Shown here one piece after another: positions 1-64,000 of a stretch of 64,000 nucleotides of DNA. A program made the position numbers and the translations under genes. The stretch spans positions 3,700,137 through 3,764,136 of the forward strand of contig NZ_CP046640.1 in the NCBI RefSeq assembly GCF_017751145.1, written 5' to 3'. Origin of the DNA: Iocasia fonsfrigidae (GTDB lineage Bacteria; Bacillota; Halanaerobiia; Halanaerobiales; DTU029). The notes beneath the pieces are model-generated. The model saw only the letters and a program-made list of their open reading frames with translations. It was not told the origin of the DNA and did not search any database. Position 1 is the first letter of the stretch. Every line of letters begins with the position of its first letter.

Positions 1-577
1 TCTCTTTTGCAGAAATTGGATCAAGGGCTGAAGTAACCTCATCACATAAAATCACCTCTGGTTCTACAGCTAAAGTACGGGCCAGACATAACCTCTGCTG
101 CTGACCAATAGACAAATCTGCCGCTGGAGAATCCAGTCTATCCTTTACTTCTTCCCATAGATTAGCCTTTCTAAGTGAAGTTTCTACAATCTCAGTAAGC
201 TCTTGTTTTGGTAATTTACTATGTAAACGGGGACCAAAAGCTACATTATTATAAATTGATGCTGGTAGGGGATACGGCCTTTGTGCAACCAGACCTACTC
301 TTTTCCTCAGTTCCGGAACCGGGTGGTCAGGGTGATAGATATCTTCCTGACCAATATATATTTTTCCCTCTACTCTGACATCATCCTGAATATCATGTAG
401 TCTATTTATTGTTTTTAATAAAGTTGTCTTCCCACAACCCGAAGGGCCAATAATAGTAGTTAATTTATTTTTAGGAATATTAACACTGATATCCTTTAAG
501 GCCCCTACTGCTTTTTTATTACTGGTATAGAAAACATTTAAGTTTCTAATCTCTATTTCCGGTGCAAATTGACTCAC
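1..577 (-). CDS. pstB: Phosphate ABC transporter ATP-binding protein PstB (N-terminal part, cut by window edge)
   Basis: ATPase of the high-affinity phosphate importer, acting at the inner face of the membrane with PstA and PstC. The reading frame starts at a GTG (575-577) behind a GGGG ribosome site and runs off the left edge after about 192 residues. Visible are Walker A (GPSGCGKTT), the Q-loop, the ABC signature as LSIGQQQR, and Walker B followed by DEVTSALDP. The signature has Ile where LSGGQ is usual, and Walker B reads CDEVTSALDP where most PstB have DEPTSALDP. It follows pstA by about 30 bp and ends the visible pstSCAB operon. Assignment is firm from motifs and operon order. Confidence 0.93.
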   Translation of the reverse strand, partial: MSQFAPEIEIRNLNVFYTSNKKAVGALKDISVNIPKNKLTTIIGPSGCGKTTLLKTINRLHDIQDDVRVEGKIYIGQEDIYHPDHPVPELRKRVGLVAQRPYPLPASIYNNVAFGPRLHSKLPKQELTEIVETSLRKANLWEEVKDRLDSPAADLSIGQQQRLCLARTLAVEPEVILCDEVTSALDPISAKE

Positions 578-607
578 TTATTTCCCCTTCTTTCTTTTTT
601 AGAAGCT

Positions 608-1465
608 TTAATTGCCTTTGTCCTGTATATATCTGGAAAAATATTTAATACTTAACCTGGAAAGGACATTTAATATAATTATTATAACTAACAAAACAAA
701 AGAAGCAGCATAGGCATCAGCCCTTACTTTAGCATGAAAAGCACTTGCCTGCTGAAAAATCAAAATAGGTAGGGCTGTTACTGAATCAAATAAACCCTGT
801 GGCATTGAACTACTGCTACCAGCTGTAAAGATTATTGTTGCAGCATCTCCAATACCCCTCCCTAAACCAATCAAAACCCCTGCAACTATTCCCGGAAGGG
901 CGTATCTTATAACTACTAATGAAGACTCCAGTTTGGTTGTTCCCATGGAATAAACTGCTTCTTTTAGGTTATTAGGAACAGAACTAATGGCCTCATCAGT
1001 ATAACGGGTTATTATTGGTAATTCTAATAGGGTTAAAGCCATAATACCAGCCAGCAAACTCCCCCGCTGCTTAATAAAAACCAGAATAGTCATTACAAAT
1101 ATACCCAGTACTATTGAAGGTGTACCCCAGAGTATTTCCAACAAAACCCGTATTTTATTAGCATAACTTCTTTTTAAATAATCAGTCTGCAAATAGCTTG
1201 CTATCAATAATGCCAGAGTAATCGCCAGCAGTGTAGCAGGTAATACTAAGTAAATACTACCCAATAGGGCATGAAGAAAACCGCCTTTACCCCCCAGTAA
1301 ATACTTTGGCCCTGGTGGTGTAATAACAAGAGCAGGGTTACCGAGAAGCACCCCTCCCCCTTTGATTAGGGTAATGACAATAATAATAATTAAGGAAAAC
1401 ATTACCACTAAAAAGGATAAAAAGGTAAGCAATTTAAAAACTTTCTCTACTTGATATCTATTCAT
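608..1465 (-). CDS. pstA: Phosphate ABC transporter permease PstA
   Basis: Membrane permease of the phosphate importer, 285 residues, with about six hydrophobic segments. The cytoplasmic loop that docks on PstB (EAVYSMGTTKLES...GIVAGVLIGLGRGIGDAATI) is present around residues 165-215. Its start overlaps the end of pstC by 8 bp, which points to translational coupling. PstA and PstC were told apart by order (S-C-A-B) and by the more PstC-like EYASSRIR region of the neighbour. Confidence 0.93.
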   Translation of the reverse strand: MNRYQVEKVFKLLTFLSFLVVMFSLIIIIVITLIKGGGVLLGNPALVITPPGPKYLLGGKGGFLHALLGSIYLVLPATLLAITLALLIASYLQTDYLKRSYANKIRVLLEILWGTPSIVLGIFVMTILVFIKQRGSLLAGIMALTLLELPIITRYTDEAISSVPNNLKEAVYSMGTTKLESSLVVIRYALPGIVAGVLIGLGRGIGDAATIIFTAGSSSSMPQGLFDSVTALPILIFQQASAFHAKVRADAYAASFVLLVIIIILNVLSRLSIKYFSRYIQDKGN

Positions 1466-2360
1466 ATTTCCACCTCTCCCGCAGACAATTTTTTAAATGG
1501 CAGGAAAATAAGTTGAAAATAGTAACCACAATAAATAAAAACAAGGCTACAAAAATTAAAGCAGACCTTTCTTCAGGAATAGACATCATCTCACCAAAAC
1601 TATTTACTATCAAACTCGGCAGGGTCTGGCCAGCTGAAAACAGCGAAGGAAAACTATTTTTTCCCCCAATTACCATTGCTACTGCCATTGTCTCACCAAA
1701 AGCCCTACCCAGGGCTAAAATAATAGCTGATACTATTCCCGGACCAGCCGCCTTTAATAATACCAGCTGAATCAGCTGCCAGTTAGTAGTCCCTAGTGAT
1801 AAGGTTTGTTCCTTTAACCCTAATGGTATTGCCCTAAGTGATTCTACTGTTAATGAAATAATAAGTGGAAAAATCATTACTGCTAGCACAACTGATGCTG
1901 TAAAAATACAACAACCAGTTGTTTTCACTCCCAAACAGGGACCTACATAATCTTTAACAAAGGGAACAAGAACAAGTAAAGCACATAAACCAAATACTAC
2001 TGAAGGAATACCAGCTAAGACATCTATAAAACCCTGCAGATATATTCTTATTCTACTTGAAGCATATTCGGCAATGTAGATAGCAGCCATAATAGATATC
2101 GGTACAGCAATAAGCATAGCCAACAATGTCACATAAAAGGTGCCTAAAATAGCAGGGGAAAACCCAAAAGTATAACTTTCGGGTTTCCACTGTGATGAGA
2201 ATAATAGGTCTATTGTAGATTGTTTGGTTAATATCAGGTAGGAGCTCTTGATCAACAAAGTAAAAATTGAAATAAAAAGCAAACAAACACTTATAACCAC
2301 TAACAACATTACTTTAGAACTTATTAGGTCTTTAAGCTGTCTAAAAGTAAATTTATTCAT
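1458..2360 (-). CDS. pstC: Phosphate ABC transporter permease PstC
   Basis: Second permease of the phosphate importer, 300 residues with about six membrane segments. Typical PstC features are IAEYASSRIRIYLQGFIDVLAGIPSV split over residues 92-120 and the coupling loop EQTLSLGTTNWQ...ALGRAFGETMAVAMVIGG. It lies 15 bp after pstS and overlaps pstA, so the four genes are almost certainly one transcript. Confidence 0.94.
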   Translation of the reverse strand: MNKFTFRQLKDLISSKVMLLVVISVCLLFISIFTLLIKSSYLILTKQSTIDLLFSSQWKPESYTFGFSPAILGTFYVTLLAMLIAVPISIMAAIYIAEYASSRIRIYLQGFIDVLAGIPSVVFGLCALLVLVPFVKDYVGPCLGVKTTGCCIFTASVVLAVMIFPLIISLTVESLRAIPLGLKEQTLSLGTTNWQLIQLVLLKAAGPGIVSAIILALGRAFGETMAVAMVIGGKNSFPSLFSAGQTLPSLIVNSFGEMMSIPEERSALIFVALFLFIVVTIFNLFSCHLKNCLRERWKYE

Positions 2361-2375
2361 TTGGTCTCTCCTTAA

Positions 2376-3383
2376 TTATTGCCGACGTTTGCCATCTTCC
2401 AGGTAATTAATCTCCTCTTTTAACTCTTCATTGGCTAGTTTTACATAACCATTCTCCACTACATATTTTTGTCCATCAGTTAATATCCACTTAATAAATT
2501 CTTTTACTTCTGCTGTAAAAGAACCCTTCCCTACTACATAGTCCCTGCGGGCAGGTGGAGAAGGGTATTTCCCCTCAGAAACACTTTTTATAAACATATC
2601 CCGATTATCATAAAAACTTTCTTCAGCATTAAGTCTATTATTATTATTCAAGTCCACTGGTACCGGTCTAATTTTTTCAGCAAATTTCCCTGTTTCTATA
2701 CTATAGGCATAGTTTAAATTAGTAAAACCAATAGCATTTTTCTCATCCTCCACTGCAGCAGCAACAGGCTGATCACCACTAAAATTAGCATCTGCTTGAT
2801 CCTGGAGATCAGACTGGGTATAATCACCTAAAAAACTAGCCCAAACCTTAGCAGCACCAGAGGCATCTGCCCGGCCATAGACAGTTATTTGATCATCTAT
2901 CATATCTTTTCCAACTATTTCTCCCCAATTTACTGTCTCTTTGAGAAAGATTTTCTTTAAATCTTCCTGTGATAAACCCTGCTCATATATCTCCATCAAG
3001 ACAGGGTTATCCTCATTTACTACTGCAACTACTGAGTCTTTTACAGTAGCAATATAAAAAGCCTCCTGTTCTAGTTCTTCCTCCCTTATCGGTCTGGATA
3101 CCATACCTATATCAACCTGGCCATTTAAAACATCCGAAATACCCTTACCAGCACCTCCACCAGCAAGCTCAATTACTACATTATGTGTTTTTTGATATTC
3201 ATCTGCCCAGACCACCATCATTGGATAGAGTGCCCAGGCCCCAGATATTCTAATTGTTGGAATTTGCTCTAAACTATCTTCTTTCTGTAAACTGCTACAG
3301 GATGATAGGACCATACTGGTTAGAACCAGTATTAACCCTAAAACTAAAACACTCCTTAATTTTGTTTTTTCCATTTTTATCAT
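2376..3383 (-). CDS. pstS: Phosphate-binding lipoprotein PstS
   Basis: Extracytoplasmic phosphate-binding protein, 335 residues. The N-terminus is a lipoprotein signal peptide: a basic start, a hydrophobic run, then the lipobox LSSC at about residues 26-29, so the mature protein is lipid-anchored. The body has the PstS fold signs: a short strand with S-G-A-W near the start, GGGAGKGISDVLNGQVDIGMVSR for phosphate contact (read in two stretches, about residues 75-97), and YGRADASGA. The ATG at 3383 sits behind AGGAGAA. It heads the pst operon with a sigma-A-type promoter upstream. No clear PhoB/PhoP box was recognised by eye. Confidence 0.93.
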   Translation of the reverse strand: MIKMEKTKLRSVLVLGLILVLTSMVLSSCSSLQKEDSLEQIPTIRISGAWALYPMMVVWADEYQKTHNVVIELAGGGAGKGISDVLNGQVDIGMVSRPIREEELEQEAFYIATVKDSVVAVVNEDNPVLMEIYEQGLSQEDLKKIFLKETVNWGEIVGKDMIDDQITVYGRADASGAAKVWASFLGDYTQSDLQDQADANFSGDQPVAAAVEDEKNAIGFTNLNYAYSIETGKFAEKIRPVPVDLNNNNRLNAEESFYDNRDMFIKSVSEGKYPSPPARRDYVVGKGSFTAEVKEFIKWILTDGQKYVVENGYVKLANEELKEEINYLEDGKRRQ

Positions 3384-3449
3384 ATTCTCCTTCCTATAAA
3401 ATATTATGTTTTTTTACTTAACCCTATGTCTTATAAATTTAATATAATT

Positions 3450-3478
3450 AATATATCATATAATCTCTATATTGTCTA
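3450..3478 (-). promoter_or_regulatory. Probable sigma-A promoter of pstSCAB
   Basis: On the minus strand TAGACA (3473-3478) and TATATT (3450-3455) are separated by exactly 17 bp, about 70 bp upstream of the pstS start. This is the only well-spaced hexamer pair seen between pstS and the Rrf2 gene. Confidence 0.5.
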
Positions 3479-3508
3479 TATACTAAGTAGACTTTAAAAC
3501 ATAAAAAA

Positions 3509-3910
3509 TTAAATTAGATCTTTAAATGTTGTTTTTTCTAATAAATCAGCTGTATAATCTCTAATATCTTTAAATAAAGCCAGCAACTTATCATTTTGTT
3601 CTGTAGGGGTATATTCATAGAAATATTCACTAACAGATCCGATTGGGGCTAAAGGTCCATCAATAAGCCTGATAACCTCTGCAATAGATATCTCACCTGG
3701 CACCTGTGCAAGTTTATATCCCCCACCAACACCACGGACACTCCTGACATATCCTGCCCCTTTTAAAATAAGCAGAATCTGCTCCAGATATTTCTTGGGT
3801 ATATTATTTTGTTCAGCCAGTTCTCCGATAGTAAGCAGGCCATCATCATAAGTCCTGGCCAGATCTATTAGTGCCAGACAGGCATACTCACTTTTCCTTG
3901 ATAATTTCAT
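3509..3910 (-). CDS. Rrf2-family transcriptional regulator
   Basis: DNA-binding regulator of 133 residues, the usual Rrf2 length. The winged helix is at residues 1-80: MKLSRKSEYACLAL, IGELAEQNNIPKKYLEQIL, and the wing SVRGVGGGYKLA. The only cysteine is in the first helix, so the three-cysteine Fe-S cluster site of IscR/NsrR is absent. It may therefore be CymR-like, responding through a partner protein, rather than a Fe-S sensor. It stands alone between pst and the polysaccharide genes. A link to the sulfur genes near 45-48 kb is possible but nothing in the sequence shows it. Confidence 0.85.
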   Translation of the reverse strand: MKLSRKSEYACLALIDLARTYDDGLLTIGELAEQNNIPKKYLEQILLILKGAGYVRSVRGVGGGYKLAQVPGEISIAEVIRLIDGPLAPIGSVSEYFYEYTPTEQNDKLLALFKDIRDYTADLLEKTTFKDLI

Positions 3911-4015
3911 TGCTAATCCCCTTTTATTTATCTGTTTATAAATTTAAAAAACTAAAATATTACCTAGTAATTTCTAGCCTTATATTTTATTTCTATAACT
4001 ATCACAGGAGTTGCA

Positions 4016-5437
4016 TTATCTAAACTGATCGATTCTGGTGGCACTTATTTCTTCGTGAGCCTGAATATTTAGGCTTATCAGCACTTCTTCCAGGGATTTT
4101 TCCTCTTTAACCCCACTGGACTTATCTTTGAGAAAAACTACTTTCAAGGTGCGCAGCATTATCTTTAGATCCAGCCACAGGGAATAATTTCTGATATATA
4201 ACAAGTCAAAACGGGCCTTATCTTCAGGGCTTGTAGTATATTTACCCAGCACCTGGGCAAGTCCTGTAACCCCGGCTTTTACCATTATGCGGTATTTAAA
4301 ATGTGGTATATCTTTAGTAAACTCATTAATAAAATGCTGTCTCTCCGGTCGGGGGCCAACTATACTCATATCACCTTTAAGGACATTAAAAAGCTGTGGT
4401 AATTCATCTAACCTGCTGGCCCTTAAAAACCTGCCCAGTGGTGTTATCCTGGGGTCTCTATCATATGCTAACACAGGGCCTGTCTTTTTTTCGGCATTAA
4501 CAATCATGGTTCTAAATTTATAAAGCTTGAATTTCCTGTTTCCCTGGGTAACCCTCTCCTGTATATATAAGACTGGACCCCGGTCATATAACTTAATAAT
4601 TAAAGCCGTAACTGCCATAATAGGCAAAGTAAGTACAATACCAATAAAAGATAGGACTGCATCAAAAATCCGTTTTATAATCATCTTTTCAAAAGACAGA
4701 TGGAGATTGTCTATCTCAAAAACAGGCAGGTCATCAAGCTGAACAGTCCTGGCATTAATCATAGCAATTTCAAATAACTCAGGAACTAGGTAAACAAGCT
4801 TGTTTTTACCAATACAATAGCTTATTAGCTCACTTTTAACCTCACTGCTGACACTGGGACCGACATAAATCTTATCTACCTCATCAATTAACTTATAAAT
4901 ATTATGATCTATATTATTGCAAATATACCTGAGGTCGTCAAGATTATCCTTACTCAATAAAAGCCTTTTAGCAATATTTTCAGTATCCTCTTTAGAACCA
5001 ATAATTAAAATCCTTTTCTTGCGGTAATTCTTTTTAATTTTAAGCAATAAATAGGATTTAAATACAGCCAGCAAAACAAACTGGACAACAAAACCAATAA
5101 TAAAAATACTCCTTGGAAAGGAAAAACCCCTGTTAAAATAAAGTATTCCAGCTGTAATAATATCAACTAATAAGAGACAGCTAAACACTTTAAACAAATT
5201 ATCCATTATTGATTTATAGGACATCGACAGCATATCAAAAAATATGTAGACAATTAAAGTGACTATCGAAATATATGGAATAATAGCATAAAAAGGCCTG
5301 ATATTAGTCATAGATGGTTGAAAATTAAACCTCAAATGAAAGGCAAGATAAAAACTAAAATTTATCAGAAAGACATCAATTATACCTACTAATACCTTGA
5401 GAAAAAAACCGTCCTTTTTTATAAAAGAAAATCTCAT
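4016..5437 (-). CDS. Polyprenyl-phosphate sugar transferase (WbaP/exopolysaccharide initiating family)
   Basis: Membrane enzyme that starts a polysaccharide repeat unit by moving a sugar-1-phosphate onto undecaprenyl phosphate. The N-terminal ~135 residues hold about four membrane segments, followed by a Rossmann-like region (RILIIGSKEDTENIA). The C-terminal ~200 residues form the bacterial sugar transferase domain: the reentrant helix KRIFDAVLSFIG...LPIM, QERVTQGNRKFKLYKFRTM, and the catalytic stretch ASRLDELPQLFNVLKGDMSI followed by VGPRPE. The ATG at 5437 is preferred to the GTG at 5452 because AGTGAGG is then well placed; the product is about 473 residues. It lies with GDP-mannose and UDP-galactose precursor genes. 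Confidence 0.88.
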   Translation of the reverse strand: MRFSFIKKDGFFLKVLVGIIDVFLINFSFYLAFHLRFNFQPSMTNIRPFYAIIPYISIVTLIVYIFFDMLSMSYKSIMDNLFKVFSCLLLVDIITAGILYFNRGFSFPRSIFIIGFVVQFVLLAVFKSYLLLKIKKNYRKKRILIIGSKEDTENIAKRLLLSKDNLDDLRYICNNIDHNIYKLIDEVDKIYVGPSVSSEVKSELISYCIGKNKLVYLVPELFEIAMINARTVQLDDLPVFEIDNLHLSFEKMIIKRIFDAVLSFIGIVLTLPIMAVTALIIKLYDRGPVLYIQERVTQGNRKFKLYKFRTMIVNAEKKTGPVLAYDRDPRITPLGRFLRASRLDELPQLFNVLKGDMSIVGPRPERQHFINEFTKDIPHFKYRIMVKAGVTGLAQVLGKYTTSPEDKARFDLLYIRNYSLWLDLKIMLRTLKVVFLKDKSSGVKEEKSLEEVLISLNIQAHEEISATRIDQFR

Positions 5438-5537
5438 CTCCTCAATCCTCACTTTTAACTTGTATTTTACTATATCATATTATATTATATTACAAAATAC
5501 AATTATTAGCAAAAAATACCTACATTTAATGACTTTT

Positions 5538-5984
5538 TTATTTTTCCTGTTCATACAGGAGATAAGGTGTTTCCTTCATACCCATATTTTGATAAGTTTT
5601 CTGGGCCAGCTTATTATTTTTTTCTACATATAAACGGATTCCACAGACCTCAGGGTCATTCTGAACCAGGTCATTTACATAATTATACAGCCCCCTGAAA
5701 ACCCCTCTACACCTGTATTCTTCGTGAACATAAACACTCTGAATCCACCAGAACACACCATCACGCCAGTCACTCCACTCCTTTGTAATCATTAACTGAC
5801 CCACAACTTTACCGTCTATTTCAACCAGATAATAAACCGCCTTTGAACTATCATTTATTGCATTCCGAACACCAGCCAGCACTATATCTCTGTCCAGATC
5901 CAGTTCCTCTGTTTCCCGGGCCATATTACAATTATATTCTGTAATAACTCCTACATCACTTTCTTCTGCCCTTCTAATCTTCAT
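5538..5984 (-). CDS. GNAT-family N-acetyltransferase
   Basis: Acyl-CoA-dependent acetyltransferase of 148 residues; the substrate is not predictable. The fold is complete: N-terminal IRRAEESDVGVI, central strand FWWIQSVYVHEEYRCRGVFR carrying the R-x-x-G-V acetyl-CoA loop, and the C-terminal LYVEKNNKLAQKTYQNMGM typical of the family. The longest ORF begins 20 codons earlier, but that extension is translated from a REP-like repeat. The ATG at 5984 has a strong AAAGGGGGG site, so it is taken as the start. It is about 50 bp after manC. Confidence 0.85.
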   Translation of the reverse strand: MKIRRAEESDVGVITEYNCNMARETEELDLDRDIVLAGVRNAINDSSKAVYYLVEIDGKVVGQLMITKEWSDWRDGVFWWIQSVYVHEEYRCRGVFRGLYNYVNDLVQNDPEVCGIRLYVEKNNKLAQKTYQNMGMKETPYLLYEQEK

Positions 5985-6002
5985 AACACACCCCCCTTTA
6001 TA

Positions 6003-6027
6003 TGACAAGGGGACGGTTCGTCTGTCA
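6003..6027 (-). repeat. REP-like 25-bp element, copy 1
   Basis: Imperfect palindrome with TGACA/TGTCA ends and the core GGGGACGGTTCG. It lies 7 bp after the manC stop and is an exact inverted match of the copy at 19938-19962. It is the one copy whose G-rich strand is opposite to the upstream gene. Confidence 0.85.
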
Positions 6028-6034
6028 TACCAGT

Positions 6035-7111
6035 CTACAGACATTCCTCCATCCCATTATCTTCAAGTATCTGTCGTATCTCCTTAACCTCCTGGGCCCT
6101 GTTTTTATCACAGATGAGAATAGCATCCTCTGTGTCCACAATAACAATATTCTTGACACCAATTGTAGTCACAACCTTATCTGGGCTATGTATAATAGAA
6201 TCCAGTGTATCTATCCCATAGTGTTTGCCTACTATCACATTACCATTATCATCAAGTTTTTTTACCCGTTCCAGGGCAGGCCAGCTGCCCAGGTCATCCC
6301 AACCGAATGAACCAGGTATTACAAAGATATTATCAGCCTTTTCCATAATTCCATAGTCAATAGATATACCAATTAGGTCTTCAAACTCATCACAGATGAC
6401 TTTTTCAGCTAGATCTGTACCCAGAGCCTGTCCTATTCGTCCTAATGAAGCAGAAAGTTCTGGCATATACAGTTCTATATTGTCAAGGATACTCCTGACC
6501 TGCCAGACAAACATCCCACTATTCCAGAGATAGGTGCCCTCCTCCAAAAACTTTCTGGCCTTTATTATATCTGGTTTTTCAGTAAAGGCCTCTACTTGAT
6601 ATACCTCATCACCATCTATTCTATGCGTCAACTCACCATAATGTATATAACCATAACCAGTCTCAGGATGGGTTGGATTAATACCCAGTGTTACCAAATT
6701 ACAACCTGTTGCCGCCACCATAACTGCTTTCTTTAAAATGTTTAGAAAATTATCTTTCTCTTCAATCAAGTGATCAGCCGGCAGCACTATCATTGTTGAT
6801 CCAGGGTATTTCCTGTCAATGATTAAGGCTGACAAACCAATACAGGCTGCTGTATCCCGCTTTACCGGCTCAACTATAATATTTTCTGCAGGTATCCCCT
6901 TCAATTGCTTTTCGATAGGCCTTTGATAGGCCTTATTTGTAGCAATAAAAACCTGCTCTAATGGTATTAATTCACTGATTCTCTCCACTGTAGCCTGTAA
7001 CATCGTCTGCTGATCATCTGTTAATTTTAGGAATTGTTTCGGCCGGTGACTCCTGCTTAACGGCCAAAAACGAGTCCCCTCTCCACCTGCCATTATTAAA
7101 GCTGTTATCAT
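6035..7111 (-). CDS. manC: Mannose-1-phosphate guanylyltransferase
   Basis: Cytoplasmic enzyme making GDP-mannose from mannose-1-phosphate and GTP. The nucleotidyltransferase signature MAGGEGTRFWPLSRSHRPKQ is at residues 7-26, with LPADHLI and EKPD further on. At 358 residues it has only the transferase domain plus a short beta-helix tail and lacks the C-terminal isomerase of bifunctional AlgA/ManC proteins. The start has an AGAGGAGAG ribosome site. It sits with galE and an initiating sugar transferase, so the product probably feeds exopolysaccharide or glycan synthesis. Confidence 0.92.
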   Translation of the reverse strand: MITALIMAGGEGTRFWPLSRSHRPKQFLKLTDDQQTMLQATVERISELIPLEQVFIATNKAYQRPIEKQLKGIPAENIIVEPVKRDTAACIGLSALIIDRKYPGSTMIVLPADHLIEEKDNFLNILKKAVMVAATGCNLVTLGINPTHPETGYGYIHYGELTHRIDGDEVYQVEAFTEKPDIIKARKFLEEGTYLWNSGMFVWQVRSILDNIELYMPELSASLGRIGQALGTDLAEKVICDEFEDLIGISIDYGIMEKADNIFVIPGSFGWDDLGSWPALERVKKLDDNGNVIVGKHYGIDTLDSIIHSPDKVVTTIGVKNIVIVDTEDAILICDKNRAQEVKEIRQILEDNGMEECL

Positions 7112-7220
7112 AAATATCTCTCCTCTATATATTACGATATCATCTATAAGTCATGCAAAATTATTACTTATATATAATTATAATACAATAGAGTAGTTTA
7201 AGCAATCCATCAATATTAGA

Positions 7221-8138
7221 TTAGCTGATAGACCTGTAATAGGCAAGGGTTTCTTTTAAACCACTGCTCAAGTCATAGAGTGGTTCCCATTCTAGAACAG
7301 CCCTGGCCCTGCTGTTATCTAAATAGCTATGCCGGATATCACCCTTGCGTTCCTTTTGATAAACCGGTTCCAGGTCACTTCCTAGTATCTTATTAATGAG
7401 CTGATATAGTTCATTAACTGTAACCTGTATCTTACTACTTATGTTTAATAATTTTCCGCCAGCCCCACTCAAAGCCTTGAGGTTAGCCTCTACTATATCC
7501 CTGACATAGATAAAATCCCTACTCTGTTCTCCATCACCAAAAATAACCGGCCTCTCCCCAGCCAACATCTTATCTACAAAGATAGAAATAACCCCACCCT
7601 CACCTTTAGGATCCTGTCTAGGACCATATACATTAGCATATCTAAAAATAGTATAATCCAGATCATATAACTCCTGATAGGCCCTTAGATAGTGTTCAGG
7701 TGTATGTTTGCTAATACCATAGGGAGAGATTGCTTTCAGGGGGTGACACTCATCAAGGGGCAGATAATCTGGTTCACCATATACTGCTGCTGATGAAGGG
7801 TAAATTATCTTCTTTACATTATATTTCCTACAGCATTCCAGTAAATTAACCGTACCCGTAATATTATTTTTAATATCAAATAGGGGATCCCGAAGAGACT
7901 GCTGTACATCTATCTGGGCTGCGTGATGAATCACATGTGTAATACCCTCTTTCTTAAAAACCCCATTGATCAGTGGAGAACTGACATCTACTTGATAAAA
8001 CTCAGCCCCCTGATTAATATTTTCGGCCTTGCCCTGTGAGAGATTGTCCACAATAACTGTTTGATATCCCTGTTCAACCAGACAATCAACAATATTTGAA
8101 CCAATAAAACCTGCACCACCTGTAACTAGAACTTTCAT
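7221..8138 (-). CDS. galE: UDP-glucose 4-epimerase-like NAD-dependent epimerase
   Basis: Extended short-chain dehydrogenase that interconverts UDP-glucose and UDP-galactose or related UDP sugars. The NAD-binding loop GGAGFIGSNI is at residues 7-16, and the catalytic pair is in YGISK (about residues 151-155) with a preceding SSAAVYGEP. The length of 305 residues fits the short GalE group. Substrate range (UDP-Glc or UDP-GlcNAc) cannot be fixed from sequence. The gene ends a minus-strand group with manC and the sugar transferase; about 110 bp separate it from manC. Confidence 0.85.
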   Translation of the reverse strand: MKVLVTGGAGFIGSNIVDCLVEQGYQTVIVDNLSQGKAENINQGAEFYQVDVSSPLINGVFKKEGITHVIHHAAQIDVQQSLRDPLFDIKNNITGTVNLLECCRKYNVKKIIYPSSAAVYGEPDYLPLDECHPLKAISPYGISKHTPEHYLRAYQELYDLDYTIFRYANVYGPRQDPKGEGGVISIFVDKMLAGERPVIFGDGEQSRDFIYVRDIVEANLKALSGAGGKLLNISSKIQVTVNELYQLINKILGSDLEPVYQKERKGDIRHSYLDNSRARAVLEWEPLYDLSSGLKETLAYYRSIS

Positions 8139-8175
8139 ATTTATACCAACTCCTCAGTTTTCCTGCTGATACCCC

Positions 8176-8204
8176 TTTACAAAATTGCTAATTTGTTGTA
8201 TACT
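8176..8204 (+). promoter_or_regulatory. Sigma-A promoter of small peptide gene 1
   Basis: TTTACA (8176-8181) and TATACT (8199-8204) with a 17-bp spacer. Hexamers and spacing are the same as at 19701-19729, which also drives a paralogous peptide. The ~45-nt leader downstream is almost identical in the two loci. Confidence 0.8.
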
Positions 8205-8255
8205 CTAGCCATAACCTTTATAAGACTATAAGAAAATAAGAAAGGGGAGATTAAT

Positions 8256-8345
8256 ATGCTTAAAGATTTGATAATTGTATTATCTCTAACAGCTATAGTT
8301 CTTGTTCCACAACTATTACAGCTGCTCATCACTGATGAAAAGTAG
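8256..8345 (+). CDS. 29-residue hydrophobic small peptide, paralogue 1
   Basis: Very short gene with AAGGGGAG ribosome site, ATG and TAG stop. The peptide begins MLKDLIIVLSLTAIVLVPQL and ends in ITDEK: two charged residues, one hydrophobic span of about 20 residues broken by a Pro-Gln, and a charged tail. It should insert in the membrane. The paralogue at 19781-19870 has the same length and plan and keeps M-L-(K/R)-D-L, V-P-Q-L-L and the final E-K. Its own promoter, conserved leader and terminator argue that it is expressed. The function is unknown; a type I toxin or a membrane-complex subunit are guesses. Confidence 0.75.
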   Translation: MLKDLIIVLSLTAIVLVPQLLQLLITDEK

Positions 8346-8360
8346 GAAACTCGACTTTTT

Positions 8361-8396
8361 AAGTCCCAGCTCCACAAAGAAGCTGGGACTTTTTTG
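8361..8396 (+). terminator. Rho-independent terminator of small peptide gene 1
   Basis: AAGTCCCAGCT pairs with AGCTGGGACTT around a 9-nt loop and is followed by a T run. It lies 15 bp after the stop codon. Confidence 0.85.
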
Positions 8397-9210
8397 CTAT
8401 AAATTCTTAAATATATTCTATCAAATCCATAGGGATTATTCAATTTACTTTATACATACTCAGAGATTCCTCAAACGGAATCAAAAAAATAAAAATGAGT
8501 TTTTTATTAATTTTAAACCATATTAAATCCTAAAATAAGTTAAAATAGGGTATAGAACCCCCTTTCTCCCATTATTATAGGGTTATTCGTTTTTCAGCTC
8601 TATGCCAACAGAATAATTTATGTTAACCAGGATCAATCCCTGGATAGTATAATGGCTTTTTTAATGTAATTAATCCTTTATAAAATCTTCTTAAAAATTT
8701 CTTCTTTGTCTCTTTTTCTGGATTAAAACTTCTTAAATTTCTATGTTATGTATAGATGAAATAAATTGTATGCTATTACATATAATATTACAATATAGAT
8801 AACAACATTTTTCCCCGTCCTTTCTGTGTTGGTTTGCTCACTAAACACTTTCTAGAAAAGGCGGGAATTTCCTTTTATAATCCCCGAAATATCAATTATC
8901 TGAAGGTTTTTTATAGAGCCTATTGGGACAATTGTTTGACAAATATTTGGAATTTTTTTATTTTATCACTCCTCTATGATTACCTTAAACTTGTGGTTTA
9001 AGGCGATTTTAAAAAATCATTTACTTGTACTTACTATTCTAAGGTTTTTTAATTTTCCTCTTTTTTTAGCTGGAGTTGAAAAAAAATATGTTGTATTATA
9101 CAATCACATTAAAAATATTCTTTATACTGTTGGTATATATTTTACTTGAGAAGTATACATGCAGTTGTAAAATATATTCAAACCCTTATAAAAGGAGGTA
9201 AATACCATCA
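8397..9210. other. Long gene-poor AT-rich interval
   Basis: No intact gene is visible over about 800 bp. On the minus strand 8635-8745 can be read as a short protein-like stretch (FNPEKETKKKFLRRFYKGLI and on to PLYYPGIDPG) bounded by stops, perhaps a gene remnant. CCTTAAAC and GTTTAAGG form a perfect 8-bp stem at 8983-9003. The last ~90 bp must contain the promoter and GGAGG site (about 9195) of the FadR-type regulator. Confidence 0.5.
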
Positions 9211-9888
9211 ATGAAAAATAAAACCCTTAGTAATAGAATTGCAAACGAACTTATGGAATTCATTCGAGAAGGTGACTTTAGTGTAGGAGAAAAGCTACCA
9301 AATGAATACGAACTTTCATCACTACTCGGCGTAAGCCGTAATACAATACGCGAAGCTTTAAGGTCACTTGCTTCACGAAATATTATAGATATCCGTCAAG
9401 GTGCTGGTACATTTATTTCACAAAAAAAAGGTGTAGCAGATGATCCCTTAGGTTTTTCTTTTATAGAAGACCGCCGTAAGCTTACACAAGATCTCATGCA
9501 AATTCGCTGTATCATTGAACCTCAAATCGCAGCATTAGCAGCACAAAACGCAACATTGCATGATATTGAAATCCTCGGTAATTTATGTGACGAATTGGAA
9601 GCATTAATTCGCAAACGACAGGATTTTACACAAAAGGATATGGATTTTCATACTCAACTTGCAACTTGTAGCCAAAACATCGTTATGTCCAATCTTATCC
9701 CTGTTATTTGCGAAGGTATAACAGTATTTTCTTCAATAGTAGCCGAATCAGAGTTTGAACAAACCATCAAATCCCACCGCGAAATCTTTCATGCAGTACA
9801 TGAACGGCGTGCAGCAGATGCACAGCAAGCCATGTTATTCCACTTACTTTACAACCGTAATCGCTTTATCCAAGAAAAAAATCAGTAA
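9211..9888 (+). CDS. FadR-subfamily GntR transcriptional regulator
   Basis: Ligand-responsive DNA-binding protein, 225 residues. The N-terminal winged helix (ANELMEFIREGDFSVGEKLP, NEYELSSLLGVSRNTIREAL, wing RQGAGTFIS) is followed by an all-helical FCD domain. That domain shows D-x3-H (MDFHTQLA) and later histidines (KSHREIFHAVHE, LFHLLYN) that normally bind a metal and a carboxylate ligand. The start has a strong AAAGGAGG site. It precedes the flavoprotein operon and two TGGTAGGA(C/T)GA sites matching the FadR-family consensus TNGTNNNACNA, so it probably represses that operon. Confidence 0.9.
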   Translation: MKNKTLSNRIANELMEFIREGDFSVGEKLPNEYELSSLLGVSRNTIREALRSLASRNIIDIRQGAGTFISQKKGVADDPLGFSFIEDRRKLTQDLMQIRCIIEPQIAALAAQNATLHDIEILGNLCDELEALIRKRQDFTQKDMDFHTQLATCSQNIVMSNLIPVICEGITVFSSIVAESEFEQTIKSHREIFHAVHERRAADAQQAMLFHLLYNRNRFIQEKNQ

Positions 9889-9896
9889 AAATATTC

Positions 9897-9931
9897 ACCC
9901 ATATTCTCTATATTAATTTAGAATATGGGTT
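9897..9931 (+). terminator. Terminator of the FadR-type gene
   Basis: ACCCATATTCT and AGAATATGGGT form an 11-bp stem just after the regulator stop, followed by a T-rich stretch. Confidence 0.75.
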
Positions 9932-9946
9932 CTATTTCTTCATTAA

Positions 9947-9957
9947 TGGTAGGACGA
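9947..9957 (+). promoter_or_regulatory. Candidate FadR-type operator, upstream site
   Basis: TGGTAGGACGA fits the FadR-subfamily consensus TNGTNNNACNA at every fixed position. It lies about 70 bp upstream of the promoter -35 hexamer of the flavoprotein operon. Confidence 0.5.
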
Positions 9958-10024
9958 TTATATAGCTTATTATTGATAAAATATATAATATAAAGCATAA
10001 TATGACTATTTAAATTAAAAAATC

Positions 10025-10053
10025 TTGTTAATATGAAAAATTAGTGTTATAAT
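10025..10053 (+). promoter_or_regulatory. Sigma-A promoter of the flavoprotein operon
   Basis: TTGTTA (10025-10030) and TATAAT (10048-10053) with a 17-bp spacer, 40 bp before the first start codon. Confidence 0.65.
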
Positions 10054-10062
10054 TTTATAAAA

Positions 10063-10073
10063 TGGTAGGATGA
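10063..10073 (+). promoter_or_regulatory. Candidate FadR-type operator at the transcription start
   Basis: TGGTAGGATGA repeats the upstream site with one change. Its position just after the -10 hexamer would let a bound regulator block transcription. Confidence 0.5.
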
Positions 10074-10092
10074 TTTTGAGGAGGTATAAATT

Positions 10093-11544
10093 ATGAACCA
10101 AAAATATGACATACTAATTGTCGGCGGGGGTGTAATTGGTAGTGCAGTGGCACGAGAAATGTCAAGATACGATTTAAAAATCGGTGTTTTGGAAAAAAAC
10201 CAAGACGTCTGTTATGAAACAAGTGGCAGAAATTCTGCTGTAATACATGGTGGATTTGCATATGATATAGGTACTCTCAAGTCAGAATGCTGCGTGGAGG
10301 GTTGTTTAGAATTTGATAAAGTGGCAAAAGAATTAGATGTTCCATTCAAGCGAACAGGCAAAGTTCTTGTCGGAAACACACAATCAGATTATGAAAGCCT
10401 ACAAAACACAATTGAAAATGGCAAAATTAACGGTAGCATCGGCCTTGAAATGATCGATAAAGCACGTCTACATGAACTAGTTCCTGAAGTAATCGGTGAA
10501 TTTGCCATGTTTTCTCCTAAAAGTGGGATTGTAGACCCTTTCCAATACACAATAGCATTAGCTGAAAATGCCAAAATAAATGGTGTGGATTTTTATTTTA
10601 ATCACGAAGTAATTGACATTCACTGGGAAAAAAATAGTACTTATACTATTAAAACAAGCCAGAGTGATTTTAATACTCGCTGGGTTGTGAATTGCGCTGG
10701 CTTGGGTTGTGTGGAAATTTCAAAAATGTTAGGAATCACAGATTATCAAATCGGTGGTACTAAGGGGGACTATATTATTTTGGATAAAAAGATGGGCCCT
10801 TTACTTCCTATGCCTGTTTACCCTGTTCCTACTAACACATATATGGGTATTCATGTAACACCCACAATTGATGGCAACGTAATCATAGGACCGAATGCCG
10901 ATTATGTAGATGATTTTACCTATTACGGTGTACCACAAAAAAATATGGATTATCTTGCACAAGATGCCTCTAACTTATGGCCACACATTCATAAATCAGA
11001 TTACATTCGCAACTACTCTGGTATACAACCTAAGTGGCTTGATGGGGATAATGTTGTAAAAGATTTTGTAATTGAATCCCGCAAAGAAGCTCCACAAACT
11101 ATCAATCTCGTTGGAATCGAATCTCCAGGACTTACCTCAGCACTTCCAATTGCACGCCGTGCTGTTAAATTGCTAGCAGAATGTGAAACATTACAGCCTA
11201 ATAAAAACTTTAATCCAAATCGCAAAGGTATTGTTCGTTTTTCAGAGCAAAGTGATGAAGAAAAAGCTAGATTGATTGCAGAAAATCCTGATTACGGTGA
11301 AGTAATCTGCCGTTGTGAAAAAGTTACTAAAGCTGAAATTATGCAAACAATCCATAATCCTCTAGGTGTAGATACTATGATTGGAATCAAATATCGCACT
11401 CGTTCAATGATGGGTCGATGCCAAGGCGGTTACTGTCAGATGCGTATTGCCCAAATGATTCAAGAGGAACTTAACAAGCAAGTTACTGACGTACTCTATA
11501 GTCGTAACGGTTCAAACATGTTTACAGGGAAGGTGAGAGAATGA
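10093..11544 (+). CDS. GlpA-like FAD-dependent dehydrogenase with C-terminal [2Fe-2S] domain
   Basis: Flavoprotein of 483 residues in the anaerobic glycerol-3-phosphate dehydrogenase A / L-2-hydroxyglutarate oxidase family. The FAD-binding loop IVGGGVIGSAVAREM is at residues 9-23, followed by a DAO fold (TSGRNSAVIHGGF, about residues 46-58). The last ~90 residues are a BFD-like [2Fe-2S] domain with cysteines in CRCEK and GRCQGGYCQ. It should oxidise a 2-hydroxyacid-type or polyol phosphate substrate and pass electrons to the next two proteins. The substrate is not shown by the sequence. GAGGAGG precedes the start; it overlaps the next gene by 4 bp. Confidence 0.85.
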   Translation: MNQKYDILIVGGGVIGSAVAREMSRYDLKIGVLEKNQDVCYETSGRNSAVIHGGFAYDIGTLKSECCVEGCLEFDKVAKELDVPFKRTGKVLVGNTQSDYESLQNTIENGKINGSIGLEMIDKARLHELVPEVIGEFAMFSPKSGIVDPFQYTIALAENAKINGVDFYFNHEVIDIHWEKNSTYTIKTSQSDFNTRWVVNCAGLGCVEISKMLGITDYQIGGTKGDYIILDKKMGPLLPMPVYPVPTNTYMGIHVTPTIDGNVIIGPNADYVDDFTYYGVPQKNMDYLAQDASNLWPHIHKSDYIRNYSGIQPKWLDGDNVVKDFVIESRKEAPQTINLVGIESPGLTSALPIARRAVKLLAECETLQPNKNFNPNRKGIVRFSEQSDEEKARLIAENPDYGEVICRCEKVTKAEIMQTIHNPLGVDTMIGIKYRTRSMMGRCQGGYCQMRIAQMIQEELNKQVTDVLYSRNGSNMFTGKVRE

Positions 11545-12782
11545 ATATTGTTAACAAAAAAGTAATTGTTATTGGTGGCGGCCCAGCAGGGCTTACAGCA
11601 GCTGTAGAACTTTATAAAAAAGGTATTCATGATGTTCTTATTATTGAACGAGAAAAAACACTAGGTGGTATCCTACGTCAGTGTATACACGACGGTTTTG
11701 GCCTTACACGCTTTAAAGAAACCCTTAGCGGACCTGAATACGCCCAACGATTTATAGATGAGGTACATAAGTTAAACATTAAATACATTACAAACACTAC
11801 CGTTCTTTCAGTCACAAAAGATAAGAAGGTTACAGCTTCTTCCAAAGACGGACTCGTGACCTTCCAGGCAAAAACCATAATCCTAACAATGGGTTGCCGT
11901 GAACGCACCCGTGGTGCCCTTGGTATTCCTGGCGAACGACCAGCAGGAGTGTTTACAGCAGGAGTAGCTCAATCTTATATAAATCTTCACAACACTATGA
12001 TAGGTAAGGATGTTATTATTTTAGGTTCTGGCGATATCGGACTCATCATGGCACGTCGTATGACGCTAGAAGGCGCAAACGTAAAAGCCGTATTTGAAAT
12101 TTTGCCATATGCAAGCGGTCTACCACGCAATATTGAACAATGTCTAAATGATTACAATATACCACTATACCTAAGTCACACTATTACCAACATTCATGGA
12201 AGTTCCAGGCTAACAGGCGTCACAATTTCTAAGGTAAATGAACACCTTAAGCCAATACCTAATACTGAAAAAGAGTATTCTTGTGACACGTTGATTCTTT
12301 CAGTAGGGCTTATTCCTGAAAATGAGCTTTCTCTTTCAGCAGAAGTCGAGCTAGATATGCGCACAAAAGGTGCTATCGTCGATGAAAATTATCAAACATG
12401 TGTTGATGGCATATTTGCTGCGGGTAATGTTCTTCATGTTCACGACCTTGTGGATTTTGTATCCCTTGAAGCAGAAAGCCTTGCACATGCTGTTGCTGCT
12501 TATATACAGAACGATATTTTTTCTACGTGCCATATTAAAATTAATACCAGTTCGGAAATCAACTATACTGTTCCACAGTATGTAAGCGGAACAAAAGATT
12601 TTAATCTTTCTATGCGTGTGAAAAAGCCATTCCAAAACAGTAGCATTGAAATTATTCAAGATAATTCAGTAATAAAATCTATCCATTTTAAAAAAATGAT
12701 TCCAGCAGAAATGATTAAAATACCAATCAATCATAAGTTATTACAATCTGATAACGTTTTGGAGGTGCGTATAAAATGCTAA
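11541..12782 (+). CDS. FAD/NAD(P)-dependent oxidoreductase, partner of the GlpA-like protein
   Basis: Flavoprotein of 413 residues with the pyridine-nucleotide oxidoreductase plan. An FAD loop IGGGPAGLTAA is at residues 11-21, LRQCIHDGFG is typical of the GlpA-partner group, and a second dinucleotide loop LGSGDIGLIMARRM is near residue 155. No redox-active CxxC pair is visible in the first domain. It overlaps both neighbours by a few bases, so the three products probably form one electron-transfer complex, as in the three-gene anaerobic G3P dehydrogenase sets of other anaerobes. Confidence 0.82.
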   Translation: MNIVNKKVIVIGGGPAGLTAAVELYKKGIHDVLIIEREKTLGGILRQCIHDGFGLTRFKETLSGPEYAQRFIDEVHKLNIKYITNTTVLSVTKDKKVTASSKDGLVTFQAKTIILTMGCRERTRGALGIPGERPAGVFTAGVAQSYINLHNTMIGKDVIILGSGDIGLIMARRMTLEGANVKAVFEILPYASGLPRNIEQCLNDYNIPLYLSHTITNIHGSSRLTGVTISKVNEHLKPIPNTEKEYSCDTLILSVGLIPENELSLSAEVELDMRTKGAIVDENYQTCVDGIFAAGNVLHVHDLVDFVSLEAESLAHAVAAYIQNDIFSTCHIKINTSSEINYTVPQYVSGTKDFNLSMRVKKPFQNSSIEIIQDNSVIKSIHFKKMIPAEMIKIPINHKLLQSDNVLEVRIKC

Positions 12783-13156
12783 AAGAATATACCTGTATTA
12801 TGTGCCCAAACGGATGTAATATTGCAGTAGAAATTAAAAATGAAAAGATCCTTTCAATAGAAGGCGCAGCTTGCAAACGTGGATATGAATACGTCAATCA
12901 AGAACTGACCAATCCTCAGCGCAACATCTCTTCCTCCATCCTGCTAGAAAATGGTATACTACCTCTAGTAAGTGTACGACTTTCCAAACCTATTCCTAAA
13001 GATAAAATTTTTCAGGTGATGGAGATTATTAAGAAAACAAGATTAAAAGCACCTGTTTTTATTGGACAAATAGCTATTGAAAACGTACTCGGATTGGGTA
13101 GTGATGTAATTATAACCAAAAACGTGATGTCTTCCTCAGCATCTGACAATATATAA
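12776..13156 (+). CDS. DUF1667 protein, small Fe-S-type subunit of the flavoprotein set
   Basis: Small protein of 126 residues. The start has [10 protein letters not shown] and, further on, AACKRGYEY, giving C-x2-C-x3-C plus a later Cys that could hold an iron-sulfur cluster. The rest ([33 protein letters not shown]) matches the DUF1667 family, which commonly follows GlpA/GlpB-like genes. It overlaps the upstream gene by 7 bp and ends the operon just before a strong terminator. Its role as electron carrier or cluster subunit is inferred from context. Confidence 0.82.
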
Positions 13157-13159
13157 AAT

Positions 13160-13197
13160 AAAACCCCTTAAGATATTTTTTAATCTTAAGGGGTTTT
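13160..13197. terminator. Strong, probably two-way terminator after the DUF1667 gene
   Basis: AAAACCCCTTAAGAT pairs with ATCTTAAGGGGTTTT. T runs on both strands allow it to work in both directions. The uxuA remnant begins directly beyond it. Confidence 0.85.
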
Positions 13198-13214
13198 CAG
13201 CCTCATTAAATATA

Positions 13215-13558
13215 GAACTATCAAATCTATTGTCACTAATCTTATAGCATATAACCTTAACACCTGCTTTACTTAAATTCTTAATTGACTCCTGATAATT
13301 CTCAATATAACGTTCCCTACTGTCAAGCCCGAGTTTAATATCTTCATGGACATTGACACTCTCAATACCTCCATCTTAAGTCCAGCCTGATTAATCTCTT
13401 TTTTCAATTTCATAATATCGGACAGCGGCCAGATCTCACCAACTGGAATATCCCTACAAGGCAGTAACTACACCCTCTACTCCAGGTATTTGTCTAATCT
13501 CTTGCAATGTAATATTATCATCCTTTTTCCCAAACCAGCGGAAAACCATCTTCACCAT
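13215..13558 (-). pseudogene. uxuA: Mannonate dehydratase remnant (uxuA, 5' part only, frameshifted)
   Basis: On the minus strand the first 34 codons read MVKMVFRWFGKKDDNITLQE then IRQIPGVEGVVTAL, the start of UxuA. After a frameshift the frame continues DIPVGEIWPLSDIMKLKKEI. After a second shift it gives [20 protein letters not shown] and KAGVKVICY. Homology then stops near 13215, losing roughly two thirds of the protein. Two frameshifts plus truncation make it non-functional. It lies 90 bp downstream of the TRAP genes in the same direction, so it was probably part of a hexuronate uptake and breakdown operon. The break is next to the terminator of the plus-strand flavoprotein unit. Confidence 0.85.
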
Positions 13559-13649
13559 TATCACCCAGAATCCTTATTTAATATATTTTTAAAAATAATA
13601 TTCTTATTCTTTTAAAAATACTTAATCAATTTTATCAGTTTAAATTACT

Positions 13650-14930
13650 TTACCCAAATATAAAGTTTGGTAAAAACAAAACAATCTGCGGAAATAATAC
13701 TAGAATAACAACCTCCAATAAAATAGCAATAAAAAACGGAATAGATTCTCTAGTATATTTTTCAGTTGGACAATCTAAAATCGAACAAACTGTATACATT
13801 GCTATACCGACGGGCGGTGTCATTATTCCCATTGTAACTATTGTCATCATTAATATTCCAAAATGTACTGGATCTATTCCAACCTGTTGTACAAGAGGCA
13901 AAAATATTGGTGTAAGTAATAATACAAGCGCTGTCGTTTCAACAAACATTCCACAAAGGGCTAAGAATAATAAAATAATAAATATGAGTGAAATAGGATT
14001 TGTAGTTATGTTAATGATAAACCCAGAAAGCACCTGGGGAATTCTATCAAATACAATACCATAACCAAAAATACCCGCAAAGGAAATAATCAACATAATA
14101 GCTCCTAAATCTTCTACAGTAGTATCAAGAACTTTTAAAAATTTTTCCCATGTTAATTCCTTATAAATAAATACACCAACCAAAAGAGCATATACCGAAG
14201 CAAAGGCACCTGCCTCTGAGGGTGTAAATAGACCAAATCTAATTCCAACTATAAGAATTAATGGGAAAATTATAGCCCAAATGCTTTCTTTAAGAGCTAC
14301 TAACAACTCTTTAAAAGTTACCCTACTAGCTCTAACAGCCATATATCCTTTTTTATTTGCAGTAATACTGACTGCTATCATTAAGAATATCATCATTAAT
14401 ATTCCTGGAATAAGTCCAGCTGCAAATAATCGTCCAATTGAAACCTCACCTACAAAACCATAAATTATTAAACCCATACTAGGAGGAATAGTTGCAGTTA
14501 TTAATGAAGGCAAGCTTACAGTCACAGCAGCATAACCCTTAGAATATCCTCTTTCAATCATATCTGGACCTAATATTCTAGCTTCCATAGCAGCATCAGC
14601 TGTTGCAGAACCAGAAATGCCTCCCATTAAACTACTCAATACAACACTTACTTGAGCTAATCCTCCCTTCATATGACCAGTTAGCACTGTCGCTAATTTT
14701 ATAAGCCTTGGAGTAATACCAGTCGCATTCATTAAATTACCTGCTAATACGAAAAAAGGAATTGCAAGCAAGGGAAACGATTGTGTCGCACTTACTGCTT
14801 TTTGAGCGACTATAGACAATGGTACAAAAGAATTTTGTAAAAAGAAAACAGCTCCAGAAATCCCAATTGTAAAAGAAACTGGCATTCCTAAAATAAGTAG
14901 TATAATAAAAACTAAAATAACATATGCCAA
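13650..14930 (-). CDS. dctM: TRAP transporter large permease (DctM)
   Basis: Main membrane subunit of a sodium-driven tripartite carboxylate importer, 426 residues with about twelve hydrophobic segments. DctM features are the N-terminal LVFIILLILGMPVSFTIGIS, the loop MGGISGSATADAAMEARILG near residue 93, and the C-terminal MGIMTPPVGIAMYTVCSI. It follows dctQ by 61 bp. With dctP, a GntR regulator and a uxuA remnant beside it, the substrate is likely a hexuronate; this is inference. Confidence 0.9.
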   Translation of the reverse strand: MAYVILVFIILLILGMPVSFTIGISGAVFFLQNSFVPLSIVAQKAVSATQSFPLLAIPFFVLAGNLMNATGITPRLIKLATVLTGHMKGGLAQVSVVLSSLMGGISGSATADAAMEARILGPDMIERGYSKGYAAVTVSLPSLITATIPPSMGLIIYGFVGEVSIGRLFAAGLIPGILMMIFLMIAVSITANKKGYMAVRASRVTFKELLVALKESIWAIIFPLILIVGIRFGLFTPSEAGAFASVYALLVGVFIYKELTWEKFLKVLDTTVEDLGAIMLIISFAGIFGYGIVFDRIPQVLSGFIINITTNPISLIFIILLFLALCGMFVETTALVLLLTPIFLPLVQQVGIDPVHFGILMMTIVTMGIMTPPVGIAMYTVCSILDCPTEKYTRESIPFFIAILLEVVILVLFPQIVLFLPNFIFG

Positions 14931-14991
14931 CTCCTACACCCCTTTAAAAATATTCTTTAAATAATCTTTAAAGTCATAAACTAATTAATCA

Positions 14992-15456
14992 TTAGTCATC
15001 AACAGTTAATACTTTTTTTATTTTAATAATACTAGTAATAACCATTAGAATTGATCCTACAGGCAAACTAAGTGTCACCCAAGAATAACTAATTCTAAGA
15101 CTTTGGAATGTCCTTGCGGAATTTTCAATACATAATTGAAGACCATAAATTAATGTAATAAAAAGAAAAATTATTATCAAACAATAAAAAAAGATCTTTA
15201 GAAAGCTTTTAATTTTACTTGGGAATTTCGATATAATGAGATCTACCCCCATTAATTTATCTCTTCGAAAAGCTATATCAGCACCAATAAACACTGTCCA
15301 GGCAAAAAGTAATTGTGCTATATCTACTGACCAATTCAATGGATATTTTAGAGTACGCAATATAGCAGCAATAAAAACAAGTACAATTATAAGAAATAAT
15401 GCAGATTTTGTTAAAACCTCTTCACCTAGACAAATATATCTATACAATTTCTTCAT
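14992..15456 (-). CDS. dctQ: TRAP transporter small permease (DctQ)
   Basis: Four-helix small membrane subunit, 154 residues, that pairs with DctM. Characteristic stretches are DIAQLLFAWTVFIGADIAFRR around residue 43 and TLSLPVGSILMVITSI near the end. It lies between dctP and dctM; the 106-bp gap to dctP holds a large stem-loop. Confidence 0.88.
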   Translation of the reverse strand: MKKLYRYICLGEEVLTKSALFLIIVLVFIAAILRTLKYPLNWSVDIAQLLFAWTVFIGADIAFRRDKLMGVDLIISKFPSKIKSFLKIFFYCLIIIFLFITLIYGLQLCIENSARTFQSLRISYSWVTLSLPVGSILMVITSIIKIKKVLTVDD

Positions 15457-15494
15457 ATTGCTTCCTTCCTTTAATTTATAATATATTTTTTTAG

Positions 15495-15533
15495 CCCCCC
15501 CTTTTTTAACTAATGTATATCAAAAAAGGAGGG
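15495..15533 (-). terminator. Intercistronic stem-loop between dctP and dctQ
   Basis: On the minus strand CCCTCC followed by six T pairs with six A followed by GGGGGG (one G-T pair). No T run follows, so it is more likely an mRNA-stabilising or attenuating structure than a full terminator. Confidence 0.6.
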
Positions 15534-15562
15534 TAAATCTATTAATCATTAGTAATATGTGT

Positions 15563-16561
15563 TTAATTATTCATTTGCTCCAATACTTTTTGTTTAACTT
15601 CTTTAAATCCTAGTACTTCATAAGCTTGCTCAGCTGCATCTTTAAATGCATCAACATCAGACTCAATAACCTCCATACCTGCTTCAATCATTTTCTTTTC
15701 ATAATCATCAGCGACTTTAATAACATTCAGAGCCGTTTCTCTCCCAACAGTATTTGCTTCCTGTATAAGTATTTCTTGATATTCACTGGGCAATGAATTA
15801 AACCATTTTGTCCCAACTACAATACCATTAATCAAATGAATATGAGCTGTTTTGTCTATATACTTAATAACTTCATAAAGTCTTGAAGTATAAGTAGCTA
15901 GATGCTGAGCTTCTGCCCCATCAATTACTTTTTGCTGCATAGCAGTATATACCTCAGTCCATCCAAGGGCTACAGGAGTAGCTCCTAATGCCTTAATAGA
16001 TTCTTGCCACACAGGCGCACCAGGAGTTCTTACTCTTATACCAATAAGATCTTCTGGCTTCATAATCGGTTTATTAGTTAGAAAATGTCTGGGTCCATGA
16101 TACCAATTAAATGCTAAAACCTTTATTCCATGTTCATTAGCCAATTGATCCTCCCATTCATGGAATAAATTAGTATTTACTAATTTTTCTATCTCCTCAT
16201 AATTATTAACTAAGTACGGCATCCCTATTATACCTATATTTTGTACATAATTTGCCATGCGGCCTCCATCAGTTAACAAAGCAACATTTACACCCATTCT
16301 TGTCTGTTCAATCATATCTTCATCAGAACCAAGTTGAGCACTAGGGAAAATTTGTATAATTAAATTGCCATCTGTTTTTTCTTCAACATTTTTCTTTAAT
16401 TGCTTAAAGCCTTTTACAAGAGGATCAGATTCATTAAGCTGTGTAGAAAGATTCATAACATATTTTTTTGAGGCAGCATTTACCCCACCATTAATATAAC
16501 TTATAAAACTTACCATTATCAATATTGCTAAAGATACTAATATTAATCTTTTTTTAAACAT
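15563..16561 (-). CDS. dctP: TRAP transporter solute-binding protein (DctP)
   Basis: Periplasmic-type binding protein that delivers an acidic substrate to DctQM. From the ATG at 16561 it has a signal peptide (KKRLILVSLAILIMVSFISY) and about 332 residues. The DctP core is clear: LGSDEDMIEQTRMG, IRVRTPGAPVWQESIKALGA with the carboxylate-binding Arg, and WTEVYTAMQQKVIDGAE. ATGs at 16567 and further upstream are also open, but the GGGGG site is best spaced for 16561. It is the first gene of the TRAP operon and lies behind an operator-like site shared with the GntR gene. Confidence 0.9.
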   Translation of the reverse strand: MFKKRLILVSLAILIMVSFISYINGGVNAASKKYVMNLSTQLNESDPLVKGFKQLKKNVEEKTDGNLIIQIFPSAQLGSDEDMIEQTRMGVNVALLTDGGRMANYVQNIGIIGMPYLVNNYEEIEKLVNTNLFHEWEDQLANEHGIKVLAFNWYHGPRHFLTNKPIMKPEDLIGIRVRTPGAPVWQESIKALGATPVALGWTEVYTAMQQKVIDGAEAQHLATYTSRLYEVIKYIDKTAHIHLINGIVVGTKWFNSLPSEYQEILIQEANTVGRETALNVIKVADDYEKKMIEAGMEVIESDVDAFKDAAEQAYEVLGFKEVKQKVLEQMNN

Positions 16562-16694
16562 ATTCATGCCCCCTATTTTTAGTTTAAAAAGACCACATAT
16601 CTCCACTTAAAATGAAAACACCTCAACATACAAAAATTAATTAACCGCTTTATTTTCACCCCCTTGTTATAAAACTATAAAAAGCCTCATCTAC

Positions 16695-16713
16695 TAATAT
16701 ACTAATATGTTAG
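16695..16713. promoter_or_regulatory. Candidate GntR operator before the TRAP operon
   Basis: TAATATACTAATATGTTAG matches TAATATACTAACATATTAC at 17475-17493 in 16 of 19 positions. It contains the near-palindrome CTAAtATgTTAG. Sharing the site with the regulator's own upstream region suggests one regulon. Confidence 0.55.
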
Positions 16714-16751
16714 CATATGTAATAAAAATTTTTCTCTATAAGAATATAAAT

Positions 16752-17441
16752 TTATTGTTTTAGAAAATAACCTGGATATTCCATATTTAATTTATTACTA
16801 TCAAACTTTATACGGCTAATATGTTTAGCTATAATCCTATCTGCCAACTCTTTATCTCCCTTCTGAATAGCTTCAACAATTTTCTGATGCTCAACTATTA
16901 ATTCATTACCATTAAAGTTTGCTGCCAGGCTAAGAATTCTTGACCTGCTTACATGATTACTCAACTGTTGAATAGATGACCAAATATCCCCTTTATTACA
17001 TCCATCAAAAATAATTTTATGGAATTCATTATCAAGTTCAAATAACTTAATATAGTTTTCTTCTTCAACATAAATCTCCTGTATCTTAATATTAGTTTTC
17101 AATTTTAAAATATAATCCTCAGGAAAGTCACTGCAAGCCAACCTCACAACGGCCCTCTCCAGATGTTCCCTCATAAATTTAGCCTGCTCTACCTTTTTCA
17201 TATTAATCAGTGAAACATATGTCCCCCGCTGGGGATAAATATCAACCAGTTCATCTTCTGATAAACGAGCAAATGCCTCCCGTATTGGTGTTATACTAAC
17301 CTCTAATTCTTTGGCTATCTTTTCCTTTTTCAGGTTCATGCCCGGTTTTAACCTGAGTTCTATTATGTTTTTCTTTAACACTTCATATACATAGTCTTTC
17401 ATATAACCATAATCATTATTTTCATGTTTATGTAATTCCAT
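16752..17441 (-). CDS. GntR-family (FCD) transcriptional regulator of the TRAP locus
   Basis: Regulator of 229 residues. The winged helix is in residues 10-75 (LRLKPGMNLKKEKIAKELEV, SITPIREAFARL, wing PQRGTYVSLI). The FCD ligand domain has D-x3-H (ELDNEFHKI), VEHQKIVEAI and AKHISRIKF, the usual metal-binding histidines. Start at 17441 has AAAGGAGAA. It is read in the same direction as the TRAP genes, 190 bp upstream of dctP. In this family the ligand is often the transported sugar acid or its breakdown product, so a uronate-type inducer is plausible. Confidence 0.88.
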   Translation of the reverse strand: MELHKHENNDYGYMKDYVYEVLKKNIIELRLKPGMNLKKEKIAKELEVSITPIREAFARLSEDELVDIYPQRGTYVSLINMKKVEQAKFMREHLERAVVRLACSDFPEDYILKLKTNIKIQEIYVEEENYIKLFELDNEFHKIIFDGCNKGDIWSSIQQLSNHVSRSRILSLAANFNGNELIVEHQKIVEAIQKGDKELADRIIAKHISRIKFDSNKLNMEYPGYFLKQ

Positions 17442-17474
17442 TAATAATTCTCCTTTGCATATATCTTACTATAT

Positions 17475-17493
17475 TAATATACTAACATATTAC
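17475..17493. promoter_or_regulatory. Candidate GntR operator before its own gene
   Basis: TAATATACTAACATATTAC, close to the site at 16695-16713, about 35 bp before the regulator start. This suggests autoregulation. Confidence 0.55.
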
Positions 17494-17856
17494 CCATAGA
17501 ATAGTCAAGTAATTCCAAAAAATATATAACATAACATTGGAACAGTTCGGTTGTCATCTCAGAAGACCTTTTTATATATGAGTTAAGAAGTACAAAATTA
17601 TTTTATCTCTACCTTACAGCAATTATTTAAAAAACAAAGGAGAAGGAAAATTTGCCTTCTCCCAGAAATACTCATATTTAGAAACTCCCGGACAATTGTG
17701 TATTAATAGATTCCTGCTGTAAAATCATTAATTTCCCCTTCATACTAGATAACATACCTGTAAAAATATATATTATTATAATTGTTGTAATAAAAATTTA
17801 ATTAAATTACTCATCTTAAAAATGATTCTCTCAAGCAAGTTTTTCTTATAACTTCT
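17494..17856. other. Intergenic region downstream of the symporter gene
   Basis: About 360 bp without a gene. It holds a terminator at 17639-17662 and a decayed REP-like fragment near 17541-17555 (AACAGTTCGGTTGTCA). Nothing else was recognised. Confidence 0.5.
17639..17662 (-). terminator. Terminator of the sodium:solute symporter gene
   Basis: GGAGAAGG and CCTTCTCC form an 8-bp stem. On the minus strand a T-rich tract follows, 195 bp beyond the symporter stop. Confidence 0.7.
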
Positions 17857-19344
17857 TTATTTGGCTATAATGTCGCTAAAAGTTGGATCATCAGGAAAGA
17901 AAGTATCTATGTCTTCATCTACACTATGCTCTGTCAGTAGAGATACAATAACCAAAGCCAAAAAGGAAACAATCCAGCCTAGATATGATTCGGAAAATCC
18001 TAAAGGATTTTTCAGTATTGGCCCCCAAATAATTGCTGCAGAGCCACCTAGAATAATACTAAAAAAAGCCCCTGATGCAGTGGTTCTCTTCCAAAATAAC
18101 AAACCCAACATTGGGAAAAAAAGACCAGCTGCCCCAAAGGTATAGGCAAATAAGACAATACTTAAAATAGAAGGAACACTATAAGCCAGATAAATGGCTA
18201 ACACACCTAAAACCAGTGTTGCATAACGACCAACTTTAACCAATTGACGGTCATTAGCTTCAGGATTGATAAGTTTTTTGTAAACATCATTAACAAAAAT
18301 AGCAACAGGCCCCATCAGACAAGAGTCAGCTGTTGACATAACTGCTGCAATATAGGCTGCAACTACTATTCCAGAAATACCCACCGGCAACAAGGTAAGA
18401 ATCATATTAGGAGTTGCCAGTTCAGCATCAGCCAGCCCAGGCATTAACATTCTAGCAAACATACCAACCAGAGTAGTCCCAATAGCAAATAGAGGCCACT
18501 CAATGGGAATACCTGTTAAAAAGATTCCTTTTGTGGCAGTACCTTCATCCCTGGCAGCAACTATCCGCTGAAAAGCAGCTATAGAGATAAACCAAACCGG
18601 AAATATCGAAAGGAACCAGCCAATTGCCGTTTTCCAACCCACAGCTCCCCAGTTCAATAAATTAGCAGTTTCAGCAGAGGCACTAAACTGTTCTACCATC
18701 CCTGACCAGCCGCCAACCTTAACCAGTCCAATAGGTACCATTATGAAAATAATACCAACAAAGAGAATAACCATTTGAAAGACATCTGTAATGATTACAG
18801 CCTTTAATCCACCCATAACTGTATAGGCCAGAACTACTGCACCAGCAAGTATAATAGCAGTCGTCAGGTCAAAACCCATCGTTGCAGCAACCAGTTTACC
18901 TGCGGCAATAATCTGCCCGCCAACAAAGGCAAACCAGGATACACCAATTAAAAGAGCCGCAATTAACCCGGTCTTTTCATCAAATCTCTGGGTAAAAAGA
19001 TCACCAATGGTTAACCCTTTAGTCTTATCAGCCCATTTTTTTACTTTAGGAACTAATAAAAAAGAAGAAAAAACAGCACTAAGACCAGATACAGCAATCA
19101 ACCATGAACCTGATATACCAAGGGTAAAGCCCAGACCACCCATAGCAATACTGAATCCACCCCCCAGGTCAGTAGCTGCTGTAGAGGCGGTAGTCTGTAA
19201 TAGATTCATATTTCTGTCTGCTGCCAGAAATGATTCTGCTTCCCCTTCTCCCTTCTTGTCTCTCATAATCTTATATCCGATATAAAGCAGAATAACAAAG
19301 TACAAAATCATCACTAAAATATCAATAGTACCTAAAATCTTCAC
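17857..19344 (-). CDS. Sodium:solute symporter family protein
   Basis: Sodium-coupled secondary importer of 495 residues with about 13 membrane segments. SSS-family signs are ESFLAADRNMNLLQTTASTA near residue 37, LGGGFSIAMGGLGFTLGISG, GWFLSIFPVWFISIAAFQRI, and AAYIAAVMSTADSCLM near residue 330, the conserved sodium-site helix. The substrate is unknown. The start is a GTG (19342-19344) behind GGGAGAG. It stands alone, with its own terminator. The region upstream holds a plus-strand peptide gene, not an operon partner. Confidence 0.9.
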   Translation of the reverse strand: MKILGTIDILVMILYFVILLYIGYKIMRDKKGEGEAESFLAADRNMNLLQTTASTAATDLGGGFSIAMGGLGFTLGISGSWLIAVSGLSAVFSSFLLVPKVKKWADKTKGLTIGDLFTQRFDEKTGLIAALLIGVSWFAFVGGQIIAAGKLVAATMGFDLTTAIILAGAVVLAYTVMGGLKAVIITDVFQMVILFVGIIFIMVPIGLVKVGGWSGMVEQFSASAETANLLNWGAVGWKTAIGWFLSIFPVWFISIAAFQRIVAARDEGTATKGIFLTGIPIEWPLFAIGTTLVGMFARMLMPGLADAELATPNMILTLLPVGISGIVVAAYIAAVMSTADSCLMGPVAIFVNDVYKKLINPEANDRQLVKVGRYATLVLGVLAIYLAYSVPSILSIVLFAYTFGAAGLFFPMLGLLFWKRTTASGAFFSIILGGSAAIIWGPILKNPLGFSESYLGWIVSFLALVIVSLLTEHSVDEDIDTFFPDDPTFSDIIAK

Positions 19345-19700
19345 TCAATCACTCTCCCTGTATTAATTTTAAAACCAAGAACCTAATCCATTACTACTCT
19401 TCACTACTCTTCTTTCACTCCCACTTTTAACTACTAAACTATCTGCTTCTACATACTCATCATAACTTAGAACTCTCCATTACACCATCTTTTTCTTTAT
19501 TTTATCTCACATTTATTGTCAACTTTATGTCATATATTATTTGTTTTACATTATTTTATCACTTATATTGTATTTTGTCAAAGTGTTCGATGTTATGTCC
19601 GTGTTGCTTATTATAAAAAGGGTATTAATTAAAAAAACCCTATTCCAGAAGTTCTCTTCTAAAATAAGGGTAATTTTTTATTGGATTTTTCTATTTCCCC
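19345..19700. other. Intergenic region between the symporter and the small peptide
   Basis: About 355 bp, very AT-rich. It must hold the symporter promoter (not resolved) and has a hairpin at 19637-19671. No ORF is convincing. Confidence 0.4.
19637..19671. terminator. Hairpin with T tracts on both strands
   Basis: ACCCTATT...AATAAGGGT arms with an inner AGAAG/CTTCT stem; T runs follow on both strands. On the minus strand it could end a transcript running antisense to the small peptide gene. Confidence 0.6.
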
Positions 19701-19729
19701 TTTACAAACTTAAATATTTGCTATATACT
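19701..19729 (+). promoter_or_regulatory. Sigma-A promoter of small peptide gene 2
   Basis: TTTACA (19701-19706), 17-bp spacer, TATACT (19724-19729), as at 8176-8204. Confidence 0.8.
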
Positions 19730-19780
19730 CTAGACATAACCTTTATAAGACTATAAGAAAATAAGAAAGGGGAGATTATC

Positions 19781-19870
19781 ATGTTAAGGGATTTACTTGT
19801 TGTATTAGCAGTTATGGCTGTAATTATAGTTCCACAGCTATTACCATTACTTATTGCTAAAGAAAAATAG
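19781..19870 (+). CDS. 29-residue hydrophobic small peptide, paralogue 2
   Basis: The peptide begins MLRDLLVVLAVMAVIIVPQL and ends LLIAKEK: a short charged N-terminus, a single membrane-length hydrophobic stretch with Pro-Gln in the middle, and a charged tail. The ribosome site AAGGGGAG and the preceding leader are nearly base-identical to those of the copy at 8256-8345, while the coding part differs at many bases but keeps length and residue type. That pattern suggests selection on the peptide. It is bounded by a promoter and a terminator, with no partner gene in the same direction. Function unknown. Confidence 0.75.
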   Translation: MLRDLLVVLAVMAVIIVPQLLPLLIAKEK

Positions 19871-19887
19871 TTAATTGATCTTAAAAA

Positions 19888-19917
19888 CCTCAACTTTATC
19901 TTAAGTTGAGGCTTTTT
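19888..19917 (+). terminator. Terminator of small peptide gene 2
   Basis: CCTCAACTT pairs with AAGTTGAGG and is followed by CTTTTTT, 17 bp after the stop. Confidence 0.85.
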
Positions 19918-19937
19918 TATTTCCAAACTAGACAGCA

Positions 19938-19962
19938 TGACAGACGAACCGTCCCCTTGTCA
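19938..19962 (-). repeat. REP-like 25-bp element, copy 2
   Basis: Exact reverse complement of the element at 6003-6027. It ends 5 bp past the stop codon of the chromate transporter gene and lies between two converging transcripts. Confidence 0.85.
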
Positions 19963-19967
19963 TGCGG

Positions 19968-20531
19968 TTAATAGTTAAATACTACTCCTATGACCGCAGC
20001 CAGAATTATGTAAAGTATCGGATGTTTTTTGTATCTATTAATCAGATAGAACAAAATAATAAATAAGATGATTGATTTTAAATTTAGAAAATCTAAAATC
20101 CCCTCGTTTAAACTAAATTGCTGTAGGTTAAACAACTCCCCTTTACCCAGTTCAAAGGCTACAAAGGCAATTAACCCGGTAACTGCTGGTCGTATCCCCA
20201 GAAAAGCACCCTCAACAAGAGGGTGTTCATTAAATTTAGTAAAATAATGAGCAACAATAACAATAATTATTATTGACGGAGCTGCCAGCCCTATAGTAGC
20301 TACTAGCCCACCAAAGATACCCGCTGTATTATAGCCTACAAAAGTAGCGGTGTTAACCCCAATCGGACCTGGCGTGGATTCAGAAATCGCAATCATATTT
20401 AATAACTCAGTATGAGTAATCCAACCATATTTAACTATTAATTCCTGGAGAAAAGGCAGGGTAGCCAGGCCGCCTCCTAACGAAAACAGTCCTATTTTAA
20501 AAAACTCAAGAAATAAAATAAGATAGATCAC
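19968..20531 (-). CDS. Chromate transporter family, short subunit (second gene)
   Basis: Half-length CHR-family membrane protein, 187 residues. The family motif is at the start: FFKIGLFSLGGGLATLPFLQ and ISESTPGPIGVNTATFVGY (about residues 49-67), then five or so membrane segments. Two such half-size proteins are made as a pair and together equal one full ChrA. Its start overlaps the end of the first gene by 4 bp. Chromate export is the named family role; the physiological substrate here is unproven. Confidence 0.88.
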   Translation of the reverse strand: MIYLILFLEFFKIGLFSLGGGLATLPFLQELIVKYGWITHTELLNMIAISESTPGPIGVNTATFVGYNTAGIFGGLVATIGLAAPSIIIIVIVAHYFTKFNEHPLVEGAFLGIRPAVTGLIAFVAFELGKGELFNLQQFSLNEGILDFLNLKSIILFIILFYLINRYKKHPILYIILAAVIGVVFNY

Positions 20532-21106
20532 CGTAAATCACCTTCACTCTTATCAAGACTACTACCTAAACCCTTATTCCGTTTAATTTGAACTATGATA
20601 CCACCCAGGGCAGAACTTAGAATAACAACAACCGGTGATAATCTAAAAAAAGCAAGCATTAAAAATCCCAGAACAAATACCAAAATGCCGAAATAGTCCT
20701 TAACTGACCTCTTCCACATTTTTAGTACAATATCTAGAATCAAGGCTATGACAGCAATCTGAATCCCCTCAAAGGCATTTTGAACCAACTGATATTCCTG
20801 AAACCTCTGAAAAAAAGCAGCTATAATTGTAATAATCAATAAAGAAGGAAAAACCATACCAGCTGTTGCCGCCAAAGCCCCTAGGACTCCTTTCTGCCTG
20901 TAACCGATCATGGTTGCCGTATTAATGGCTATTATTCCAGGAGTACACTGTCCAATTGCATAATAATCAATAATCTCTTCTTCACTTGCCCACTTGCGTT
21001 CTTCTGCTATCTCTTTTTGAATAATGGGAAGCATGGCATATCCACCGCCAAAAGTAAAACCCCCTATTCGGCAGAAAATAAGAAAGATTCTCCAAATCTC
21101 CTTCAT
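20528..21106 (-). CDS. Chromate transporter family, short subunit (first gene)
   Basis: 192-residue partner of the following gene. It shows FCRIGGFTFGGGYAMLPIIQ near residue 10 and YAIGQCTPGIIAINTATMIG (about residues 49-68), the two conserved CHR motifs, followed by hydrophobic helices. The overlapping genes and inverted-paralogue look are typical of short-chain chromate transporter pairs. Confidence 0.88.
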   Translation of the reverse strand: MKEIWRIFLIFCRIGGFTFGGGYAMLPIIQKEIAEERKWASEEEIIDYYAIGQCTPGIIAINTATMIGYRQKGVLGALAATAGMVFPSLLIITIIAAFFQRFQEYQLVQNAFEGIQIAVIALILDIVLKMWKRSVKDYFGILVFVLGFLMLAFFRLSPVVVILSSALGGIIVQIKRNKGLGSSLDKSEGDLR

Positions 21107-21204
21107 AATTATTTCATCCCCTAAGTCTCTAGATTATATCGAATCAATTATATCAATAAAGTAGCAAACTGACAAATATACTTATTTTTTATACCAACAA
21201 AAAA

Positions 21205-21228
21205 CCCCTGTTAATCTCAAACAGAGGG
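21205..21228 (-). terminator. Terminator after the coiled-coil gene
   Basis: CCCTCTGTT and AACAGGGG arms on the minus strand, followed by six T, 13 bp after the stop at 21242. Confidence 0.75.
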
Positions 21229-21241
21229 AAATAACAAAATA

Positions 21242-21511
21242 TTATAGAAAACTTTCTTTCTCTTCTAAACGCTCAATATGTTTTTGATTACTTTTGACAT
21301 CTCGTTCAAGCAATTTCATTGAGTTTAAAATTCTTAGTTGATTAGTATTTAACTCCTGAATTGCTACCTCTATATTATCAAACCGCTTACCTACTGCTTC
21401 AAATCGCCTATCTATATCTTCAAATCTTTTCTCTATTGTAGCAAATCCATCTTCAACAATACCCCTTAGCCGTGCTAGCATATCAATCAATTGTTTTATT
21501 TCATCAGCCAT
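21242..21511 (-). CDS. Small coiled-coil protein of unknown function
   Basis: 89 residues, almost entirely predicted helix. Residues 14-60 carry heptad-like repeats of the form F-x2-I-(E/D)-x-R-F (FATIEKRFEDIDRRFEAVGK), and the remainder is rich in Leu, Glu and Lys. No signal peptide, membrane segment or enzyme motif. The ATG at 21511 with GGGGG in front is preferred to the GTG at 21520. It has its own terminator. Similar short repeats occur in tail-fibre-like and cytoskeletal adaptor proteins, but no role can be assigned. Confidence 0.75.
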   Translation of the reverse strand: MADEIKQLIDMLARLRGIVEDGFATIEKRFEDIDRRFEAVGKRFDNIEVAIQELNTNQLRILNSMKLLERDVKSNQKHIERLEEKESFL

Positions 21512-21628
21512 AGAAATCACCCCCTGATGTTACTATTTATATTTTATCAAATTTCCATCTACCCTTCAATAACATCAGCAAAATATGACAGAGGGCTTCA
21601 CTAAATTCCACCCTCGATACATCTTCTT

Positions 21629-22243
21629 TTAACTATTATTTAACATTCTTAATACTAAAGCAACCGATTCTTCTACTGTTTTATCCTTTGTATCAATTAC
21701 TAAATCAGCCTCTTCAGGCTCCTCATATGGTGCAGAAATACCGGTAAAATCCTTTATCTCCCCGGCCAGGGCCTTTTTGTATAAACCCTTAGGGTCTCTT
21801 TGAGCACAGGTCTCTATATCTGCCTTAACATAAATCTCTTTAAAATATTCCTTTCCTATAAGATTACGGGCAAATTCCCTTGATTCACGGTAAGGGGATA
21901 TAAAAGAAACCAGGGTAATCAAACCTGCATCTTTAAATAGTGCTGCTACTTCTGCTATCCTGCGGATATTTTCCAGGCGGTCTTCAGCAGAAAAATCCAG
22001 GTCTCGATTTAGACCACATCTTATATTATCCCCATCAAGACGGTAAACTGCCTTTCCCTGTTCCAGCAATACCCACTCAAGTTCCACAGCTATAGTGGAT
22101 TTGCCAGAAGCTGATAGACCCGTAAACCAGAGTACCTGACCCTGCTGTCCCAGATTACGACAACGGTCTTCAAATCCTATCTTACCCTTATGCCAAATAA
22201 TATTTTTCTCCTCTATGTCCTTATCCCCGTTCAAATCTACCAT
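21629..22243 (-). CDS. cysC: Stand-alone adenylylsulfate (APS) kinase
   Basis: Phosphorylates APS at the 3' position with ATP, giving PAPS. Walker A GLSASGKST, LDGDNIRCGLNRDL, RRIAEVAALFKDAGLITLVS and SFISPYRESREFAR followed later by FTGISAPYEEP cover the full APS kinase fold. It is about 204 residues from the ATG at 22243; TTG starts at 22249 and 22255 are also possible because GGGGG is close to them. A second APS kinase is fused to CysN at 44930-46756. No sulfurylase lies next to this copy; its neighbour is an ATP-grasp-like gene, which hints at a separate use of PAPS or a related phosphorylation. Confidence 0.9.
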   Translation of the reverse strand: MVDLNGDKDIEEKNIIWHKGKIGFEDRCRNLGQQGQVLWFTGLSASGKSTIAVELEWVLLEQGKAVYRLDGDNIRCGLNRDLDFSAEDRLENIRRIAEVAALFKDAGLITLVSFISPYRESREFARNLIGKEYFKEIYVKADIETCAQRDPKGLYKKALAGEIKDFTGISAPYEEPEEADLVIDTKDKTVEESVALVLRMLNNS

Positions 22244-22391
22244 AGTCAAAAACAATCCCCCTATCCCTGTATCTCTTCAGCTAATTCTAGTTACAACAGC
22301 CATATCAAGCATCACTGACACATTATAATATATTGCAGTAAGCCAATAGAAGTGCAGAGATGTATAATAATCCTTTAGTATTTTCCCGCAT

Positions 22392-22416
22392 TGCCAGACG
22401 GACCTTCCCGCTGTCA
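22392..22416 (-). repeat. REP-like element, copy 3, overlapping a stop codon
   Basis: Reads TGACAGCGGGAAGGTCCGTC on the minus strand and ends TGGCA. The initial TGA (22414-22416) is the stop codon of the ATP-grasp-like gene. Confidence 0.7.
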
Positions 22417-23856
22417 CATAAGTTCTTGCATAAGAATCGGGTCTGGGTTAAGCGAAGAGAAAAGCTTTTTACGCAACTTTTTTTTCGTATTAATAAGATT
22501 AATTGCCATATGATCCAGGGCTATAGTAGATATAACTGACTGTATATAGCCTTCAATTAAGTTATCCAGGCTCAATCCCAGAGTATTAAAATCCCTACGG
22601 TCCATCAATTTAAGACGGCTCACATCACTTCCCCATCCATCTGATAATTTAATTGACAGGTTAGTCCCCAGCATATCCCATGATTTGTGGGAATCATCTA
22701 ATGAACTGGTCAATGGAGATTTAGCCTTACGGGCATACATAGCTATTGGTTTAAAACCAGCTGGTGTTGCTGCAATCATAAACCTTAAATCTGAAACATA
22801 GATCTCTTTCCTCTTATTAGGAATTGTGCCGACATGGTAAAACTTCCCTTCAGAACTAATAGTACTCCACTGGTAATTCCCCACTAAACTCTGAACTATA
22901 AAATTTTTATAATGGTGCTCCAGAGACATAAATTCCGCCAGTTCTTCCTTATTTGTTATTGTATAAACACCTTGACCAGCATTACTATAAGGGTTTTTAA
23001 TAACCGCGTGTCCTCCAAATCTACTAAGCCATAAAGGGATCTCCCTTAAATTCACATTCATAATCGTTTCCGGTGTAAAAATTTTCAAACCATGATTCTC
23101 AAGCTTACTATTGAAGAGGTCATATGCCTTGGCGGCAATTAGTTTATTTCTTCCACCTGCCAGACAGGCAATAATCGGGTTATAAATAAAAGTTTTAGTA
23201 TAAACAGGAATACGGTTCCACGGTTTCTGAGTCACATAACGAAAGACTGCTCTGATAGGTTTCCAGCAACCCTGACAATCTCTTGCTTCCATTACCCCCT
23301 TGATAAATCTAATCCCTGGCTTTTCATCCCCTGTAAAATAAGATACTAGATAGACTTTTTCACCTGTTAATTCAGCAAGAACAGCTGCATAACCAGAAGC
23401 CTCAATATAGTTTTTATCATAAATAACAGCAAGGTTTCCTGCTGGTAATCTTCTGGACTTAATTAGCGGTAAAAAAGATTCTTCCAGTAAGCGTTTATAC
23501 CCACCCATCTCTTGATTATCATTTAGTATCGGCATAGACTTTTGCCCTGAGGGGGATGAATTTGTTTCAATGACAATCATTTTTTTGTTACCTTCAGCTG
23601 TAGTAACATGAAACAGATCCGTACCTGTCCAATATATATACTTCGGCTTATATTCAATTAATGACATTAAATAATCAGCATCAATTAAGGGATTTAGGTG
23701 GCAATACCTCTCAACTATTCTTTCTTTGCTCATATTCATAAAATAACTTATCAAAATATGTGGTTGTGCATTCATGACTTTATGATAATAATGTTTGTCC
23801 ATTACAAACGAATCAGGTAAAATAATCTCTGCTGGTTCAGAATACTTTATCTGCAT
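22414..23856 (-). CDS. Unidentified ATP-grasp-like protein
   Basis: 480 residues, no signal peptide or membrane segment. Two stretches resemble ATP-grasp enzymes: residues 95-109 (VIETNSSPSGQKSMP, with E and N as possible metal or substrate ligands) and residues 285-300 (VIKNPYSNAGQGVYTI, like the K-P-x-G-x-G-v nucleotide loop). They fit carboxylate-amine or thiol ligase chemistry, possibly with permuted order, but the family was not recognised. The gene is 158 bp upstream of the lone APS kinase in the same direction. The ATG at 23856 has GGAGGAA. Its stop is formed by a REP-like element. Confidence 0.6.
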   Translation of the reverse strand: MQIKYSEPAEIILPDSFVMDKHYYHKVMNAQPHILISYFMNMSKERIVERYCHLNPLIDADYLMSLIEYKPKYIYWTGTDLFHVTTAEGNKKMIVIETNSSPSGQKSMPILNDNQEMGGYKRLLEESFLPLIKSRRLPAGNLAVIYDKNYIEASGYAAVLAELTGEKVYLVSYFTGDEKPGIRFIKGVMEARDCQGCWKPIRAVFRYVTQKPWNRIPVYTKTFIYNPIIACLAGGRNKLIAAKAYDLFNSKLENHGLKIFTPETIMNVNLREIPLWLSRFGGHAVIKNPYSNAGQGVYTITNKEELAEFMSLEHHYKNFIVQSLVGNYQWSTISSEGKFYHVGTIPNKRKEIYVSDLRFMIAATPAGFKPIAMYARKAKSPLTSSLDDSHKSWDMLGTNLSIKLSDGWGSDVSRLKLMDRRDFNTLGLSLDNLIEGYIQSVISTIALDHMAINLINTKKKLRKKLFSSLNPDPILMQELM

Positions 23857-24198
23857 AACATTCCTCCATCTATTTTTTATATATCTTAAAAATCAACCCC
23901 TGTCATTTATATAATAATACATATTACATCTTTATACAATACTTTAAAAATATACTAACAAAAATAATTTAATGAAAATTATATTAATTTAATATGTCCT
24001 AGACATTTATAATTTTGATGAGGAAAAAAATATAGAAATCGGAGCAAAATATAAAGAAACTTGATTAGGGGATAAGCTTTACCAACTTAAAAAATTCAAA
24101 AACAAATAGAGGATATCCTTAATCCTCTATTTGCTTTTCCAATAATACAGTCAACTTTAGATAATTAATCAAACAATCTAACTCTTAAAACAGTAAAA
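23857..24198. other. Intergenic region between TRAP operon 2 and the ATP-grasp-like gene
   Basis: About 340 bp, holding a terminator at 24103-24133. The rest is AT-rich with no further feature recognised. Confidence 0.4.
24103..24133 (-). terminator. Terminator of TRAP operon 2
   Basis: CAAATAGAGGA pairs with TCCTCTATTTG on the minus strand, followed by TTTTTG. Confidence 0.85.
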
Positions 24199-25488
24199 CT
24201 ATAAAAGGTCAGGGGCAATCAAGCGGGGAATAAAGAATGTTATATCAGGAAAAAAAGCAACCAATATTAAAACAATAAGTACCACAGCAATAAATAAAAC
24301 AACTGCGTTAAATGATTTCTCAACAGATAATTCGCCAATCCTTGAAGCGATTAATAAACACAAGCCATAGGGTGGTGTTACCAACCCAATCGCCAGTGTC
24401 ATTATTGTAACCATTCCCAATAATATAGGACTAATCCCCAGTTTAATTGCTATCGGCAGGATTACTGGTATAAATAAAATCATTGCTGGTATTGCATCCA
24501 TAAATGTACCAACAAAGAGAAAGAACACAATGATAACAAACATAAAGAGCCAGGGCTGGGTAATGTAGGTAGTAAGAAACTGTTCTGCCAGTTTCTGCAC
24601 CTGATAATAGCCAAAAAGCTCCCCTAAGGCACTGGCAGCAGCTAAGGCAAACAGAGATAATGAACTCAGGGTTAATGTATCAACAAGTATCTTTGGTAAG
24701 TCTTTAAGCTTCAGTGTTTTATAAAAAAACATACTAATAAATAGGGTATATAATGAAGCAAAGGCTGCAGCCTCTGTGGCAGTATACCAACCAGTAATTA
24801 CCCCGGCAATTATAATTATTGGTGTTAGCAAGGCAGGTAATGTCTGCCTGGTAAGTTTGAGGAATTTTTTCAGGGAAGTTCTTTTATATTTTGGATAACC
24901 CTTTTTTAATGAAAGGAAATAGATAACTAGCATCATACCAAGCCCTGTCAAAATACCAGGTATGATTCCCGCTAAAAACAATGAACCCACTGAAGTATTT
25001 GTCAAACCAGCATAAATAATCATTGGAATACTAGGGGGTATAATAACACCAATGGTTGAAGAGGCTGCAGTTACGCCTACTGCTGTTTCTTTATCATACC
25101 CTGTCTCGATCATATTTGGTATTAATACATTTCCCACCCCAGCAGTATCAGCCTGAGAAGCCCCTGATATGCCTGCAAAGATCATTGAAACTAATACATT
25201 GGCATGGGCTAGTCCCCCGCGAATATGCCCTACTATTGCTACCGAAAACTCAATCAGCTTTTTTGATATTTTCCCCTGGTTCATTAAGTTTGCAGCCAGA
25301 ATAAATAATGGTACAGCTAGTAGAACAAAGGAATTCAGACCATTAAACATCTTCATCACAACGGTAACTGCCGGTATATATGGTGCTGACAAAATCCCTG
25401 TTAAGGCTACAATCCCTATCACAAAGGCAATTGGTACACCAATTATTAAAAGTATAATAAATAGTCCAACAAGAATAAAGCCTAACAT
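24199..25488 (-). CDS. dctM: TRAP transporter large permease (DctM), second system
   Basis: 429 residues with about twelve hydrophobic segments. Family signs: GLFIILLIIGVPIAFVIGIV at the N-terminus, FAGISGASQADTAGVGNVLI near residue 105, and GLVTPPYGLCLLIASRIGEL near the C-terminus. The start directly follows the dctQ stop. The substrate is unknown; no catabolic gene follows in the operon. Confidence 0.9.
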   Translation of the reverse strand: MLGFILVGLFIILLIIGVPIAFVIGIVALTGILSAPYIPAVTVVMKMFNGLNSFVLLAVPLFILAANLMNQGKISKKLIEFSVAIVGHIRGGLAHANVLVSMIFAGISGASQADTAGVGNVLIPNMIETGYDKETAVGVTAASSTIGVIIPPSIPMIIYAGLTNTSVGSLFLAGIIPGILTGLGMMLVIYFLSLKKGYPKYKRTSLKKFLKLTRQTLPALLTPIIIIAGVITGWYTATEAAAFASLYTLFISMFFYKTLKLKDLPKILVDTLTLSSLSLFALAAASALGELFGYYQVQKLAEQFLTTYITQPWLFMFVIIVFFLFVGTFMDAIPAMILFIPVILPIAIKLGISPILLGMVTIMTLAIGLVTPPYGLCLLIASRIGELSVEKSFNAVVLFIAVVLIVLILVAFFPDITFFIPRLIAPDLL

Positions 25489-25983
25489 TTATTGACCCCC
25501 TTTTCTAATAGCCTGAACATTTTTTATTATATCTGCCAGAACATAAAAAGCCATAGTAATTCCCATGATCGGTAGGCAAAGGAAGACATAACCCATTTTA
25601 AAGTCAGGTAAAGCAACCCAACGGTAATTCCAGAAGCTTTTTGTTGCTATAATCCCATAATAAAATACAGATATATTAAAGAGTAGTAAAATAATATTGA
25701 TAATTATATTAAGATAGATTCTTGCTTTTCCCTCTAGTTTTTCCAACAGTAAACTAAATCTAAAATGACTCTTTCTTTTGATCATAACAGAAGCTCCCAT
25801 AAAGACTGACCAGATAAACGAATAATTGGCTACCTCCTCGGTCCAGATTGCTGCAATTCCAAGATACCGGGCAAAAATTTGTATTAATATAGTAATAAAA
25901 AAAGTGCTTAAAAATACTACCCCAAGGAATAACTCTGCCCTTTCCATGAATTTCACAATTTTATTTATCACTTTAATCACCAC
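25489..25983 (-). CDS. dctQ: TRAP transporter small permease (DctQ), second system
   Basis: 164 residues and four hydrophobic helices, with WTEEVANYSFIWSVFMGASV around residue 42 as in other DctQ proteins. It lies between dctP and dctM and is separated from dctP by a 50-bp gap containing a stem-loop. Confidence 0.88.
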   Translation of the reverse strand: MVIKVINKIVKFMERAELFLGVVFLSTFFITILIQIFARYLGIAAIWTEEVANYSFIWSVFMGASVMIKRKSHFRFSLLLEKLEGKARIYLNIIINIILLLFNISVFYYGIIATKSFWNYRWVALPDFKMGYVFLCLPIMGITMAFYVLADIIKNVQAIRKGGQ

Positions 25984-25993
25984 CTACTTTTAT

Positions 25994-26026
25994 AGGTACA
26001 GGGTGGTAATATACAACCCTGTACCT
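25994..26026 (-). terminator. Intercistronic stem-loop between dctP and dctQ, second system
   Basis: AGGTACAGGGT pairs with ACCCTGTACCT. The following tract (ATAAAAG) is a poor terminator tail, so partial read-through or 3'-end protection of dctP mRNA is likely. Confidence 0.65.
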
Positions 26027-26034
26027 TTAATTCT

Positions 26035-27039
26035 TTATTTTAGATTTCTAATTTGATTGAGTAAATCCTTAACACCTATTTCTTCTGCTGCTTCATCCTG
26101 TAAAGGCTTAGCTAATTCTATAAATGGCTCTCTATCTATTTCATTTACAAAGGCCCCTTCATCAATGGCAAGCTTTTTATATGCCTTTTCCTGTCTATAT
26201 AACTCTGCTCTTTCTGTTATAACACACTCCCGGGCTGCTGTTAGAATAATATTCTGCTGTTCTTTTGTTAAGGAGTCAAACTTATGTCCATTGATTAATA
26301 AGAATCTGGTAGTGTAATCATGCCCGGTCTCTGTTATGTATTTACCATTTGATGTTTTGTGGTGATTCTGCTGGACAAAATATGGATAGGCATTTTCAGC
26401 AGCATCTACTACGTTTTGCTGTAAGGCCTGGTAGAGTTCTCCCCAGGCTACTGCAGTAGGTATAGCACCTGTTTTCTTCCAGAAGTTTGCTACAACACCT
26501 GAAGTCTGTGTTCTTATCTTCATTCCATCTAGGTCAGCCATTGACTGTATAGGCTTTTTACCGTAATAATGCCTGACACCTGCTGACCAATAACCAATAA
26601 GTTTAAAGTCATTGTATGATTTTTCATTAACAATCCTGGCCATTTCTTCTCCAACTTTTCCATCAACTACTGTCTCCCAGTGTTCATAGCTATCAAATAA
26701 ATATGGCAGGGCAAATAATTGTATCTCACCGATACCAGTTTTAGTCATAAACCCAGGAGAAACCAGTACAACATCAGCAGCCCGCAGTTTCAATTTTTCA
26801 ACTAATTCAGCCTCACTAGTACCAAGCGTTCCTGCATGAACATCAACCTGAATACTTCCAGCAGATAATTCTTCCACTACTTTTTTAAAGCTCAACAACC
26901 CTATTTGATAAGGATTTTCAGGGGATGTCTGATTATGAGCAGCAACAATCTTCAAATTTCCTTTCGCACCAACACTATTTGTAAAAGTCATAACAGCTAA
27001 TACTACAATTAACAATAAAGCAAATCTTTTATTAATCAT
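26035..27039 (-). CDS. dctP: TRAP transporter solute-binding protein (DctP), second system
   Basis: Secreted binding protein of 334 residues with a cleavable signal peptide (NKRFALLLIVVLAVMTFTNS, then VGAKG). DctP hallmarks are present: LGTSEAELVEKLKLRAADVV, MKIRTQTSGVVANFWKKTGA with the substrate-binding Arg, and VAWGELYQALQQNVVDAAEN. It is the first gene of the operon. The preceding 490 bp hold no regulator, unlike the first TRAP locus. Confidence 0.9.
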   Translation of the reverse strand: MINKRFALLLIVVLAVMTFTNSVGAKGNLKIVAAHNQTSPENPYQIGLLSFKKVVEELSAGSIQVDVHAGTLGTSEAELVEKLKLRAADVVLVSPGFMTKTGIGEIQLFALPYLFDSYEHWETVVDGKVGEEMARIVNEKSYNDFKLIGYWSAGVRHYYGKKPIQSMADLDGMKIRTQTSGVVANFWKKTGAIPTAVAWGELYQALQQNVVDAAENAYPYFVQQNHHKTSNGKYITETGHDYTTRFLLINGHKFDSLTKEQQNIILTAARECVITERAELYRQEKAYKKLAIDEGAFVNEIDREPFIELAKPLQDEAAEEIGVKDLLNQIRNLK

Positions 27040-27528
27040 CTGTTTTCCTCCCTGTTTTTAAGATTATAACCTCTCTCTTTTTGGATACTAAATTACAATA
27101 ATCACCCCCTTCGCTTTTTTATTATATAAAACTCTTTTTTATTTTTATTGCAAAAAATAAACTCCCATTTTATCTAATAGAGTTATCTTTTACAATAATA
27201 ATTAATTTTTATAATACTTAACACTTAATTATTCCAAACTATATCATTCCAAAATATTTCATCTGATTTACATTTGTTTTAAGTTATATCTTCAATATAT
27301 TACATAATTCTATATATTTTATTATTTTCCTGCAAAAAAATGGGATTTAATTAAAAATTATAACTCATAATAAAAAACTATATCTTATTATCCTTTAAAA
27401 CCTCAAACATGTATATTCTAGAAATAATTTTAAAATCTTTATAAAAAAAATTCACCCTATTGTTAGTAAATTTTATGCTTTCATCTACTAACAGGTGAAT
27501 AATCCTGCTCTATAGAAAAACTTAATTT
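27040..27528. other. Intergenic region upstream of TRAP operon 2
   Basis: About 490 bp. It holds the terminator of the TetR unit at 27450-27500 and must contain the promoter of the TRAP genes, which was not clearly resolved in this AT-rich sequence. No small gene is convincing. Confidence 0.4.
27450..27500 (-). terminator. Terminator of the TetR/flavodoxin unit
   Basis: On the minus strand ATTCACC and GGTGAAT close an outer stem, with TGTTAGTA/TACTAACA inside, followed by a run of eight T. Confidence 0.8.
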
Positions 27529-28161
27529 TTAGATGCTTTCTAAAATCTTCAAGACCCCTTTATCAAGTCCCAGTACCCTTTCTAAAAGTTCTTCAATAGC
27601 CTTTATTTTTTCGTTAAAAACCCCTTTATTCTGGAAATTTTTAAGGTTAATATGCATGAACCTATCTATACCAATAAAAATAATCTCTGTTATTTCCTGA
27701 TAATATTCGCATTTAAAAAGTTCATCCTGAACACCTTCCTCAACAATCTGTAGTATAATATCTTTAAATATCTTATGAAATAATTCATCCCTTTTTTGAT
27801 GTATTTTTGCATTACTATCCAAATCAAAGTAATGAAAAATCTTTTTATCCTCAGGTGCCTTAAGAAATAAAATCTTCATTACCCTTTCCATTTTTTCTAC
27901 CGCATTCAGCTCTTTATCATTTAGTACTGTCTCTGCCTTTTTTTGGCCTTTATTCAATCTCCTTTCAACAATAGCAACAATAATGCTTTCTTTTGTGGCA
28001 AAATGATAATAAAATGTCCCTTTAGCTATCCCAACCTCATTAACAATATCACCTACTGTAGTATTATCAAAACCATCTTCCATAAATAACCTCTCTGCTG
28101 CATCAATGATTTCATTCTTTCTCTCTGCCGGGTCTTTAGATATTCTAAGCAAAGTAACCAT
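27529..28161 (-). CDS. TetR-family transcriptional regulator
   Basis: About 210 residues. The N-terminal HTH is typical: NEIIDAAERLFMEDGFDNTT, VGDIVNEVGIAKGTFYYHFA. The C-terminal half is the variable ligand-binding helical domain. The exact start is unclear: the ATG at 28161 touches the GAAAGG site, and a TTG at 28152 would be better spaced. It is the last gene of a three-gene unit with two flavodoxin-fold proteins. A pair of 17-bp palindromes of the classic TetR type lies upstream of the first gene, so it probably represses its own operon. Confidence 0.88.
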   Translation of the reverse strand: MVTLLRISKDPAERKNEIIDAAERLFMEDGFDNTTVGDIVNEVGIAKGTFYYHFATKESIIVAIVERRLNKGQKKAETVLNDKELNAVEKMERVMKILFLKAPEDKKIFHYFDLDSNAKIHQKRDELFHKIFKDIILQIVEEGVQDELFKCEYYQEITEIIFIGIDRFMHINLKNFQNKGVFNEKIKAIEELLERVLGLDKGVLKILESI

Positions 28162-28187
28162 CCTTTCACACTTAACTAAATTTCATT

Positions 28188-28883
28188 TTATTCAGTATCC
28201 TGATAGGGCATAGCATATAGTTTTTTATGAACATTATATTTCCTGGCCTGAAACCACCAACCAAAATTTAAAATAGTCAAGTACAGCCATTTGGGGGCCA
28301 GAGGTTTATTTAAAAGACTCAAAACATCTTCAGGCAAAGACTCACCTTTAGCAAGTCTTCCGGCAGCCATATCGAGACCTATTACCATGTTTTTAAGTAG
28401 ACCTTGCTTATCTTCCAACACCTGCTTTCCTATTGCCGGACCTCCCCCTATTTTTAGGCCACCAAGCCATTTAAAATCCACTTTTCTGGTAAAGTTAAGA
28501 CAGATTTTCAAGGCAGTATCATTTTGAACTGGTTCCGGGAAACCGGAATTAATCACTGCCAGAAACCCTTGCTTATTTCCTGTCTTTTTAGTACAACATT
28601 TTTCAGCAATTACCTCCATTGCCTCTATTACAATCGAAGGCAGTGAATCTACATAAAGTGGGGATGTCAGAACTATTATCTCACTCTCCCGGATTAACTC
28701 CATTAAGGAAACCAAAGACTTATTATTAGAGCTATTAAAGTCCCTTAACAAATACTCTTTAACCATAAAACCATTATCAAGCATTTTATTCGAAAGATAA
28801 CTCCCTATCTTATAGGAATTGCTCTTTAAACCCCTGGGACTACCTACCAATAAGAGACACTGCTTTTTATTCACTTCTCCCAC
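28188..28883 (-). CDS. Flavodoxin-fold NAD(P)H-dependent oxidoreductase
   Basis: About 230 residues. The FMN-binding start LLLVGSPRGLKSNSYKIGSY is at residues 11-30 and VLTSPLYVDSLPSIVIEAME near residue 71 matches the FMN-reductase family. The C-terminal ~80 residues are less typical. A GTG at 28874 has a better-spaced AGGTGG site than the one at 28883. It overlaps the upstream flavoprotein gene. With the TetR gene it looks like a stress- or quinone-responsive reductase unit, but no substrate is evident. Confidence 0.78.
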   Translation of the reverse strand: MGEVNKKQCLLLVGSPRGLKSNSYKIGSYLSNKMLDNGFMVKEYLLRDFNSSNNKSLVSLMELIRESEIIVLTSPLYVDSLPSIVIEAMEVIAEKCCTKKTGNKQGFLAVINSGFPEPVQNDTALKICLNFTRKVDFKWLGGLKIGGGPAIGKQVLEDKQGLLKNMVIGLDMAAGRLAKGESLPEDVLSLLNKPLAPKWLYLTILNFGWWFQARKYNVHKKLYAMPYQDTE

Positions 28884-29442
28884 CTACTTCCAGACAAATT
28901 CTATTTACAGCCTTATCTAGGTCTTCTGCTGAGTCATTAGTATATAAAAAGAAAGTCTTATGTACAGGTGAGTACATATTAATAGCCATACGGGCAAGCA
29001 ACTGACTAAAGATTCCTTCAACCTCATCATCCTTTTTTTCTAACAAACCAACTGCCATAAGTTCAGGGTATTTTTCATATCTTGCCTTATGATGTATTTC
29101 ACCATTTGTTTTTCTAAAATGAGGTAAAAGATTAGGAATTAGTCTATCAATGCCCCTTTTTAAAGTAGATGAAACCCCGCCAAATATAACCGGTGTTAAT
29201 AATATAAGCAGCTCACTATTTATAACTTTTTTGGCTATCTCCCTTCCTTCATCATCAATTATACAGATTCCCGGTGTTTTTACCCAGCAGGCAAAACATC
29301 CCCTGCAGGGCGCTATCTCCTTATCTTTCAAGTCAATAACCTCCAGTCCAGGCCTACCTTTCATTCCAGTTACCAATTTCTTCACAATATTATTATAAAT
29401 ATTGTTTATTCCATTTAAACCATTTAAAACAAGTATACTCAT
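28867..29442 (-). CDS. Flavodoxin-fold iron-sulfur flavoprotein-like reductase
   Basis: 191 residues. The start reads ILVLNGLNGINNIYNNIVKK (FMN phosphate loop), followed by EIAPCRGCFACWVKTPGICI near residue 43, where four closely spaced cysteines are common in NADPH-dependent FMN reductase-like proteins, and LLTPVIFGGVSSTLKRGIDR near residue 80. First gene of the TetR-controlled unit; start has AAAGAGGTGA. It overlaps the next gene by 17 bp. Confidence 0.8.
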   Translation of the reverse strand: MSILVLNGLNGINNIYNNIVKKLVTGMKGRPGLEVIDLKDKEIAPCRGCFACWVKTPGICIIDDEGREIAKKVINSELLILLTPVIFGGVSSTLKRGIDRLIPNLLPHFRKTNGEIHHKARYEKYPELMAVGLLEKKDDEVEGIFSQLLARMAINMYSPVHKTFFLYTNDSAEDLDKAVNRICLEVGGRSE

Positions 29443-29457
29443 TGAATATCACCTCTT

Positions 29458-29474
29458 TGACTGACTATCAGTCA
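29458..29474. promoter_or_regulatory. TetR-type operator 1
   Basis: Perfect palindrome TGACTGACTATCAGTCA, 15 bp before the first gene of the TetR-controlled unit. Confidence 0.85.
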
Positions 29475-29499
29475 GTTGTATTATATCTATAGTAACATA

Positions 29500-29516
29500 T
29501 GACTGACTATCAGTCA
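29500..29516. promoter_or_regulatory. TetR-type operator 2
   Basis: Identical 17-bp palindrome, centred 42 bp (about four helical turns) from operator 1. On the minus strand a TTGACT -35-like hexamer is embedded in this site. Confidence 0.85.
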
Positions 29517-29620
29517 ATAGTTAAATCTCAGCAAATCAAGCTTACCCTCTTAAGCAAACACTTGTATGGTATAAAATATTGTGATACAATTATAAAAGAT
29601 TAGTCTCTTTCAGGAGTGAT

Positions 29621-30553
29621 ATGGAGATGCGTGTTTACAGATTACTAGCCATAATTATGATTTTACTCAATAAAAATAGGGTAAGTGCCAGTAAACTGGC
29701 CGAAAAATTTGAGGTCTCTTCCCGTACAATTTATCGAGATATAGAATCTATCTGTCAGGCTGGTATCCCTATTGTTTCACATCAAGGGGTTGATGGTGGT
29801 TTTTCTATACTGGATAATTATAAAATAGATAAAAACCTCTTTACTGCAGAAGAAATGGCTGCTATTTTAACCGCCCTGGAAGGCCTAGATTCTACTATTA
29901 GTGACAATTCTATTAAATACACTGCAGAAAAAATTAAGACACTTTTTCCTGAAAATCTTGAGCTATGTAATAATCAACAAATAATCATGGATCTCAACCC
30001 CTGGGGAAGAAATAAAGAATTGAAAAAGAAACTAGAGCTTATTAAACAGGCAATTAAAAACTCACAAACCCTGACTATTGATTATATTAATGCCAGGCAG
30101 GAAATCTCCAAGAGAGAAATAGAAGCTATTACTCTGGTATTAAAGGGTACTACCTGGTATCTTTACTCCTTCTGCCGCTTACGTAAGGATTATCGTATAT
30201 TTCGCTTGTCCAGGATTATTGATTTATCTCTAAACAATGATTTTTTTGAAAAAATACATAAGGATTTTAGCGAATATGAAAATGAAAACGCCTGGTATAA
30301 TCCCGGAAAAGAAGTCCATCTAGAATTACTCTTTAAAGCAGAAGCACTTTTATATATTCAAGATTTTTTTGCTAAAGATCAAATAGAAAAACAGGCTGAC
30401 GGTTCATATCTGGTCAAAATAAGCTACCCTGAAGACAACTGGGTATATGGGTTTATTTTAAGTTTTGGAGATATGGTAAAGGTCTTAACCCCCCCTCATA
30501 TTCAAAAGATTATTAAGCAAAAAGCTGAAGAAATCTATAAATTATATAACTAA
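29621..30553 (+). CDS. HTH/WYL-domain transcriptional regulator (YafY type)
   Basis: 310 residues. N-terminal helix-turn-helix (RLLAIIMILLNKNRVSASKL, AEKFEVSSRTIYRDIESICQ, GIPIVSHQGVDGGFSI), then a WYL domain from about residue 140 (TLTIDYINARQEISKREIEA; TTWYLYSFCRLRKDYRIFRL, where W-Y-L and R-D-Y-R-x-F-R are the ligand-contact residues), then a C-terminal WCX extension. It is read away from the TetR unit. The zinc-ribbon gene follows at about 75 bp and may be co-transcribed. The inducing ligand is unknown. Confidence 0.88.
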   Translation: MEMRVYRLLAIIMILLNKNRVSASKLAEKFEVSSRTIYRDIESICQAGIPIVSHQGVDGGFSILDNYKIDKNLFTAEEMAAILTALEGLDSTISDNSIKYTAEKIKTLFPENLELCNNQQIIMDLNPWGRNKELKKKLELIKQAIKNSQTLTIDYINARQEISKREIEAITLVLKGTTWYLYSFCRLRKDYRIFRLSRIIDLSLNNDFFEKIHKDFSEYENENAWYNPGKEVHLELLFKAEALLYIQDFFAKDQIEKQADGSYLVKISYPEDNWVYGFILSFGDMVKVLTPPHIQKIIKQKAEEIYKLYN

Positions 30554-30630
30554 TAACTTAAAGGTGACATACTGTTGTCATATTTATCCCCTTATAATAC
30601 AATTAACAAATCTAAATGGAGGGATTAATT

Positions 30631-30873
30631 ATGGATATGAAATATTGTTTATCCTGTGGGATGCCTCTTTCCCCGGAAATCTCACATCAAAAAACAGACA
30701 AGTACTGCCAATACTGTACAGACGAAAATGGGAGTTTAAAATCCAGAGAAGAGTGCCAGGCCGGTATTGCACAGTGGTTGCAGAGCATCACCCCTGAGGA
30801 TAAAGAAGCTAACTATATGAAAAGAGCAGACCATTATTTAAAATCTATGCCTGCCTGGCAGAATAAGATTTAA
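30631..30873 (+). CDS. Small putative zinc-ribbon protein
   Basis: 80 residues starting at the ATG at 30631, which has a well-spaced GGAGGG. The N-terminal YCLSCGMPLSP and DKYCQYCTDENG give two C-x2-C pairs that should bind one zinc. The rest is helical and charged (WLQSITPEDKEANYMKRADH). Matches the short putative zinc-ribbon proteins that often accompany WYL/YafY-type regulators. The function is unknown. Confidence 0.82.
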   Translation: MDMKYCLSCGMPLSPEISHQKTDKYCQYCTDENGSLKSREECQAGIAQWLQSITPEDKEANYMKRADHYLKSMPAWQNKI

Positions 30874-30880
30874 ACTGTAA

Positions 30881-30904
30881 GGGCCTCTTCTTCTGGAGAG
30901 GCCC
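30881..30904. terminator. Two-way terminator between converging genes
   Basis: GGGCCTCT and AGAGGCCC form a GC-rich 8-bp stem between the zinc-ribbon gene and the oppositely oriented nitroreductase. T tracts are weak on both sides. Confidence 0.55.
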
Positions 30905-30939
30905 AATTTGCCGTCAACTTTAATATCTTACTATACATC

Positions 30940-31539
30940 CTAGTTAAATATTTTAACACGTTCTTCAACAGGTTGAAATTGTTTATCCTCTGGGGTGGCT
31001 AGTATCTTACCAAAAGGCATCTGAGCAATCAACCGCCAGTTATCCGGTAAATTCCACTTAGATTTTACTCTATCATCTATCAGTGGATTATAATGCTGTA
31101 ATGATGCCCCCAGTCCCTCTAATTCTAAAGAAGTCCACACAACATACTGCAGCATTCCATTTGACTGCTGAGCCCAAACCGGAAAATTATCTTTATAAAG
31201 AGTATATTCTTTTTGTAATTGTTTTACAACATCATCATCAATAAAAAACAAAACTGTTCCATATCCATTACGAAAGGAAGCAATTTTCTCCTCCGTAGCA
31301 GCAAATTCTTCTTCTGGGACAATCTCTTTTAATGTTTCTTTTGTTATATCCCAAAGTTCATTATGATTATCTCCAAATAAAACAACTACTCTTGCTCCCT
31401 GAGAATTAAAGGCTGAAGGTGTATATTTTACTGCACTTTTTACTACTTCTTCAATTTTTTTCTCTGAAACAACTTTTTCCTTCCCAATACCATAATAACT
31501 ACGTCTATTCTGCACTGCCAGATAGAAATCTTTTCTCAT
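30940..31539 (-). CDS. Nitroreductase-family protein
   Basis: FMN-dependent oxidoreductase of 199 residues. The start FYLAVQNRRSYYGIGKEKVV has the family R-R-S-x-Y and VKYTPSAFNSQGARVVVLFG near residue 35 contacts FMN. Further signs are LQYVVWTSLELEGLGASLQH and the C-terminal AQMPFGKI. It belongs to the group related to yeast Hbn1/Frm2 rather than classical NfsB. Single gene with a standard ribosome site (AAAAGGGG). Confidence 0.85.
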   Translation of the reverse strand: MRKDFYLAVQNRRSYYGIGKEKVVSEKKIEEVVKSAVKYTPSAFNSQGARVVVLFGDNHNELWDITKETLKEIVPEEEFAATEEKIASFRNGYGTVLFFIDDDVVKQLQKEYTLYKDNFPVWAQQSNGMLQYVVWTSLELEGLGASLQHYNPLIDDRVKSKWNLPDNWRLIAQMPFGKILATPEDKQFQPVEERVKIFN

Positions 31540-31711
31540 AATAAAAACCCCTTTTTATGTTTATTTTTACACATAGACATCTTTATCTATGTACATACCT
31601 TATATTAGAGCTATATCATATTAATTATACAAAAATAATAAACCTAAATCAAACTACCACAAATCTAATGTTTTTAACAACACCACAATATCGGGTTTTT
31701 ACCTAATATAT

Positions 31712-32989
31712 TTATATTGTCGTGTTTTTATCTAATATGAATAAATTGCAAATACTATTAAAAATAAATTCATATTCATACCAACCTGCCCTTTGTAAGT
31801 GCTCAACTACTGTTGACCGGGATAGATTCATCTTTTCTTTGATCTGATTTTGGGTTAACCCCTTCTGTTTGTATCTCACAGCCAAACTCTGTTTGGGACT
31901 CCAGGATTTAATAATCTCAATAAATAGAGATAATACATGTGCATATAAATCATCTATAAAATTATTTGAAAATTTAATACCTAACTGCATTTTTTGTGAA
32001 AAACAACTAGCAAGTACTTCCCTGGCTCTATAAAAAGCAGTCCCATCCATACCAAGCGCTTCATTCCTAATTTTGGTTGCAATATCGCCAATCCCCAGGC
32101 CAGAATAAAGCCCCTGTAGTTCAATATATATATCTACTATTAAAGATAAAATTCTGTTAAATTTATCTTGTTCATTATAAAAAAGACCCTGAAATTCATA
32201 AAAATCATCATCCTCTGAAGACAGGGAAGTAAGGATAAGTTTTGACCTTATAATATCACTATATTCCTGGTTAATAGAGTTTAATAAATTCCGAACAACT
32301 CTTTCATCATTAGCTTTTGTAGGCCAGGCAGCTATCAAAGCTATATAAGTGCCTTTACAGATATCACTGCAGATTTTTATATACTGCTGCAGATTATAAA
32401 ATATTTCATTAGTTTTAAGCAGTAAGGCCCAGTTTATCTTTTTTAAAGACTGACTTATACTTGACTGTGATGTATCCAGTACAGCAGCAATCTCTTCCTG
32501 TGTTTTCCCCCTGGCTAACTGATAAATTATATATTTTTGCCTCCCATTATACTTAGCTAATATACTAAAATATAGATGTAAAAGCAGATTTATTATAAGT
32601 AGAGCCGTATCTCTGTTATTATCCATCAACAAATGCACTTTGAATTTATTTTTTTTAGCAGTATTGATTGCCTCAAGAGCATTTTTATATCCCTGACCCT
32701 TGTAATTATCAAACAGACCAGCCCCAAGACCATATCTAAGCTCAATGCCATTGAATTTAACATCCATATATTGTAATAAATCCAGCATCTGCTCATAGGA
32801 CTCTAAAACACCCACAAATTCATCACCCAGAGTAACTTTAAAAGGAACTCTAATTACTTCCCTGTATTTACTATTAACCTCATCTAACACGAAATTTAAT
32901 TTTTCCTGTACCTCTCTTCGATTCTCCAATTTCCTGGAATCAACTAAGTCTCCTATAATAACTACCTGCTGGTCCAGCAAAACAATCAT
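31712..32989 (-). CDS. SatD-family protein with internal tandem duplication and two HTH segments
   Basis: About 425 residues. The N-terminal half begins VVIIGDLVDSRKLENR (residues 9-24), then VTLGDEFVGVL (52-62) and ELRYGLGAG (83-91), the SatD-family layout. It ends with a helix-turn-helix (TQEEIAAVLDTSQSSISQSL). The second half repeats this plan: LSSEDDDFYEFQGLF, YSGLGIGDI, MDGTAFYRARE, then another HTH (TQNQIKEKMNLSRSTVVEHL). The acidic residues at 14, 17 and 56-57 recall the metal sites of GGDEF/cyclase palms; most are not kept in the second half. It is 7 bp after a DUF3307 membrane gene, its usual partner. The start is uncertain (ATG 32989 touches GGGGG; TTG 32980 is better spaced). Confidence 0.75.
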   Translation of the reverse strand: MIVLLDQQVVIIGDLVDSRKLENRREVQEKLNFVLDEVNSKYREVIRVPFKVTLGDEFVGVLESYEQMLDLLQYMDVKFNGIELRYGLGAGLFDNYKGQGYKNALEAINTAKKNKFKVHLLMDNNRDTALLIINLLLHLYFSILAKYNGRQKYIIYQLARGKTQEEIAAVLDTSQSSISQSLKKINWALLLKTNEIFYNLQQYIKICSDICKGTYIALIAAWPTKANDERVVRNLLNSINQEYSDIIRSKLILTSLSSEDDDFYEFQGLFYNEQDKFNRILSLIVDIYIELQGLYSGLGIGDIATKIRNEALGMDGTAFYRAREVLASCFSQKMQLGIKFSNNFIDDLYAHVLSLFIEIIKSWSPKQSLAVRYKQKGLTQNQIKEKMNLSRSTVVEHLQRAGWYEYEFIFNSICNLFILDKNTTI

Positions 32990-32996
32990 CCCCCAT

Positions 32997-33776
32997 TTAC
33001 CATAAATACTTAAATATATTAATTATACTCCCAGTTAGAACTGCCAGGAAAATACTTGTAATTGAACCTAATAAATAATATTCAACAAACCCTTCTCCCA
33101 CCTTTTTTTCTTCTATCTCTTTAAACCTAATTAAAGACTTGGCAGTAAATAAAAGCCCTATCAATGAATAGTTTTCTAAGATAACAAATAAAATAATTAA
33201 TAGCCTCTCTAAATTCCCGATCGCCTTGCCCTTACCAGCTTTATTATTAATATCACTCTTATACTTTTCCAGAACAGCCCTGGTAATAATAGTACTCCCC
33301 TTAAAATTAAAAATAACAACTGAGGCGGCAATCGTAATGAAAAATACCCTGGAAGTATTAAACACCCCTAACCATTGAAATATATCCTTAAGATCATTAT
33401 ACATTAAAGCAAGATATAAATTCCCCTGCAAAGTAAATAAGGGCACAGTTAATAAAATAACAAGTATATGTAATATCTGATCAACTATAAATATTTCCAA
33501 TTTATAATTCCCTGTTTTTGCTTTTCTTTCTGCTAGTTTCCAGGTTAAATATATTTTACAATAATCAATTATACCATGAAATAATGTAATTGTTAAAATA
33601 ACAAACAATAACTGCTCACTGAAATAATAAAAAGTCAAGATCAGTGAAGTCAAGAAAACAATCAACAAATGCTTCATTAGAGCCAAAAAAGACAGCTGTT
33701 TATTTTTACTTAGTTTCTCTGTCTGAAAGGAAAAATCAGCTAGTACATGAGCTAAAATAAGTAAAGAATAAGTCAT
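32997..33776 (-). CDS. DUF3307 integral membrane protein
   Basis: 259 residues with about six hydrophobic helices. The N-terminus SLLILAHVLADFSFQTEKLS is the DUF3307 signature (H-x2-A-D-F-x-F-Q), followed by LTFYYFSEQLLFVILTITLF and HGIIDYCKIYLTWKL. The ATG at 33776 with AAAGGGGG is preferred to a start 23 codons upstream. The gene directly precedes the SatD-like gene, a recurring pairing, so the two probably act together; the function is unknown. An 87-bp structured repeat ends about 50 bp before this start. Confidence 0.82.
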   Translation of the reverse strand: MTYSLLILAHVLADFSFQTEKLSKNKQLSFLALMKHLLIVFLTSLILTFYYFSEQLLFVILTITLFHGIIDYCKIYLTWKLAERKAKTGNYKLEIFIVDQILHILVILLTVPLFTLQGNLYLALMYNDLKDIFQWLGVFNTSRVFFITIAASVVIFNFKGSTIITRAVLEKYKSDINNKAGKGKAIGNLERLLIILFVILENYSLIGLLFTAKSLIRFKEIEEKKVGEGFVEYYLLGSITSIFLAVLTGSIINIFKYLW

Positions 33777-33826
33777 AAAAACCCCCTTTTTATTAACAAT
33801 GCCAGAAATTTTTTTTACAAAAAAGC

Positions 33827-33913
33827 AATTTATACTATACTTCACCAGTTCTCCATAAATACCTGCCAGAATATAGAAAATCTATCATAGAAATTAACTT
33901 CCCATGATAGATT
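33827..33913 (-). repeat. 87-bp conserved leader block with hairpin, copy 1
   Basis: Aligns without gaps to 48550-48636 with 15 mismatches. On the minus strand it begins with a stem AATCTATCAT/ATGATAGATT followed by TTTTCT and then a further ~45 conserved bases reaching to 50 bp before the DUF3307 start. Two stem pairs differ from the other copy by compensatory changes. Confidence 0.8.
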
Positions 33914-33946
33914 ATAATTAAAATAGTAATAGCATCTATTTTAATG

Positions 33947-33971
33947 TGCCAAACGAACCGTCCCGGTGTCA
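33947..33971 (-). repeat. REP-like element, copy 4, overlapping a stop codon
   Basis: Minus strand TGACACCGGGACGGTTCGTT ending TGGCA. Its first TGA (33969-33971) is the stop codon of the M20 gene. Confidence 0.85.
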
Positions 33972-35282
33972 CGTAGTTTTATCAAAACTACTTAGTAAGT
34001 CGAGATATTCTTCCTTAGTCATAACAGCCTGATGGTTTTCAATAATTGTTGTTGCTCTATCTGCCTTATTATATAAGAGGTCAATTACGGTCATAGCCAT
34101 CGTTTTAGCTGGTATAATATAGGCTAATTCCTCATCTATAATCTTAAATTTACGGGTATGCAGGTCACCTTTTACTCCCCCAAAAAACGGATGGAGAGCT
34201 GGCATCAGGTGAGAGACATCCCCAAAATCAAAAGAACCCGCAAAAGAACTGCCCTGCTGGATTTCATCTCCTTTTAGAAAAGCACTTAAGTTCTCTAAAA
34301 GGAGATGATCTAACTCAGCCTTATTCAGAAGAGGCAGATAACCGGGTATATCTTTTATCTCTGCTTTGGCTCCAACAGCCATGGCCCCTGCTTGGATAGC
34401 CCTGTTTACTTTTTGATTGGCAGCAATGATTCCCTTAACTGTCCTTCCACGCACATAACTCTCCATTCTTACATCTGCCGGTATTATGTTTACAATATCT
34501 CCACCTTTAGTAATTATCGGATGAACCCTTATCTTTTCTTCATCTGGAAAGGTCTCCCTCTGGGCATGAATATTATTGATAGCCAGCATAGCGGCATTAA
34601 GGGCATTAACCCCTTCTTCTGGAGCAGAACCAGCATGTGATTCTTTACCTGTAAACTGCACCTTTTTACCAACAAAACCATTTCCCGTAGGACCCAGTAA
34701 GGCCTTAATTCCAGAATCACCAGGGTAGAGTGAATGGATCATCATCGCCATATCAACATCATCAAGTTCTCCCCGATAAATAAGCTCCTGTTTTCCTCCA
34801 AAGTATTTTATTTTCCCTTGTTCCCTGAGGTCATAGCGATATTCTAATTCGACATATTCCTCAGCCGGAACTGCCATAAACTTCACACTACCACTTAATT
34901 CTGAAAAAGCCCCTGACAGAACAAGGCCCAAAGCTGCCCCCAGCATTACCCCGGACTGGATATTATGCCCACAGGCATGAACTGCCCCGGTCTCTTGATC
35001 AGCATCAGGGTGTTCATGACATAAAATAGCATCCAGCTCACCCATAAACGCTATCCTGGGGCCAGGGTTTTCCCCAGCTACAGCACTACAACCTGTCACT
35101 GCTATATTTTTCTTCGGGACCAGTCCCAGGTCTTTAAATTCTTCATATAGCAAATCAGTAGCATACTTTTCTTTATAACCTAATTCCGGTTTATCATACA
35201 TCTTTTTTCCCAAAGCAATAATCCTGTCTCTCTTTTCATCAATAACCCTGACTACCTTTTTTTTAAGCTCTTCTTTTGGCAA
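33969..35282 (-). CDS. M20-family amidohydrolase
   Basis: Metal-dependent hydrolase of 437 residues that removes an acyl or aminoacyl group from its substrate, cytoplasmic. Family signs: GPRIAFMGELDAILCHEHPD, GAVHACGHNIQSGVMLGAAL (metal-binding His and His in H-A-C-G-H), VPAEEYVELEYR (catalytic Glu pair), FTGKESHAGSAPEEGVNALN, and DFGDVSHLMPALHPFFGGV near the C-terminus. It is closest in style to the AbgB/aminoacyl amidohydrolase branch (M20D). It follows two membrane-protein genes that probably transport its substrate. Its stop lies in a REP-like element. Confidence 0.88.
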   Translation of the reverse strand: MPKEELKKKVVRVIDEKRDRIIALGKKMYDKPELGYKEKYATDLLYEEFKDLGLVPKKNIAVTGCSAVAGENPGPRIAFMGELDAILCHEHPDADQETGAVHACGHNIQSGVMLGAALGLVLSGAFSELSGSVKFMAVPAEEYVELEYRYDLREQGKIKYFGGKQELIYRGELDDVDMAMMIHSLYPGDSGIKALLGPTGNGFVGKKVQFTGKESHAGSAPEEGVNALNAAMLAINNIHAQRETFPDEEKIRVHPIITKGGDIVNIIPADVRMESYVRGRTVKGIIAANQKVNRAIQAGAMAVGAKAEIKDIPGYLPLLNKAELDHLLLENLSAFLKGDEIQQGSSFAGSFDFGDVSHLMPALHPFFGGVKGDLHTRKFKIIDEELAYIIPAKTMAMTVIDLLYNKADRATTIIENHQAVMTKEEYLDLLSSFDKTT

Positions 35283-35329
35283 AAGTTAACCCTCCTTCTA
35301 AAACAACCATTAATCTAAGCAATGAAAAT

Positions 35330-35369
35330 AGGACAATCCTAAATTATCATAATAAATGAGGATTGTCCT
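35330..35369 (-). terminator. Stem-loop between the DUF3100 pair and the M20 gene
   Basis: AGGACAATCCT and AGGATTGTCCT form an 11-bp stem around an 18-nt loop; only a weak T tract follows on the minus strand. Confidence 0.6.
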
Positions 35370-35390
35370 TTAAAATCATTTAAATTTGAA

Positions 35391-35855
35391 TTAAATAATA
35401 CCTTGTAATTTTAATACTATATGGGAAATAATAGCTGAACCAAAGAAAGTACCAATAAACACAGCAATAGCTACGATAAATACCTTCCAGCTCAATTCCT
35501 TTAATTTCTGAATTTTATTCCCTACAGAAATCCCGGCAAAAGCAAGTATGGGGGTTGTTGTTCCTAAAAAATTAACCTCATTTGTATAATGTAAAAACCA
35601 TTCTGAAGTCGGTATAAAAGGCATACTCAAAATCAGGGCAGTCAGTGAAGCCCAGGCAAAGGCGGGGAATTTTACCCTGGGAAACAAGTCTTTTATAATA
35701 AGGGACAACATAGCAATAGCAATTATCATTAACATCCCGGGAATAGCAGTTGCTACTGGTATTCCATAACCTATCCTCTGACCAACAAGAATCATAATGC
35801 CAACTACAATTAAAACCTTAAGTTGATTTAAGCTTTGTTCCAGATTAAGATTCAT
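35391..35855 (-). CDS. Small membrane protein, partner of DUF3100 protein
   Basis: 154 residues with four or five hydrophobic helices (VLIVVGIMILVGQRIGYGIP; TAIPGMLMIIAIAMLSLIIK; FAWASLTALILSMPFIPTSE; WKVFIVAIAVFIGTFFGSAI). It overlaps the DUF3100 gene by 11 bp, indicating coupled translation. The pair probably forms a transporter; the substrate may be what the downstream M20 enzyme hydrolyses. No family was recognised beyond this context. Confidence 0.75.
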   Translation of the reverse strand: MNLNLEQSLNQLKVLIVVGIMILVGQRIGYGIPVATAIPGMLMIIAIAMLSLIIKDLFPRVKFPAFAWASLTALILSMPFIPTSEWFLHYTNEVNFLGTTTPILAFAGISVGNKIQKLKELSWKVFIVAIAVFIGTFFGSAIISHIVLKLQGII

Positions 35856-36738
35856 GACTATTCCCCCTCAACTCTCCATTTTCTACCTCTTTACCTCTAC
35901 CAATAATAGGTGAAAGTTTATCATATAAAAAATTAACCAGAGGTAGACCAAGAAAAACAACTGAATAAAGGCCAGTTACCCCAGTTAACATATTACTTGT
36001 CGCTGCATAAGCAAGAACCGTATCTCTCATTCCCGGTACAATTTCAGCAAGTGAACCCGAGGCAGCTGTCATCATACTCCCACTACCCATACCAGAAGCC
36101 ATAGCCAGAGCATAAGGATGGAGACCTGTATTTGCTGACAAGGTGCCAAGCAGTCCAAAAAAGATAGTCCCAAAAACTGTTCCAATCAGGTAAGTCCCCA
36201 GAACACCTGTCCCTTCAGGTGAAGATATACCATATTTTTCCCCAATTATTCCCAGGGTAGGTTCACGGCAAATGCTGGCTGTTGCCCCAACTGCTTCCCT
36301 GCCCATTCCTAACAAAAGTGCCAGTGGAAGGGCAATAATAACTGTACCAAGGTTACCTAACTCCTGCAGTAGTAAGGCTGGACCTGCCTTTATAATCTGC
36401 ACAATATTTGGTCCAACAATAGCCCCGTACTTCACCCCCAGTGGCAAAAGTGCCAGCATAACCATTGAACCAGCAAGTTCTATCTCTTCACTGGCTATCA
36501 GGTTTTTTAGAAATGCAAAAACCTTTCCCAATAAATCAGGTGTAATTAAGATGCCGATCACTACTGCAAAAAGCATCGGCAGTAAAACAACCTTACCAGG
36601 ACCTAAAGAAAAGCTTTTTATTCCAATCTTCTCAGTAATAGCTATGATTATAAAAACTGTTAGATATAATTTCAAAAATACAGCTATTCTTCCCCTTGTT
36701 TTAAGTGGCTTGTCTTTCCTGGAAACCTTCTTATCCAT
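35845..36738 (-). CDS. DUF3100 integral membrane protein
   Basis: 297 residues with about eight membrane segments. The central part has ALLLGMGREAVGATASICRE, IGEKYGISSPEGTGVLGTYL and YALAMASGMGSGSMMTAASG, Gly/Ser-rich helices as found in transport proteins and matching the DUF3100 family as remembered. It is the first gene of a three-gene unit (DUF3100, small membrane protein, M20 amidohydrolase). An uptake role for an acylated amino compound is inferred from that order. Confidence 0.78.
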   Translation of the reverse strand: MDKKVSRKDKPLKTRGRIAVFLKLYLTVFIIIAITEKIGIKSFSLGPGKVVLLPMLFAVVIGILITPDLLGKVFAFLKNLIASEEIELAGSMVMLALLPLGVKYGAIVGPNIVQIIKAGPALLLQELGNLGTVIIALPLALLLGMGREAVGATASICREPTLGIIGEKYGISSPEGTGVLGTYLIGTVFGTIFFGLLGTLSANTGLHPYALAMASGMGSGSMMTAASGSLAEIVPGMRDTVLAYAATSNMLTGVTGLYSVVFLGLPLVNFLYDKLSPIIGRGKEVENGELRGNSHES

Positions 36739-36926
36739 AATTAATCCTCCTTTTTTTTTAATAAATTAATATTACCTATTATTTATTTATACATAAAGCG
36801 ATAAATTCCTGCAATTTTTTTTATGTATATGAAGAGATAATAATATATGGTATTATTTGTCTGTAAAAATGGTTTTATTCTTATCATGACCGTCCCCTAT
36901 ATCATGGTTGAACCATTATAAAGAAA

Positions 36927-36950
36927 AATTCACCCTGTTACAGGTGAATT
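36927..36950 (-). terminator. Terminator after the SIS gene
   Basis: AATTCACC...GGTGAATT stem followed by TTTTCTTT on the minus strand, about 40 bp beyond the SIS stop at 36991. A decayed REP-like fragment (ACCGTCCCC) follows near 36890-36905. Confidence 0.75.
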
Positions 36951-36990
36951 ATACTTCCCCGATGGCAAGTGAATACTTTTTTACCGGTCA

Positions 36991-38043
36991 CTACTCAACC
37001 CGGGTAACCTTAGAAATCTTATTTAGTTTACCTGGTATCCTTCCCTGCCTAAGTGCAATTTCCCTTGTCAAAATCTGTATAACAATTGAAAAAGAAAATA
37101 AAGTATTTAAATGTTGATATTTATTTAATTTTATATAGTTAAAACTATAGTTATCTTTATTAATCTGATCTGTCACAAAAATTACTTTAGAACCAAAATC
37201 AAATAATTCTTTTGCTAGCTTAAGCATCAAGTCAAAAGTTTTATCTTTTGTATCTGCTAAAATAATAGCTGCATGATCAGGACCAGCAATTTCTAAAGGT
37301 CCATGTCGAAAAGCACCTCCTGAAATAGCAGCAGGTTGTAGTCCCGTACCCTCTTTACAAATTAAACCACCCATTTTAGCAGCAGCTAGACTATTTCCCC
37401 GGGCAATTAAAGTCAACTTGTTAAATTTAGCTAATTTGTCATATAAACTAGGTGATTGAGACAATAATACATCAATTTCTGCTGCTAAAACATCAAAATC
37501 ATTTATTAGATTGCAATATCCATCAACACTTTCTGAAAAAATACTATCTACTAGCATGTCCAATAACAATAAGGTATTAGTAAATGTTTTAGTAGAGATA
37601 GTTGCCTCTTCCCCTGCAAAAATAGGCAGATTAATGTTAGCCAATTTAGCAATTGTACTTTGTGGATTGTTAGTTATAGCAATAACTCTACATTTATCCT
37701 TTATTCTTTCCACAACTTTTTTAGTTTCTATACTTTCACCTGATTGAGATACAGCTACTATGGTAAAGCTTTCATCAATTACTGGTAATTGATAATGAAG
37801 TAATTCATCAGTTGGTGGATTAAAAGCAAATTGTCTATTAGCACACAATCGATTCACTGCTGGAATTGTAGCAAAATAAGAACTCCCCATACCTATAAAA
37901 AGAATTGGTCCTTTACTTTCTTTTAAGCAAGTGGCTGCTTTTTTTAATTCATTTGAAAAAAAATCATCCTTGATATACTGTTTCATTAATTTTTTTAAAA
38001 ACTCTGGTTGTGATATAATATCGTTTTTCATAGGATCACTCAT
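36991..38043 (-). CDS. SIS-domain sugar-phosphate isomerase or deglycase
   Basis: 350 residues with two SIS domains, like the isomerase half of GlmS and like FrlB/AgaS. Motifs: ILFIGMGSSYFATIPAVNRL, VAVSQSGESIETKKVVERIK (phosphosugar-binding Ser residues), AGEEATISTKTFTNTLLLLD and, in the second domain, GGAFRHGPLEIAG with the E/F-x-H-G-P catalytic region. The ATG overlaps the PfkB stop. In the order binding protein, two permeases, PfkB kinase, SIS protein it recalls fructosamine (frl) operons, where the SIS protein is a deglycase, but the kinase here is of another branch. The substrate is unresolved. Confidence 0.83.
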   Translation of the reverse strand: MSDPMKNDIISQPEFLKKLMKQYIKDDFFSNELKKAATCLKESKGPILFIGMGSSYFATIPAVNRLCANRQFAFNPPTDELLHYQLPVIDESFTIVAVSQSGESIETKKVVERIKDKCRVIAITNNPQSTIAKLANINLPIFAGEEATISTKTFTNTLLLLDMLVDSIFSESVDGYCNLINDFDVLAAEIDVLLSQSPSLYDKLAKFNKLTLIARGNSLAAAKMGGLICKEGTGLQPAAISGGAFRHGPLEIAGPDHAAIILADTKDKTFDLMLKLAKELFDFGSKVIFVTDQINKDNYSFNYIKLNKYQHLNTLFSFSIVIQILTREIALRQGRIPGKLNKISKVTRVE

Positions 38044-39146
38044 TATTCTCCCCCCTTATTATTTATTAATATTCCGGGCTTAATTTTTTCTAAATATGCT
38101 ACAAGTTCTTTTCTATTAGGACTGTATCCAGTTTTAACATATAGACTAGCTGTTAATGTCCCAATAACAGCTGCTTCAAGTGAATTAAAATCATGAATTT
38201 TAGCCCAACAATAACCTGCATTAAAATTATCACCACCACCAGTAGTTATTACTGGTTTTTCTATTTTAGGTATAGATATCATAGCTTTTTGATGCTCATT
38301 TAAAAACAATGCCTTAGCAACCGGATGTATGACAATTTCATCAATATACCCCTGTTCTAATAAATAATTCCCTATGTTAAATAGCTCATTTTTTCCCTGA
38401 CATACTTTTTTACCAATATCAATAGCTTCATTTACATTTAATCCCAGTATTACCTGATAATATTTTCTAAACTTTTTTAGTAATAAAAGCATATCAAGTA
38501 TATCTGCTGTTGTTCTACCTTGGCAATCTGCCAGGTCAACAAATAGTAAACTTTTCTGCTTAAAACAATATTTTTCTACTTCCAGTAAAATATTCTGCCA
38601 GATAGCTGACATCTGATTAAAATGACTCCAATTTGTCAGTCCCAGCAGCTGGTATTCATTTAATTTATCTGGGATTAAAGCACCTGCTCTGTCCTGTATT
38701 GACTTCCAATTTATTTTTTTAAAGCTATGTGTATCACCTAACATTACCTTCCCATCTTGAAATTCTAATACAAAACTTAAGGCTGGTTCTCCAATTGAAA
38801 TAATACTTGTATTCTCTGACATATAATCTTGAAAAAGTCTTTCATACTCTGTTACTGGAATAATTGCTGTTGTCTTTAAATCAAGACAACCAAGGGCATT
38901 GGCCATAATAGGCGCATTTCCTCCCGGCTTAATTGTCATTAGATCAATATCAATATCACAACTTAAACCAGCTGCCCTAATTAACCTATTACCAAATTCT
39001 TGAATTTCCTGATAGTATTCCTTTTTTGATTTATTTTTACTTTTTACTGGATGGTATATTTTATCTACAAAACCATCAAACCCAATTAAAGCCTGTCGGT
39101 CTTTATTTGATGCCTTTATTATTTTTTCTGATAAATTCTCTAGCAT
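38043..39146 (-). CDS. PfkB-family carbohydrate kinase (GFDGFVD branch)
   Basis: ATP-dependent sugar kinase of 367 residues, longer than ribokinase or FrlD (about 280-310). The start ALIGFDGFVDKIYHPV marks a distinct branch; MTIKPGGNAPIMANALGCLD binds the sugar, and TTGGGDNFNAGYCWA (about residues 299-313) holds the anion hole and catalytic Asp. It is 12 bp after the permease gene and overlaps the SIS gene by one base. It should phosphorylate the sugar brought in by the ABC transporter before the SIS protein acts. Confidence 0.85.
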   Translation of the reverse strand: MLENLSEKIIKASNKDRQALIGFDGFVDKIYHPVKSKNKSKKEYYQEIQEFGNRLIRAAGLSCDIDIDLMTIKPGGNAPIMANALGCLDLKTTAIIPVTEYERLFQDYMSENTSIISIGEPALSFVLEFQDGKVMLGDTHSFKKINWKSIQDRAGALIPDKLNEYQLLGLTNWSHFNQMSAIWQNILLEVEKYCFKQKSLLFVDLADCQGRTTADILDMLLLLKKFRKYYQVILGLNVNEAIDIGKKVCQGKNELFNIGNYLLEQGYIDEIVIHPVAKALFLNEHQKAMISIPKIEKPVITTGGGDNFNAGYCWAKIHDFNSLEAAVIGTLTASLYVKTGYSPNRKELVAYLEKIKPGILINNKGGE

Positions 39147-39158
39147 TTTATTCCTCCA

Positions 39159-40016
39159 TTATCCTTTTACAGCTCCTGAAGTAAGTCCTTTAATAATTAA
39201 TCTCTGAAAAATAATTACTATAATCATCGGTGGAATGGCAGCCAATACACCTCCTGTTGTCATCGCAGTATAATTAATTGTATGACGCCCCGTGAACTCT
39301 GTTATAGCAACTGGTACTGTTTTAGATGCATAGCTGTTTGTTAAAATTAAAGCATAAAAAAATTGGTCCCAGGCTAATAAAAACGAAAAGATAGATACAG
39401 CTGCAATACCTGGTCCTGACAATGGTAAAATTACTCTAATTAGGGCTTCTATTCTTGAACAGCCATCAATCCTGGCAGCCTCTTCTAATTCATGGGGAAT
39501 ACCCTGAAAAAAACCACTCATAATATATACTACAAAAGGAAGAGTAAATGATAAGTAAACAACTATTAAGGAAAATTTATTATCCAATAGACTTAACTTA
39601 TTTAATAAAATATATATAGGAATAATCAAACTAACTACAGGTATCATTCTGGTAGCTATGATGGCTAACATACCTATTTTTTTGCCCTTGAAATTTAAGC
39701 GGGCAAAGGCATAAGATGCCAGAGTACCTACTAAAAGACTTATTAATGTAACAAAAAAAGAAACAAATATACTGTTATACAAAGCCTTTGTAAACATACT
39801 GGCAGTTTGTGAAACTGATTGTTCATCACCAAAAATACTTAAATAGTTTTTAAAAGTTATATGATCAGGTATCCAGTCAGGTGGCTTAACAAGTAAATCA
39901 GCTTGAGTTGATAAGCTTGATATTACCAGCCAATAAACTGGTGCTAAAATCCAAATTACTACAATAATCATCATTAAATAGCCGAATATTTTTATACCTT
40001 TTGAATACTTTCTCAT
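39159..40016 (-). CDS. Sugar ABC transporter permease (MalG type)
   Basis: 285 residues, six membrane segments. The MalG-type features are WILAPVYWLVISSLSTQADL at the N-terminus and the ATPase-contact loop GIPHELEEAARIDGCSRIEA (EAA motif) near residue 175. The operon has no ATPase gene, so a shared MsmX-type ATPase elsewhere is likely. It shares one base with the upstream permease gene. Confidence 0.9.
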   Translation of the reverse strand: MRKYSKGIKIFGYLMMIIVVIWILAPVYWLVISSLSTQADLLVKPPDWIPDHITFKNYLSIFGDEQSVSQTASMFTKALYNSIFVSFFVTLISLLVGTLASYAFARLNFKGKKIGMLAIIATRMIPVVSLIIPIYILLNKLSLLDNKFSLIVVYLSFTLPFVVYIMSGFFQGIPHELEEAARIDGCSRIEALIRVILPLSGPGIAAVSIFSFLLAWDQFFYALILTNSYASKTVPVAITEFTGRHTINYTAMTTGGVLAAIPPMIIVIIFQRLIIKGLTSGAVKG

Positions 40017-40933
40017 TATACCCCATCCTCAGTATATAAAATTTTAATATAGATTATTGCTAAAATTAATATAAAAATAGATACTATAAAAGATAAGGCT
40101 GACCCCCTACCCATATTTAAAAAACTAAATGATTCCAGATAAGTCATATAACTTATTATTTGTGTACCATTAGCTGGCCCACCATTAGTTAAAACATAAA
40201 TAATATCAAAGGCTTTGAAGGCCTCAACTGTTCTAATAACCAGTGAAACCATAATAGCTGGTTTCAATAATGGTAAGGTGATATATTTAAAACTCTGCCA
40301 GCGAGAAGTCCCATCTATCTCTCCTGCTTCATATAGTTCTTCAGGCATTGTAGCCAGTGAAGCGCTAATCATCAAAACAATAAAAGGTGTACACTTCCAA
40401 ATATCAGCCAAGATAACCATATTCATTGCCCGCCAGGGTACTGACAACCAACTCTGGTATTTATCAATAATATGTAGTGACTGGAGCAGCCCGTTTAAAG
40501 CCCCATATTCAGCATTATAAATCCACTTCCATATAATTGCATTTACTACTGTTGGAACAGCCCACGGGATAAGCACAATCGTACGTAAAAATCTCCAACC
40601 CTTAAGATGCATATTAATTAACATAGCAATAGCAATCCCTAGTATTATTTCTAGACCAGTAGAACTGAAAGTAAAATAAGCTGTTCGACCAATAGTTGCC
40701 CAAAACTTTGCAGAAGAAAAAAAATCAAGATAATTGCCCAGTCCCACAAATTTGTTCCTCCAGGGGTAAGCAAGTGAATAAGAAGTTAAACTTAACCAGA
40801 GGGTTCTTAAAATAGGATAAAATATGATCGCCACAATTATTAAAATTGCTGGTAAAATAAATATCCACCCGAGTAGACCTTCATCATGTTCAATTTTATT
40901 TTTTATTCTCTTATAGTTCATATTTACCTCCAA
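40016..40933 (-). CDS. Sugar ABC transporter permease (MalF type)
   Basis: 305 residues with six membrane segments; start LGWIFILPAILIIVAIIFYP and EAA loop MPEELYEAGEIDGTSRWQSF near residue 205, followed by FDIIYVLTNGGPANGTQIIS. A start at MNYKR (four codons on) is also possible. It follows the binding-protein gene after a gap containing a strong stem-loop. Confidence 0.9.
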   Translation of the reverse strand: MEVNMNYKRIKNKIEHDEGLLGWIFILPAILIIVAIIFYPILRTLWLSLTSYSLAYPWRNKFVGLGNYLDFFSSAKFWATIGRTAYFTFSSTGLEIILGIAIAMLINMHLKGWRFLRTIVLIPWAVPTVVNAIIWKWIYNAEYGALNGLLQSLHIIDKYQSWLSVPWRAMNMVILADIWKCTPFIVLMISASLATMPEELYEAGEIDGTSRWQSFKYITLPLLKPAIMVSLVIRTVEAFKAFDIIYVLTNGGPANGTQIISYMTYLESFSFLNMGRGSALSFIVSIFILILAIIYIKILYTEDGV

Positions 40934-40946
40934 TACTACTAGATTA

Positions 40947-40971
40947 AAAGCGGAGCCCTAGACTCCGCTTT
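40947..40971 (-). terminator. Intercistronic stem-loop after the sugar-binding protein gene
   Basis: AAAGCGGAG pairs with CTCCGCTTT around a 7-nt loop, between the binding-protein stop and the first permease. Probably a partial terminator or mRNA 3'-end stabiliser giving excess binding protein. Confidence 0.7.
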
Positions 40972-40984
40972 ACTATAATCCACC

Positions 40985-42268
40985 CTACCATCTACTCTGA
41001 ATCTCCTTTACTTCCTTAGCAGCATTATCTAATGCCTCTTGCACAGAAACCTTACCTACTAGAGCATTCTGTAATGAAGTCTGCAATATCTTTGATACCT
41101 CTGTATAATAAGGCACTTTTGGTCTAGCATAACAATAGGGAAACTGTTTATCAAAAATTGGGAATATAACTGGGTGTTTTTCAATTATTTCATTCTGTTG
41201 CATCACAGGTTTCCACATTGGGGTAATGTGATCAGCATATCTAGTTTGAATATCCTTACTAGTCATAAACTCAACTAACTTATAAGCAAGCTCTTTATGT
41301 GGAGATTTATTAGTCACAGCAAAACCCATTGATCCTGTGATAGTTGCACTCTTAATACCACTTTCCTGAGCAGCAGCAAAAACCGGAACTAAAGACATTT
41401 TTGCCTGATCAACTATATTTGATTCATCGGGATCATTTAATAAATCATACATATAGACCCAGTTCAAAGCAAACACTGCTTTACCTTGAGAAAAAATCCT
41501 CCTAACCTCTTCTTCATCAGCTGCTAAACTAGCTGGATTGGTAATACCATTATCAATTGTCTGCTTCATCCAGCTTAAGGTTTCTACACCTCTTATACTA
41601 TTAAATGCTGGTTTATTATCCATAGTAAAGAAATCCCCATTATTACCTTCTAAGAGGGTCACCCAATCACAAATTAATGCTTCAATCTGAGCCCAACTCC
41701 AGATAATTGGATATTCCACTATACCCTTTTCTTTAATAATTTTTGCCTGCTCAGCTAACTCTTCCCAAGTAGTTGGAGGTTCTTTTATACCAGCTTCTTT
41801 TAATAATTTAGCATTATAAAATAAATATTTTTGATCAAGTAACCAGGGCAGCCCCCATTCCCTACCATTATAAGCAACTATTTGCCAGGCTTTATCATAT
41901 ACCTCTTCTTTCATATTATCTGTTATTTTATCTGTAACATCCATCAGCCAACCTGCTGCTGCAAATTGTGGAACCCAAATATCATCTACAAGCACCACAT
42001 CATAAGCCGGGTTTGAACTTGAAATAGAAGTAATCAGTTTATCATGTAGAGCATCATACCCAACCAATGTTAATTCTACATCAACATCAGGATTTTGATT
42101 CTTAAACTCTTGAATAATCTGATCATATTCCTCTGGTGTCCAACCAGCCTGCTTCATACTAATCATTCGAATCGTTTCCCCATTAGCACTAATGGCAAAC
42201 GCAAATAAAACAATTAGTGTCATAATAAAAACAACCACAATAGTTTCCCGTCTTTTTCTTAAATTCAT
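40985..42268 (-). CDS. Sugar ABC transporter solute-binding protein
   Basis: Extracellular solute-binding protein family 1, 427 residues. The signal peptide (RKRRETIVVVFIMTLIVLFA then FAISANG) lacks a lipobox Cys at the cleavage site. The body has IIQEFKNQNPDVDVELTLVG, YDVVLVDDIWVPQFAAAGWL, PTTWEELAEQAKIIKEKGI and FALNWVYMYDL, all usual for sugar-binding proteins. First gene of the sugar operon; a perfect 21-bp palindrome lies 50-70 bp upstream. Confidence 0.9.
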   Translation of the reverse strand: MNLRKRRETIVVVFIMTLIVLFAFAISANGETIRMISMKQAGWTPEEYDQIIQEFKNQNPDVDVELTLVGYDALHDKLITSISSSNPAYDVVLVDDIWVPQFAAAGWLMDVTDKITDNMKEEVYDKAWQIVAYNGREWGLPWLLDQKYLFYNAKLLKEAGIKEPPTTWEELAEQAKIIKEKGIVEYPIIWSWAQIEALICDWVTLLEGNNGDFFTMDNKPAFNSIRGVETLSWMKQTIDNGITNPASLAADEEEVRRIFSQGKAVFALNWVYMYDLLNDPDESNIVDQAKMSLVPVFAAAQESGIKSATITGSMGFAVTNKSPHKELAYKLVEFMTSKDIQTRYADHITPMWKPVMQQNEIIEKHPVIFPIFDKQFPYCYARPKVPYYTEVSKILQTSLQNALVGKVSVQEALDNAAKEVKEIQSRW

Positions 42269-42316
42269 TGTTATCCCCCTTTTTTATTTTGGCCTCCTAC
42301 TTCTTAACACTTTTAA

Positions 42317-42337
42317 AACAACTTTTAAAAAGTTGTT
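42317..42337. promoter_or_regulatory. Candidate ROK-repressor operator of the sugar operon
   Basis: AACAACTTTT, one central base, AAAAGTTGTT: a perfect 10+1+10 palindrome, the only one between the ROK gene and the binding-protein gene. Confidence 0.65.
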
Positions 42338-42563
42338 AAAAAATAATGTTACTTTTTATAAGTTTATTATATTTTTTTGAAACAGTCAAATTAATTTATC
42401 TTCAATAAAGTCTTATACAACGCAATTAAATACAACTAAGTGAATTCATCTCTGTCTTACTTAGTTTTTGATTGTAGCAGCAATATTTAATTATTAGTAT
42501 GTATTCAAAAAGATATATAATCCCCGGCGATATATACTGATACTTTTCGAACAGACTCTATTA

Positions 42564-43712
42564 TTAAATTTCTTTTTTCCAGTGTTCAAAGACATAGATA
42601 TATAAAGCGGAAAATTGGTAATCCCCTCTATCATTACGCAAAATTAGTTCAGGACGGTCCTCAACACAAAAAATATGTGATTTTTTCATCTCCTCTTCCA
42701 ATTTATCTTTAATTTTTCCTCTATAAAGATTATGAAAATCACCCAATATTATTATTTCTGGATCAAAAAAACTAACCATACTAGATAATGCCCTAGCAAA
42801 GTATTTCACAGCTCTATCTATTACCCTTTTACACTTCTCCTCACCCGATAGATAACCTTTAATAATCTCATCAATCGTAAAATATACTTTTTCTTTAAAT
42901 TCATTTTCAATTGCTTTAATAGAAGAGAGCATTTCCAAACAACCTGTACCCCCACAAATACACCTTTTGCCCGTTGATTTAACCTGCATATGGCCAAGTT
43001 CACCAGCATTACCATGGCTTCCAGAGTACAACTTATTGCCAATGATTATACCACTTCCAATACCATCCCCTATATAGATAAAAATCAAATTATCATACCG
43101 CTTCTTTAACATATAATTCCATTCATAATGTACAGCAATATTAGCATCATTTTGTATAAAGACAGGACAGAAATCAACCTTGTTTTTTATTTTTTTCATT
43201 AAACTTTGGCCATTAAGATACGGAGCTGTTGAGCTAATGATAAGATCCTGATTGTCCTTATAAATACCTGGTACTGAAATTCCCATAGCAAGTATTTGCT
43301 TCTTTTTAATCTTTTTTTCTAAGATCAGTCTCTCTAAAACATCCCCTATTACTTCTATTAAACCTGTCAACTCATTATCTTTAACATTTATTTTTTCAGC
43401 ATGTAATAATTTAAAGTTTAAGTCAAATATAGCCAAAGAAATAACAGTCTCTTTAAAACTCAATGTAATAATATATTTGTTATATCCTTTAAAACTTAAT
43501 ATCTTTGGAGGTCTTCCTCCAGTAGATTTTGTATATGATTCAACAACCAAATCCTCTTCTATTAACTCTTTAACAAGTTGAGAAATAGTAGTATGAGAAA
43601 CATTTAATATTTCTGCTAATTCTGTTCTAGAAATCGGTTGTCGTTCAATTATTTGATTCAGTATTATATAACGGTTATACTTCTTTAATTCTTTAGAATT
43701 CTTTATCTCCAT
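42564..43712 (-). CDS. ROK-family transcriptional repressor (NagC/XylR type)
   Basis: 382 residues. N-terminal winged helix (RQPISRTELAEILNVSHTTI in part), then ASKHA-fold ROK domain: MGISVPGIYKDNQDLIISST, FIQNDANIAVHYEWNYMLKK, FIYIGDGIGSGIIIGNKLYS, GNAGELGHMQVKSTGKRCIC, GGTGCLEMLSS. The zinc site GHMQV...CICGGTGC is intact, and the ASKHA nucleotide loop looks regulator-like. It lies directly upstream of the sugar operon, read in the same direction, and should bind the operator at 42317-42337. Its own promoter is in a palindromic repeat shared with three other genes. Confidence 0.88.
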   Translation of the reverse strand: MEIKNSKELKKYNRYIILNQIIERQPISRTELAEILNVSHTTISQLVKELIEEDLVVESYTKSTGGRPPKILSFKGYNKYIITLSFKETVISLAIFDLNFKLLHAEKINVKDNELTGLIEVIGDVLERLILEKKIKKKQILAMGISVPGIYKDNQDLIISSTAPYLNGQSLMKKIKNKVDFCPVFIQNDANIAVHYEWNYMLKKRYDNLIFIYIGDGIGSGIIIGNKLYSGSHGNAGELGHMQVKSTGKRCICGGTGCLEMLSSIKAIENEFKEKVYFTIDEIIKGYLSGEEKCKRVIDRAVKYFARALSSMVSFFDPEIIILGDFHNLYRGKIKDKLEEEMKKSHIFCVEDRPELILRNDRGDYQFSALYIYVFEHWKKEI

Positions 43713-43770
43713 AGTATTTACCCAGCCTTTTAATTATTTATAACTTAAGCCCCTCCTATTATCTGTAACA

Positions 43771-43808
43771 ATTATACAATTATACCAAGCTTAAAGCAAA
43801 CCTGATTT
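43771..43808 (-). promoter_or_regulatory. Palindromic portable promoter, copy 1 (before the ROK gene)
   Basis: Minus strand TTGCTT (43794-43799), 17-bp spacer, TATAAT (43771-43776). It is the most diverged of four copies: the flanking palindrome is partly decayed (AGGTTTGC.../AAGCTTGG). Confidence 0.8.
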
Positions 43809-43821
43809 AGTGCCTTTGGTC

Positions 43822-43846
43822 TAACAAACAAACCATCCAGTGTTAT
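43822..43846 (-). repeat. REP-like element, copy 5 (diverged)
   Basis: Minus strand ATAACACTGGATGGTTTGTT then TGTTA; 4 bp after the permease stop codon and 14 bp before the portable promoter. Confidence 0.6.
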
Positions 43847-43850
43847 GGTA

Positions 43851-44858
43851 TCACATCATACCATAAATACTCATCAATAAATAGGCAATAATGAATGCCA
43901 TTACTGGTGCAATAACCCAGACCACAAAAATTTTTTTTACGGTTTTTTTATTAAAAGTATTCCTAAAACCCTCCTTATATACCCCCAAGCCAAGTATGGC
44001 CCCGACATTGAGTTGGGCCAGTGCTGCAGGAATACCTCCATAAACAGAAGCAAAAATTAGCAAACTGCCTGTCACTACAGAAATAGAGAGTGCACCTAAA
44101 GGGCCAAAGTTAATAATCTTCTTTCCAGTTGTTTCTAAAACACGACTACTAAAAATTGAAGCCCCTATTCCAAACCAGGAGGCAATTATTAAAACTGCCA
44201 TAATAATAATCAGTATCTGCATATTTGCTGCATCTATAATGTTGTTTAGTAGTGAAAATATCGGCCCACTGGCATTGGCTACATTGTTTGCCCCAATGGC
44301 ATAAGCTACATAACAGGAGCTTAAAATAACCGAATACTTGATAAGGGGGTGTTTTCGAATAGTAGCAAAGTTTACTATCTTTTTATCACTGATCGGCTTA
44401 TAGATAAACCTACCTAAAATAAATGTAAAGAGAAAAGAAAGTACCGGGAGATAAAACCATGCTGGTACAATCTCCAGAATTAGTTTCCGAGTATTAATAT
44501 CAGCAAGATATGTTCCCATACCCATTAAGGCAAAAACAGTTGATTGACTGGTGGATTGAGGTACTCTTAAAAGATTGGCCAGGAGAATAGATAAAGCAAT
44601 AGAAAGTAACATTATTGTTGTTATAGCTATTGTAAAATGAGCCTCAGCTACAATGCCTCCACCGATAGTCCGGTTTACCTTCCCACCGGAAAATAGTGCT
44701 CCTAACAGAACAAAGCCCCCGAATAAACCAGGAATTAAATCCTTCCTGATTAGGTTTGCTCCATATGAAGATGAAAAAGCAGCTGCAACACAACTTCCAC
44801 CCATATTAATCGCCAGAAATACTGCCGCAAACAGTGGTATTAAAATCACATGTATCAT
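43851..44858 (-). CDS. cysP: PiT-family anion permease, probably sulfate permease CysP
   Basis: Integral membrane protein of 335 residues with about ten helices and the internal repeat of the PiT family. The two family motifs are AINMGGSCVAAAFSSSYGAN near residue 17 and VAYAIGANNVANASGPIFSL near residue 190. PiT proteins carry phosphate, but B. subtilis CysP of this family carries sulfate. The position directly behind cysD-cysNC makes sulfate the better guess. It is 71 bp after cysNC with a stem-loop in between. Confidence 0.8.
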   Translation of the reverse strand: MIHVILIPLFAAVFLAINMGGSCVAAAFSSSYGANLIRKDLIPGLFGGFVLLGALFSGGKVNRTIGGGIVAEAHFTIAITTIMLLSIALSILLANLLRVPQSTSQSTVFALMGMGTYLADINTRKLILEIVPAWFYLPVLSFLFTFILGRFIYKPISDKKIVNFATIRKHPLIKYSVILSSCYVAYAIGANNVANASGPIFSLLNNIIDAANMQILIIIMAVLIIASWFGIGASIFSSRVLETTGKKIINFGPLGALSISVVTGSLLIFASVYGGIPAALAQLNVGAILGLGVYKEGFRNTFNKKTVKKIFVVWVIAPVMAFIIAYLLMSIYGMM

Positions 44859-44884
44859 TTTATCTTCCCCTATAACTTATATTT

Positions 44885-44919
44885 AAAACTGCTACCATTA
44901 AACTTATGGTAGTAGTTTT
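44885..44919 (-). terminator. Intercistronic stem-loop between cysNC and the permease
   Basis: AAAACTGCTACCAT and ATGGTAGTAGTTTT pair over 14 positions with one mismatch; no T run follows on the minus strand. Confidence 0.6.
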
Positions 44920-44929
44920 TAAAAATATC

Positions 44930-46756
44930 TTATTCCAGATATTTAATAATCTGGTTAATAAGAGTATCTGTAGCTTCTTCAATGGTATACTGGCTGGTAT
45001 CAATCTCAATATGGGGACTAACTGGCTTTTCATAGGGACTGGATATCCCAGTAAAGTTAGGGATTTCCCCTATCCTGGCCTTCTTATATAATCCCTTAAC
45101 ATCCCTTTTTTCACATTCTTCTAATGGGGTACTGACAAAGATTTCAATAAATTCTTCCCCAATGATTTCCCTGGCATTCTCCCTGTCTTTTTCATAAGGC
45201 GAAATGAAAGAAGTAATGGTAATAAGGCCAGCATCGTTCATCAATTTAGCAACCTCAGCAATCCTCCTAATGTTTTCAACACGGTCCAATTCCTTAAAAC
45301 CCAGATTCTTATTAAGACCGTGTCTGATATTATCACCATCTAAAAGCATGGTATGTTTACCCATAGCAAGCAGCCTTTTTTCTACTTCATTGGCCAGTGT
45401 CGATTTGCCTGAACCCGAGAGACCGGTAAACCAGAGAGTTAGTGGCTTCTGCCCTTTTTGTTCTGCCCTGATTTCCCTGCTAACATCGGTATTCTGCCAG
45501 ACAACATTAGTAGACCTCCTTAAAGGGTGTTCAATTATACCACAGGCTGAAGTCATATTACTGATTCTATCAATCAGTATAAAACCACCTAAGGCCTTGT
45601 TATTTTTGAATTTATCAAAAACCACCTTTTCAGCTAAAGAAATATCACATAAGGCCATTTCATTTTTAAAAAGCCGGTCTGCCGGAATACGTTTGCCTGT
45701 ATCAATATCAATCTTATGCTTAATATTCATAATCGTTGCCGGAAGGATCCTGGTACCTACTTTTATCAGGTAGTTCCGGCCAGCTACAAGGTCAATATCA
45801 TCCATCCAGAGTATGGTAGCTGTAAACATATCTGCTGGTTTAAGGTCTTTACCTTTAAGTAGAACACAACCCCTGGATACATCCACTTCCCGGTTAAGTT
45901 GAATGGTAACAGGTTGCCCAGAAGTAGCTGAATCGCTTTCCTGGTCTGTCACCAGGATACTCTTTACTCTGGCCTTTTCATTAGCAGGCAGGGTAGAGAG
46001 CTCATCCCCTACTGAAATCTGGCCTGACTCAATCTGGCCCTGGTAACCCCTGAAGGTATGATTGGGCCGGCTTACCCTCTGTACTGGCATTATAAAACTA
46101 TCCTTATCAACAATTTCTCTTACATCGATCTGTTCTAAGTAAGATAGTAAGGGAAGACCTTTATACCAGGAGGTATTAATAGATTTCTCTGTTATGTTAT
46201 CCCCTTCTGTAGCCGAAACAGGGATAAGCTCAATACTCTCTATATCAAAACTAGCAGTAAGCCTTAAAAACTCAGCCTTAATCTCTTCAAAACGATGTTT
46301 ATCATAATGGATTAGATCCATTTTATTAACAGCAAGGACAAAATGTTTGATTCCCATTAAAGAACAGATCCGGGTATGTCGCTTGGTCTGCACTAGCACT
46401 CCCTGGCTGGCATCTACCAGGATAACAGCCAAGTCAGCAAAAGAAGCCCCTACTGCCATATTCCGTGTGTACTGCTCATGTCCTGGGGTATCTGCCACTA
46501 TAAATGACCTATGGTCTGTCGTAAAATATCTATAGGCTACATCAATAGTAATCCCCTGTTCCCTTTCAGCCATTAACCCGTCCAGCAGAAGGGAATAGTC
46601 TATCTCACCCTCTCTACTACCAACCTTACTATCCAGTTCTAAGGCCTTCTCCTGATCAGCAAATAGTAATTTGGCATCATAGAGCATATGTCCAATCAAG
46701 GTAGATTTGCCGTCATCTACACTCCCACAGGTAATAAACTTCAGTAAGCTCTTCAT
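44930..46756 (-). CDS. cysNC: Sulfate adenylyltransferase GTPase subunit fused to APS kinase (CysN-CysC)
   Basis: 608 residues. Residues 1-420 are CysN: GTPase loop GSVDDGKSTLIG, switch region REQGITIDVAYRYF, DTPGHEQYTRN, NKMDL, then two beta-barrel domains. Residues 430-608 are APS kinase: Walker A GLSGSGKST, LLDGDNIRHGLNKNLGF, ADAGLITITS-like NDAGLITITSFISPYEKDRE, and FTGISSPYEKP. With CysD it makes APS and then PAPS from sulfate, ATP and GTP. The start follows the cysD stop by one base. A second, separate APS kinase exists at 21629-22243. Confidence 0.95.
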   Translation of the reverse strand: MKSLLKFITCGSVDDGKSTLIGHMLYDAKLLFADQEKALELDSKVGSREGEIDYSLLLDGLMAEREQGITIDVAYRYFTTDHRSFIVADTPGHEQYTRNMAVGASFADLAVILVDASQGVLVQTKRHTRICSLMGIKHFVLAVNKMDLIHYDKHRFEEIKAEFLRLTASFDIESIELIPVSATEGDNITEKSINTSWYKGLPLLSYLEQIDVREIVDKDSFIMPVQRVSRPNHTFRGYQGQIESGQISVGDELSTLPANEKARVKSILVTDQESDSATSGQPVTIQLNREVDVSRGCVLLKGKDLKPADMFTATILWMDDIDLVAGRNYLIKVGTRILPATIMNIKHKIDIDTGKRIPADRLFKNEMALCDISLAEKVVFDKFKNNKALGGFILIDRISNMTSACGIIEHPLRRSTNVVWQNTDVSREIRAEQKGQKPLTLWFTGLSGSGKSTLANEVEKRLLAMGKHTMLLDGDNIRHGLNKNLGFKELDRVENIRRIAEVAKLMNDAGLITITSFISPYEKDRENAREIIGEEFIEIFVSTPLEECEKRDVKGLYKKARIGEIPNFTGISSPYEKPVSPHIEIDTSQYTIEEATDTLINQIIKYLE

Positions 46757-46757
46757 C

Positions 46758-47657
46758 TTAGAAATACCCCTCCCTCTTACGCCTTTCCATACTGGCAGCT
46801 TCTTCCTGATCGATTACCCGGCTAGTTCTTTCAGAGGAAACAGCACCCAGGGTTTCTGCTATAATCTTATCCAGGGTATCTGCTTCTGATTCCACACCAC
46901 CAGTCAGAGGGTAACAGCCGAGGGTTCTAAAACGAACTTTTTTTATAACTACCTCTTCCCCTGCTAAAAACCTCATTCTATCATCATCTACCATAATAAT
47001 ATTTCCGTCACGATAGACTACCGGTCTTTCTTTAGCAAAATACAGGGGGACGATATCGATGTTTTCTCTCCTGATATATTGCCAGATATCTTTTTCAGTC
47101 CAGTTTGAGAGAGGAAAAACCCTTATACTCTCACCTTTGTTAATTCTGGTGTTATAAAGTTTCCACATTTCAGGGCGCTGGTTCTTTGGGTCCCAGGCAT
47201 GGGCAGAATTCCTAAAAGAAAAAATCCTTTCTTTAGCCCTGGATTTCTCTTCATCCCTTCTACCCCCACCAAAGGCAGCTGTAAAACCATATTTATCGAG
47301 GCCCTGTTTTAAGGCCTGGGTTTTCATAATATCTGTATAGGCAGGACCATGGTCAAAGGGGTTAATTCCCTTTGCAACACCTTCCATATTGGTATGGACA
47401 ATCATTTCAATACCTAATTCCTCTGCCTTTCTATCCCTGAACTCTATCATCTCCCTAAACTTCCAGGTAGTATCAACATGCATAAAGGGAAAAGGTGGTT
47501 TTTCAGGGTAAAAGGCCTTCATGGCCAGGTGTAACATCACAGAGCTGTCTTTCCCGATACTATAAAGCATTACTGGTTTCTCACATTCTGCAGCAACTTC
47601 CCTAATGATATAGATCGCTTCGGCTTCAAGCTGATCAAGGTGTGTTAGGTTATTCAT
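46758..47657 (-). CDS. cysD: Sulfate adenylyltransferase subunit 2 (CysD)
   Basis: 299 residues, PP-loop ATP pyrophosphatase subunit of ATP sulfurylase. Motifs: [20 protein letters not shown] (PP-loop SxGKDS) near residue 30, [20 protein letters not shown] near residue 130, and [20 protein letters not shown]. First enzyme gene of the sulfate-activating operon cysD-cysNC-permease; transcription probably starts at the portable promoter 47719-47747. No APS/PAPS reductase or sulfite reductase gene is in the window. Confidence 0.95.
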
Positions 47658-47717
47658 TTCATATACGTCCTCCTCATGCCTATTCCACTATTATATCTAT
47701 TAATCCATCTCTTTTCT

Positions 47718-47757
47718 AATTATACAATTATACCAGGCCTAAAGCAAGCCTGGCTAA
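47718..47757 (-). promoter_or_regulatory. Palindromic portable promoter, copy 2 (before cysD)
   Basis: Minus strand TTGCTT (47742-47747), 17-bp spacer, TATAAT (47719-47724), within the palindrome CCAGGC...GCCTGG. Nearly identical to 55881-55920. Confidence 0.85.
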
Positions 47758-47766
47758 CCTCCACTG

Positions 47767-47791
47767 TGACAAACAAACCATCCCGGCATCA
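47767..47791 (-). repeat. REP-like element, copy 6
   Basis: Minus strand TGATGCCGGGATGGTTTGTT then TGTCA; begins 2 bp after the stop codon at 47794 and lies 9 bp from the portable promoter. Confidence 0.75.
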
Positions 47792-47793
47792 TA

Positions 47794-48165
47794 TTATGCT
47801 ATAAATAGTGGATACTCCAGTGAACCTTCTTCAATTAATGAACCCTGTTGGTCAAAGAGATTGACCCTTATGCGGTAATTACCTTCTTTAGTAAAACTTA
47901 TCCCTGCAAATAGATTGTGATGGGTATGGGCCAGTTTTATCATAAAAAGGTCTGACTGTGAAGAACTTACTATCTCACCATCCCTGATAAGCTCAGTCAC
48001 CTGAAAGAACCCATCTATCAGTTCATCATTAGTATCCCAGACCCATTTATTGACAACATAAAAATTTGGTGCCCTCCCCGCTGTAAAACCATGTATAATG
48101 TTTTTAAAACCAGACCTTTCATCTTTTTGACAGATAAGGGAATACTGTAACTTAAGCCTGTCCAT
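47794..48165 (-). CDS. Hypothetical soluble protein
   Basis: 123 residues from the ATG at 48165. No membrane segment or known motif. The composition suggests a beta-rich domain: NIIHGFTAGRAPNFYVVNKW, DGFFQVTELIRDGEIVSSSQ, THHNLFAGISFTKEGNYRIR, VNLFDQQGSLIEEGSLEYPL. It begins inside the last codons of the upstream membrane-protein gene, so the two are co-translated. A link to the sulfate operon that follows is positional only, because a REP element and a new promoter lie between. Confidence 0.65.
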   Translation of the reverse strand: MDRLKLQYSLICQKDERSGFKNIIHGFTAGRAPNFYVVNKWVWDTNDELIDGFFQVTELIRDGEIVSSSQSDLFMIKLAHTHHNLFAGISFTKEGNYRIRVNLFDQQGSLIEEGSLEYPLFIA

Positions 48166-48502
48166 TATTATCACCAACCTTAACTACAGCTGCCTCATCC
48201 CGGGCCAAACTGGCTTCACTAATACTATGGTCATGTTTAAAGAGCTCATCCTGTACACTGGGGTCATAGTCAGAAGGATTAAAGAGCCAGCGGGGTTCTT
48301 TTAAAACAAGAAAAATCAAAACAAAAACCATAGCAAGTGAAAATATAAGAGCAATACCTACCACTGCGTAAAGTAAAATCACTAATAACTCATCATGCCC
48401 CTTTAAGGGCCACAGGCTGGCTGCCAGGGCTGTTTCAATCCAGACCAGGTAAAACCCAACCATCTGCAGAGGACTCTTAATAAATTTAAAAGTATCTTTC
48501 AT
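48152..48502 (-). CDS. Hypothetical small membrane protein
   Basis: 116 residues with two likely membrane helices (MVGFYLVWIETALAASLWPL and LLYAVVGIALIFSLAMVFVL) and a charged, acidic C-terminal tail. No family recognised. The start has AGAGGAG. It overlaps the next gene, suggesting a two-protein unit with a membrane and a soluble part. An 87-bp structured block identical in layout to that before the DUF3307 gene ends 48 bp before this start. Confidence 0.65.
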   Translation of the reverse strand: MKDTFKFIKSPLQMVGFYLVWIETALAASLWPLKGHDELLVILLYAVVGIALIFSLAMVFVLIFLVLKEPRWLFNPSDYDPSVQDELFKHDHSISEASLARDEAAVVKVGDNNGQA

Positions 48503-48549
48503 CTCCTCTTCTCCTTTCCCATTACCATAAACAACCTCAATCTTTTAAA

Positions 48550-48636
48550 AATTTATAGTATAATTCACCAATCCTCCGCAAATTCCTGCCAGAATATAGA
48601 AAATCCACCATAGGAACTAGATTCCCATGGTGGATT
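48550..48636 (-). repeat. 87-bp conserved leader block with hairpin, copy 2
   Basis: Gap-free match (72 of 87 bases) to 33827-33913. Stem AATCCACCAT/ATGGTGGATT followed by TTTTCT on the minus strand; two of its pairs are C-G where the other copy has T-A. Confidence 0.8.
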
Positions 48637-48642
48637 AGATTG

Positions 48643-48667
48643 TGACAAGAAATCATCCCGGTGACAC
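48643..48667 (-). repeat. REP-like element, copy 7
   Basis: Minus strand GTGTCACCGGGATGATTTCT then TGTCA. It lies between the 87-bp block and the epimerase remnant, the same order as at 33.9 kb. Confidence 0.65.
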
Positions 48668-48669
48668 GT

Positions 48670-48765
48670 TAGTTTTAACCCTTGACGGAATTTTTTTAGA
48701 TTGGTCTTAAGATTCAAATCTTTAAATATACTGGAAGTTCCGGCTACTAGAATATCCGCTCCGGC
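48670..48765 (-). pseudogene. C-terminal remnant of a ribulose-phosphate 3-epimerase-like gene
   Basis: On the minus strand, starting straight after an in-frame TAA, codons give AGADILVAGTSSIFKDLNLK then TNLKKFRQGLKL. This resembles the last strand and helix of pentulose- or hexulose-phosphate 3-epimerases, where G-A-D-x-x-V-x-G-(T/S) binds phosphate. No start or N-terminal part is present, and only 12 bp separate it from the SDR stop. A deletion probably removed the rest. It fits a sugar operon with the RbsABC-like importer. Confidence 0.65.
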
Positions 48766-48777
48766 TTATAATAACTA

Positions 48778-49560
48778 TCAATAAATAGTATAGCCGCCAT
48801 CAATAATCATAGTATTACCAGTCATAAAACTGGAGGCTTCGGATGCTAAATAAACAGCTGCACCTTGAAGTTCTTCAGGCTGTCCCATGCGTTTCATAGG
48901 AGTAGGGGTTATCCAATATTTCCTGGTTATTTCTGGCTTATTCTGTACATCTTCTTTAGTCATCTCAGTTGCCATATAACCAGGGGCTATAGCATTGACC
49001 CTAATACCTGCTGTTGCCCATTCTGCTGCTAGAGACTTTGTTAAATGAATAACCCCGGCTTTAGAAGCATTATAAGAAGACTGAGCCTGTGGATAGTTGA
49101 CAATATAAGCAGACATAGAAGCCATATTGATAATCGAACCCTTCTGTTGATTCCCTAACATATAGAGAGCTACTAGCTTTGAACATAAAAAGACAGCAGT
49201 TAAATTGATATCCACTACCTCCTGCCAGTCTTCCAGGATCATATCTTCTGCTGCTATATGTTTACAAATACCAGCATTATTGACCAGAATATCTACCTGA
49301 CCAAACTGTTCCAGTACTTCTGCTAACATCATTTTAAGCTGATCTTCTTTAGTTACATCAGCCTGGCAGGCCAGTGTTTCTACACCAATCTCTGCTATCT
49401 CCTGGGCCGTTTTACTGCCCTTTTCATAATTTTTATCTACAATTACTATCCTGGCTCCTGCTTCAGCCATTCCCTTAGCTATTGATTTACCTAAACCCTG
49501 AGCTGCTCCAGTTATAATTGCCACCTTATTATTTAAGCGAAATTTATCCAATACACTCAT
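48778..49560 (-). CDS. SDR-family oxidoreductase
   Basis: NAD(P)-dependent classical short-chain dehydrogenase, 260 residues. TGAAQGLGKSIAKGMAEAGA binds the cofactor, NNAGICK stabilises the fold, and S-x-Y-x3-K is in SMSAYIVNYPQAQSSYNASK. The C-terminus has the usual GNTMIIDGGYTIY. Gene order behind an RbsABC-like importer and beside an epimerase fragment suggests polyol or sugar-acid oxidation; a gluconate 5-dehydrogenase-like role is possible but unproven. Confidence 0.88.
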   Translation of the reverse strand: MSVLDKFRLNNKVAIITGAAQGLGKSIAKGMAEAGARIVIVDKNYEKGSKTAQEIAEIGVETLACQADVTKEDQLKMMLAEVLEQFGQVDILVNNAGICKHIAAEDMILEDWQEVVDINLTAVFLCSKLVALYMLGNQQKGSIINMASMSAYIVNYPQAQSSYNASKAGVIHLTKSLAAEWATAGIRVNAIAPGYMATEMTKEDVQNKPEITRKYWITPTPMKRMGQPEELQGAAVYLASEASSFMTGNTMIIDGGYTIY

Positions 49561-49578
49561 AAATAATTCATCCCCTTT

Positions 49579-50559
49579 TTATTTATTGTTTTTTCTTGAA
49601 CTAAAATAAACAGCTATTACAATAATCAACCCCTTAACAACCCTTTGAGCATAAGGAGAAATCCCCATTAGATTTAAGCCATTATTTAAAACCCCCAGTA
49701 TTAATGCACCAAGTAATGTGCCGATTATCTGCCCCCGACCACCTGCAATATCTGTACCTCCCAGGACTACAGCAGCAATGGCATCTAATTCAAAACCAGT
49801 TCCAACCATTGGTTGTCCTGACATAAGGCGAGATGTTATTAGAACACCACTAACAGAAGCAGTTATTCCACTGATGACAAAAGGAATAATTTTGTAGAGT
49901 CTAACATTTATACCCGATAAGCGTACTGCTTCTTCATTTCCACCTATAGCATAAATATAACGACCCATAGGTAAGTGATTTAAAATCAAATAGGCAATCA
50001 AATAAACAAATAACATAATAACAACTGGTACAGGTATTATGTTAAACCAATATCCCCTCCCCAAAACAGCGAATGACTCTGGAATACCTGATAAAGGATA
50101 TCCCCCTGTATATAATAGAGCCAATCCCCTGGGTACTTCCATCATTGCTAGAGTAACAATTATTGCTGGCATCTTTAAAAAAGCCACCAGACTACCATTA
50201 ATTAAGCCAAAAATTAATCCTATACATATCCCTATAACTACCGCCAGAATAGGACTTAAACCCCAGTTCACCATAGCCCCGGCCATAATTGTTCCACTAA
50301 AAGCCATCACTGAACCAACAGAAAGATCAATACCCGAAGTTAAAATCACAAAGGTCATTCCTGCCGCTATAACCCCATTAATAGATATCTGTCTTAGAAC
50401 ATTGATCATATTGGAGTAAGTTAAAAATTTATCTGAAAACACAATCATTAATAAACACAAAGCTAAAAACCCACTGAACGTCCAGAAAAACTGGTTTTTA
50501 AATATTTCTTTAAAATTAAATTGTATATTTTTTGACTCACTAAACACTGTTTTTCCCAT
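49579..50559 (-). CDS. rbsC: Ribose-type sugar ABC transporter permease (RbsC-like)
   Basis: About 326 residues from the ATG at 50559 (GGAGAGG in front) and roughly ten hydrophobic segments. Family features: VLRQISINGVIAAGMTFVIL, TSGIDLSVGSVMAFSGTIMA, GGNEEAVRLSGINVRLYKII and AAVVLGGTDIAGGRGQIIGT. It overlaps the ATPase gene. The symbol denotes the family; ribose itself is not shown. Confidence 0.88.
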   Translation of the reverse strand: MGKTVFSESKNIQFNFKEIFKNQFFWTFSGFLALCLLMIVFSDKFLTYSNMINVLRQISINGVIAAGMTFVILTSGIDLSVGSVMAFSGTIMAGAMVNWGLSPILAVVIGICIGLIFGLINGSLVAFLKMPAIIVTLAMMEVPRGLALLYTGGYPLSGIPESFAVLGRGYWFNIIPVPVVIMLFVYLIAYLILNHLPMGRYIYAIGGNEEAVRLSGINVRLYKIIPFVISGITASVSGVLITSRLMSGQPMVGTGFELDAIAAVVLGGTDIAGGRGQIIGTLLGALILGVLNNGLNLMGISPYAQRVVKGLIIVIAVYFSSRKNNK

Positions 50560-52069
50560 CTTCCTCTCCTCCCCCAGTAGCATAATACATTATTTTTTCA
50601 GAACTAGCCTCTTTACTTTGAAACACCTTAACAAGCTTACCCTTATGCATTACCATTATTCTATGACTCAAATTTAATACTTCTGGCAACTCAGATGAAA
50701 TAACAATAATGGCAATCCCCTGATTAGCCAGGTCCTGAATCAAACTATGTATCTCTGCTTTGGCCTTCACATCTATTCCCCTGGTAGGTTCATCAAAAAT
50801 AAGAATCTTACAATCCCTATTCAACCATTTAGCAAGAACAACCTTCTGTTGATTACCACCACTTAAATTCTTTACTGCCTGTTTTAAACCAGGGGTTTTA
50901 ATAGACAGGTCATTAACCAGCCTTCTTACCTGTTTAATTTCCATTTTTTGATTAATAAATCCATTCCTATTTCTTATACCTTGTAAATTACTTAGGCTTA
51001 TATTATCCTTAACTGACATTCCTAAAATTAAGCCCTGGGTTTTTCGGTTTTCTGGAATTAGTCCAATACCAGCTTTTAAGGACTGAGCAGGGTTATTCAA
51101 CTCTACCTTTTTTCCTTCCAGATACACTTCTTTTTCTGTAGCAGTGTCTGCCCCAATTAAAGCCCTGATAGTCTCTGTCCGTCCAGCACCAACTAAACCA
51201 GCAATACCCAGTATCTCTCCTTTCTTTAATTTAAAAATAACATCTTTAACAACATTATCCCTACTCAATTTCTTAACATCTAATAAGACTTCATCAATAA
51301 GATAATTTTTCTTTGGAACAGGCTTATGAAATAAATCTTTTAATTCACTACCAACCATCATCTTTATTAATTTTTCCTGAGTACAATCTTTTGCCAGTTC
51401 TGTGCCAACATACTGGCCATCCCTCAAACAGCTTACTCTATCAGCAATCTTAAATATCTCTTCCAAGTGGTGAGATATATAAATCATAGTAATTCCTTGT
51501 TTTTTTAAAGTATTAATTAATCTAAATAAATCATTTATCTCCCTCTCAGTTAGACTTGCTGTTGGTTCATCTAAAATCAAAATCTCCGTCTCTAAAGATA
51601 AAGCCTTGGCTATTTCAATAAACTGCTGTTCAGCTACAGTTAACTCAGCTATAGCTTTCTGAAGGTTTACCTTAACTTTTATTTGAGCTAATATCTCCAA
51701 TGCTTTTTCTTTCATCCTCTTTCTATCAAGTAATCCCTTCTTTTTTAGTTCCCTTCCTAGAAAAATATTATCAACAGCACTTAAGTAAGGAACCAGACTA
51801 AACTCTTGATAGATAATACTAATACCCAGTTCCTGAGCCTCTTTAGGACTATTTAAATTAATCTCTTTACCTTTTAAAAAAATCTTACCACTATCAGCAG
51901 TATAAACCCCTGATAAAACTTTAATTAATGTTGATTTCCCGGCTCCATTTTCCCCTACCAGTGCATGAACTTCTCCCTTTGCTACATCAAAACTTACCTT
52001 ATTTAAAGCTAAAACACCGGGGAACCCTTTTGATATATTGGCTATCTGTAATATCTTATCTCCCAACAC
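50540..52069 (-). CDS. rbsA: Ribose-type sugar ABC transporter ATP-binding protein (RbsA-like)
   Basis: 509 residues with two ABC domains. First domain: Walker A LVGENGAGKSTLIKVLSGVY, signature region ELTVAEQQFIEIAKALS, Walker B LILDEPTASL. Second domain: degenerate Walker A GLVGAGRTETIRALIG, signature NLSGGNQQKVVLAKWL, Walker B LIFDEPTRGIDV. This asymmetric pair is standard for the RbsA/XylG/MglA family. It is separated from rbsB by a hairpin. Confidence 0.92.
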   Translation of the reverse strand: MLGDKILQIANISKGFPGVLALNKVSFDVAKGEVHALVGENGAGKSTLIKVLSGVYTADSGKIFLKGKEINLNSPKEAQELGISIIYQEFSLVPYLSAVDNIFLGRELKKKGLLDRKRMKEKALEILAQIKVKVNLQKAIAELTVAEQQFIEIAKALSLETEILILDEPTASLTEREINDLFRLINTLKKQGITMIYISHHLEEIFKIADRVSCLRDGQYVGTELAKDCTQEKLIKMMVGSELKDLFHKPVPKKNYLIDEVLLDVKKLSRDNVVKDVIFKLKKGEILGIAGLVGAGRTETIRALIGADTATEKEVYLEGKKVELNNPAQSLKAGIGLIPENRKTQGLILGMSVKDNISLSNLQGIRNRNGFINQKMEIKQVRRLVNDLSIKTPGLKQAVKNLSGGNQQKVVLAKWLNRDCKILIFDEPTRGIDVKAKAEIHSLIQDLANQGIAIIVISSELPEVLNLSHRIMVMHKGKLVKVFQSKEASSEKIMYYATGGGEEDGKNSV

Positions 52070-52104
52070 CTTTTCCCCCCCCTTTTTTTAGTAATTTTGT
52101 AAAA

Positions 52105-52129
52105 GCGCTTCAGAAAGAATCTGAAGCGC
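52105..52129 (-). terminator. Intercistronic stem-loop between rbsB and rbsA
   Basis: GCGCTTCAGA and TCTGAAGCGC pair fully around a 5-nt loop, followed by TTTTAC on the minus strand. Likely limits read-through from rbsB to rbsA. Confidence 0.75.
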
Positions 52130-52137
52130 AAAACATT

Positions 52138-53049
52138 TTACCAACTGAAACCTACCGCAGTATTAGTATCTATTAACTTTACTGGAACCCTTATATCTTC
52201 AGGGACCCTCTCTGCTCCCCAGTACTTTGCCAGACTGGTTCCTAAAGCCATTCTGATTAAATCCCGGGGAAACTGGGCTACTGTTGCCCTAAAAATATCC
52301 CCATCTAAAACAGCTTCTATTGCTTCAGGGTGTCCATCTATACTAACCATAAAAGTATCACGTCCTGAACCCAAAATAGCTGAATAACAGCCTAATCCCC
52401 CAGTATCATTGACACTAAAGATAGCATCAAGGTCAGGATTGGCCTGCAGCATATTTTCAGTTACGGTCATAGCCGTGCTACGTTCTTGTTTACCATTTTG
52501 ATTATCAACAATAGCTATATCTGGATATCCACTGATTGCATCTTTAAAACCGTTTACCCGGTCCAAGATTCCATCAGCAGGAATCCCGTTTAAAATCGCA
52601 ACCCGGCCCTGACCATTCAACTCTTCTGCCATAAATTTACCTGCTTGGTAACCAGCATCATAGTTTTCAGAAGAGATATAAGCATCCCTGGGACCGGCAG
52701 CATCAGCATCAACCGCTATCACAACTATACCCTTTGCTTTGGCAAGTTCAACTGCTGCCTGTACCCCGACAGTATCTGTGGGATTAATAATTAATATATC
52801 TATCCCCCTTTGAATCATATCCTCTATATCACTAACCTGTTTGGCCACATCATGATGGGCATCGGTTATAATGTAATCAGCACCAATAGATTCAACTGCA
52901 GAGACAAAGGCTTCCTTCATAACAATAAAATAAGGGTTGTTCATCTGCTGAAAGGATATACCTACTGTCAAATCATCTGCTGCCTCAACAACACTAAACA
53001 TCATTATCACCATTAAAACCAGCAAAAATACTGTCCTTAAGTTTTTCAT
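52138..53049 (-). CDS. rbsB: Ribose-type sugar-binding protein (RbsB-like)
   Basis: 303 residues. Signal peptide KNLRTVFLLVLMVIMMFSVV then EAADD; no lipobox. Periplasmic-binding-protein family 1 features: VGISFQQMNNPYFIVMKEAF, IEDMIQRGIDILIINPTDTV, VIAVDADAAGPRDAYISSEN, AIFSVNDTGGLGCYSAILGS, VSIDGHPEAIEAVLDGDIFR. GGAGATG precedes the start. First gene of the importer operon; no regulator gene is next to it. Confidence 0.9.
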   Translation of the reverse strand: MKNLRTVFLLVLMVIMMFSVVEAADDLTVGISFQQMNNPYFIVMKEAFVSAVESIGADYIITDAHHDVAKQVSDIEDMIQRGIDILIINPTDTVGVQAAVELAKAKGIVVIAVDADAAGPRDAYISSENYDAGYQAGKFMAEELNGQGRVAILNGIPADGILDRVNGFKDAISGYPDIAIVDNQNGKQERSTAMTVTENMLQANPDLDAIFSVNDTGGLGCYSAILGSGRDTFMVSIDGHPEAIEAVLDGDIFRATVAQFPRDLIRMALGTSLAKYWGAERVPEDIRVPVKLIDTNTAVGFSW

Positions 53050-53103
53050 AATCTAACATCTCCTTTTCGTTTTTTAAAATTTAAACTATACAAATAAAAA
53101 AAT

Positions 53104-53131
53104 GGACCAGGATAAATAATAATCCCGGCCC
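53104..53131 (-). terminator. Terminator of the 48-residue ORF
   Basis: GGGCCGGGAT pairs with ATCCTGGTCC on the minus strand, followed by ATTTTTTTATTTG, 22 bp after the small ORF stop. Confidence 0.75.
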
Positions 53132-53152
53132 AGGGCCCCAGGTGAAACACAA

Positions 53153-53299
53153 TTATTCTTTTTTTAGGCTGACAATTTTAATGATAAATTCTTCATCTTT
53201 TCCCCTTATTAATACTATATCGTGATTGAATAACTTGTATATCTTATCTCCCGGTTGATATTCTGGTATATCTTCTTGTCGTTTTTCTTCTCTTAGCAC
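53153..53299 (-). CDS. 48-residue small protein with GTG start
   Basis: Short ORF starting at GTG (53297-53299), 5 bp behind a very strong GGGAGGGG site. The product is soluble and charged: it begins MLREEKRQEDIPEYQPGDKI, continues YKLFNHDIVLIRGKDEEFII and ends KIVSLKKE, with alternating hydrophobic residues suggesting three beta strands. It is followed by its own terminator, then rbsB. No family was recognised. Strong translation signals plus a dedicated terminator make it likely real. Confidence 0.65.
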   Translation of the reverse strand: MLREEKRQEDIPEYQPGDKIYKLFNHDIVLIRGKDEEFIIKIVSLKKE

Positions 53300-53341
53300 A
53301 GCAACCCCTCCCGGGAACCATTAAGACCAGCCTACCACAAA

Positions 53342-53370
53342 TTTACAAAGACTTGTCCATATGGTATAAT
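53342..53370 (+). promoter_or_regulatory. Consensus-like plus-strand promoter without an obvious gene
   Basis: TTTACA (53342-53347), 17-bp spacer, TATAAT (53365-53370). The next plus-strand start codon is about 330 bp away (XRE gene), so it drives either a long leader or a small RNA. Confidence 0.6.
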
Positions 53371-53581
53371 TATTTATAAACTTACTAAAAAACAGTCGCC
53401 AACTGTTATCTGTTACCCTGTCTATATACTATCTAATACCTCCTTTCCAGGAAAGAACCCAGGGATAGCTCTGTCCCTTTTAGATATTTTATCCTTTTTA
53501 CATTGGGAAAGTTCAAAGTGTAGTATATTTAATTGGTAAAAGTAATAATGTAGTTTATTAAGTAAATATTTGTTCTTTATA

Positions 53582-53629
53582 GTCCCTTTATGGGACATTC
53601 TACTTAACATTATAGTCCCTATTAGGGTC
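53582..53629. promoter_or_regulatory. Pair of inverted-repeat operators before the XRE gene
   Basis: GTCCCTTTATGGGAC (53582-53596) and GTCCCTATTAGGGTC (53615-53629), centres 33 bp apart, about 100 bp before the regulator start. A half-site GTCCCTTTTAG lies further upstream near 53475. Probable autoregulatory sites. Confidence 0.6.
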
Positions 53630-53700
53630 TTTGTCAAGGGTTAATTTCTTTTTTTGTCACTTTCAAGGACTTTTATTTTTTATAATTGGAGGCTTATCTA

Positions 53701-54078
53701 ATGGATTTCGGAAAGAAACTCAAAAAAGCAAGAAACGAGTTGGGAATGACTCAAAAACAATTAGCAAAAAAAATAGGAATTAAACGCACTACAGTTGCAG
53801 GATATGAAAGTGAAGGGAAAATGCCACCATATAACACCCTTATAAAAATAGCCCAGACTCTGAACTGCAGCCTGGACTATTTACTGGGATATAAAGAAAA
53901 AAACAACTCTGATAAAAGCGAACATCTAAACCCGGAGATAATATACCTTGCTCAAAAAATATCCAAACGGAAAGACCTGAAACTCCTTCTTAAAGAAACT
54001 GAGGATTTGAACCCAGATTCGGTTAAAAGGATTATAAAAATTATAGGCTTGATTAAAGAAGAAAAGCACCTAGGATAG
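53701..54078 (+). CDS. XRE-family transcriptional regulator
   Basis: 125 residues from the ATG at 53701, which has TTGGAGG in front. Residues 1-65 are a lambda-repressor-like HTH: FGKKLKKARNELGMTQKQLA, KKIGIKRTTVAGYESEGKMP, YNTLIKIAQTLNCSLDYLLG. The C-terminal 60 residues are helical and lack a protease or metal domain. Phage-like regulators of this size often control a nearby mobile or toxin unit, but no partner is visible; the next gene, on the other strand, is an AAA/nuclease gene. Confidence 0.85.
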   Translation: MDFGKKLKKARNELGMTQKQLAKKIGIKRTTVAGYESEGKMPPYNTLIKIAQTLNCSLDYLLGYKEKNNSDKSEHLNPEIIYLAQKISKRKDLKLLLKETEDLNPDSVKRIIKIIGLIKEEKHLG

Positions 54079-54130
54079 TGAAGGTATTAGTGAAGTCGCA
54101 GCAAGGCAAATTTCTCTCCCTAACTTATCC

Positions 54131-54149
54131 AGTAACCGTCCCGGTGTCA
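54131..54149 (-). repeat. REP-like element, copy 8, overlapping a stop codon
   Basis: Minus strand TGACACCGGGACGGTTACT. Its TGA (54147-54149) is the stop codon of the AAA/nuclease gene. Confidence 0.7.
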
Positions 54150-55838
54150 TATTATCAATTCATATTCATCTTTACCAATAAAAATTAATAAAGCCTGTTT
54201 AATATTATCTTTATCCTCAAACTTACGGCTGGCTGCATATCTCTCTAATTGCTTTAATCCCTCTTGTTTAACCTCTGCTAACTTATCCCGCTCACTCTTC
54301 TTTAAGTATTTTAATTCTATGATCCACTCATATTTGACATCTGGCATCCGTATATCCCGTTCCAGATAGATGTCTATATATCCATTTTCTACCTCTGTTT
54401 CACTATATGGTTTATAGGCCTTACTGTCCACCAGATAGGCAAAGAGAATTACTTTGATATACCTTTCATCATAATTTATCAGATCACGATTAGAAAAGGC
54501 TTTAAAGACATGATTGTTTATATAGTCTATATATGGTTCAATCTCACCTTCATAGGCCATTTCTTCAATTGACTTCCTGAGTTCATTGAGGTCTAAGTTG
54601 ATTTGATATTCTTCTGATATTTTTTTCTCAATATATTCCCAGAAGATTGTTTTTACTACAAAATTGGGTATTTTTAAGAGGAGCCTGGTTCTATACTGCT
54701 TATCTATTGTCAACAAACCCATATAAAATAAGAGTGAGACAAAATAGTCTTCATCATACATCATATCAAAGGAAAAACGGGTAATAATATCGGCCACTAT
54801 CCCTTCTTCGATAATAATATCTTCCAGCACCTCCCGGTTGGCCTCATTGGCTACCAGTCTATTTAGCCTGCCGTAATCTGTCCGGACATTATCATCTATC
54901 AACTGGTCAGGGTAGTCCCCTGTCATTAGCCACTGGCTAAAGAAATGCAGAATCATATCCGGGTTATAGACCCGTTCCCTGCTGTCTTTGTTAAATAGAT
55001 AGCCATTATAGTTCTTTCTTAATTCAGACAATAACTCCTCTTTATTTAAATCTATATTTAACTCTTCTATTATTCCCTTTACTTCTTTTTCAGTAAAACC
55101 CAACATTTCATTAAACAGTTTATTCATAGTAATATTGCTAGCAATATTAAAACCACTGGTCAAATCATCTAACATAACTGGTGATATACCGGTTATAAAA
55201 ACACGGTCAATCACACTTTCTGTACCTATTTTGACTGTTTCATAAAAATCCCGAACAAAACCTGTCGCCCTGATTACTTCTTTATAGAAATCACTGTCCC
55301 CCATAGCAATAATATCATTGGCAAAATGGTCATATTCATCTATAATTAAGTATACTTTTTGACCTGCGTCTTTCACCTTCTCAATATAAAAGTTTAAAAT
55401 AGATTTTACATCTTCTAATTCCTCTAATTTATTAACTATATCCTGATAGTTTATAAACAAAGCTCTATATTTAGATAAACTAGCTATAACCGCCTGCCTG
55501 ATAGTTTCCTTAAAAGAGAGGTATAACTTTTCTTTACTATCGGTATTTAAACCTGAAAAATTAAATTTTAAGATTAGATAACTTGTTTTTAGTTCAGTAG
55601 GGTTTTTCCCAATATATAAGCTTTCAAATAATTCATCAAACTCCTCTTTATTATTCAAATCATAATAATTAGCAAGGGTGGATAAAAAAAGGCTCTTACC
55701 GAATCTACGCGGACGAATAAAAAATAAATATTTACTCCCTATCCCTTCTAAGCTAGAAATATAATTAGTCTTATCAACATATAAATAACTTTCTTTTCTT
55801 AATGATTTAAAATCAGATATCCCATAAGGTATCTTCAT
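54147..55838 (-). CDS. AAA-ATPase / PD-(D/E)XK nuclease family protein (DUF1703 type)
   Basis: 563 residues from the ATG at 55838, which has GAGGGGG; the longer ORF from 55880 begins at the -10 region of its promoter and is unlikely. N-terminal AAA-ATPase-like part: IPYGISDFKSLRKESYLYVD, Walker A RPRRFGKSLF (about residues 42-51), Walker B VYLIIDEYDHF, sensor VFITGISPVML. The C-terminal domain is a PD-(D/E)XK nuclease: NGYIDIYLERD, then YEWIIELKYLK with catalytic E-x-K. This family occurs in many near-identical copies in anaerobes; its role (mobile-element or defence related) is not established. A partial, IS-disrupted second copy follows at 56717-60344. Confidence 0.88.
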   Translation of the reverse strand: MKIPYGISDFKSLRKESYLYVDKTNYISSLEGIGSKYLFFIRPRRFGKSLFLSTLANYYDLNNKEEFDELFESLYIGKNPTELKTSYLILKFNFSGLNTDSKEKLYLSFKETIRQAVIASLSKYRALFINYQDIVNKLEELEDVKSILNFYIEKVKDAGQKVYLIIDEYDHFANDIIAMGDSDFYKEVIRATGFVRDFYETVKIGTESVIDRVFITGISPVMLDDLTSGFNIASNITMNKLFNEMLGFTEKEVKGIIEELNIDLNKEELLSELRKNYNGYLFNKDSRERVYNPDMILHFFSQWLMTGDYPDQLIDDNVRTDYGRLNRLVANEANREVLEDIIIEEGIVADIITRFSFDMMYDEDYFVSLLFYMGLLTIDKQYRTRLLLKIPNFVVKTIFWEYIEKKISEEYQINLDLNELRKSIEEMAYEGEIEPYIDYINNHVFKAFSNRDLINYDERYIKVILFAYLVDSKAYKPYSETEVENGYIDIYLERDIRMPDVKYEWIIELKYLKKSERDKLAEVKQEGLKQLERYAASRKFEDKDNIKQALLIFIGKDEYELII

Positions 55839-55880
55839 CCACATATCCCCCTCATAAAAGCTAAACTTAGTCTCTGTCAT

Positions 55881-55920
55881 AATTATACAATTATACCAGG
55901 CCTAAAGCAAGCCTGGCTAA
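55881..55920 (-). promoter_or_regulatory. Palindromic portable promoter, copy 3 (before the AAA/nuclease gene)
   Basis: TTGCTT (55905-55910), 17-bp spacer, TATAAT (55882-55887) on the minus strand, with CCAGGC/GCCTGG arms. The -10 hexamer ends 44 bp before the chosen start codon. Confidence 0.85.
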
Positions 55921-55942
55921 TCTTCTAATTGATAAATACGTA

Positions 55943-56665
55943 TCACAGAATAAATATTTGCAGTGGACTATCAATAATAATCTCTGATCTGCCTTTATAT
56001 TCCACAACCTTACCGGTGACCTTAATCTCTTTTTCCAGTAACAATTCCAGGGGATTATAATCAAATTTGTTAAGATTATGTTTAAATATAATTAGATATA
56101 AGTTATCTTTTCCTTCCTTGCTAAAGTCCAGAAAGATAATCTTCTCTGACTGATAGGTCTTTACCACCTTACCCCTAACTATAACCTCTTTATTTAAATA
56201 ATCTGCTGCCTCTTTCAGCTCTGCTGCATATTTTAAATTAGGTGGTACCAAGAGGAGACTGGCATATCCTTCCTCTAATAGTTTTCTATTAAAAAAACTC
56301 CCGTCTGCCAAAAAGAGATAGGCCAGGATACGATTATATTTATCCCTTTTCTCCTGGTCATATTCCAGATAGACATTATGTCCCAATAACTTTTTCTTGG
56401 TGTATTCAAAGGCCTCCCGGGCATAAAACTCTGCCTCCCCCTCTTCCCAGTTCATCTCAGGGGTATCCAGTCCAATCAACCTGATTCTTTCACCATCAGC
56501 TGTCCTGACAGTATCACCATCATAGACATAGTCAATAAAAACCCTGTCCAGTCCTTGCAGTCCCACAGAATCTGATTCAAAATCATTCTCTGCAAATAAA
56601 ACCAGACCACCCAGGCATATCATTATCAAAAATACTATTAACAATAATTTTTTCTTCATAATCAT
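55943..56665 (-). CDS. Secreted thermonuclease-like protein with C-terminal OB-type domain
   Basis: 240 residues. A signal peptide or anchor (KKKLLLIVFLIMICLGGLVL) is followed by a staphylococcal-nuclease domain: DYVYDGDTVRTADGERIRLI, GLDTPEM, YDQEKRDKYNRILAYLFLAD and NRKLLEEGYAS. The catalytic residues equivalent to Asp21, Arg35, Asp40, Glu43 and Arg87 of the S. aureus enzyme are present. Instead of the usual helical end, the last ~80 residues (NKEVIVRGKVVKTYQSEKII; KEIKVTGKVVEYKGRSEIII) look like an OB-fold nucleic-acid-binding domain. It lies between the two AAA/nuclease copies and is read in the same direction. Confidence 0.83.
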   Translation of the reverse strand: MIMKKKLLLIVFLIMICLGGLVLFAENDFESDSVGLQGLDRVFIDYVYDGDTVRTADGERIRLIGLDTPEMNWEEGEAEFYAREAFEYTKKKLLGHNVYLEYDQEKRDKYNRILAYLFLADGSFFNRKLLEEGYASLLLVPPNLKYAAELKEAADYLNKEVIVRGKVVKTYQSEKIIFLDFSKEGKDNLYLIIFKHNLNKFDYNPLELLLEKEIKVTGKVVEYKGRSEIIIDSPLQIFIL

Positions 56666-56702
56666 TCACCCTAGAATCAAACACCTATTTTGATAGACAT
56701 TC

Positions 56703-56719
56703 ACACCGTCCCGGTATCA
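56703..56719 (-). repeat. REP-like element, copy 9, overlapping a stop codon
   Basis: Minus strand TGATACCGGGACGGTGT; its TGA (56717-56719) is the stop of the second AAA/nuclease copy, exactly as at 54147-54149. Confidence 0.65.
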
Positions 56720-57778
56720 TACTATCAATTCATATTCATCTTTACCAATAAAGATTAATAAAGCCTGTTTAATATTATCTTTATTCTTAAACTTATGACT
56801 GGCTGCATATCTTGCTAACTGCTTTAGTCCCCCTCTCTTAACCTCTGCCAATTTATCCTGTTCATTCTTCTTTAAATACTTTAATTCTATAATCCATTCA
56901 TACTTGACATCTGGCATCCGTATATCCCGTTCCAGATAGATATCTATATAGCCATTCTCTACTTCTGTTTCACTTACAGGACGGTAGAGATTACTGGTAA
57001 CCAAATAGGAAAACAAAACTAACTTTATATACTTTTCATCAAAAAAATTAATCAAATCACGGTTAGATAGCTTCTGTAGTACATTCTCACTGATATATGA
57101 CAGAAAGGGCTCTATCTCCCCATCAAATCCCATCTGCCAGATAGACTTAGCCATCTCTTCTACATCATAAGATATTTGATATTGATTTTTTAATCTGCGC
57201 TCAAAATACTCCCAGAAGATAACCCGTGTCACATGATTGGGTATCTCCAATCTGGTTTTGCCATACCTTATCTCTCCAATTGTCAATAAACCCATATAAA
57301 ATAAGAGTGAGACAAAATAGTCTTCATCATACATCATATCAAAGGAAAAACGGGTAATAATATCAGCTACTATCCCTTCTTCGATAATAATATCTTCCAG
57401 AACCTCCCGGTTAGCCTCATTAGCTACCAGTCTATTTAACCTGCCGTAATCTGTCCGAACATTATCATCTATCAACTGGTCAGGGTAATCCCCAGTCATC
57501 AACCATTGACTAAAAAAATGCAGAACCATATCCGGGTTGTAGACTCGTTCTCTGCTGTCTTTGTTAAAGAGATAACCATTATAGTTCTTCCTTAACTCAA
57601 ATAATAATTCCTCTTTATTTAGATCAATGTCTATAGCCAGCTTTTTTATGATACCCCTTACTTCTTTCTCAGTAAAACCCAACATTTCATTAAACAGTTT
57701 ATTCATGGTTATATTGCTAGCAATATTAAAACCACTGGTCAAATCATCTAACATAACTGGTGATATACCGGTTATAAA
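56717..57778 (-). pseudogene. Second AAA/nuclease copy, C-terminal fragment
   Basis: Reads from TTT-ATA-ACC-GGT (FITGISPVML) through the nuclease domain (YEWIIELKYLKKNEQDK) to the stop, about 353 codons, and is very close to residues 214-563 of the gene at 54147-55838. At 57778 coding stops at the left end of an IS66 element. The segment matching roughly residues 26-213, with Walker A and B, is missing from the window. An internal ATG at 57754 could give a 345-residue product without ATPase motifs, but no promoter was seen for it. Confidence 0.85.
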
Positions 57779-57828
57779 GTAAGCGTCAAAACGTCCCCAC
57801 CTGGAAAAATTGAGGACATTATGATAGG

Positions 57829-59424
57829 CTAATTCTTATGAGGAATCCTGCATTCTTCCGGAATAGATTGAGACCAAGGTAATAATTCATCTAATTGTTC
57901 AATATTTTGTAGATCAATGTTGGGTAGTTTCTCAAAAAGATATTTTAGATAAAAGAATGGTACTAAGTTGTTTGCTTTGGCGGTCTCTATGATACTGTAA
58001 GTAATGGCACTGGCTGTAGCTCCTTTTACCGACTTGGAAAATAGAAAGTTCTTTCTCCCAATAACAAAGGGCTTGATTGCTCTTTCTGCCCGATTATTAC
58101 TGATCTCTAGTCTACCATCCAGGAGAAAGGCTTCTAGTTTAGGCCATTGATTGAGACAATATTTAATAGCTTTGCTGAGACCACTTTTAGGTAAAGTCTG
58201 TTGTTCCTTGATTTTTAGCCATGACAAAAAGGCCTCCAGAACTGGTTTGCTTTGTTCAAGGCGTTTTTGATATCTTTCTTCAGCTGATAAGTCTTTTAAG
58301 TCCCGTTCAATCTGGAAGAGTCGATTGCAGAAATTCAGACCTTCCTCAGCATTAGTTTTTAAGTGAACAGAGCCTTTAGGTAATGCCTTTAAGGCATCTG
58401 TGAAACCACGTCTAGCGTGAGCGAAACATCCGAGCTGGGTGACGTTCTGAACACTATTGTATCCAGCATAGCCATCGGTTTGAAGAAACCCACTGAATCC
58501 AGTTAAGAACTTCTTCGGATGTTCATTAGCCCTGGAAGGTTGATATTCATATAAGTAGATCGGTGGACTGGAAACTCCAGTAGCATAGAGCCACATATAT
58601 GATTTGCTTTTAGCTGCTTTACCTTTTTCAGATAAAACCTGAAGTGTAGTTTCATCAGCATGTACGATATCTTCTTTTAATAAATATTCATATATTCTAT
58701 CATATAGATAGTTAAGCCAGTTGTTGGCTCCATGGATTACCCAGTTAGCCAGATTTTGACGGGATAGCTCAATGCCAAAATTCTTAAATTGTTTCTCCTG
58801 TCTGTAAAGAGGTACTGCTTGAGAATATTTGGTATCCATGATATATGCCAGTAACGATGGAGAGAGAAAACTCCCTTTTAAAACTGGATTAGGCATAGGA
58901 GCAGTAATTACTGGAGTTGTGATATTTTCCTTTTCGCAATTTCTACAGGCATAAACATCACGAACATGTTCAACAACCTTAACCTGAGCAGGAATAATCT
59001 TTAATTCTTTTCTAATTTCCTTACTCATGACATGAAGTTGCTTACCACATTGCGGACAGATCTGCTCAGCTTCATCTAGATGATATTCAATGACTTCAAC
59101 AGGGAGATCTTCGAAGGACTTTTTCTTTTTGTTTTTGCCCTTACGTCTTTTATATGTAATCTCCTCAAGTTCAGCTTCTTTGAGACTGACCTTAGCTTCC
59201 TGTTCAGCCTCATTAAAAATTGATAACTGATTAGAATTAGATTTTTCACTAGAAGCACCAAATCGCCTTTGTTGGTTTAAGCGAAATTGTTCCTCATACC
59301 AGTTTAATTTAGCTGTCAATTCTTCAATTTGTTGAGCCTGTATTGCAATTTTATCTTCTAAAGATAGCTCTTGATTTTCTTCTTTATTAACTTGTATAGT
59401 CGTTGATTTATCAGTAGTTTTCAT
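57829..59424 (-). CDS. tnpC: IS66 transposase TnpC
   Basis: 531 residues. N-terminal coiled coil (IAIQAQQIEELTAKLNWYEE), zinc finger with CPQCGKQ and ACRNCEK pairs near residues 120-160, then the DDE catalytic core: IVHADETTLQVL, FLQTDGYAGYNSV and NNRAERAIKP supply the two Asp and one Glu. The C-terminus has the usual NNLVPFFYLKYLFEKLPN. It appears intact and full length. Confidence 0.95.
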   Translation of the reverse strand: MKTTDKSTTIQVNKEENQELSLEDKIAIQAQQIEELTAKLNWYEEQFRLNQQRRFGASSEKSNSNQLSIFNEAEQEAKVSLKEAELEEITYKRRKGKNKKKKSFEDLPVEVIEYHLDEAEQICPQCGKQLHVMSKEIRKELKIIPAQVKVVEHVRDVYACRNCEKENITTPVITAPMPNPVLKGSFLSPSLLAYIMDTKYSQAVPLYRQEKQFKNFGIELSRQNLANWVIHGANNWLNYLYDRIYEYLLKEDIVHADETTLQVLSEKGKAAKSKSYMWLYATGVSSPPIYLYEYQPSRANEHPKKFLTGFSGFLQTDGYAGYNSVQNVTQLGCFAHARRGFTDALKALPKGSVHLKTNAEEGLNFCNRLFQIERDLKDLSAEERYQKRLEQSKPVLEAFLSWLKIKEQQTLPKSGLSKAIKYCLNQWPKLEAFLLDGRLEISNNRAERAIKPFVIGRKNFLFSKSVKGATASAITYSIIETAKANNLVPFFYLKYLFEKLPNIDLQNIEQLDELLPWSQSIPEECRIPHKN

Positions 59425-59522
59425 AAGTTTATTATATCATTTTTAGGAGAAAAAAGATACTAAAATTAAGCGTAAAAGCTCTGATTTTACAATGTTTTTG
59501 AGCCTTTTGTCTAAAGTTTATT

Positions 59523-59879
59523 TTAGATGATTATTCTTTCTTTAACGGCAGGATGAGCACCTTTTTGATGAATAGATAAACCATCAAGTAACCACCTGAA
59601 TTGTCTTTCATCAATCATTACTGTAGAGCCAGTAGTACCATCAGGCCATCTGAATCTGCTTTTTTCCAGGCGTTTGTAGTGTAACCAGAAACCATCATTA
59701 TCCCATTCCAGAATTTTGAGCTTGTCCTGCTTTCTGTTACAGAAGACAAAGAGGTCATGAGAAAAGGGATTGAGCTTAAAACTCTCCTGAACTATTAAGG
59801 ATAGGCCATTGATTGATTTCCTAAGATCTGTAGGCCCCAGGGATAAATATACTTTATTGATATGATGCTGATTTAACAT
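59523..59879 (-). CDS. tnpB: IS66 accessory protein TnpB
   Basis: 118 residues, the IS66 Orf2 family: GPTDLRKSINGLSLIVQESF, DLFVFCNRKQDKLKILEWDN, GFWLHYKRLEKSRFRWP. Needed with TnpA and TnpC for transposition in this family. It overlaps tnpA by 7 bp. Confidence 0.94.
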   Translation of the reverse strand: MLNQHHINKVYLSLGPTDLRKSINGLSLIVQESFKLNPFSHDLFVFCNRKQDKLKILEWDNDGFWLHYKRLEKSRFRWPDGTTGSTVMIDERQFRWLLDGLSIHQKGAHPAVKERIII

Positions 59880-60199
59880 TGTTCTTTAAGAATCCTGATA
59901 AGAGTTTCAAAAGTATTAGAATCAAAACCTGGAACGACCTCTATGATCGCCTGACCTATAGTTATTTTTATGGTTTTAGTTTCAGAATTGTTATTTTCTG
60001 CTCGGGCAGGAAATACAGCTGTCCATTTAGTTTGACTAGATTCCTGTTCTTTCTTTTCCTTATTAAATTTATGAATATAGTATCTTAGAGAATTAATGTT
60101 TAGACCATTCTCTTCACACCATTTGGCAGCAGTTAAACTACTTGCTTTGTAATCCTGGATTCTTTCAATCCAGATTTCACGTTTGTTATTCATCTTCAA
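59873..60199 (-). CDS. tnpA: IS66 accessory protein TnpA
   Basis: 108 residues with an N-terminal helix-turn-helix: IWIERIQDYKASSLTAAKWC then EENGLNINSLRYYIHKFNKE, and a basic-to-acidic C-terminal tail. First gene of the IS66 element, 70 bp inside the right inverted repeat. Confidence 0.92.
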   Translation of the reverse strand: MKMNNKREIWIERIQDYKASSLTAAKWCEENGLNINSLRYYIHKFNKEKKEQESSQTKWTAVFPARAENNNSETKTIKITIGQAIIEVVPGFDSNTFETLIRILKEQC

Positions 60200-60269
60200 A
60201 TAACCTCCCTCAGGGAAATTATCTCATAGATTTCGGCTGTAAGGAATGTGGGTTATATTTGACGCTTAC

Positions 60270-60344
60270 ATTAGTCTTATCGACATATAAATAACTTTCT
60301 TTCCTTAGTGATTTAAAATCAGATATCCCATAAGGTATCTTCAT
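60270..60344 (-). pseudogene. Second AAA/nuclease copy, N-terminal fragment
   Basis: 25 codons from the ATG at 60344 (MKIPYGISDFKSLRKESYLY then VDKTN), identical in protein to the start of the intact gene, cut off by the right end of the IS66 element. It still has its GAGGGGG site and portable promoter. Confidence 0.9.
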
Positions 60345-60386
60345 CCACATATCCCCCTCATAAATTCTAAACTTAGTCTCTGTCAT

Positions 60387-60426
60387 AATTATACAATTAT
60401 ACCAGGCTTAAAGCAAGCCTGGTATA
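60387..60426 (-). promoter_or_regulatory. Palindromic portable promoter, copy 4 (before the broken AAA/nuclease copy)
   Basis: TTGCTT (60411-60416), 17-bp spacer, TATAAT (60388-60393) on the minus strand. The palindrome is perfect here: ATACCAGGCTT and AAGCCTGGTAT. Its outer edge coincides with the truncation point of a GHMP kinase gene. Confidence 0.85.
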
Positions 60427-60693
60427 AAATGTGTCAGGTATCATCTCCGGGACATTATCTATATGGAAGTATTCTTCATCAGGAAAGTCCAGGCTCTGAA
60501 CCCGGATATATCCATCATCATTAGCAGCAAAGACCATATCAACACTGGAATCAAGAGCCATCCCGGTAACCAATCCCTCCTGATGGTCAACATGAGCCCC
60601 CAGGGGGCAAATACGCAGTGGAGATCTAGCCAATTTAATATCCCCAACATTATCTTGATATCTTTTCTTAAATTTTTTAAATAAACTTTCCAT
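60427..60693 (-). pseudogene. Truncated galactokinase-like GHMP kinase (N-terminal fragment)
   Basis: From the ATG at 60693 about 88 codons are kinase-like: the substrate-binding start LARSPLRICPLGAHVDHQEG followed by LVTGMALDSSVDMVFAANDD, as in galactokinase-type GHMP kinases. The frame then enters the portable-promoter repeat and stops at 60397. The ATP-binding loop (P-x-G-x-G-L-S-S-S) and the remaining ~270 residues are absent. The gene follows two glycosyltransferases in the same direction, so it once belonged to the polysaccharide cluster. Confidence 0.8.
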
Positions 60694-60703
60694 TTGCTCA
60701 CCT

Positions 60704-61894
60704 TTACCCATCTAGAAATTTAAACCCTTTATCCTTTAATAGTCCCGCATAAATCATATCTATTTCTTTCACCATGTTTTCAACTGTCCATTTATTATTT
60801 ACCTTAGTTCTGGAATAGCTACCCATTTTCTCCCTCAATTTATTATCATTAATTAATCCTATTATTTTCTCTATCATGGCATCAGTATCTTTCAGCGGGA
60901 CTATAAAGCCATTCTTTCCCTCTTCAACAATCTCCCAGGCTCCATCTACATCAAAGCTAACTATCGGCTTGCCTGTCGCTGCAGCCTGTACCAGTACACG
61001 GGGTAATCCTTCCCATAAAGAGGTCAAAACCTTTATATCCATGATGGCAAACATATTCTCTACATCGGTTCTATATCCAGTAAAAATAACATTTTTACTT
61101 AAGCCCATATCACTTACCTGTTTTTTAATTTCTTCTTCATAAGGACCACTGCCTACAATGAGAAATTTAATTTTATCATACTTACTTAAAATATTCCTGG
61201 CAACATTCAAGTAATATATATAACCCTTCCTCTTTTGTATCTTGGAGACATTTCCAATAATAAAGTCATCACTATCAATCCCTAATTCTTCTTTAATTTG
61301 TTTTAATCTCTCTAGAGTATATTCTGAAACATTTAAAAACCTGGATAACTCCATACCACTGTATACAGTAGTATATCTATCTTCTTCCCCTATACCAGCC
61401 TCAAGATACTTCTTCTTCATATCTTCCCCAACAGTAATAAAGTGGTCTGTAAAAATAGCACAGAACCTCTCAATATTCTTAAACAAAAACTTTTTTAAAG
61501 GGTGTATTGTGTCAGGAAACGTTATACCATGTATTCCATGAATAATTATAGGAACACCTGCCATCTTGGCAGCTATCCGACCTAAAACACCTGCCTTGGC
61601 AATATGGGTATGAACAATATCATATTTGTTTTTTTTAATAATTTTATACATTTGCCAGACCGCTTTAATTTCATTTAGAGGGGATATATCCCTCACTAAA
61701 CTATCTATCTTATAAAGCCTGATACCTTCTCTTAAATTTAGGTTCTCCATCATACCCGAATTATTTTCTTTACCTATCATTAAATCTATATCATATTTTT
61801 TATTACCCAGGCAATTTATTGTATAGAGGGTATTCTCATCTGCCCCTCCATTAGCTAGTCTGGTAATAATGTGTAAGATCTTTGCTTTAGACAC
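60704..61894 (-). CDS. Glycosyltransferase family 4 protein
   Basis: GT-B-fold glycosyltransferase of 396 residues. The N-terminus KILHIITRLANGGADENTLY carries the acceptor-side Gly-rich loop. The C-terminal domain has FIIGNVSKIQKRKGYIYYLN, FLIVGSGPYEEEIKKQV and TSLWEGLPRVLVQAAATGKP with the E-x7-E nucleotide-sugar motif in degenerate form. The sugar is not predictable. It ends just where the truncated kinase begins, so the genes were co-transcribed. Confidence 0.88.
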   Translation of the reverse strand: MSKAKILHIITRLANGGADENTLYTINCLGNKKYDIDLMIGKENNSGMMENLNLREGIRLYKIDSLVRDISPLNEIKAVWQMYKIIKKNKYDIVHTHIAKAGVLGRIAAKMAGVPIIIHGIHGITFPDTIHPLKKFLFKNIERFCAIFTDHFITVGEDMKKKYLEAGIGEEDRYTTVYSGMELSRFLNVSEYTLERLKQIKEELGIDSDDFIIGNVSKIQKRKGYIYYLNVARNILSKYDKIKFLIVGSGPYEEEIKKQVSDMGLSKNVIFTGYRTDVENMFAIMDIKVLTSLWEGLPRVLVQAAATGKPIVSFDVDGAWEIVEEGKNGFIVPLKDTDAMIEKIIGLINDNKLREKMGSYSRTKVNNKWTVENMVKEIDMIYAGLLKDKGFKFLDG

Positions 61895-61962
61895 TTATTG
61901 ACACCCTCACATAATCCTAATTTAAGTTGCTTAATTTCATTTTATTTTTACAATAATATCTA

Positions 61963-63120
61963 TTAAATACTATCCAATAAATTTTCAAATTTACTTATAT
62001 ATGTTTTTAAAGAAAAATCATTCTCTACCTTTCTTCTGCCCTCTTTTCCCATTTCTTTCATTTCCTCTTTATTATCAATCATATATTCTATCTTTGCAAC
62101 TAATTCATTTTTATTACCCTTATCTACTATAAAACCAGTCTTTCCATTATCAATTGCCTCATTTGTCCCTCCTGCATTAGTAGCAACTACAGGTTTAGCC
62201 ATTGCCATAGCTTCTATTACTACTCTAGGCAAACCTTCATTCTTAGAACATAAAACAAATAAATCAATAGAAGATAAAAAATCAGTAATATCATCTACCC
62301 AACCAACAAACTTAATTTTTTTTTCTAAATTATAGTTTTTTATTTTTCTTTTTAATTTATTATAATAAGTTACACTATTCCTTGGTGGTTCACCTGCTAT
62401 TACAAATTTAATGTTTTTTGCTACTCTATTTAATTCTCTGGCCATATCAACAAAATCGTCATAGCCTTTTCTAAGAGTAATAGAACCAGCAGTCCCTATA
62501 ATAATTTCTTCATCAAACTTGAATTTAGCTCCTTTATTATCGTCATATTCTTTTAAATTAAACCCCGTATATATAGTCTCAAATTTGTATGCCTTTTTTT
62601 TCAAATATTTCTCATCAAATATATCTCTTACCCCTTCAGATATTGTTATTATTTTATCAGCCAATCTTGTCCCTATTTTATCGAAAATACCATTTGAAGT
62701 GTCAATTCTAACATACCAGAGCAAAGGTATTGTAAGTAATTTTGCTAATATACCAATTGTTAATACTCCCCGTAAATTATTACAATATAAAATATCCGGT
62801 TTTTCTTTTATTAAATACTTCAAAAATGAAATATTATATCTTATAAGACTTATTAAAACAAATAACTTCTTTAAAAAGGAATATCCCTTTATCTTTCCAT
62901 CAAAAACATTTAAATTAGAAGAATACTTAATAACTTTGGCTTTAATACCTATTTTTTTAGCCTTATTAATCAATTCTCCCTTACCAGGTGTAATTACTAT
63001 TGGTTCAAATTTATCTTTATTTAAACCCTTTAAGAGCCAGTATAAAGATTGTTGAGCACCAGTAAAGGAGGAATAATACGTTTCATAAAATACTATTTTC
63101 TTCTTTTTCAAATCATTCAC
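61963..63120 (-). CDS. Glycosyltransferase family 4 protein
   Basis: 385 residues with GT-B fold. N-terminal KIVFYETYYSSFTGAQQSLY and LLKGLNKDKFEPIVITPGKG; C-terminal EIIIGTAGSITLRKGYDDFV, FVIAGEPPRNSVTYYNKLKR and LCSKNEGLPRVVIEAMAMAK then PVVATNAGGTNE, the donor-binding region. Second of two transferases in the cluster at the right end of the window. Lys and Ile content is higher than in most neighbours, as often seen in polysaccharide genes. Confidence 0.88.
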   Translation of the reverse strand: MNDLKKKKIVFYETYYSSFTGAQQSLYWLLKGLNKDKFEPIVITPGKGELINKAKKIGIKAKVIKYSSNLNVFDGKIKGYSFLKKLFVLISLIRYNISFLKYLIKEKPDILYCNNLRGVLTIGILAKLLTIPLLWYVRIDTSNGIFDKIGTRLADKIITISEGVRDIFDEKYLKKKAYKFETIYTGFNLKEYDDNKGAKFKFDEEIIIGTAGSITLRKGYDDFVDMARELNRVAKNIKFVIAGEPPRNSVTYYNKLKRKIKNYNLEKKIKFVGWVDDITDFLSSIDLFVLCSKNEGLPRVVIEAMAMAKPVVATNAGGTNEAIDNGKTGFIVDKGNKNELVAKIEYMIDNKEEMKEMGKEGRRKVENDFSLKTYISKFENLLDSI

Positions 63121-63154
63121 TCCTAAGACCTCTGTTTAATTAATGCATGTAAAA

Positions 63155-64000
63155 CTATGTTAATTCAATTTTATTAAGATAAATCAAAGAAATAAGAAAC
63201 CAAAAAAAAGTATGCCGTATTCCATTATGTGTAAGACCATATAAACAAATAGGAAACAAGATATATATACAGGCAAAATCGTTTTTATAAATAACCTGAA
63301 ACATTATTAAAGCAAAAATAGCAAGTCCAATTATACCATAGGAAAAAAACAAATTGCCAATTGTCGAATGTATTTCTCTTCCCCCAATTTGACTCTTAAA
63401 TCTAGAAAACATCCCCTCCCCTGCACCAAATAAAAGATACCTGGGATAATTCCATATTCTATCATATCCCCTACCTACAAGACTATCATCATTCTCTTGT
63501 CCAATTGTATAAATTCTTTCTCCAACTGTCTTAAACAAATCAGTCTCAACTATTAATCCTAAATTAAAAATCAAAACTATAAGAAGTAATATTATTAAAA
63601 ACAAATTTACCAAAAATAATTTAACATTTTTTTTAGAGAAATAAAAAAAACAAATACACATAACTAAACTACTAACTATAGCTGCCTTAGATAAAGAAAC
63701 TATAATTAAAATAATAGACGCAGCTAAAACAGAATAAAACAAATATAAATTTAATTTAATTTTATTAACTAAATAAAAAATAATAGATAAAGATAGTAGT
63801 CCAAAATATCCCAGTTGGTTGGGATTATTAAAAAAATTAGTCCTTCGATATATCCCAGGGTTAATATTAATAAAAATCAAAGCAAACTGAATTATTACTG
63901 AAACCACTACTGCATAATAAATATATTTGTAAATCCTATTCCCAATTTTTTTATGCATAACTATAATACATAAACTGGCCAAGAAATTATACAGATACCA
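63155..64000 (-). CDS. O-antigen polymerase/ligase-like membrane protein (partial, runs off window)
   Basis: At least 281 residues are readable without a stop to the right edge, so the start lies outside. About seven hydrophobic helices, a Wzy-like central loop (RRTNFFNNPNQLGYFGLLSL with N-N-P-N-Q) and a long outer loop with VGRGYDRIWNYPRYLLFGAG then EGMFSRF, as in WaaL/Wzy proteins. It would polymerise or transfer a lipid-linked glycan outside the membrane. Its place before two glycosyltransferases fits a capsular or exopolysaccharide cluster. Confidence 0.8.
   Translation of the reverse strand, partial: WYLYNFLASLCIIVMHKKIGNRIYKYIYYAVVVSVIIQFALIFININPGIYRRTNFFNNPNQLGYFGLLSLSIIFYLVNKIKLNLYLFYSVLAASIILIIVSLSKAAIVSSLVMCICFFYFSKKNVKLFLVNLFLIILLLIVLIFNLGLIVETDLFKTVGERIYTIGQENDDSLVGRGYDRIWNYPRYLLFGAGEGMFSRFKSQIGGREIHSTIGNLFFSYGIIGLAIFALIMFQVIYKNDFACIYILFPICLYGLTHNGIRHTFFWFLISLIYLNKIELT

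Follow-up and report, generated by a model that had tools for sequence, protein, structure and literature searches.

A conserved leader of tandem AUAAG octads, probably a cis-regulatory 5' element, in front of tiny-protein genes of Halanaerobiia

A 64,000-nucleotide stretch of the Iocasia fonsfrigidae genome (contig NZ_CP046640.1, positions 3,700,137 to 3,764,136; hereafter the window) carries two distant genes for 29-residue membrane peptides that share a promoter and a leader. What does such a leader do, and does it belong to these peptides alone? An earlier note, made from the letters of the window, described both open reading frames (ORFs), their TTTACA-N17-TATACT promoters, GGGGAG sites and terminators, and all of these lie where it placed them. 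The note also gave the leaders as about 45 nucleotides with two to four differences; they are indeed alike, but over 44 nucleotides (8210-8253 and 19735-19778) there are no differences at all. The features are collected in Table 1.

Table 1. Features of the two window loci, the candidate small RNA of the same genome and the tiny-ORF families behind the leader (SD, Shine-Dalgarno sequence; TM, transmembrane; sRNA, small RNA)
Feature	Position	Strand	Description and basis
Promoter, copy 1	8176..8204	+	sigma-70/A-type, TTTACA-N17-TATACT; read from sequence and promoter scan
Octad leader, copy 1	8210..8253	+	44/44 nt identical to copy 2; model R1
Octad units, copy 1	8219-8224, 8227-8232, 8235-8240; SD 8244-8249	+	
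Family A gene, copy 1	8256..8345	+	29-aa single-TM peptide MLKDLIIVLSLTAIVLVPQLLQLLITDEK; ORF, dN/dS, homologues, pairwise match
Intrinsic terminator, copy 1	8361..8396	+	AGTCCCAGCT...AGCTGGGACTTTTTT; direct reading, its loop of 9 exceeding the limits of the terminator scan
Promoter, copy 2	19701..19729	+	sigma-70/A-type, TTTACA-N17-TATACT; read from sequence and promoter scan
Octad leader, copy 2	19735..19778	+	identity to copy 1; model R1
Octad units, copy 2	19744-19749, 19752-19757, 19760-19765; SD 19769-19774	+	
Family A gene, copy 2	19781..19870	+	29-aa single-TM peptide MLRDLLVVLAVMAVIIVPQLLPLLIAKEK; ORF, dN/dS, homologues, pairwise match
Intrinsic terminator, copy 2	19888..19917	+	terminator scan
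Candidate sRNA, own genome	C1:313479-313633	-	L123/L280; relatives L281-L285, L288, L289, L291
Family A			28-29 aa TM peptide; MRDLLI..M.GIV..PQL.ELY...NN
Family B			50-57 aa zinc ribbon; CPxC...NWS...YCxxCSGxLY; Pfam DUF7577 at 3e-7
Family C			30 aa, Gly/Ala-rich; MKKVxKKxAGAGAxVGxxxAYGSxLVxxW
Family D			33-42 aa, amphipathic; MLNSLFTFIK...EGRRIESN...VK

The two ORFs are genuine coding genes under purifying selection, since the dN/dS ratio between them is only ~0.15 (NG86; dS 1.72, dN 0.26), far below the value near 1 that the note had named as telling against it. Differences fall at the three codon positions in the proportion 11/3/15, and the peptides are 59% identical and 86% similar in a pairwise test (E 2e-11), which bears out the proposed paralogy. 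A second pair, from other genomes (L067/L068), gives dS 0.80 and dN 0.06 by the same method. The family A peptides have one TM span, with 19-residue Kyte-Doolittle maxima of 2.1-2.75. No gene neighbourhood common to both own copies was found: one copy lies near epimerase and GntR genes and the other near symporter and chromate transporter genes, while in Halanaerobium-like genomes family A sits between a Crp/Fnr regulator and an inorganic pyrophosphatase. The description of both genes as lying on the plus strand amid minus-strand genes holds only in part, as plus-strand genes begin at 9211 (a GntR/FCD regulator). A long hairpin upstream of copy 2 (19638-19669; 19637-19671 in the note), which the note had named as a possible end point of antisense transcripts, does resemble a minus-strand terminator, but copy 1 has no counterpart; it could stop read-through from the minus-strand chromate transporter genes.

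The leader has diverged far less than the coding parts, as the note had observed. Its two copies are identical at 44 of 44 positions (one mismatch in 55 with the -10 box included), the promoter spacers differ at 7 of 17 positions, and the 60 bases upstream are just 35% identical. Synonymous sites of the same pair differ at 67%, near saturation, so that conservation of the leader greatly exceeds what is neutral within its own transcript.

Each window leader consists of three (T/A)ATAAG units in an exact 8-nucleotide register that runs into the SD. Both have at least two ATAA(G/C)/ATAAG units 8-9 nucleotides apart within the transcribed leader, together with their own sigma-A-type promoter and an SD fused to the last unit, and so belong to the octad-leader group as it is defined here. 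Among 44 leaders with a distance reading, units are spaced by 8 nucleotides in 56 cases and by 9 in 6, with several others near multiples of 8; in this survey the promoter was wrongly picked by the automatic step for copy 2 and for a small number of other leaders. In mRNA leaders the first unit lies at widely differing distances from the -10 box, the last one passes into the SD (ATAAGAAAGGG or ATAAGGAGG) in nearly all cases, and the orientation of the octads relative to transcription is constant at the listed sites. The SD-proximal AGAAAGG matches the 3' tail of the 16S rRNA of the same genome (CCUCCUUUCU). Complementarity of the octads themselves to an extended 16S tail was considered and rejected, as that tail, CACCUCCUUUCUAAGG, fits the SD-proximal AGAAAGG alone.

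In single-sequence folding, the A/G-rich leader barely folds. Pairing between the start of the leader and the spacer separating SD and AUG is slightly stronger in native than in swapped combinations, though only at p 0.02-0.04, and it is strong in no more than a subset of the leaders of families A and B; a conserved leader hairpin is accordingly not favored, and neither the single-sequence folds nor the swap test yielded a conserved RNA fold. No inhibitory fold over the SD was found, and the window has no Rfam covariance-model match at the gathering score.

A 27-nucleotide core taken from four leaders of the own genome, searched with 3 mismatches allowed, matches that 3.93-Mb genome at four places, all of them perfectly and none at an intermediate level (reversed control, 0); no reverse-complement copy of the leader was seen there. 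These sites are the two window copies, a 28-aa hydrophobic peptide (MLKGILTLVSLLAISLLPSILYTISFVH) and a 50-aa zinc-ribbon protein. The same pattern has 17 further sites in 100 related genomes, all in the same class and none in the 42 genomes from other classes (reversed control, one); 14 of the 17 lie directly upstream of ORFs of 28-52 codons from four unrelated families. A sequence-only model built from 17 leaders (R1) scores both window leaders, which are among its training sequences, at 44.1 bits (E 9e-13). At E<=1e-5, R1 finds 31 sites in 59 genomes from the class, of which 27 precede ORFs of 28-57 aa, three precede larger genes and one lies in a non-coding RNA. Tiny ORFs were a consideration when the 17 training leaders were picked, so an unbiased tally takes in only the 14 sites outside the training set, namely 10 tiny ORFs, one non-coding RNA and three larger genes. 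Across the phylum (249 genomes, E<=1e-5), three genomes match, all in the class; at that threshold no genome sampled from the rest of the phylum has the leader. Named matches identify the class as Halanaerobiia; in a public genome collection of 84,980 species, five of seven are Halanaerobium or other Halanaerobiales.

The octads can also be seen from the side of the genes. Among 28 zinc-ribbon orthologues found without use of the leader, ATAA(G/C)-ATAAG pairs occur at period 8 in 16 and at period 9 in 7, with other spacings near 0; background genes have period-8 pairs in only 8 of 541 (Fisher p 4e-18; 400 kb each of two genomes). No octad pair precedes any of 278 ordinary genes in 400 kb of the own genome, where such pairs are confined to a few loci. 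A general microsatellite was rejected for that genome, in that spacing counts have no period-8 excess outside the listed loci. A Halobacteroidaceae-like genome (G057; L213-L232) differs in this respect: (T/A)ATAAG pairs spaced by 8 nucleotides number 17 per 400 kb against about 2 for other spacings, which makes them about eight times commoner, and most are intergenic. Outside the class, a metagenome-assembled genome labelled Clostridium sp. UBA10317 has a long (TATAAGAA)n microsatellite of octad unit length running into an SD (L131:5456-5542), in front of a gene that resembles a ribosomal protein L11 methyltransferase (putative).

The leader stands before four or more families of unrelated ORFs, 28-57 aa in length (Table 1). 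The further copies that the note had called for do exist: the 59 genomes hold six clear members of family A, each of which has the leader, and a further copy that is divergent. Representatives of families A, C and D have no significant match in Pfam, PHROGs or NCBIfam; for the 28-29 aa peptide, Pfam and NCBIfam give nothing at E<=1 and PHROGs a single match at E 0.19. A phage or plasmid origin was rejected, as the leader pattern is absent from a viral collection and the peptides from phage and plasmid records. Larger genes with a similar pre-SD sequence include those of a HAD hydrolase and EamA and, more weakly, EF-G and phosphoglycerate mutase (putative names, read from sequence). The link between octad leader and tiny ORF is thus strong, though not exclusive. 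Several family D mini-genes are interspersed among ordinary genes within 2-3 kb in Halanaerobium-like genomes (L114, L115, L118, L120); each has its own octad leader, and several have ATAAG-like units just past the stop codon.

The non-coding RNA that shares the element is a candidate sRNA with nine copies in six genomes of the family. Its 5' end, ACCCCTTATAAGANCATAANNNWATAAGAAARG, lies in the 8-nucleotide register of the leader, and the element keeps a nearly constant distance of 13 bp from the -10 box. The middle lacks conservation, and no common ORF was found there; the RNA also has a nearly invariant stem (CCCCUUAUAA/UUAUAAGGGG), the tail UUUUUCAUUUUUUAUCCUCCUUUU and a terminator. This tail is the exact antisense of a generic ribosome-binding site (RBS) plus AUG. 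The segment GGGGAUAA can pair upstream, leaving the tail free (predicted -41.3 kcal/mol), or with UUAUCC of the tail, covering it (predicted -39.8), so that the two predicted states lie within 1.5 kcal/mol. A specificity of the tail for the tiny-gene leaders was rejected: duplex energies fall at the 1st-27th percentile relative to 278 ordinary RBSs, with one of five in the top 2%. The RNA is similar to RsaOG/RsaI (Rfam RF01775) in size, in its long unpaired U/C-rich tail before the terminator and in a full-length alignment; it nevertheless scores 32.3 bits against a gathering score of 50, many of the pairs are broken, and by this test it does not belong to that family. Two shorter relatives in the same genome (C1:81982-82059 (-), L290, and C1:110430-110513 (-), L292) have their own promoter and terminator and share the CCC/GGG stem, with an anti-RBS tail that is present in the former (UUUUUCAUUAUCCUCC) and partial in the latter; neither has octads.

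These observations would appear to call for a shared reader of tandem 8-nucleotide units. We favor, with a probability of roughly 0.55, the reading that the leader is a cis-regulatory 5' element of a class-specific regulon of tiny proteins, which most likely works at the RNA level by way of a protein that binds the repeats. A housekeeping-type promoter would start a short mRNA with between two and four (N)AUAAG units in an 8-nucleotide register within its first ~40 nucleotides, the last passing straight into the SD; an oligomeric single-strand RNA-binding protein (or a translation factor) may read the units in tandem and thereby set the translation or the lifetime of the tiny-protein mRNAs jointly. 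Carrying the octads as a 5' tag, the RBS-antisense sRNA would be put into the same circuit. A reader at the RNA level is preferred because the array in mRNAs follows the SD in position and the sense strand in orientation, and keeps no fixed distance from the promoter.

The main rival places the same octads in DNA, as an operator of tandem 8-bp direct repeats past the start site on which a cooperative repressor blocks initiation or elongation. Ribbon-helix-helix proteins use tandem sites of 7-8 bp, and the strict 8-bp register, the position of all units just downstream of strong sigma-A-type promoters, the nearly fixed promoter distance in the sRNA gene and the intergenic octads of the Halobacteroidaceae-like genome, which are not tied to an RBS, are all consistent with this. 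Because the mRNA element sits between promoter and SD, such an operator just downstream of +1 keeps an appreciable, if clearly smaller, share of the probability. Yet an operator needs no fixation to the SD, which the last unit meets in nearly all mRNAs, nor does it account for a promoter distance that varies widely in mRNAs or for an orientation that is constant. The fusion to the SD would also be explained if the leader were only a strong translation-initiation and mRNA-stabilizing region, that is, an unstructured A-rich standby site with an extended SD and no dedicated regulator. The A/G-rich, barely folding sequence, the match of AGAAAGG to the 16S tail and the similar short arrays before the putative EF-G and phosphoglycerate mutase genes point the same way. 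Richness in A and U, however, needs no single sequence at an exact period, and no octad pair precedes the ordinary genes sampled in the own genome. Moreover, the element, including AAGAAARG, is kept in the sRNA, where nothing conserved is translated. A pure enhancer accounts neither for this nor for the exact register, and we consider an enhancer alone unlikely.

The earlier note had also listed a type I toxin among the possibilities; family A would then be toxic to the membrane and kept silent by an RNA antisense to the leader. Type I toxins of the Fst/Ldr type are ~30 aa long, with one membrane span and charged C-terminal residues. Family A resembles them in all three respects, and it occurs as paralogous, stand-alone genes with a strong RBS. 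It differs from them in that no antisense gene was found, the leader is common to unrelated ORFs, and no profile matches: Pfam, PHROGs, NCBIfam, phages and plasmids give none. Since unrelated proteins and an sRNA carry the identical leader, it is no special feature of the membrane peptide; no inhibitory fold was found on the SD, and the two loci have no conserved minus-strand promoter, the hits being weak, near the shuffle mean in number and at non-matching places. No reverse-complement copy of the leader was seen in the genome either, so the antisense idea is not supported, and the toxin is very improbable. What survives from the possibilities then listed is that the leader bears a signal of its own, namely regulator binding, with RNA the likelier level.

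Returning to the RNA-level reader, we can tentatively extend it to the sRNA. One class-specific RNA-binding regulator might read the AUAAG octads both on the tiny-protein mRNAs and on the RBS-antisense sRNA; by binding the first octad of the latter it would open the CCCCUUAUAA/UUAUAAGGGG stem, so that GGGGAUAA captures the anti-RBS tail UUAUCCUCC. This model is speculative, and we hold it to be rather improbable as it stands. If it were true, a regulon of tiny proteins and the switching of an RNA that silences translation in general would be under the control of a single factor.

Several known systems are built in a similar manner. The sites of TRAP and HutP are tandem NAG triplets, in which an oligomeric protein reads purine-containing units that recur periodically along an unstructured leader; in TRAP sites the units are 5-6 nucleotides apart and the triplet alone is fixed. 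The octad leader likewise has periodic purine-containing units in an unstructured leader, but a core of 5-6 nucleotides (ATAAG) recurs every 8 nucleotides in place of a triplet every 5-6. The closest published case that we found is an array in marine Beggiatoaceae, where TAACTGA heptamers are directly repeated in a fixed register just upstream of start codons and were proposed to bind a post-transcriptional regulator, with members of the S1, Csp or Csr families as candidates (PMC4679880). Most of those heptamer arrays, of which there are up to 169 sets, lack an SD, and the ORFs behind them follow no common pattern (PMC4679880). By contrast, the octad unit, (N)ATAAGNN, has 8 nucleotides and is fused to a strong SD, and each genome has only a few such loci, most of them at tiny ORFs and the sRNA. 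The octad strings themselves were not found in the published literature searched. We rate the octad leader as a case of tandem-repeat leader control, attached here mostly to tiny genes and an sRNA. Together with the heptamers of Beggiatoaceae, it points to a possible recurring control device in which short tandem repeats are fused to the RBS.

Tiny proteins of bacteria are hard to recognize, and ORFs of 30 codons usually go unannotated. A conserved leader that marks several unrelated families offers a sequence handle by which all of them might be traced in these salt-loving anaerobes of one class. That the leader is shared implies a putative common regulator that has yet to be described, and the proposed anti-RBS sRNA with an octad 5' end would make a directly testable circuit.

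Follow-up and report, generated by a model that had tools for sequence, protein, structure and literature searches.

Two 87-bp intergenic blocks of the Iocasia fonsfrigidae genome each appear to form the boundary between two transcription units, with a terminator followed by a sigma-H promoter, and the two copies probably derive from one ancestral intergenic stretch that was set before an unrelated operon. We estimate the probability of this reading at about 80%. Both blocks lie within the 64,000 nucleotides that were analysed (the window, positions 3,700,137-3,764,136 of the contig), in which they form repeat family D7.

The two copies aligned without gaps and differed at 15 positions, giving 72/87 identical bases (83% identity) as the earlier note on this DNA had reported. 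A search of the whole 3.93-Mb genome (single contig, 3,926,493 bases) matched copy 1 with copy 2 at E = 1.8e-19. These were the only two full matches to the 87-mer in the genome, and the next best match, with an E-value of 4.5e-5, covered the hairpin part alone. The covariance-model search that the earlier note had proposed was run on the whole genome with the 15-bp stem; it recovered the two copies at 119.4 and 116.8 bits and no further full-length ones. The next match, 31.1 bits at genome position 3109776 (L003), was a lone hairpin with a similar stem and without the tail, and was taken as another terminator. In the 37 other genomes of the order no 87-bp block was found with blastn (38 genomes, the own genome giving the sole match). 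A 22-nt match in genome G027, obtained in a search of 31 genomes, lay by eye within a coding sequence and was taken as chance.

Table 1. Features of the two loci, given in window positions.
Feature	Position	Strand	Basis
Copy 1 of the 87-bp block (predicted terminator hairpin and promoter tail)	33827..33913	-	alignment, genome search, repeat family
Copy 2 of the 87-bp block	48550..48636	-	alignment, genome search, repeat family
Copy 1 hairpin: 15-bp stem, 5-nt loop, then TTCTATATTC (stem ends in TT); behind M20 peptidase gene	33879..33913	-	terminator scan, fold
Copy 2 hairpin: 15-16 bp, then TTCTATATTC (stem ends in TT)	48602..48636	-	terminator scan, fold
Copy 1 sigma-H-like promoter (predicted), TGGCAGGTATT-N11-GGTGAAGTATA; two departures	33836..33868	-	PWM rank 2 in window
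Copy 2 sigma-H promoter (predicted), TGGCAGGAATT-N11-GGTGAATTATA; 0 mismatches to RNAGGAWWW-N11-RNNGAATWW	48559..48591	-	PWM rank 1 in window
Copy 1 REP-like core, GTGACACCGGGACG; overlaps M20 gene stop codon	33959..33972	-	sequence, core search
Copy 2 REP-like core, GTGTCACCGGGATG	48654..48667	-	sequence, core search
Upstream gene 1, M20-family peptidase	33969..35282	-	Pfam
Downstream gene 1, DUF3307 membrane protein, start 33776	32997..33776	-	Pfam
SatD-family gene, after DUF3307 gene	31712-32989	-	Pfam
Upstream gene 2, short-chain dehydrogenase	48778..49560	-	Pfam
Downstream gene 2, 116-aa membrane protein, start 48502; heads gene run	48152..48502	-	ORF list
127-aa protein, in run of 116-aa gene	47794-48177	-	ORF list
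PAPS_reduct-domain protein, CysD-like	46758-47657	-	Pfam
GTPase/APS-kinase fusion, CysN/C-like	44930-46756	-	Pfam

According to the ORF calls, the genes on either side of both blocks are all encoded on the minus strand. Thus the hairpin and its T-run come first, and the conserved stretch of about 50 bp lies nearest the gene. The blocks had been described as sitting about 50 bp before the starts of membrane-protein genes; this distance agreed with the start codons of both genes, but the orientation needed correction, the hairpin being on the far side from the gene. In minus-strand order the copy 1 locus comprises the M20 peptidase gene, the REP-like core, the hairpin, the tail, the DUF3307 gene and the SatD-family gene. 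At copy 2 the order is short-chain dehydrogenase gene, REP-like core, hairpin, tail and then the genes for the 116-aa membrane protein, the 127-aa protein, the PAPS_reduct-domain protein and the GTPase/APS-kinase fusion, the last two of which resemble CysD and CysN/C. The flanking coding sequences of the two copies belong to different Pfam families. Between the short-chain dehydrogenase gene and copy 2, an open frame (AGADILVAGTSSIFK..., window 48655-48755, minus strand) resembled, on inspection by eye, the end of a sugar-phosphate epimerase gene. The suspicion that a remnant of ribulose-phosphate epimerase stands there was dropped, Pfam giving no match for the 33 residues.

Both strands of the block can fold, the minus strand more stably. 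The 87 nt of the minus strand reached -23.9 kcal/mol (z -3.8) in copy 1 and -29.8 kcal/mol (z -4.1) in copy 2. The terminator scan returned one match per locus, on the minus strand only, and these were the same hairpins with their T-rich tails; at copy 1 the one hit compared with a shuffle mean of 0.1. A stable hairpin followed by a T-run, as expected of a Rho-independent terminator, was thus present at both copies, and would end transcription coming from the M20 peptidase or the short-chain dehydrogenase gene. The blocks share with such terminators a GC-containing 15-pair hairpin and a T-run directly behind co-oriented genes. Unlike ordinary terminators they have a long AT-rich stem, are homologous at two places together with a putative promoter behind the hairpin, and carry a short T-run (TTTTC), which speaks against our reading.

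Among the 30 stem positions five differences were found. Four of them lie in two pairs with compensating changes from T-A to C-G, and the fifth changes G.U to G-C, so that 15/15 pairs stay standard in both copies. The two compensated pairs had been noticed before in a stem described as 10 bp long; the pairing was confirmed, whereas the stem comprises 15 pairs on the minus strand. In simulations all pairs survived in 0.17% of the trials with random substitutions and in 9.4% of those with transitions only, and the observed changes were transitions only. As evidence the compensation is suggestive, short of overwhelming.

The survival rate under transitions also suits the view that the block is a decayed, functionless short mobile repeat associated with REP, its pairing kept by self-correcting palindromes or by the young age of a copy. 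The genome is indeed rich in dispersed repeats, the sample yielding 440 pairs of similar intergenic sequences, and a REP-like core precedes both copies, as the earlier note had observed. This explanation nevertheless appeared improbable to us, because the genome holds two copies only, each between co-oriented genes and about 50 bp before a start codon, and because a good promoter motif is present. The cores ahead of the two blocks were the only two exact occurrences of GTGWCACCGGGAYG in the 854 kb examined, and they are therefore probably part of the copied stretch; the extended REP pattern, allowing up to 3 mismatches, gave 9 sites in the same 854 kb. The arrangement resembles REP-like intergenic repeats in having this core before both blocks and degenerate relatives elsewhere in the window, but the REP itself lies outside the 87-bp block.

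Other repeats were noted in the window. Family D3 has four intergenic copies (43760-43825, 47708-47773, 55871-55936 and 60377-60442), each with a hairpin CCAGGC..GCCTGG beside a TATAATTGTATAATTA-like stretch, and one of them lies between the genes for the 127-aa and the CysD-like protein. A second shared unit of the terminator/operator-promoter kind may be present here. At 54135-57800, adjacent segments of 160-300 nt (families D1, D2 and D5) are repeated at a spacing of 2.57 kb with 85-93% identity, looking like a tandem gene duplication.

In sigma-H promoters the -35 and -10 boxes are spaced by 11-12 nt. The tail of copy 2, TGGCAGGAATTTGCGGAGGATTGGTGAATTATA, contained an exact fit to the sigma-H (Spo0H) promoter of Firmicutes, GCAGGAATT-N11-GGTGAAT, in the -35 box, the 11-nt spacing and the -10 box. 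One report gives the boxes as RNAGGAWWW and RNNGAATWW (PMC8510167); this consensus was matched by copy 2 and, taken strictly, was not matched by copy 1, which departs at one fixed position in each box (-35 A to T, AGGT for AGGA; -10 T to G, GAAG for GAAT). For this reason copy 1 may be weak or dead as a promoter, and its departures weigh against our reading. The distance from the start of the site to the start codon was 92 nt for copy 1 and 89 nt for copy 2; as with the other motif sites, a co-oriented gene follows at a short distance. The genome itself encodes sigma-H (L013), identified by TIGR02859 with 333.6 bits at a cut-off of 294.8. A second sigma-H-like sigma factor at genome positions 567110-567682 (L014) scored 199.2 bits with the same model, below the cut-off. 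Since the sigma-H motif is supported in the own genome, the additional 45 bp or so conserved beyond the hairpin are most likely the promoter of the next operon. A combined terminator/promoter unit had been considered possible, and a search of the conserved tail for an unusual sigma-factor promoter had been advised; the non-housekeeping site of sigma-H type behind a terminator hairpin supports both suggestions. We infer the termination, the dependence on sigma-H, the start point and the continued activity of copy 1 from the sequence.

A sigma-54 promoter (TGGCAG...TTGC in copy 2) was compared by eye with the sigma-54 consensus and rejected, the spacing being one short and copy 1 lacking the GC. 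The tail could also be a housekeeping sigma-A promoter with a -10 box TATACT/TATAGT or TATAAA, the likeness to sigma-H being accidental, and TATA(C/G)TATAAATT, kept in both copies, could serve as such a box. A scan of the minus strand, however, found no site of sigma-70 type in the tail of copy 1 or of copy 2. What it did find, one plus-strand site (33814-33841) and two minus-strand sites outside the tail (33952-33923 and 33653-33624), was within the shuffle expectation, and a weight matrix (PWM) built without copy 2 scored this copy as the best sigma-H site in the window. We consider a sigma-A promoter unlikely.

To learn whether the motif carries meaning in this genome, the pattern GCAGGAWTT-N11/12-GNNGAAT was followed through it, where it matched 8 times vs 0 for the reversed control. 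All eight sites (8/8) were located 66-208 nt ahead of a same-strand ORF; of all strand positions, 6.6% fall 60-215 nt ahead of one. The seven besides copy 2 precede genes for a polysaccharide synthesis enzyme, a YcgR-type PilZ protein, YajC, ThiT, an amidohydrolase, the anaerobic ribonucleotide reductase and a DJ-1/PfpI protein. A narrower pattern gave one match, copy 2. The pattern GGCAGGAATTT-N9-12-GNNGAAT was matched 7 times vs 0 in the control when 49 genomes of the class were searched; 6/7 matches were outside long ORFs and one (L063) was within a gene. We had expected the exact motif to be abundant in GTDB genomes, but a longer pattern gave 10 matches in the whole collection, 4 of them just upstream of genes, for SpoVS (L067), HIT, S30AE/HPF and DivIVA (L075). 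This rarity, 8 sites in 3.93 Mb, 7 in the 49 class genomes and 10 in the collection, counts against our reading.

In other genomes the sigma-H motif was found ahead of spoVS (L067), S30AE/HPF (L062, L073) and divIVA (L075). In B. subtilis hpf/yvyD is under sigma-H control. For B. thuringiensis, spoVS is described as sigma-H dependent in one report (PMC8510167). The own genome (L119) and a second genus of the family (G001, L065) both have the motif followed by a TPP riboswitch and thiT, which suggests a conserved sigma-H control of thiamine uptake. Around 1501-1528 (minus strand) of locus L122, before the DJ-1/PfpI gene, a sigma-H motif comes immediately after a strong hairpin of the terminator type (CCTCCATTACTG...CAGTAATGGAGGGGTTTTTATA). 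This is a second terminator and sigma-H unit with the arrangement of the 87-bp block and an unrelated hairpin sequence.

Training of the weight matrix used 16 sites and left out copies 1 and 2 as well as six of the GTDB matches (L066, L068, L069, L071, L072 and L074) and the in-gene L063. Copy 2 scored highest in the window (31.6) and copy 1 second (21.6). Of the 3,154,800 placements scored in 790 kb of the sample, 0 reached the score of copy 2 and 2 that of copy 1. The scores at the fixed positions are partly circular, because the training sites were picked by pattern, and the high score of copy 1 is no independent evidence since it is inherited by homology. The placement of sites relative to ORFs is free of this circularity and served as an independent test. 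At scores of at least 17, 11/14 placements in the 790 kb, one training site among the 14, had a same-strand ORF starting 40-250 nt downstream, with 0 in the reversed control; at scores of at least 15 it was 15/20, with 4 in the reversed control.

The compensated stem changes and the conservation past the hairpin could also point to a regulatory RNA or leader that acts in cis, its hairpin being transcribed with the downstream gene and regulating it; the earlier note had allowed for a regulatory RNA. Structured cis-regulatory RNAs are recognized by a known family or by covariation over many homologues, and the blocks showed neither. No Rfam family was matched at the gathering score, the sub-threshold matches (STnc150, E 0.23; MIR7994, E 0.0025 and 26.4 of the 100 bits needed) were read as chance likeness of hairpins, and the covariance model yielded no homologues beyond the two copies in the genome. 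The two operons do not share a function. At both copies the promoter motif is positioned between hairpin and gene, which would explain the tail. The transcript would then start near the end of the block, past the hairpin, and with the hairpin outside the downstream transcript no leader RNA is needed to account for the conserved tail. We concluded that a regulatory RNA is very unlikely.

As to the origin of the two copies, a recent duplication of a larger region was not seen, the likeness ending at the borders of the intergenic regions or close to them. When these regions were freely aligned over their whole length, a weak likeness of the two loci reached down to the start codon. Five orthologues from five relatives, with the best E-values among those found, two of the 116-aa gene (L040, L041) and three of the DUF3307 gene (L045, L046, L047), had no comparable sigma-H site in the 350 nt upstream (best PWM scores 9.7, 9.9, -3.6, 2.0 and 7.5, against 31.6 and 21.6 here). 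Together with the REP core and the different flanking families, these orthologues led us to the view that a boundary of terminator and promoter was copied in this lineage. An old dispersed duplication, i.e. promoter capture, fits best with the sequences compared. Each block would then be the boundary between two co-oriented minus-strand transcription units. The upstream transcripts, from the M20 peptidase or the short-chain dehydrogenase gene, would end at the hairpin with its T-run, and RNA polymerase with sigma-H would start about 55 nt before the next gene, from the conserved 50 bp or so behind the hairpin. When the ancestral intergenic stretch was copied ahead of a second, unrelated operon, which may thereby have come under the same sigma factor, the copied part probably included the REP-like element and may have extended through the leader as far as the start codon.

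A bolder version, in which REP, terminator and sigma-H promoter move as one unit linked to the REP, we regard as unlikely. If true, such a mobile cassette would insulate its new site from upstream read-through, bring the operon behind it under the control of a stress/sporulation sigma factor and act as a natural regulon-recruiting module. Neither DUF3307/SatD nor a membrane protein with CysD/CysNC-like genes is known to be among the classical sigma-H targets. Within Halanaerobiales, one survey includes four Halobacteroidaceae genomes, and none of them is listed there as spore-forming (PMC3533761). The parts of the block are known and ordinary and their assembly is mildly unusual; the modest surprise lies in the duplication of the whole boundary and in the identity of the operons served. 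The two blocks would provide a concrete case of an operon joining an alternative-sigma regulon via a copied terminator-promoter boundary, and the analysis yields GCAGGAWTT-N11/12-GNNGAAT as a working motif for sigma-H in a Halanaerobiales genome.
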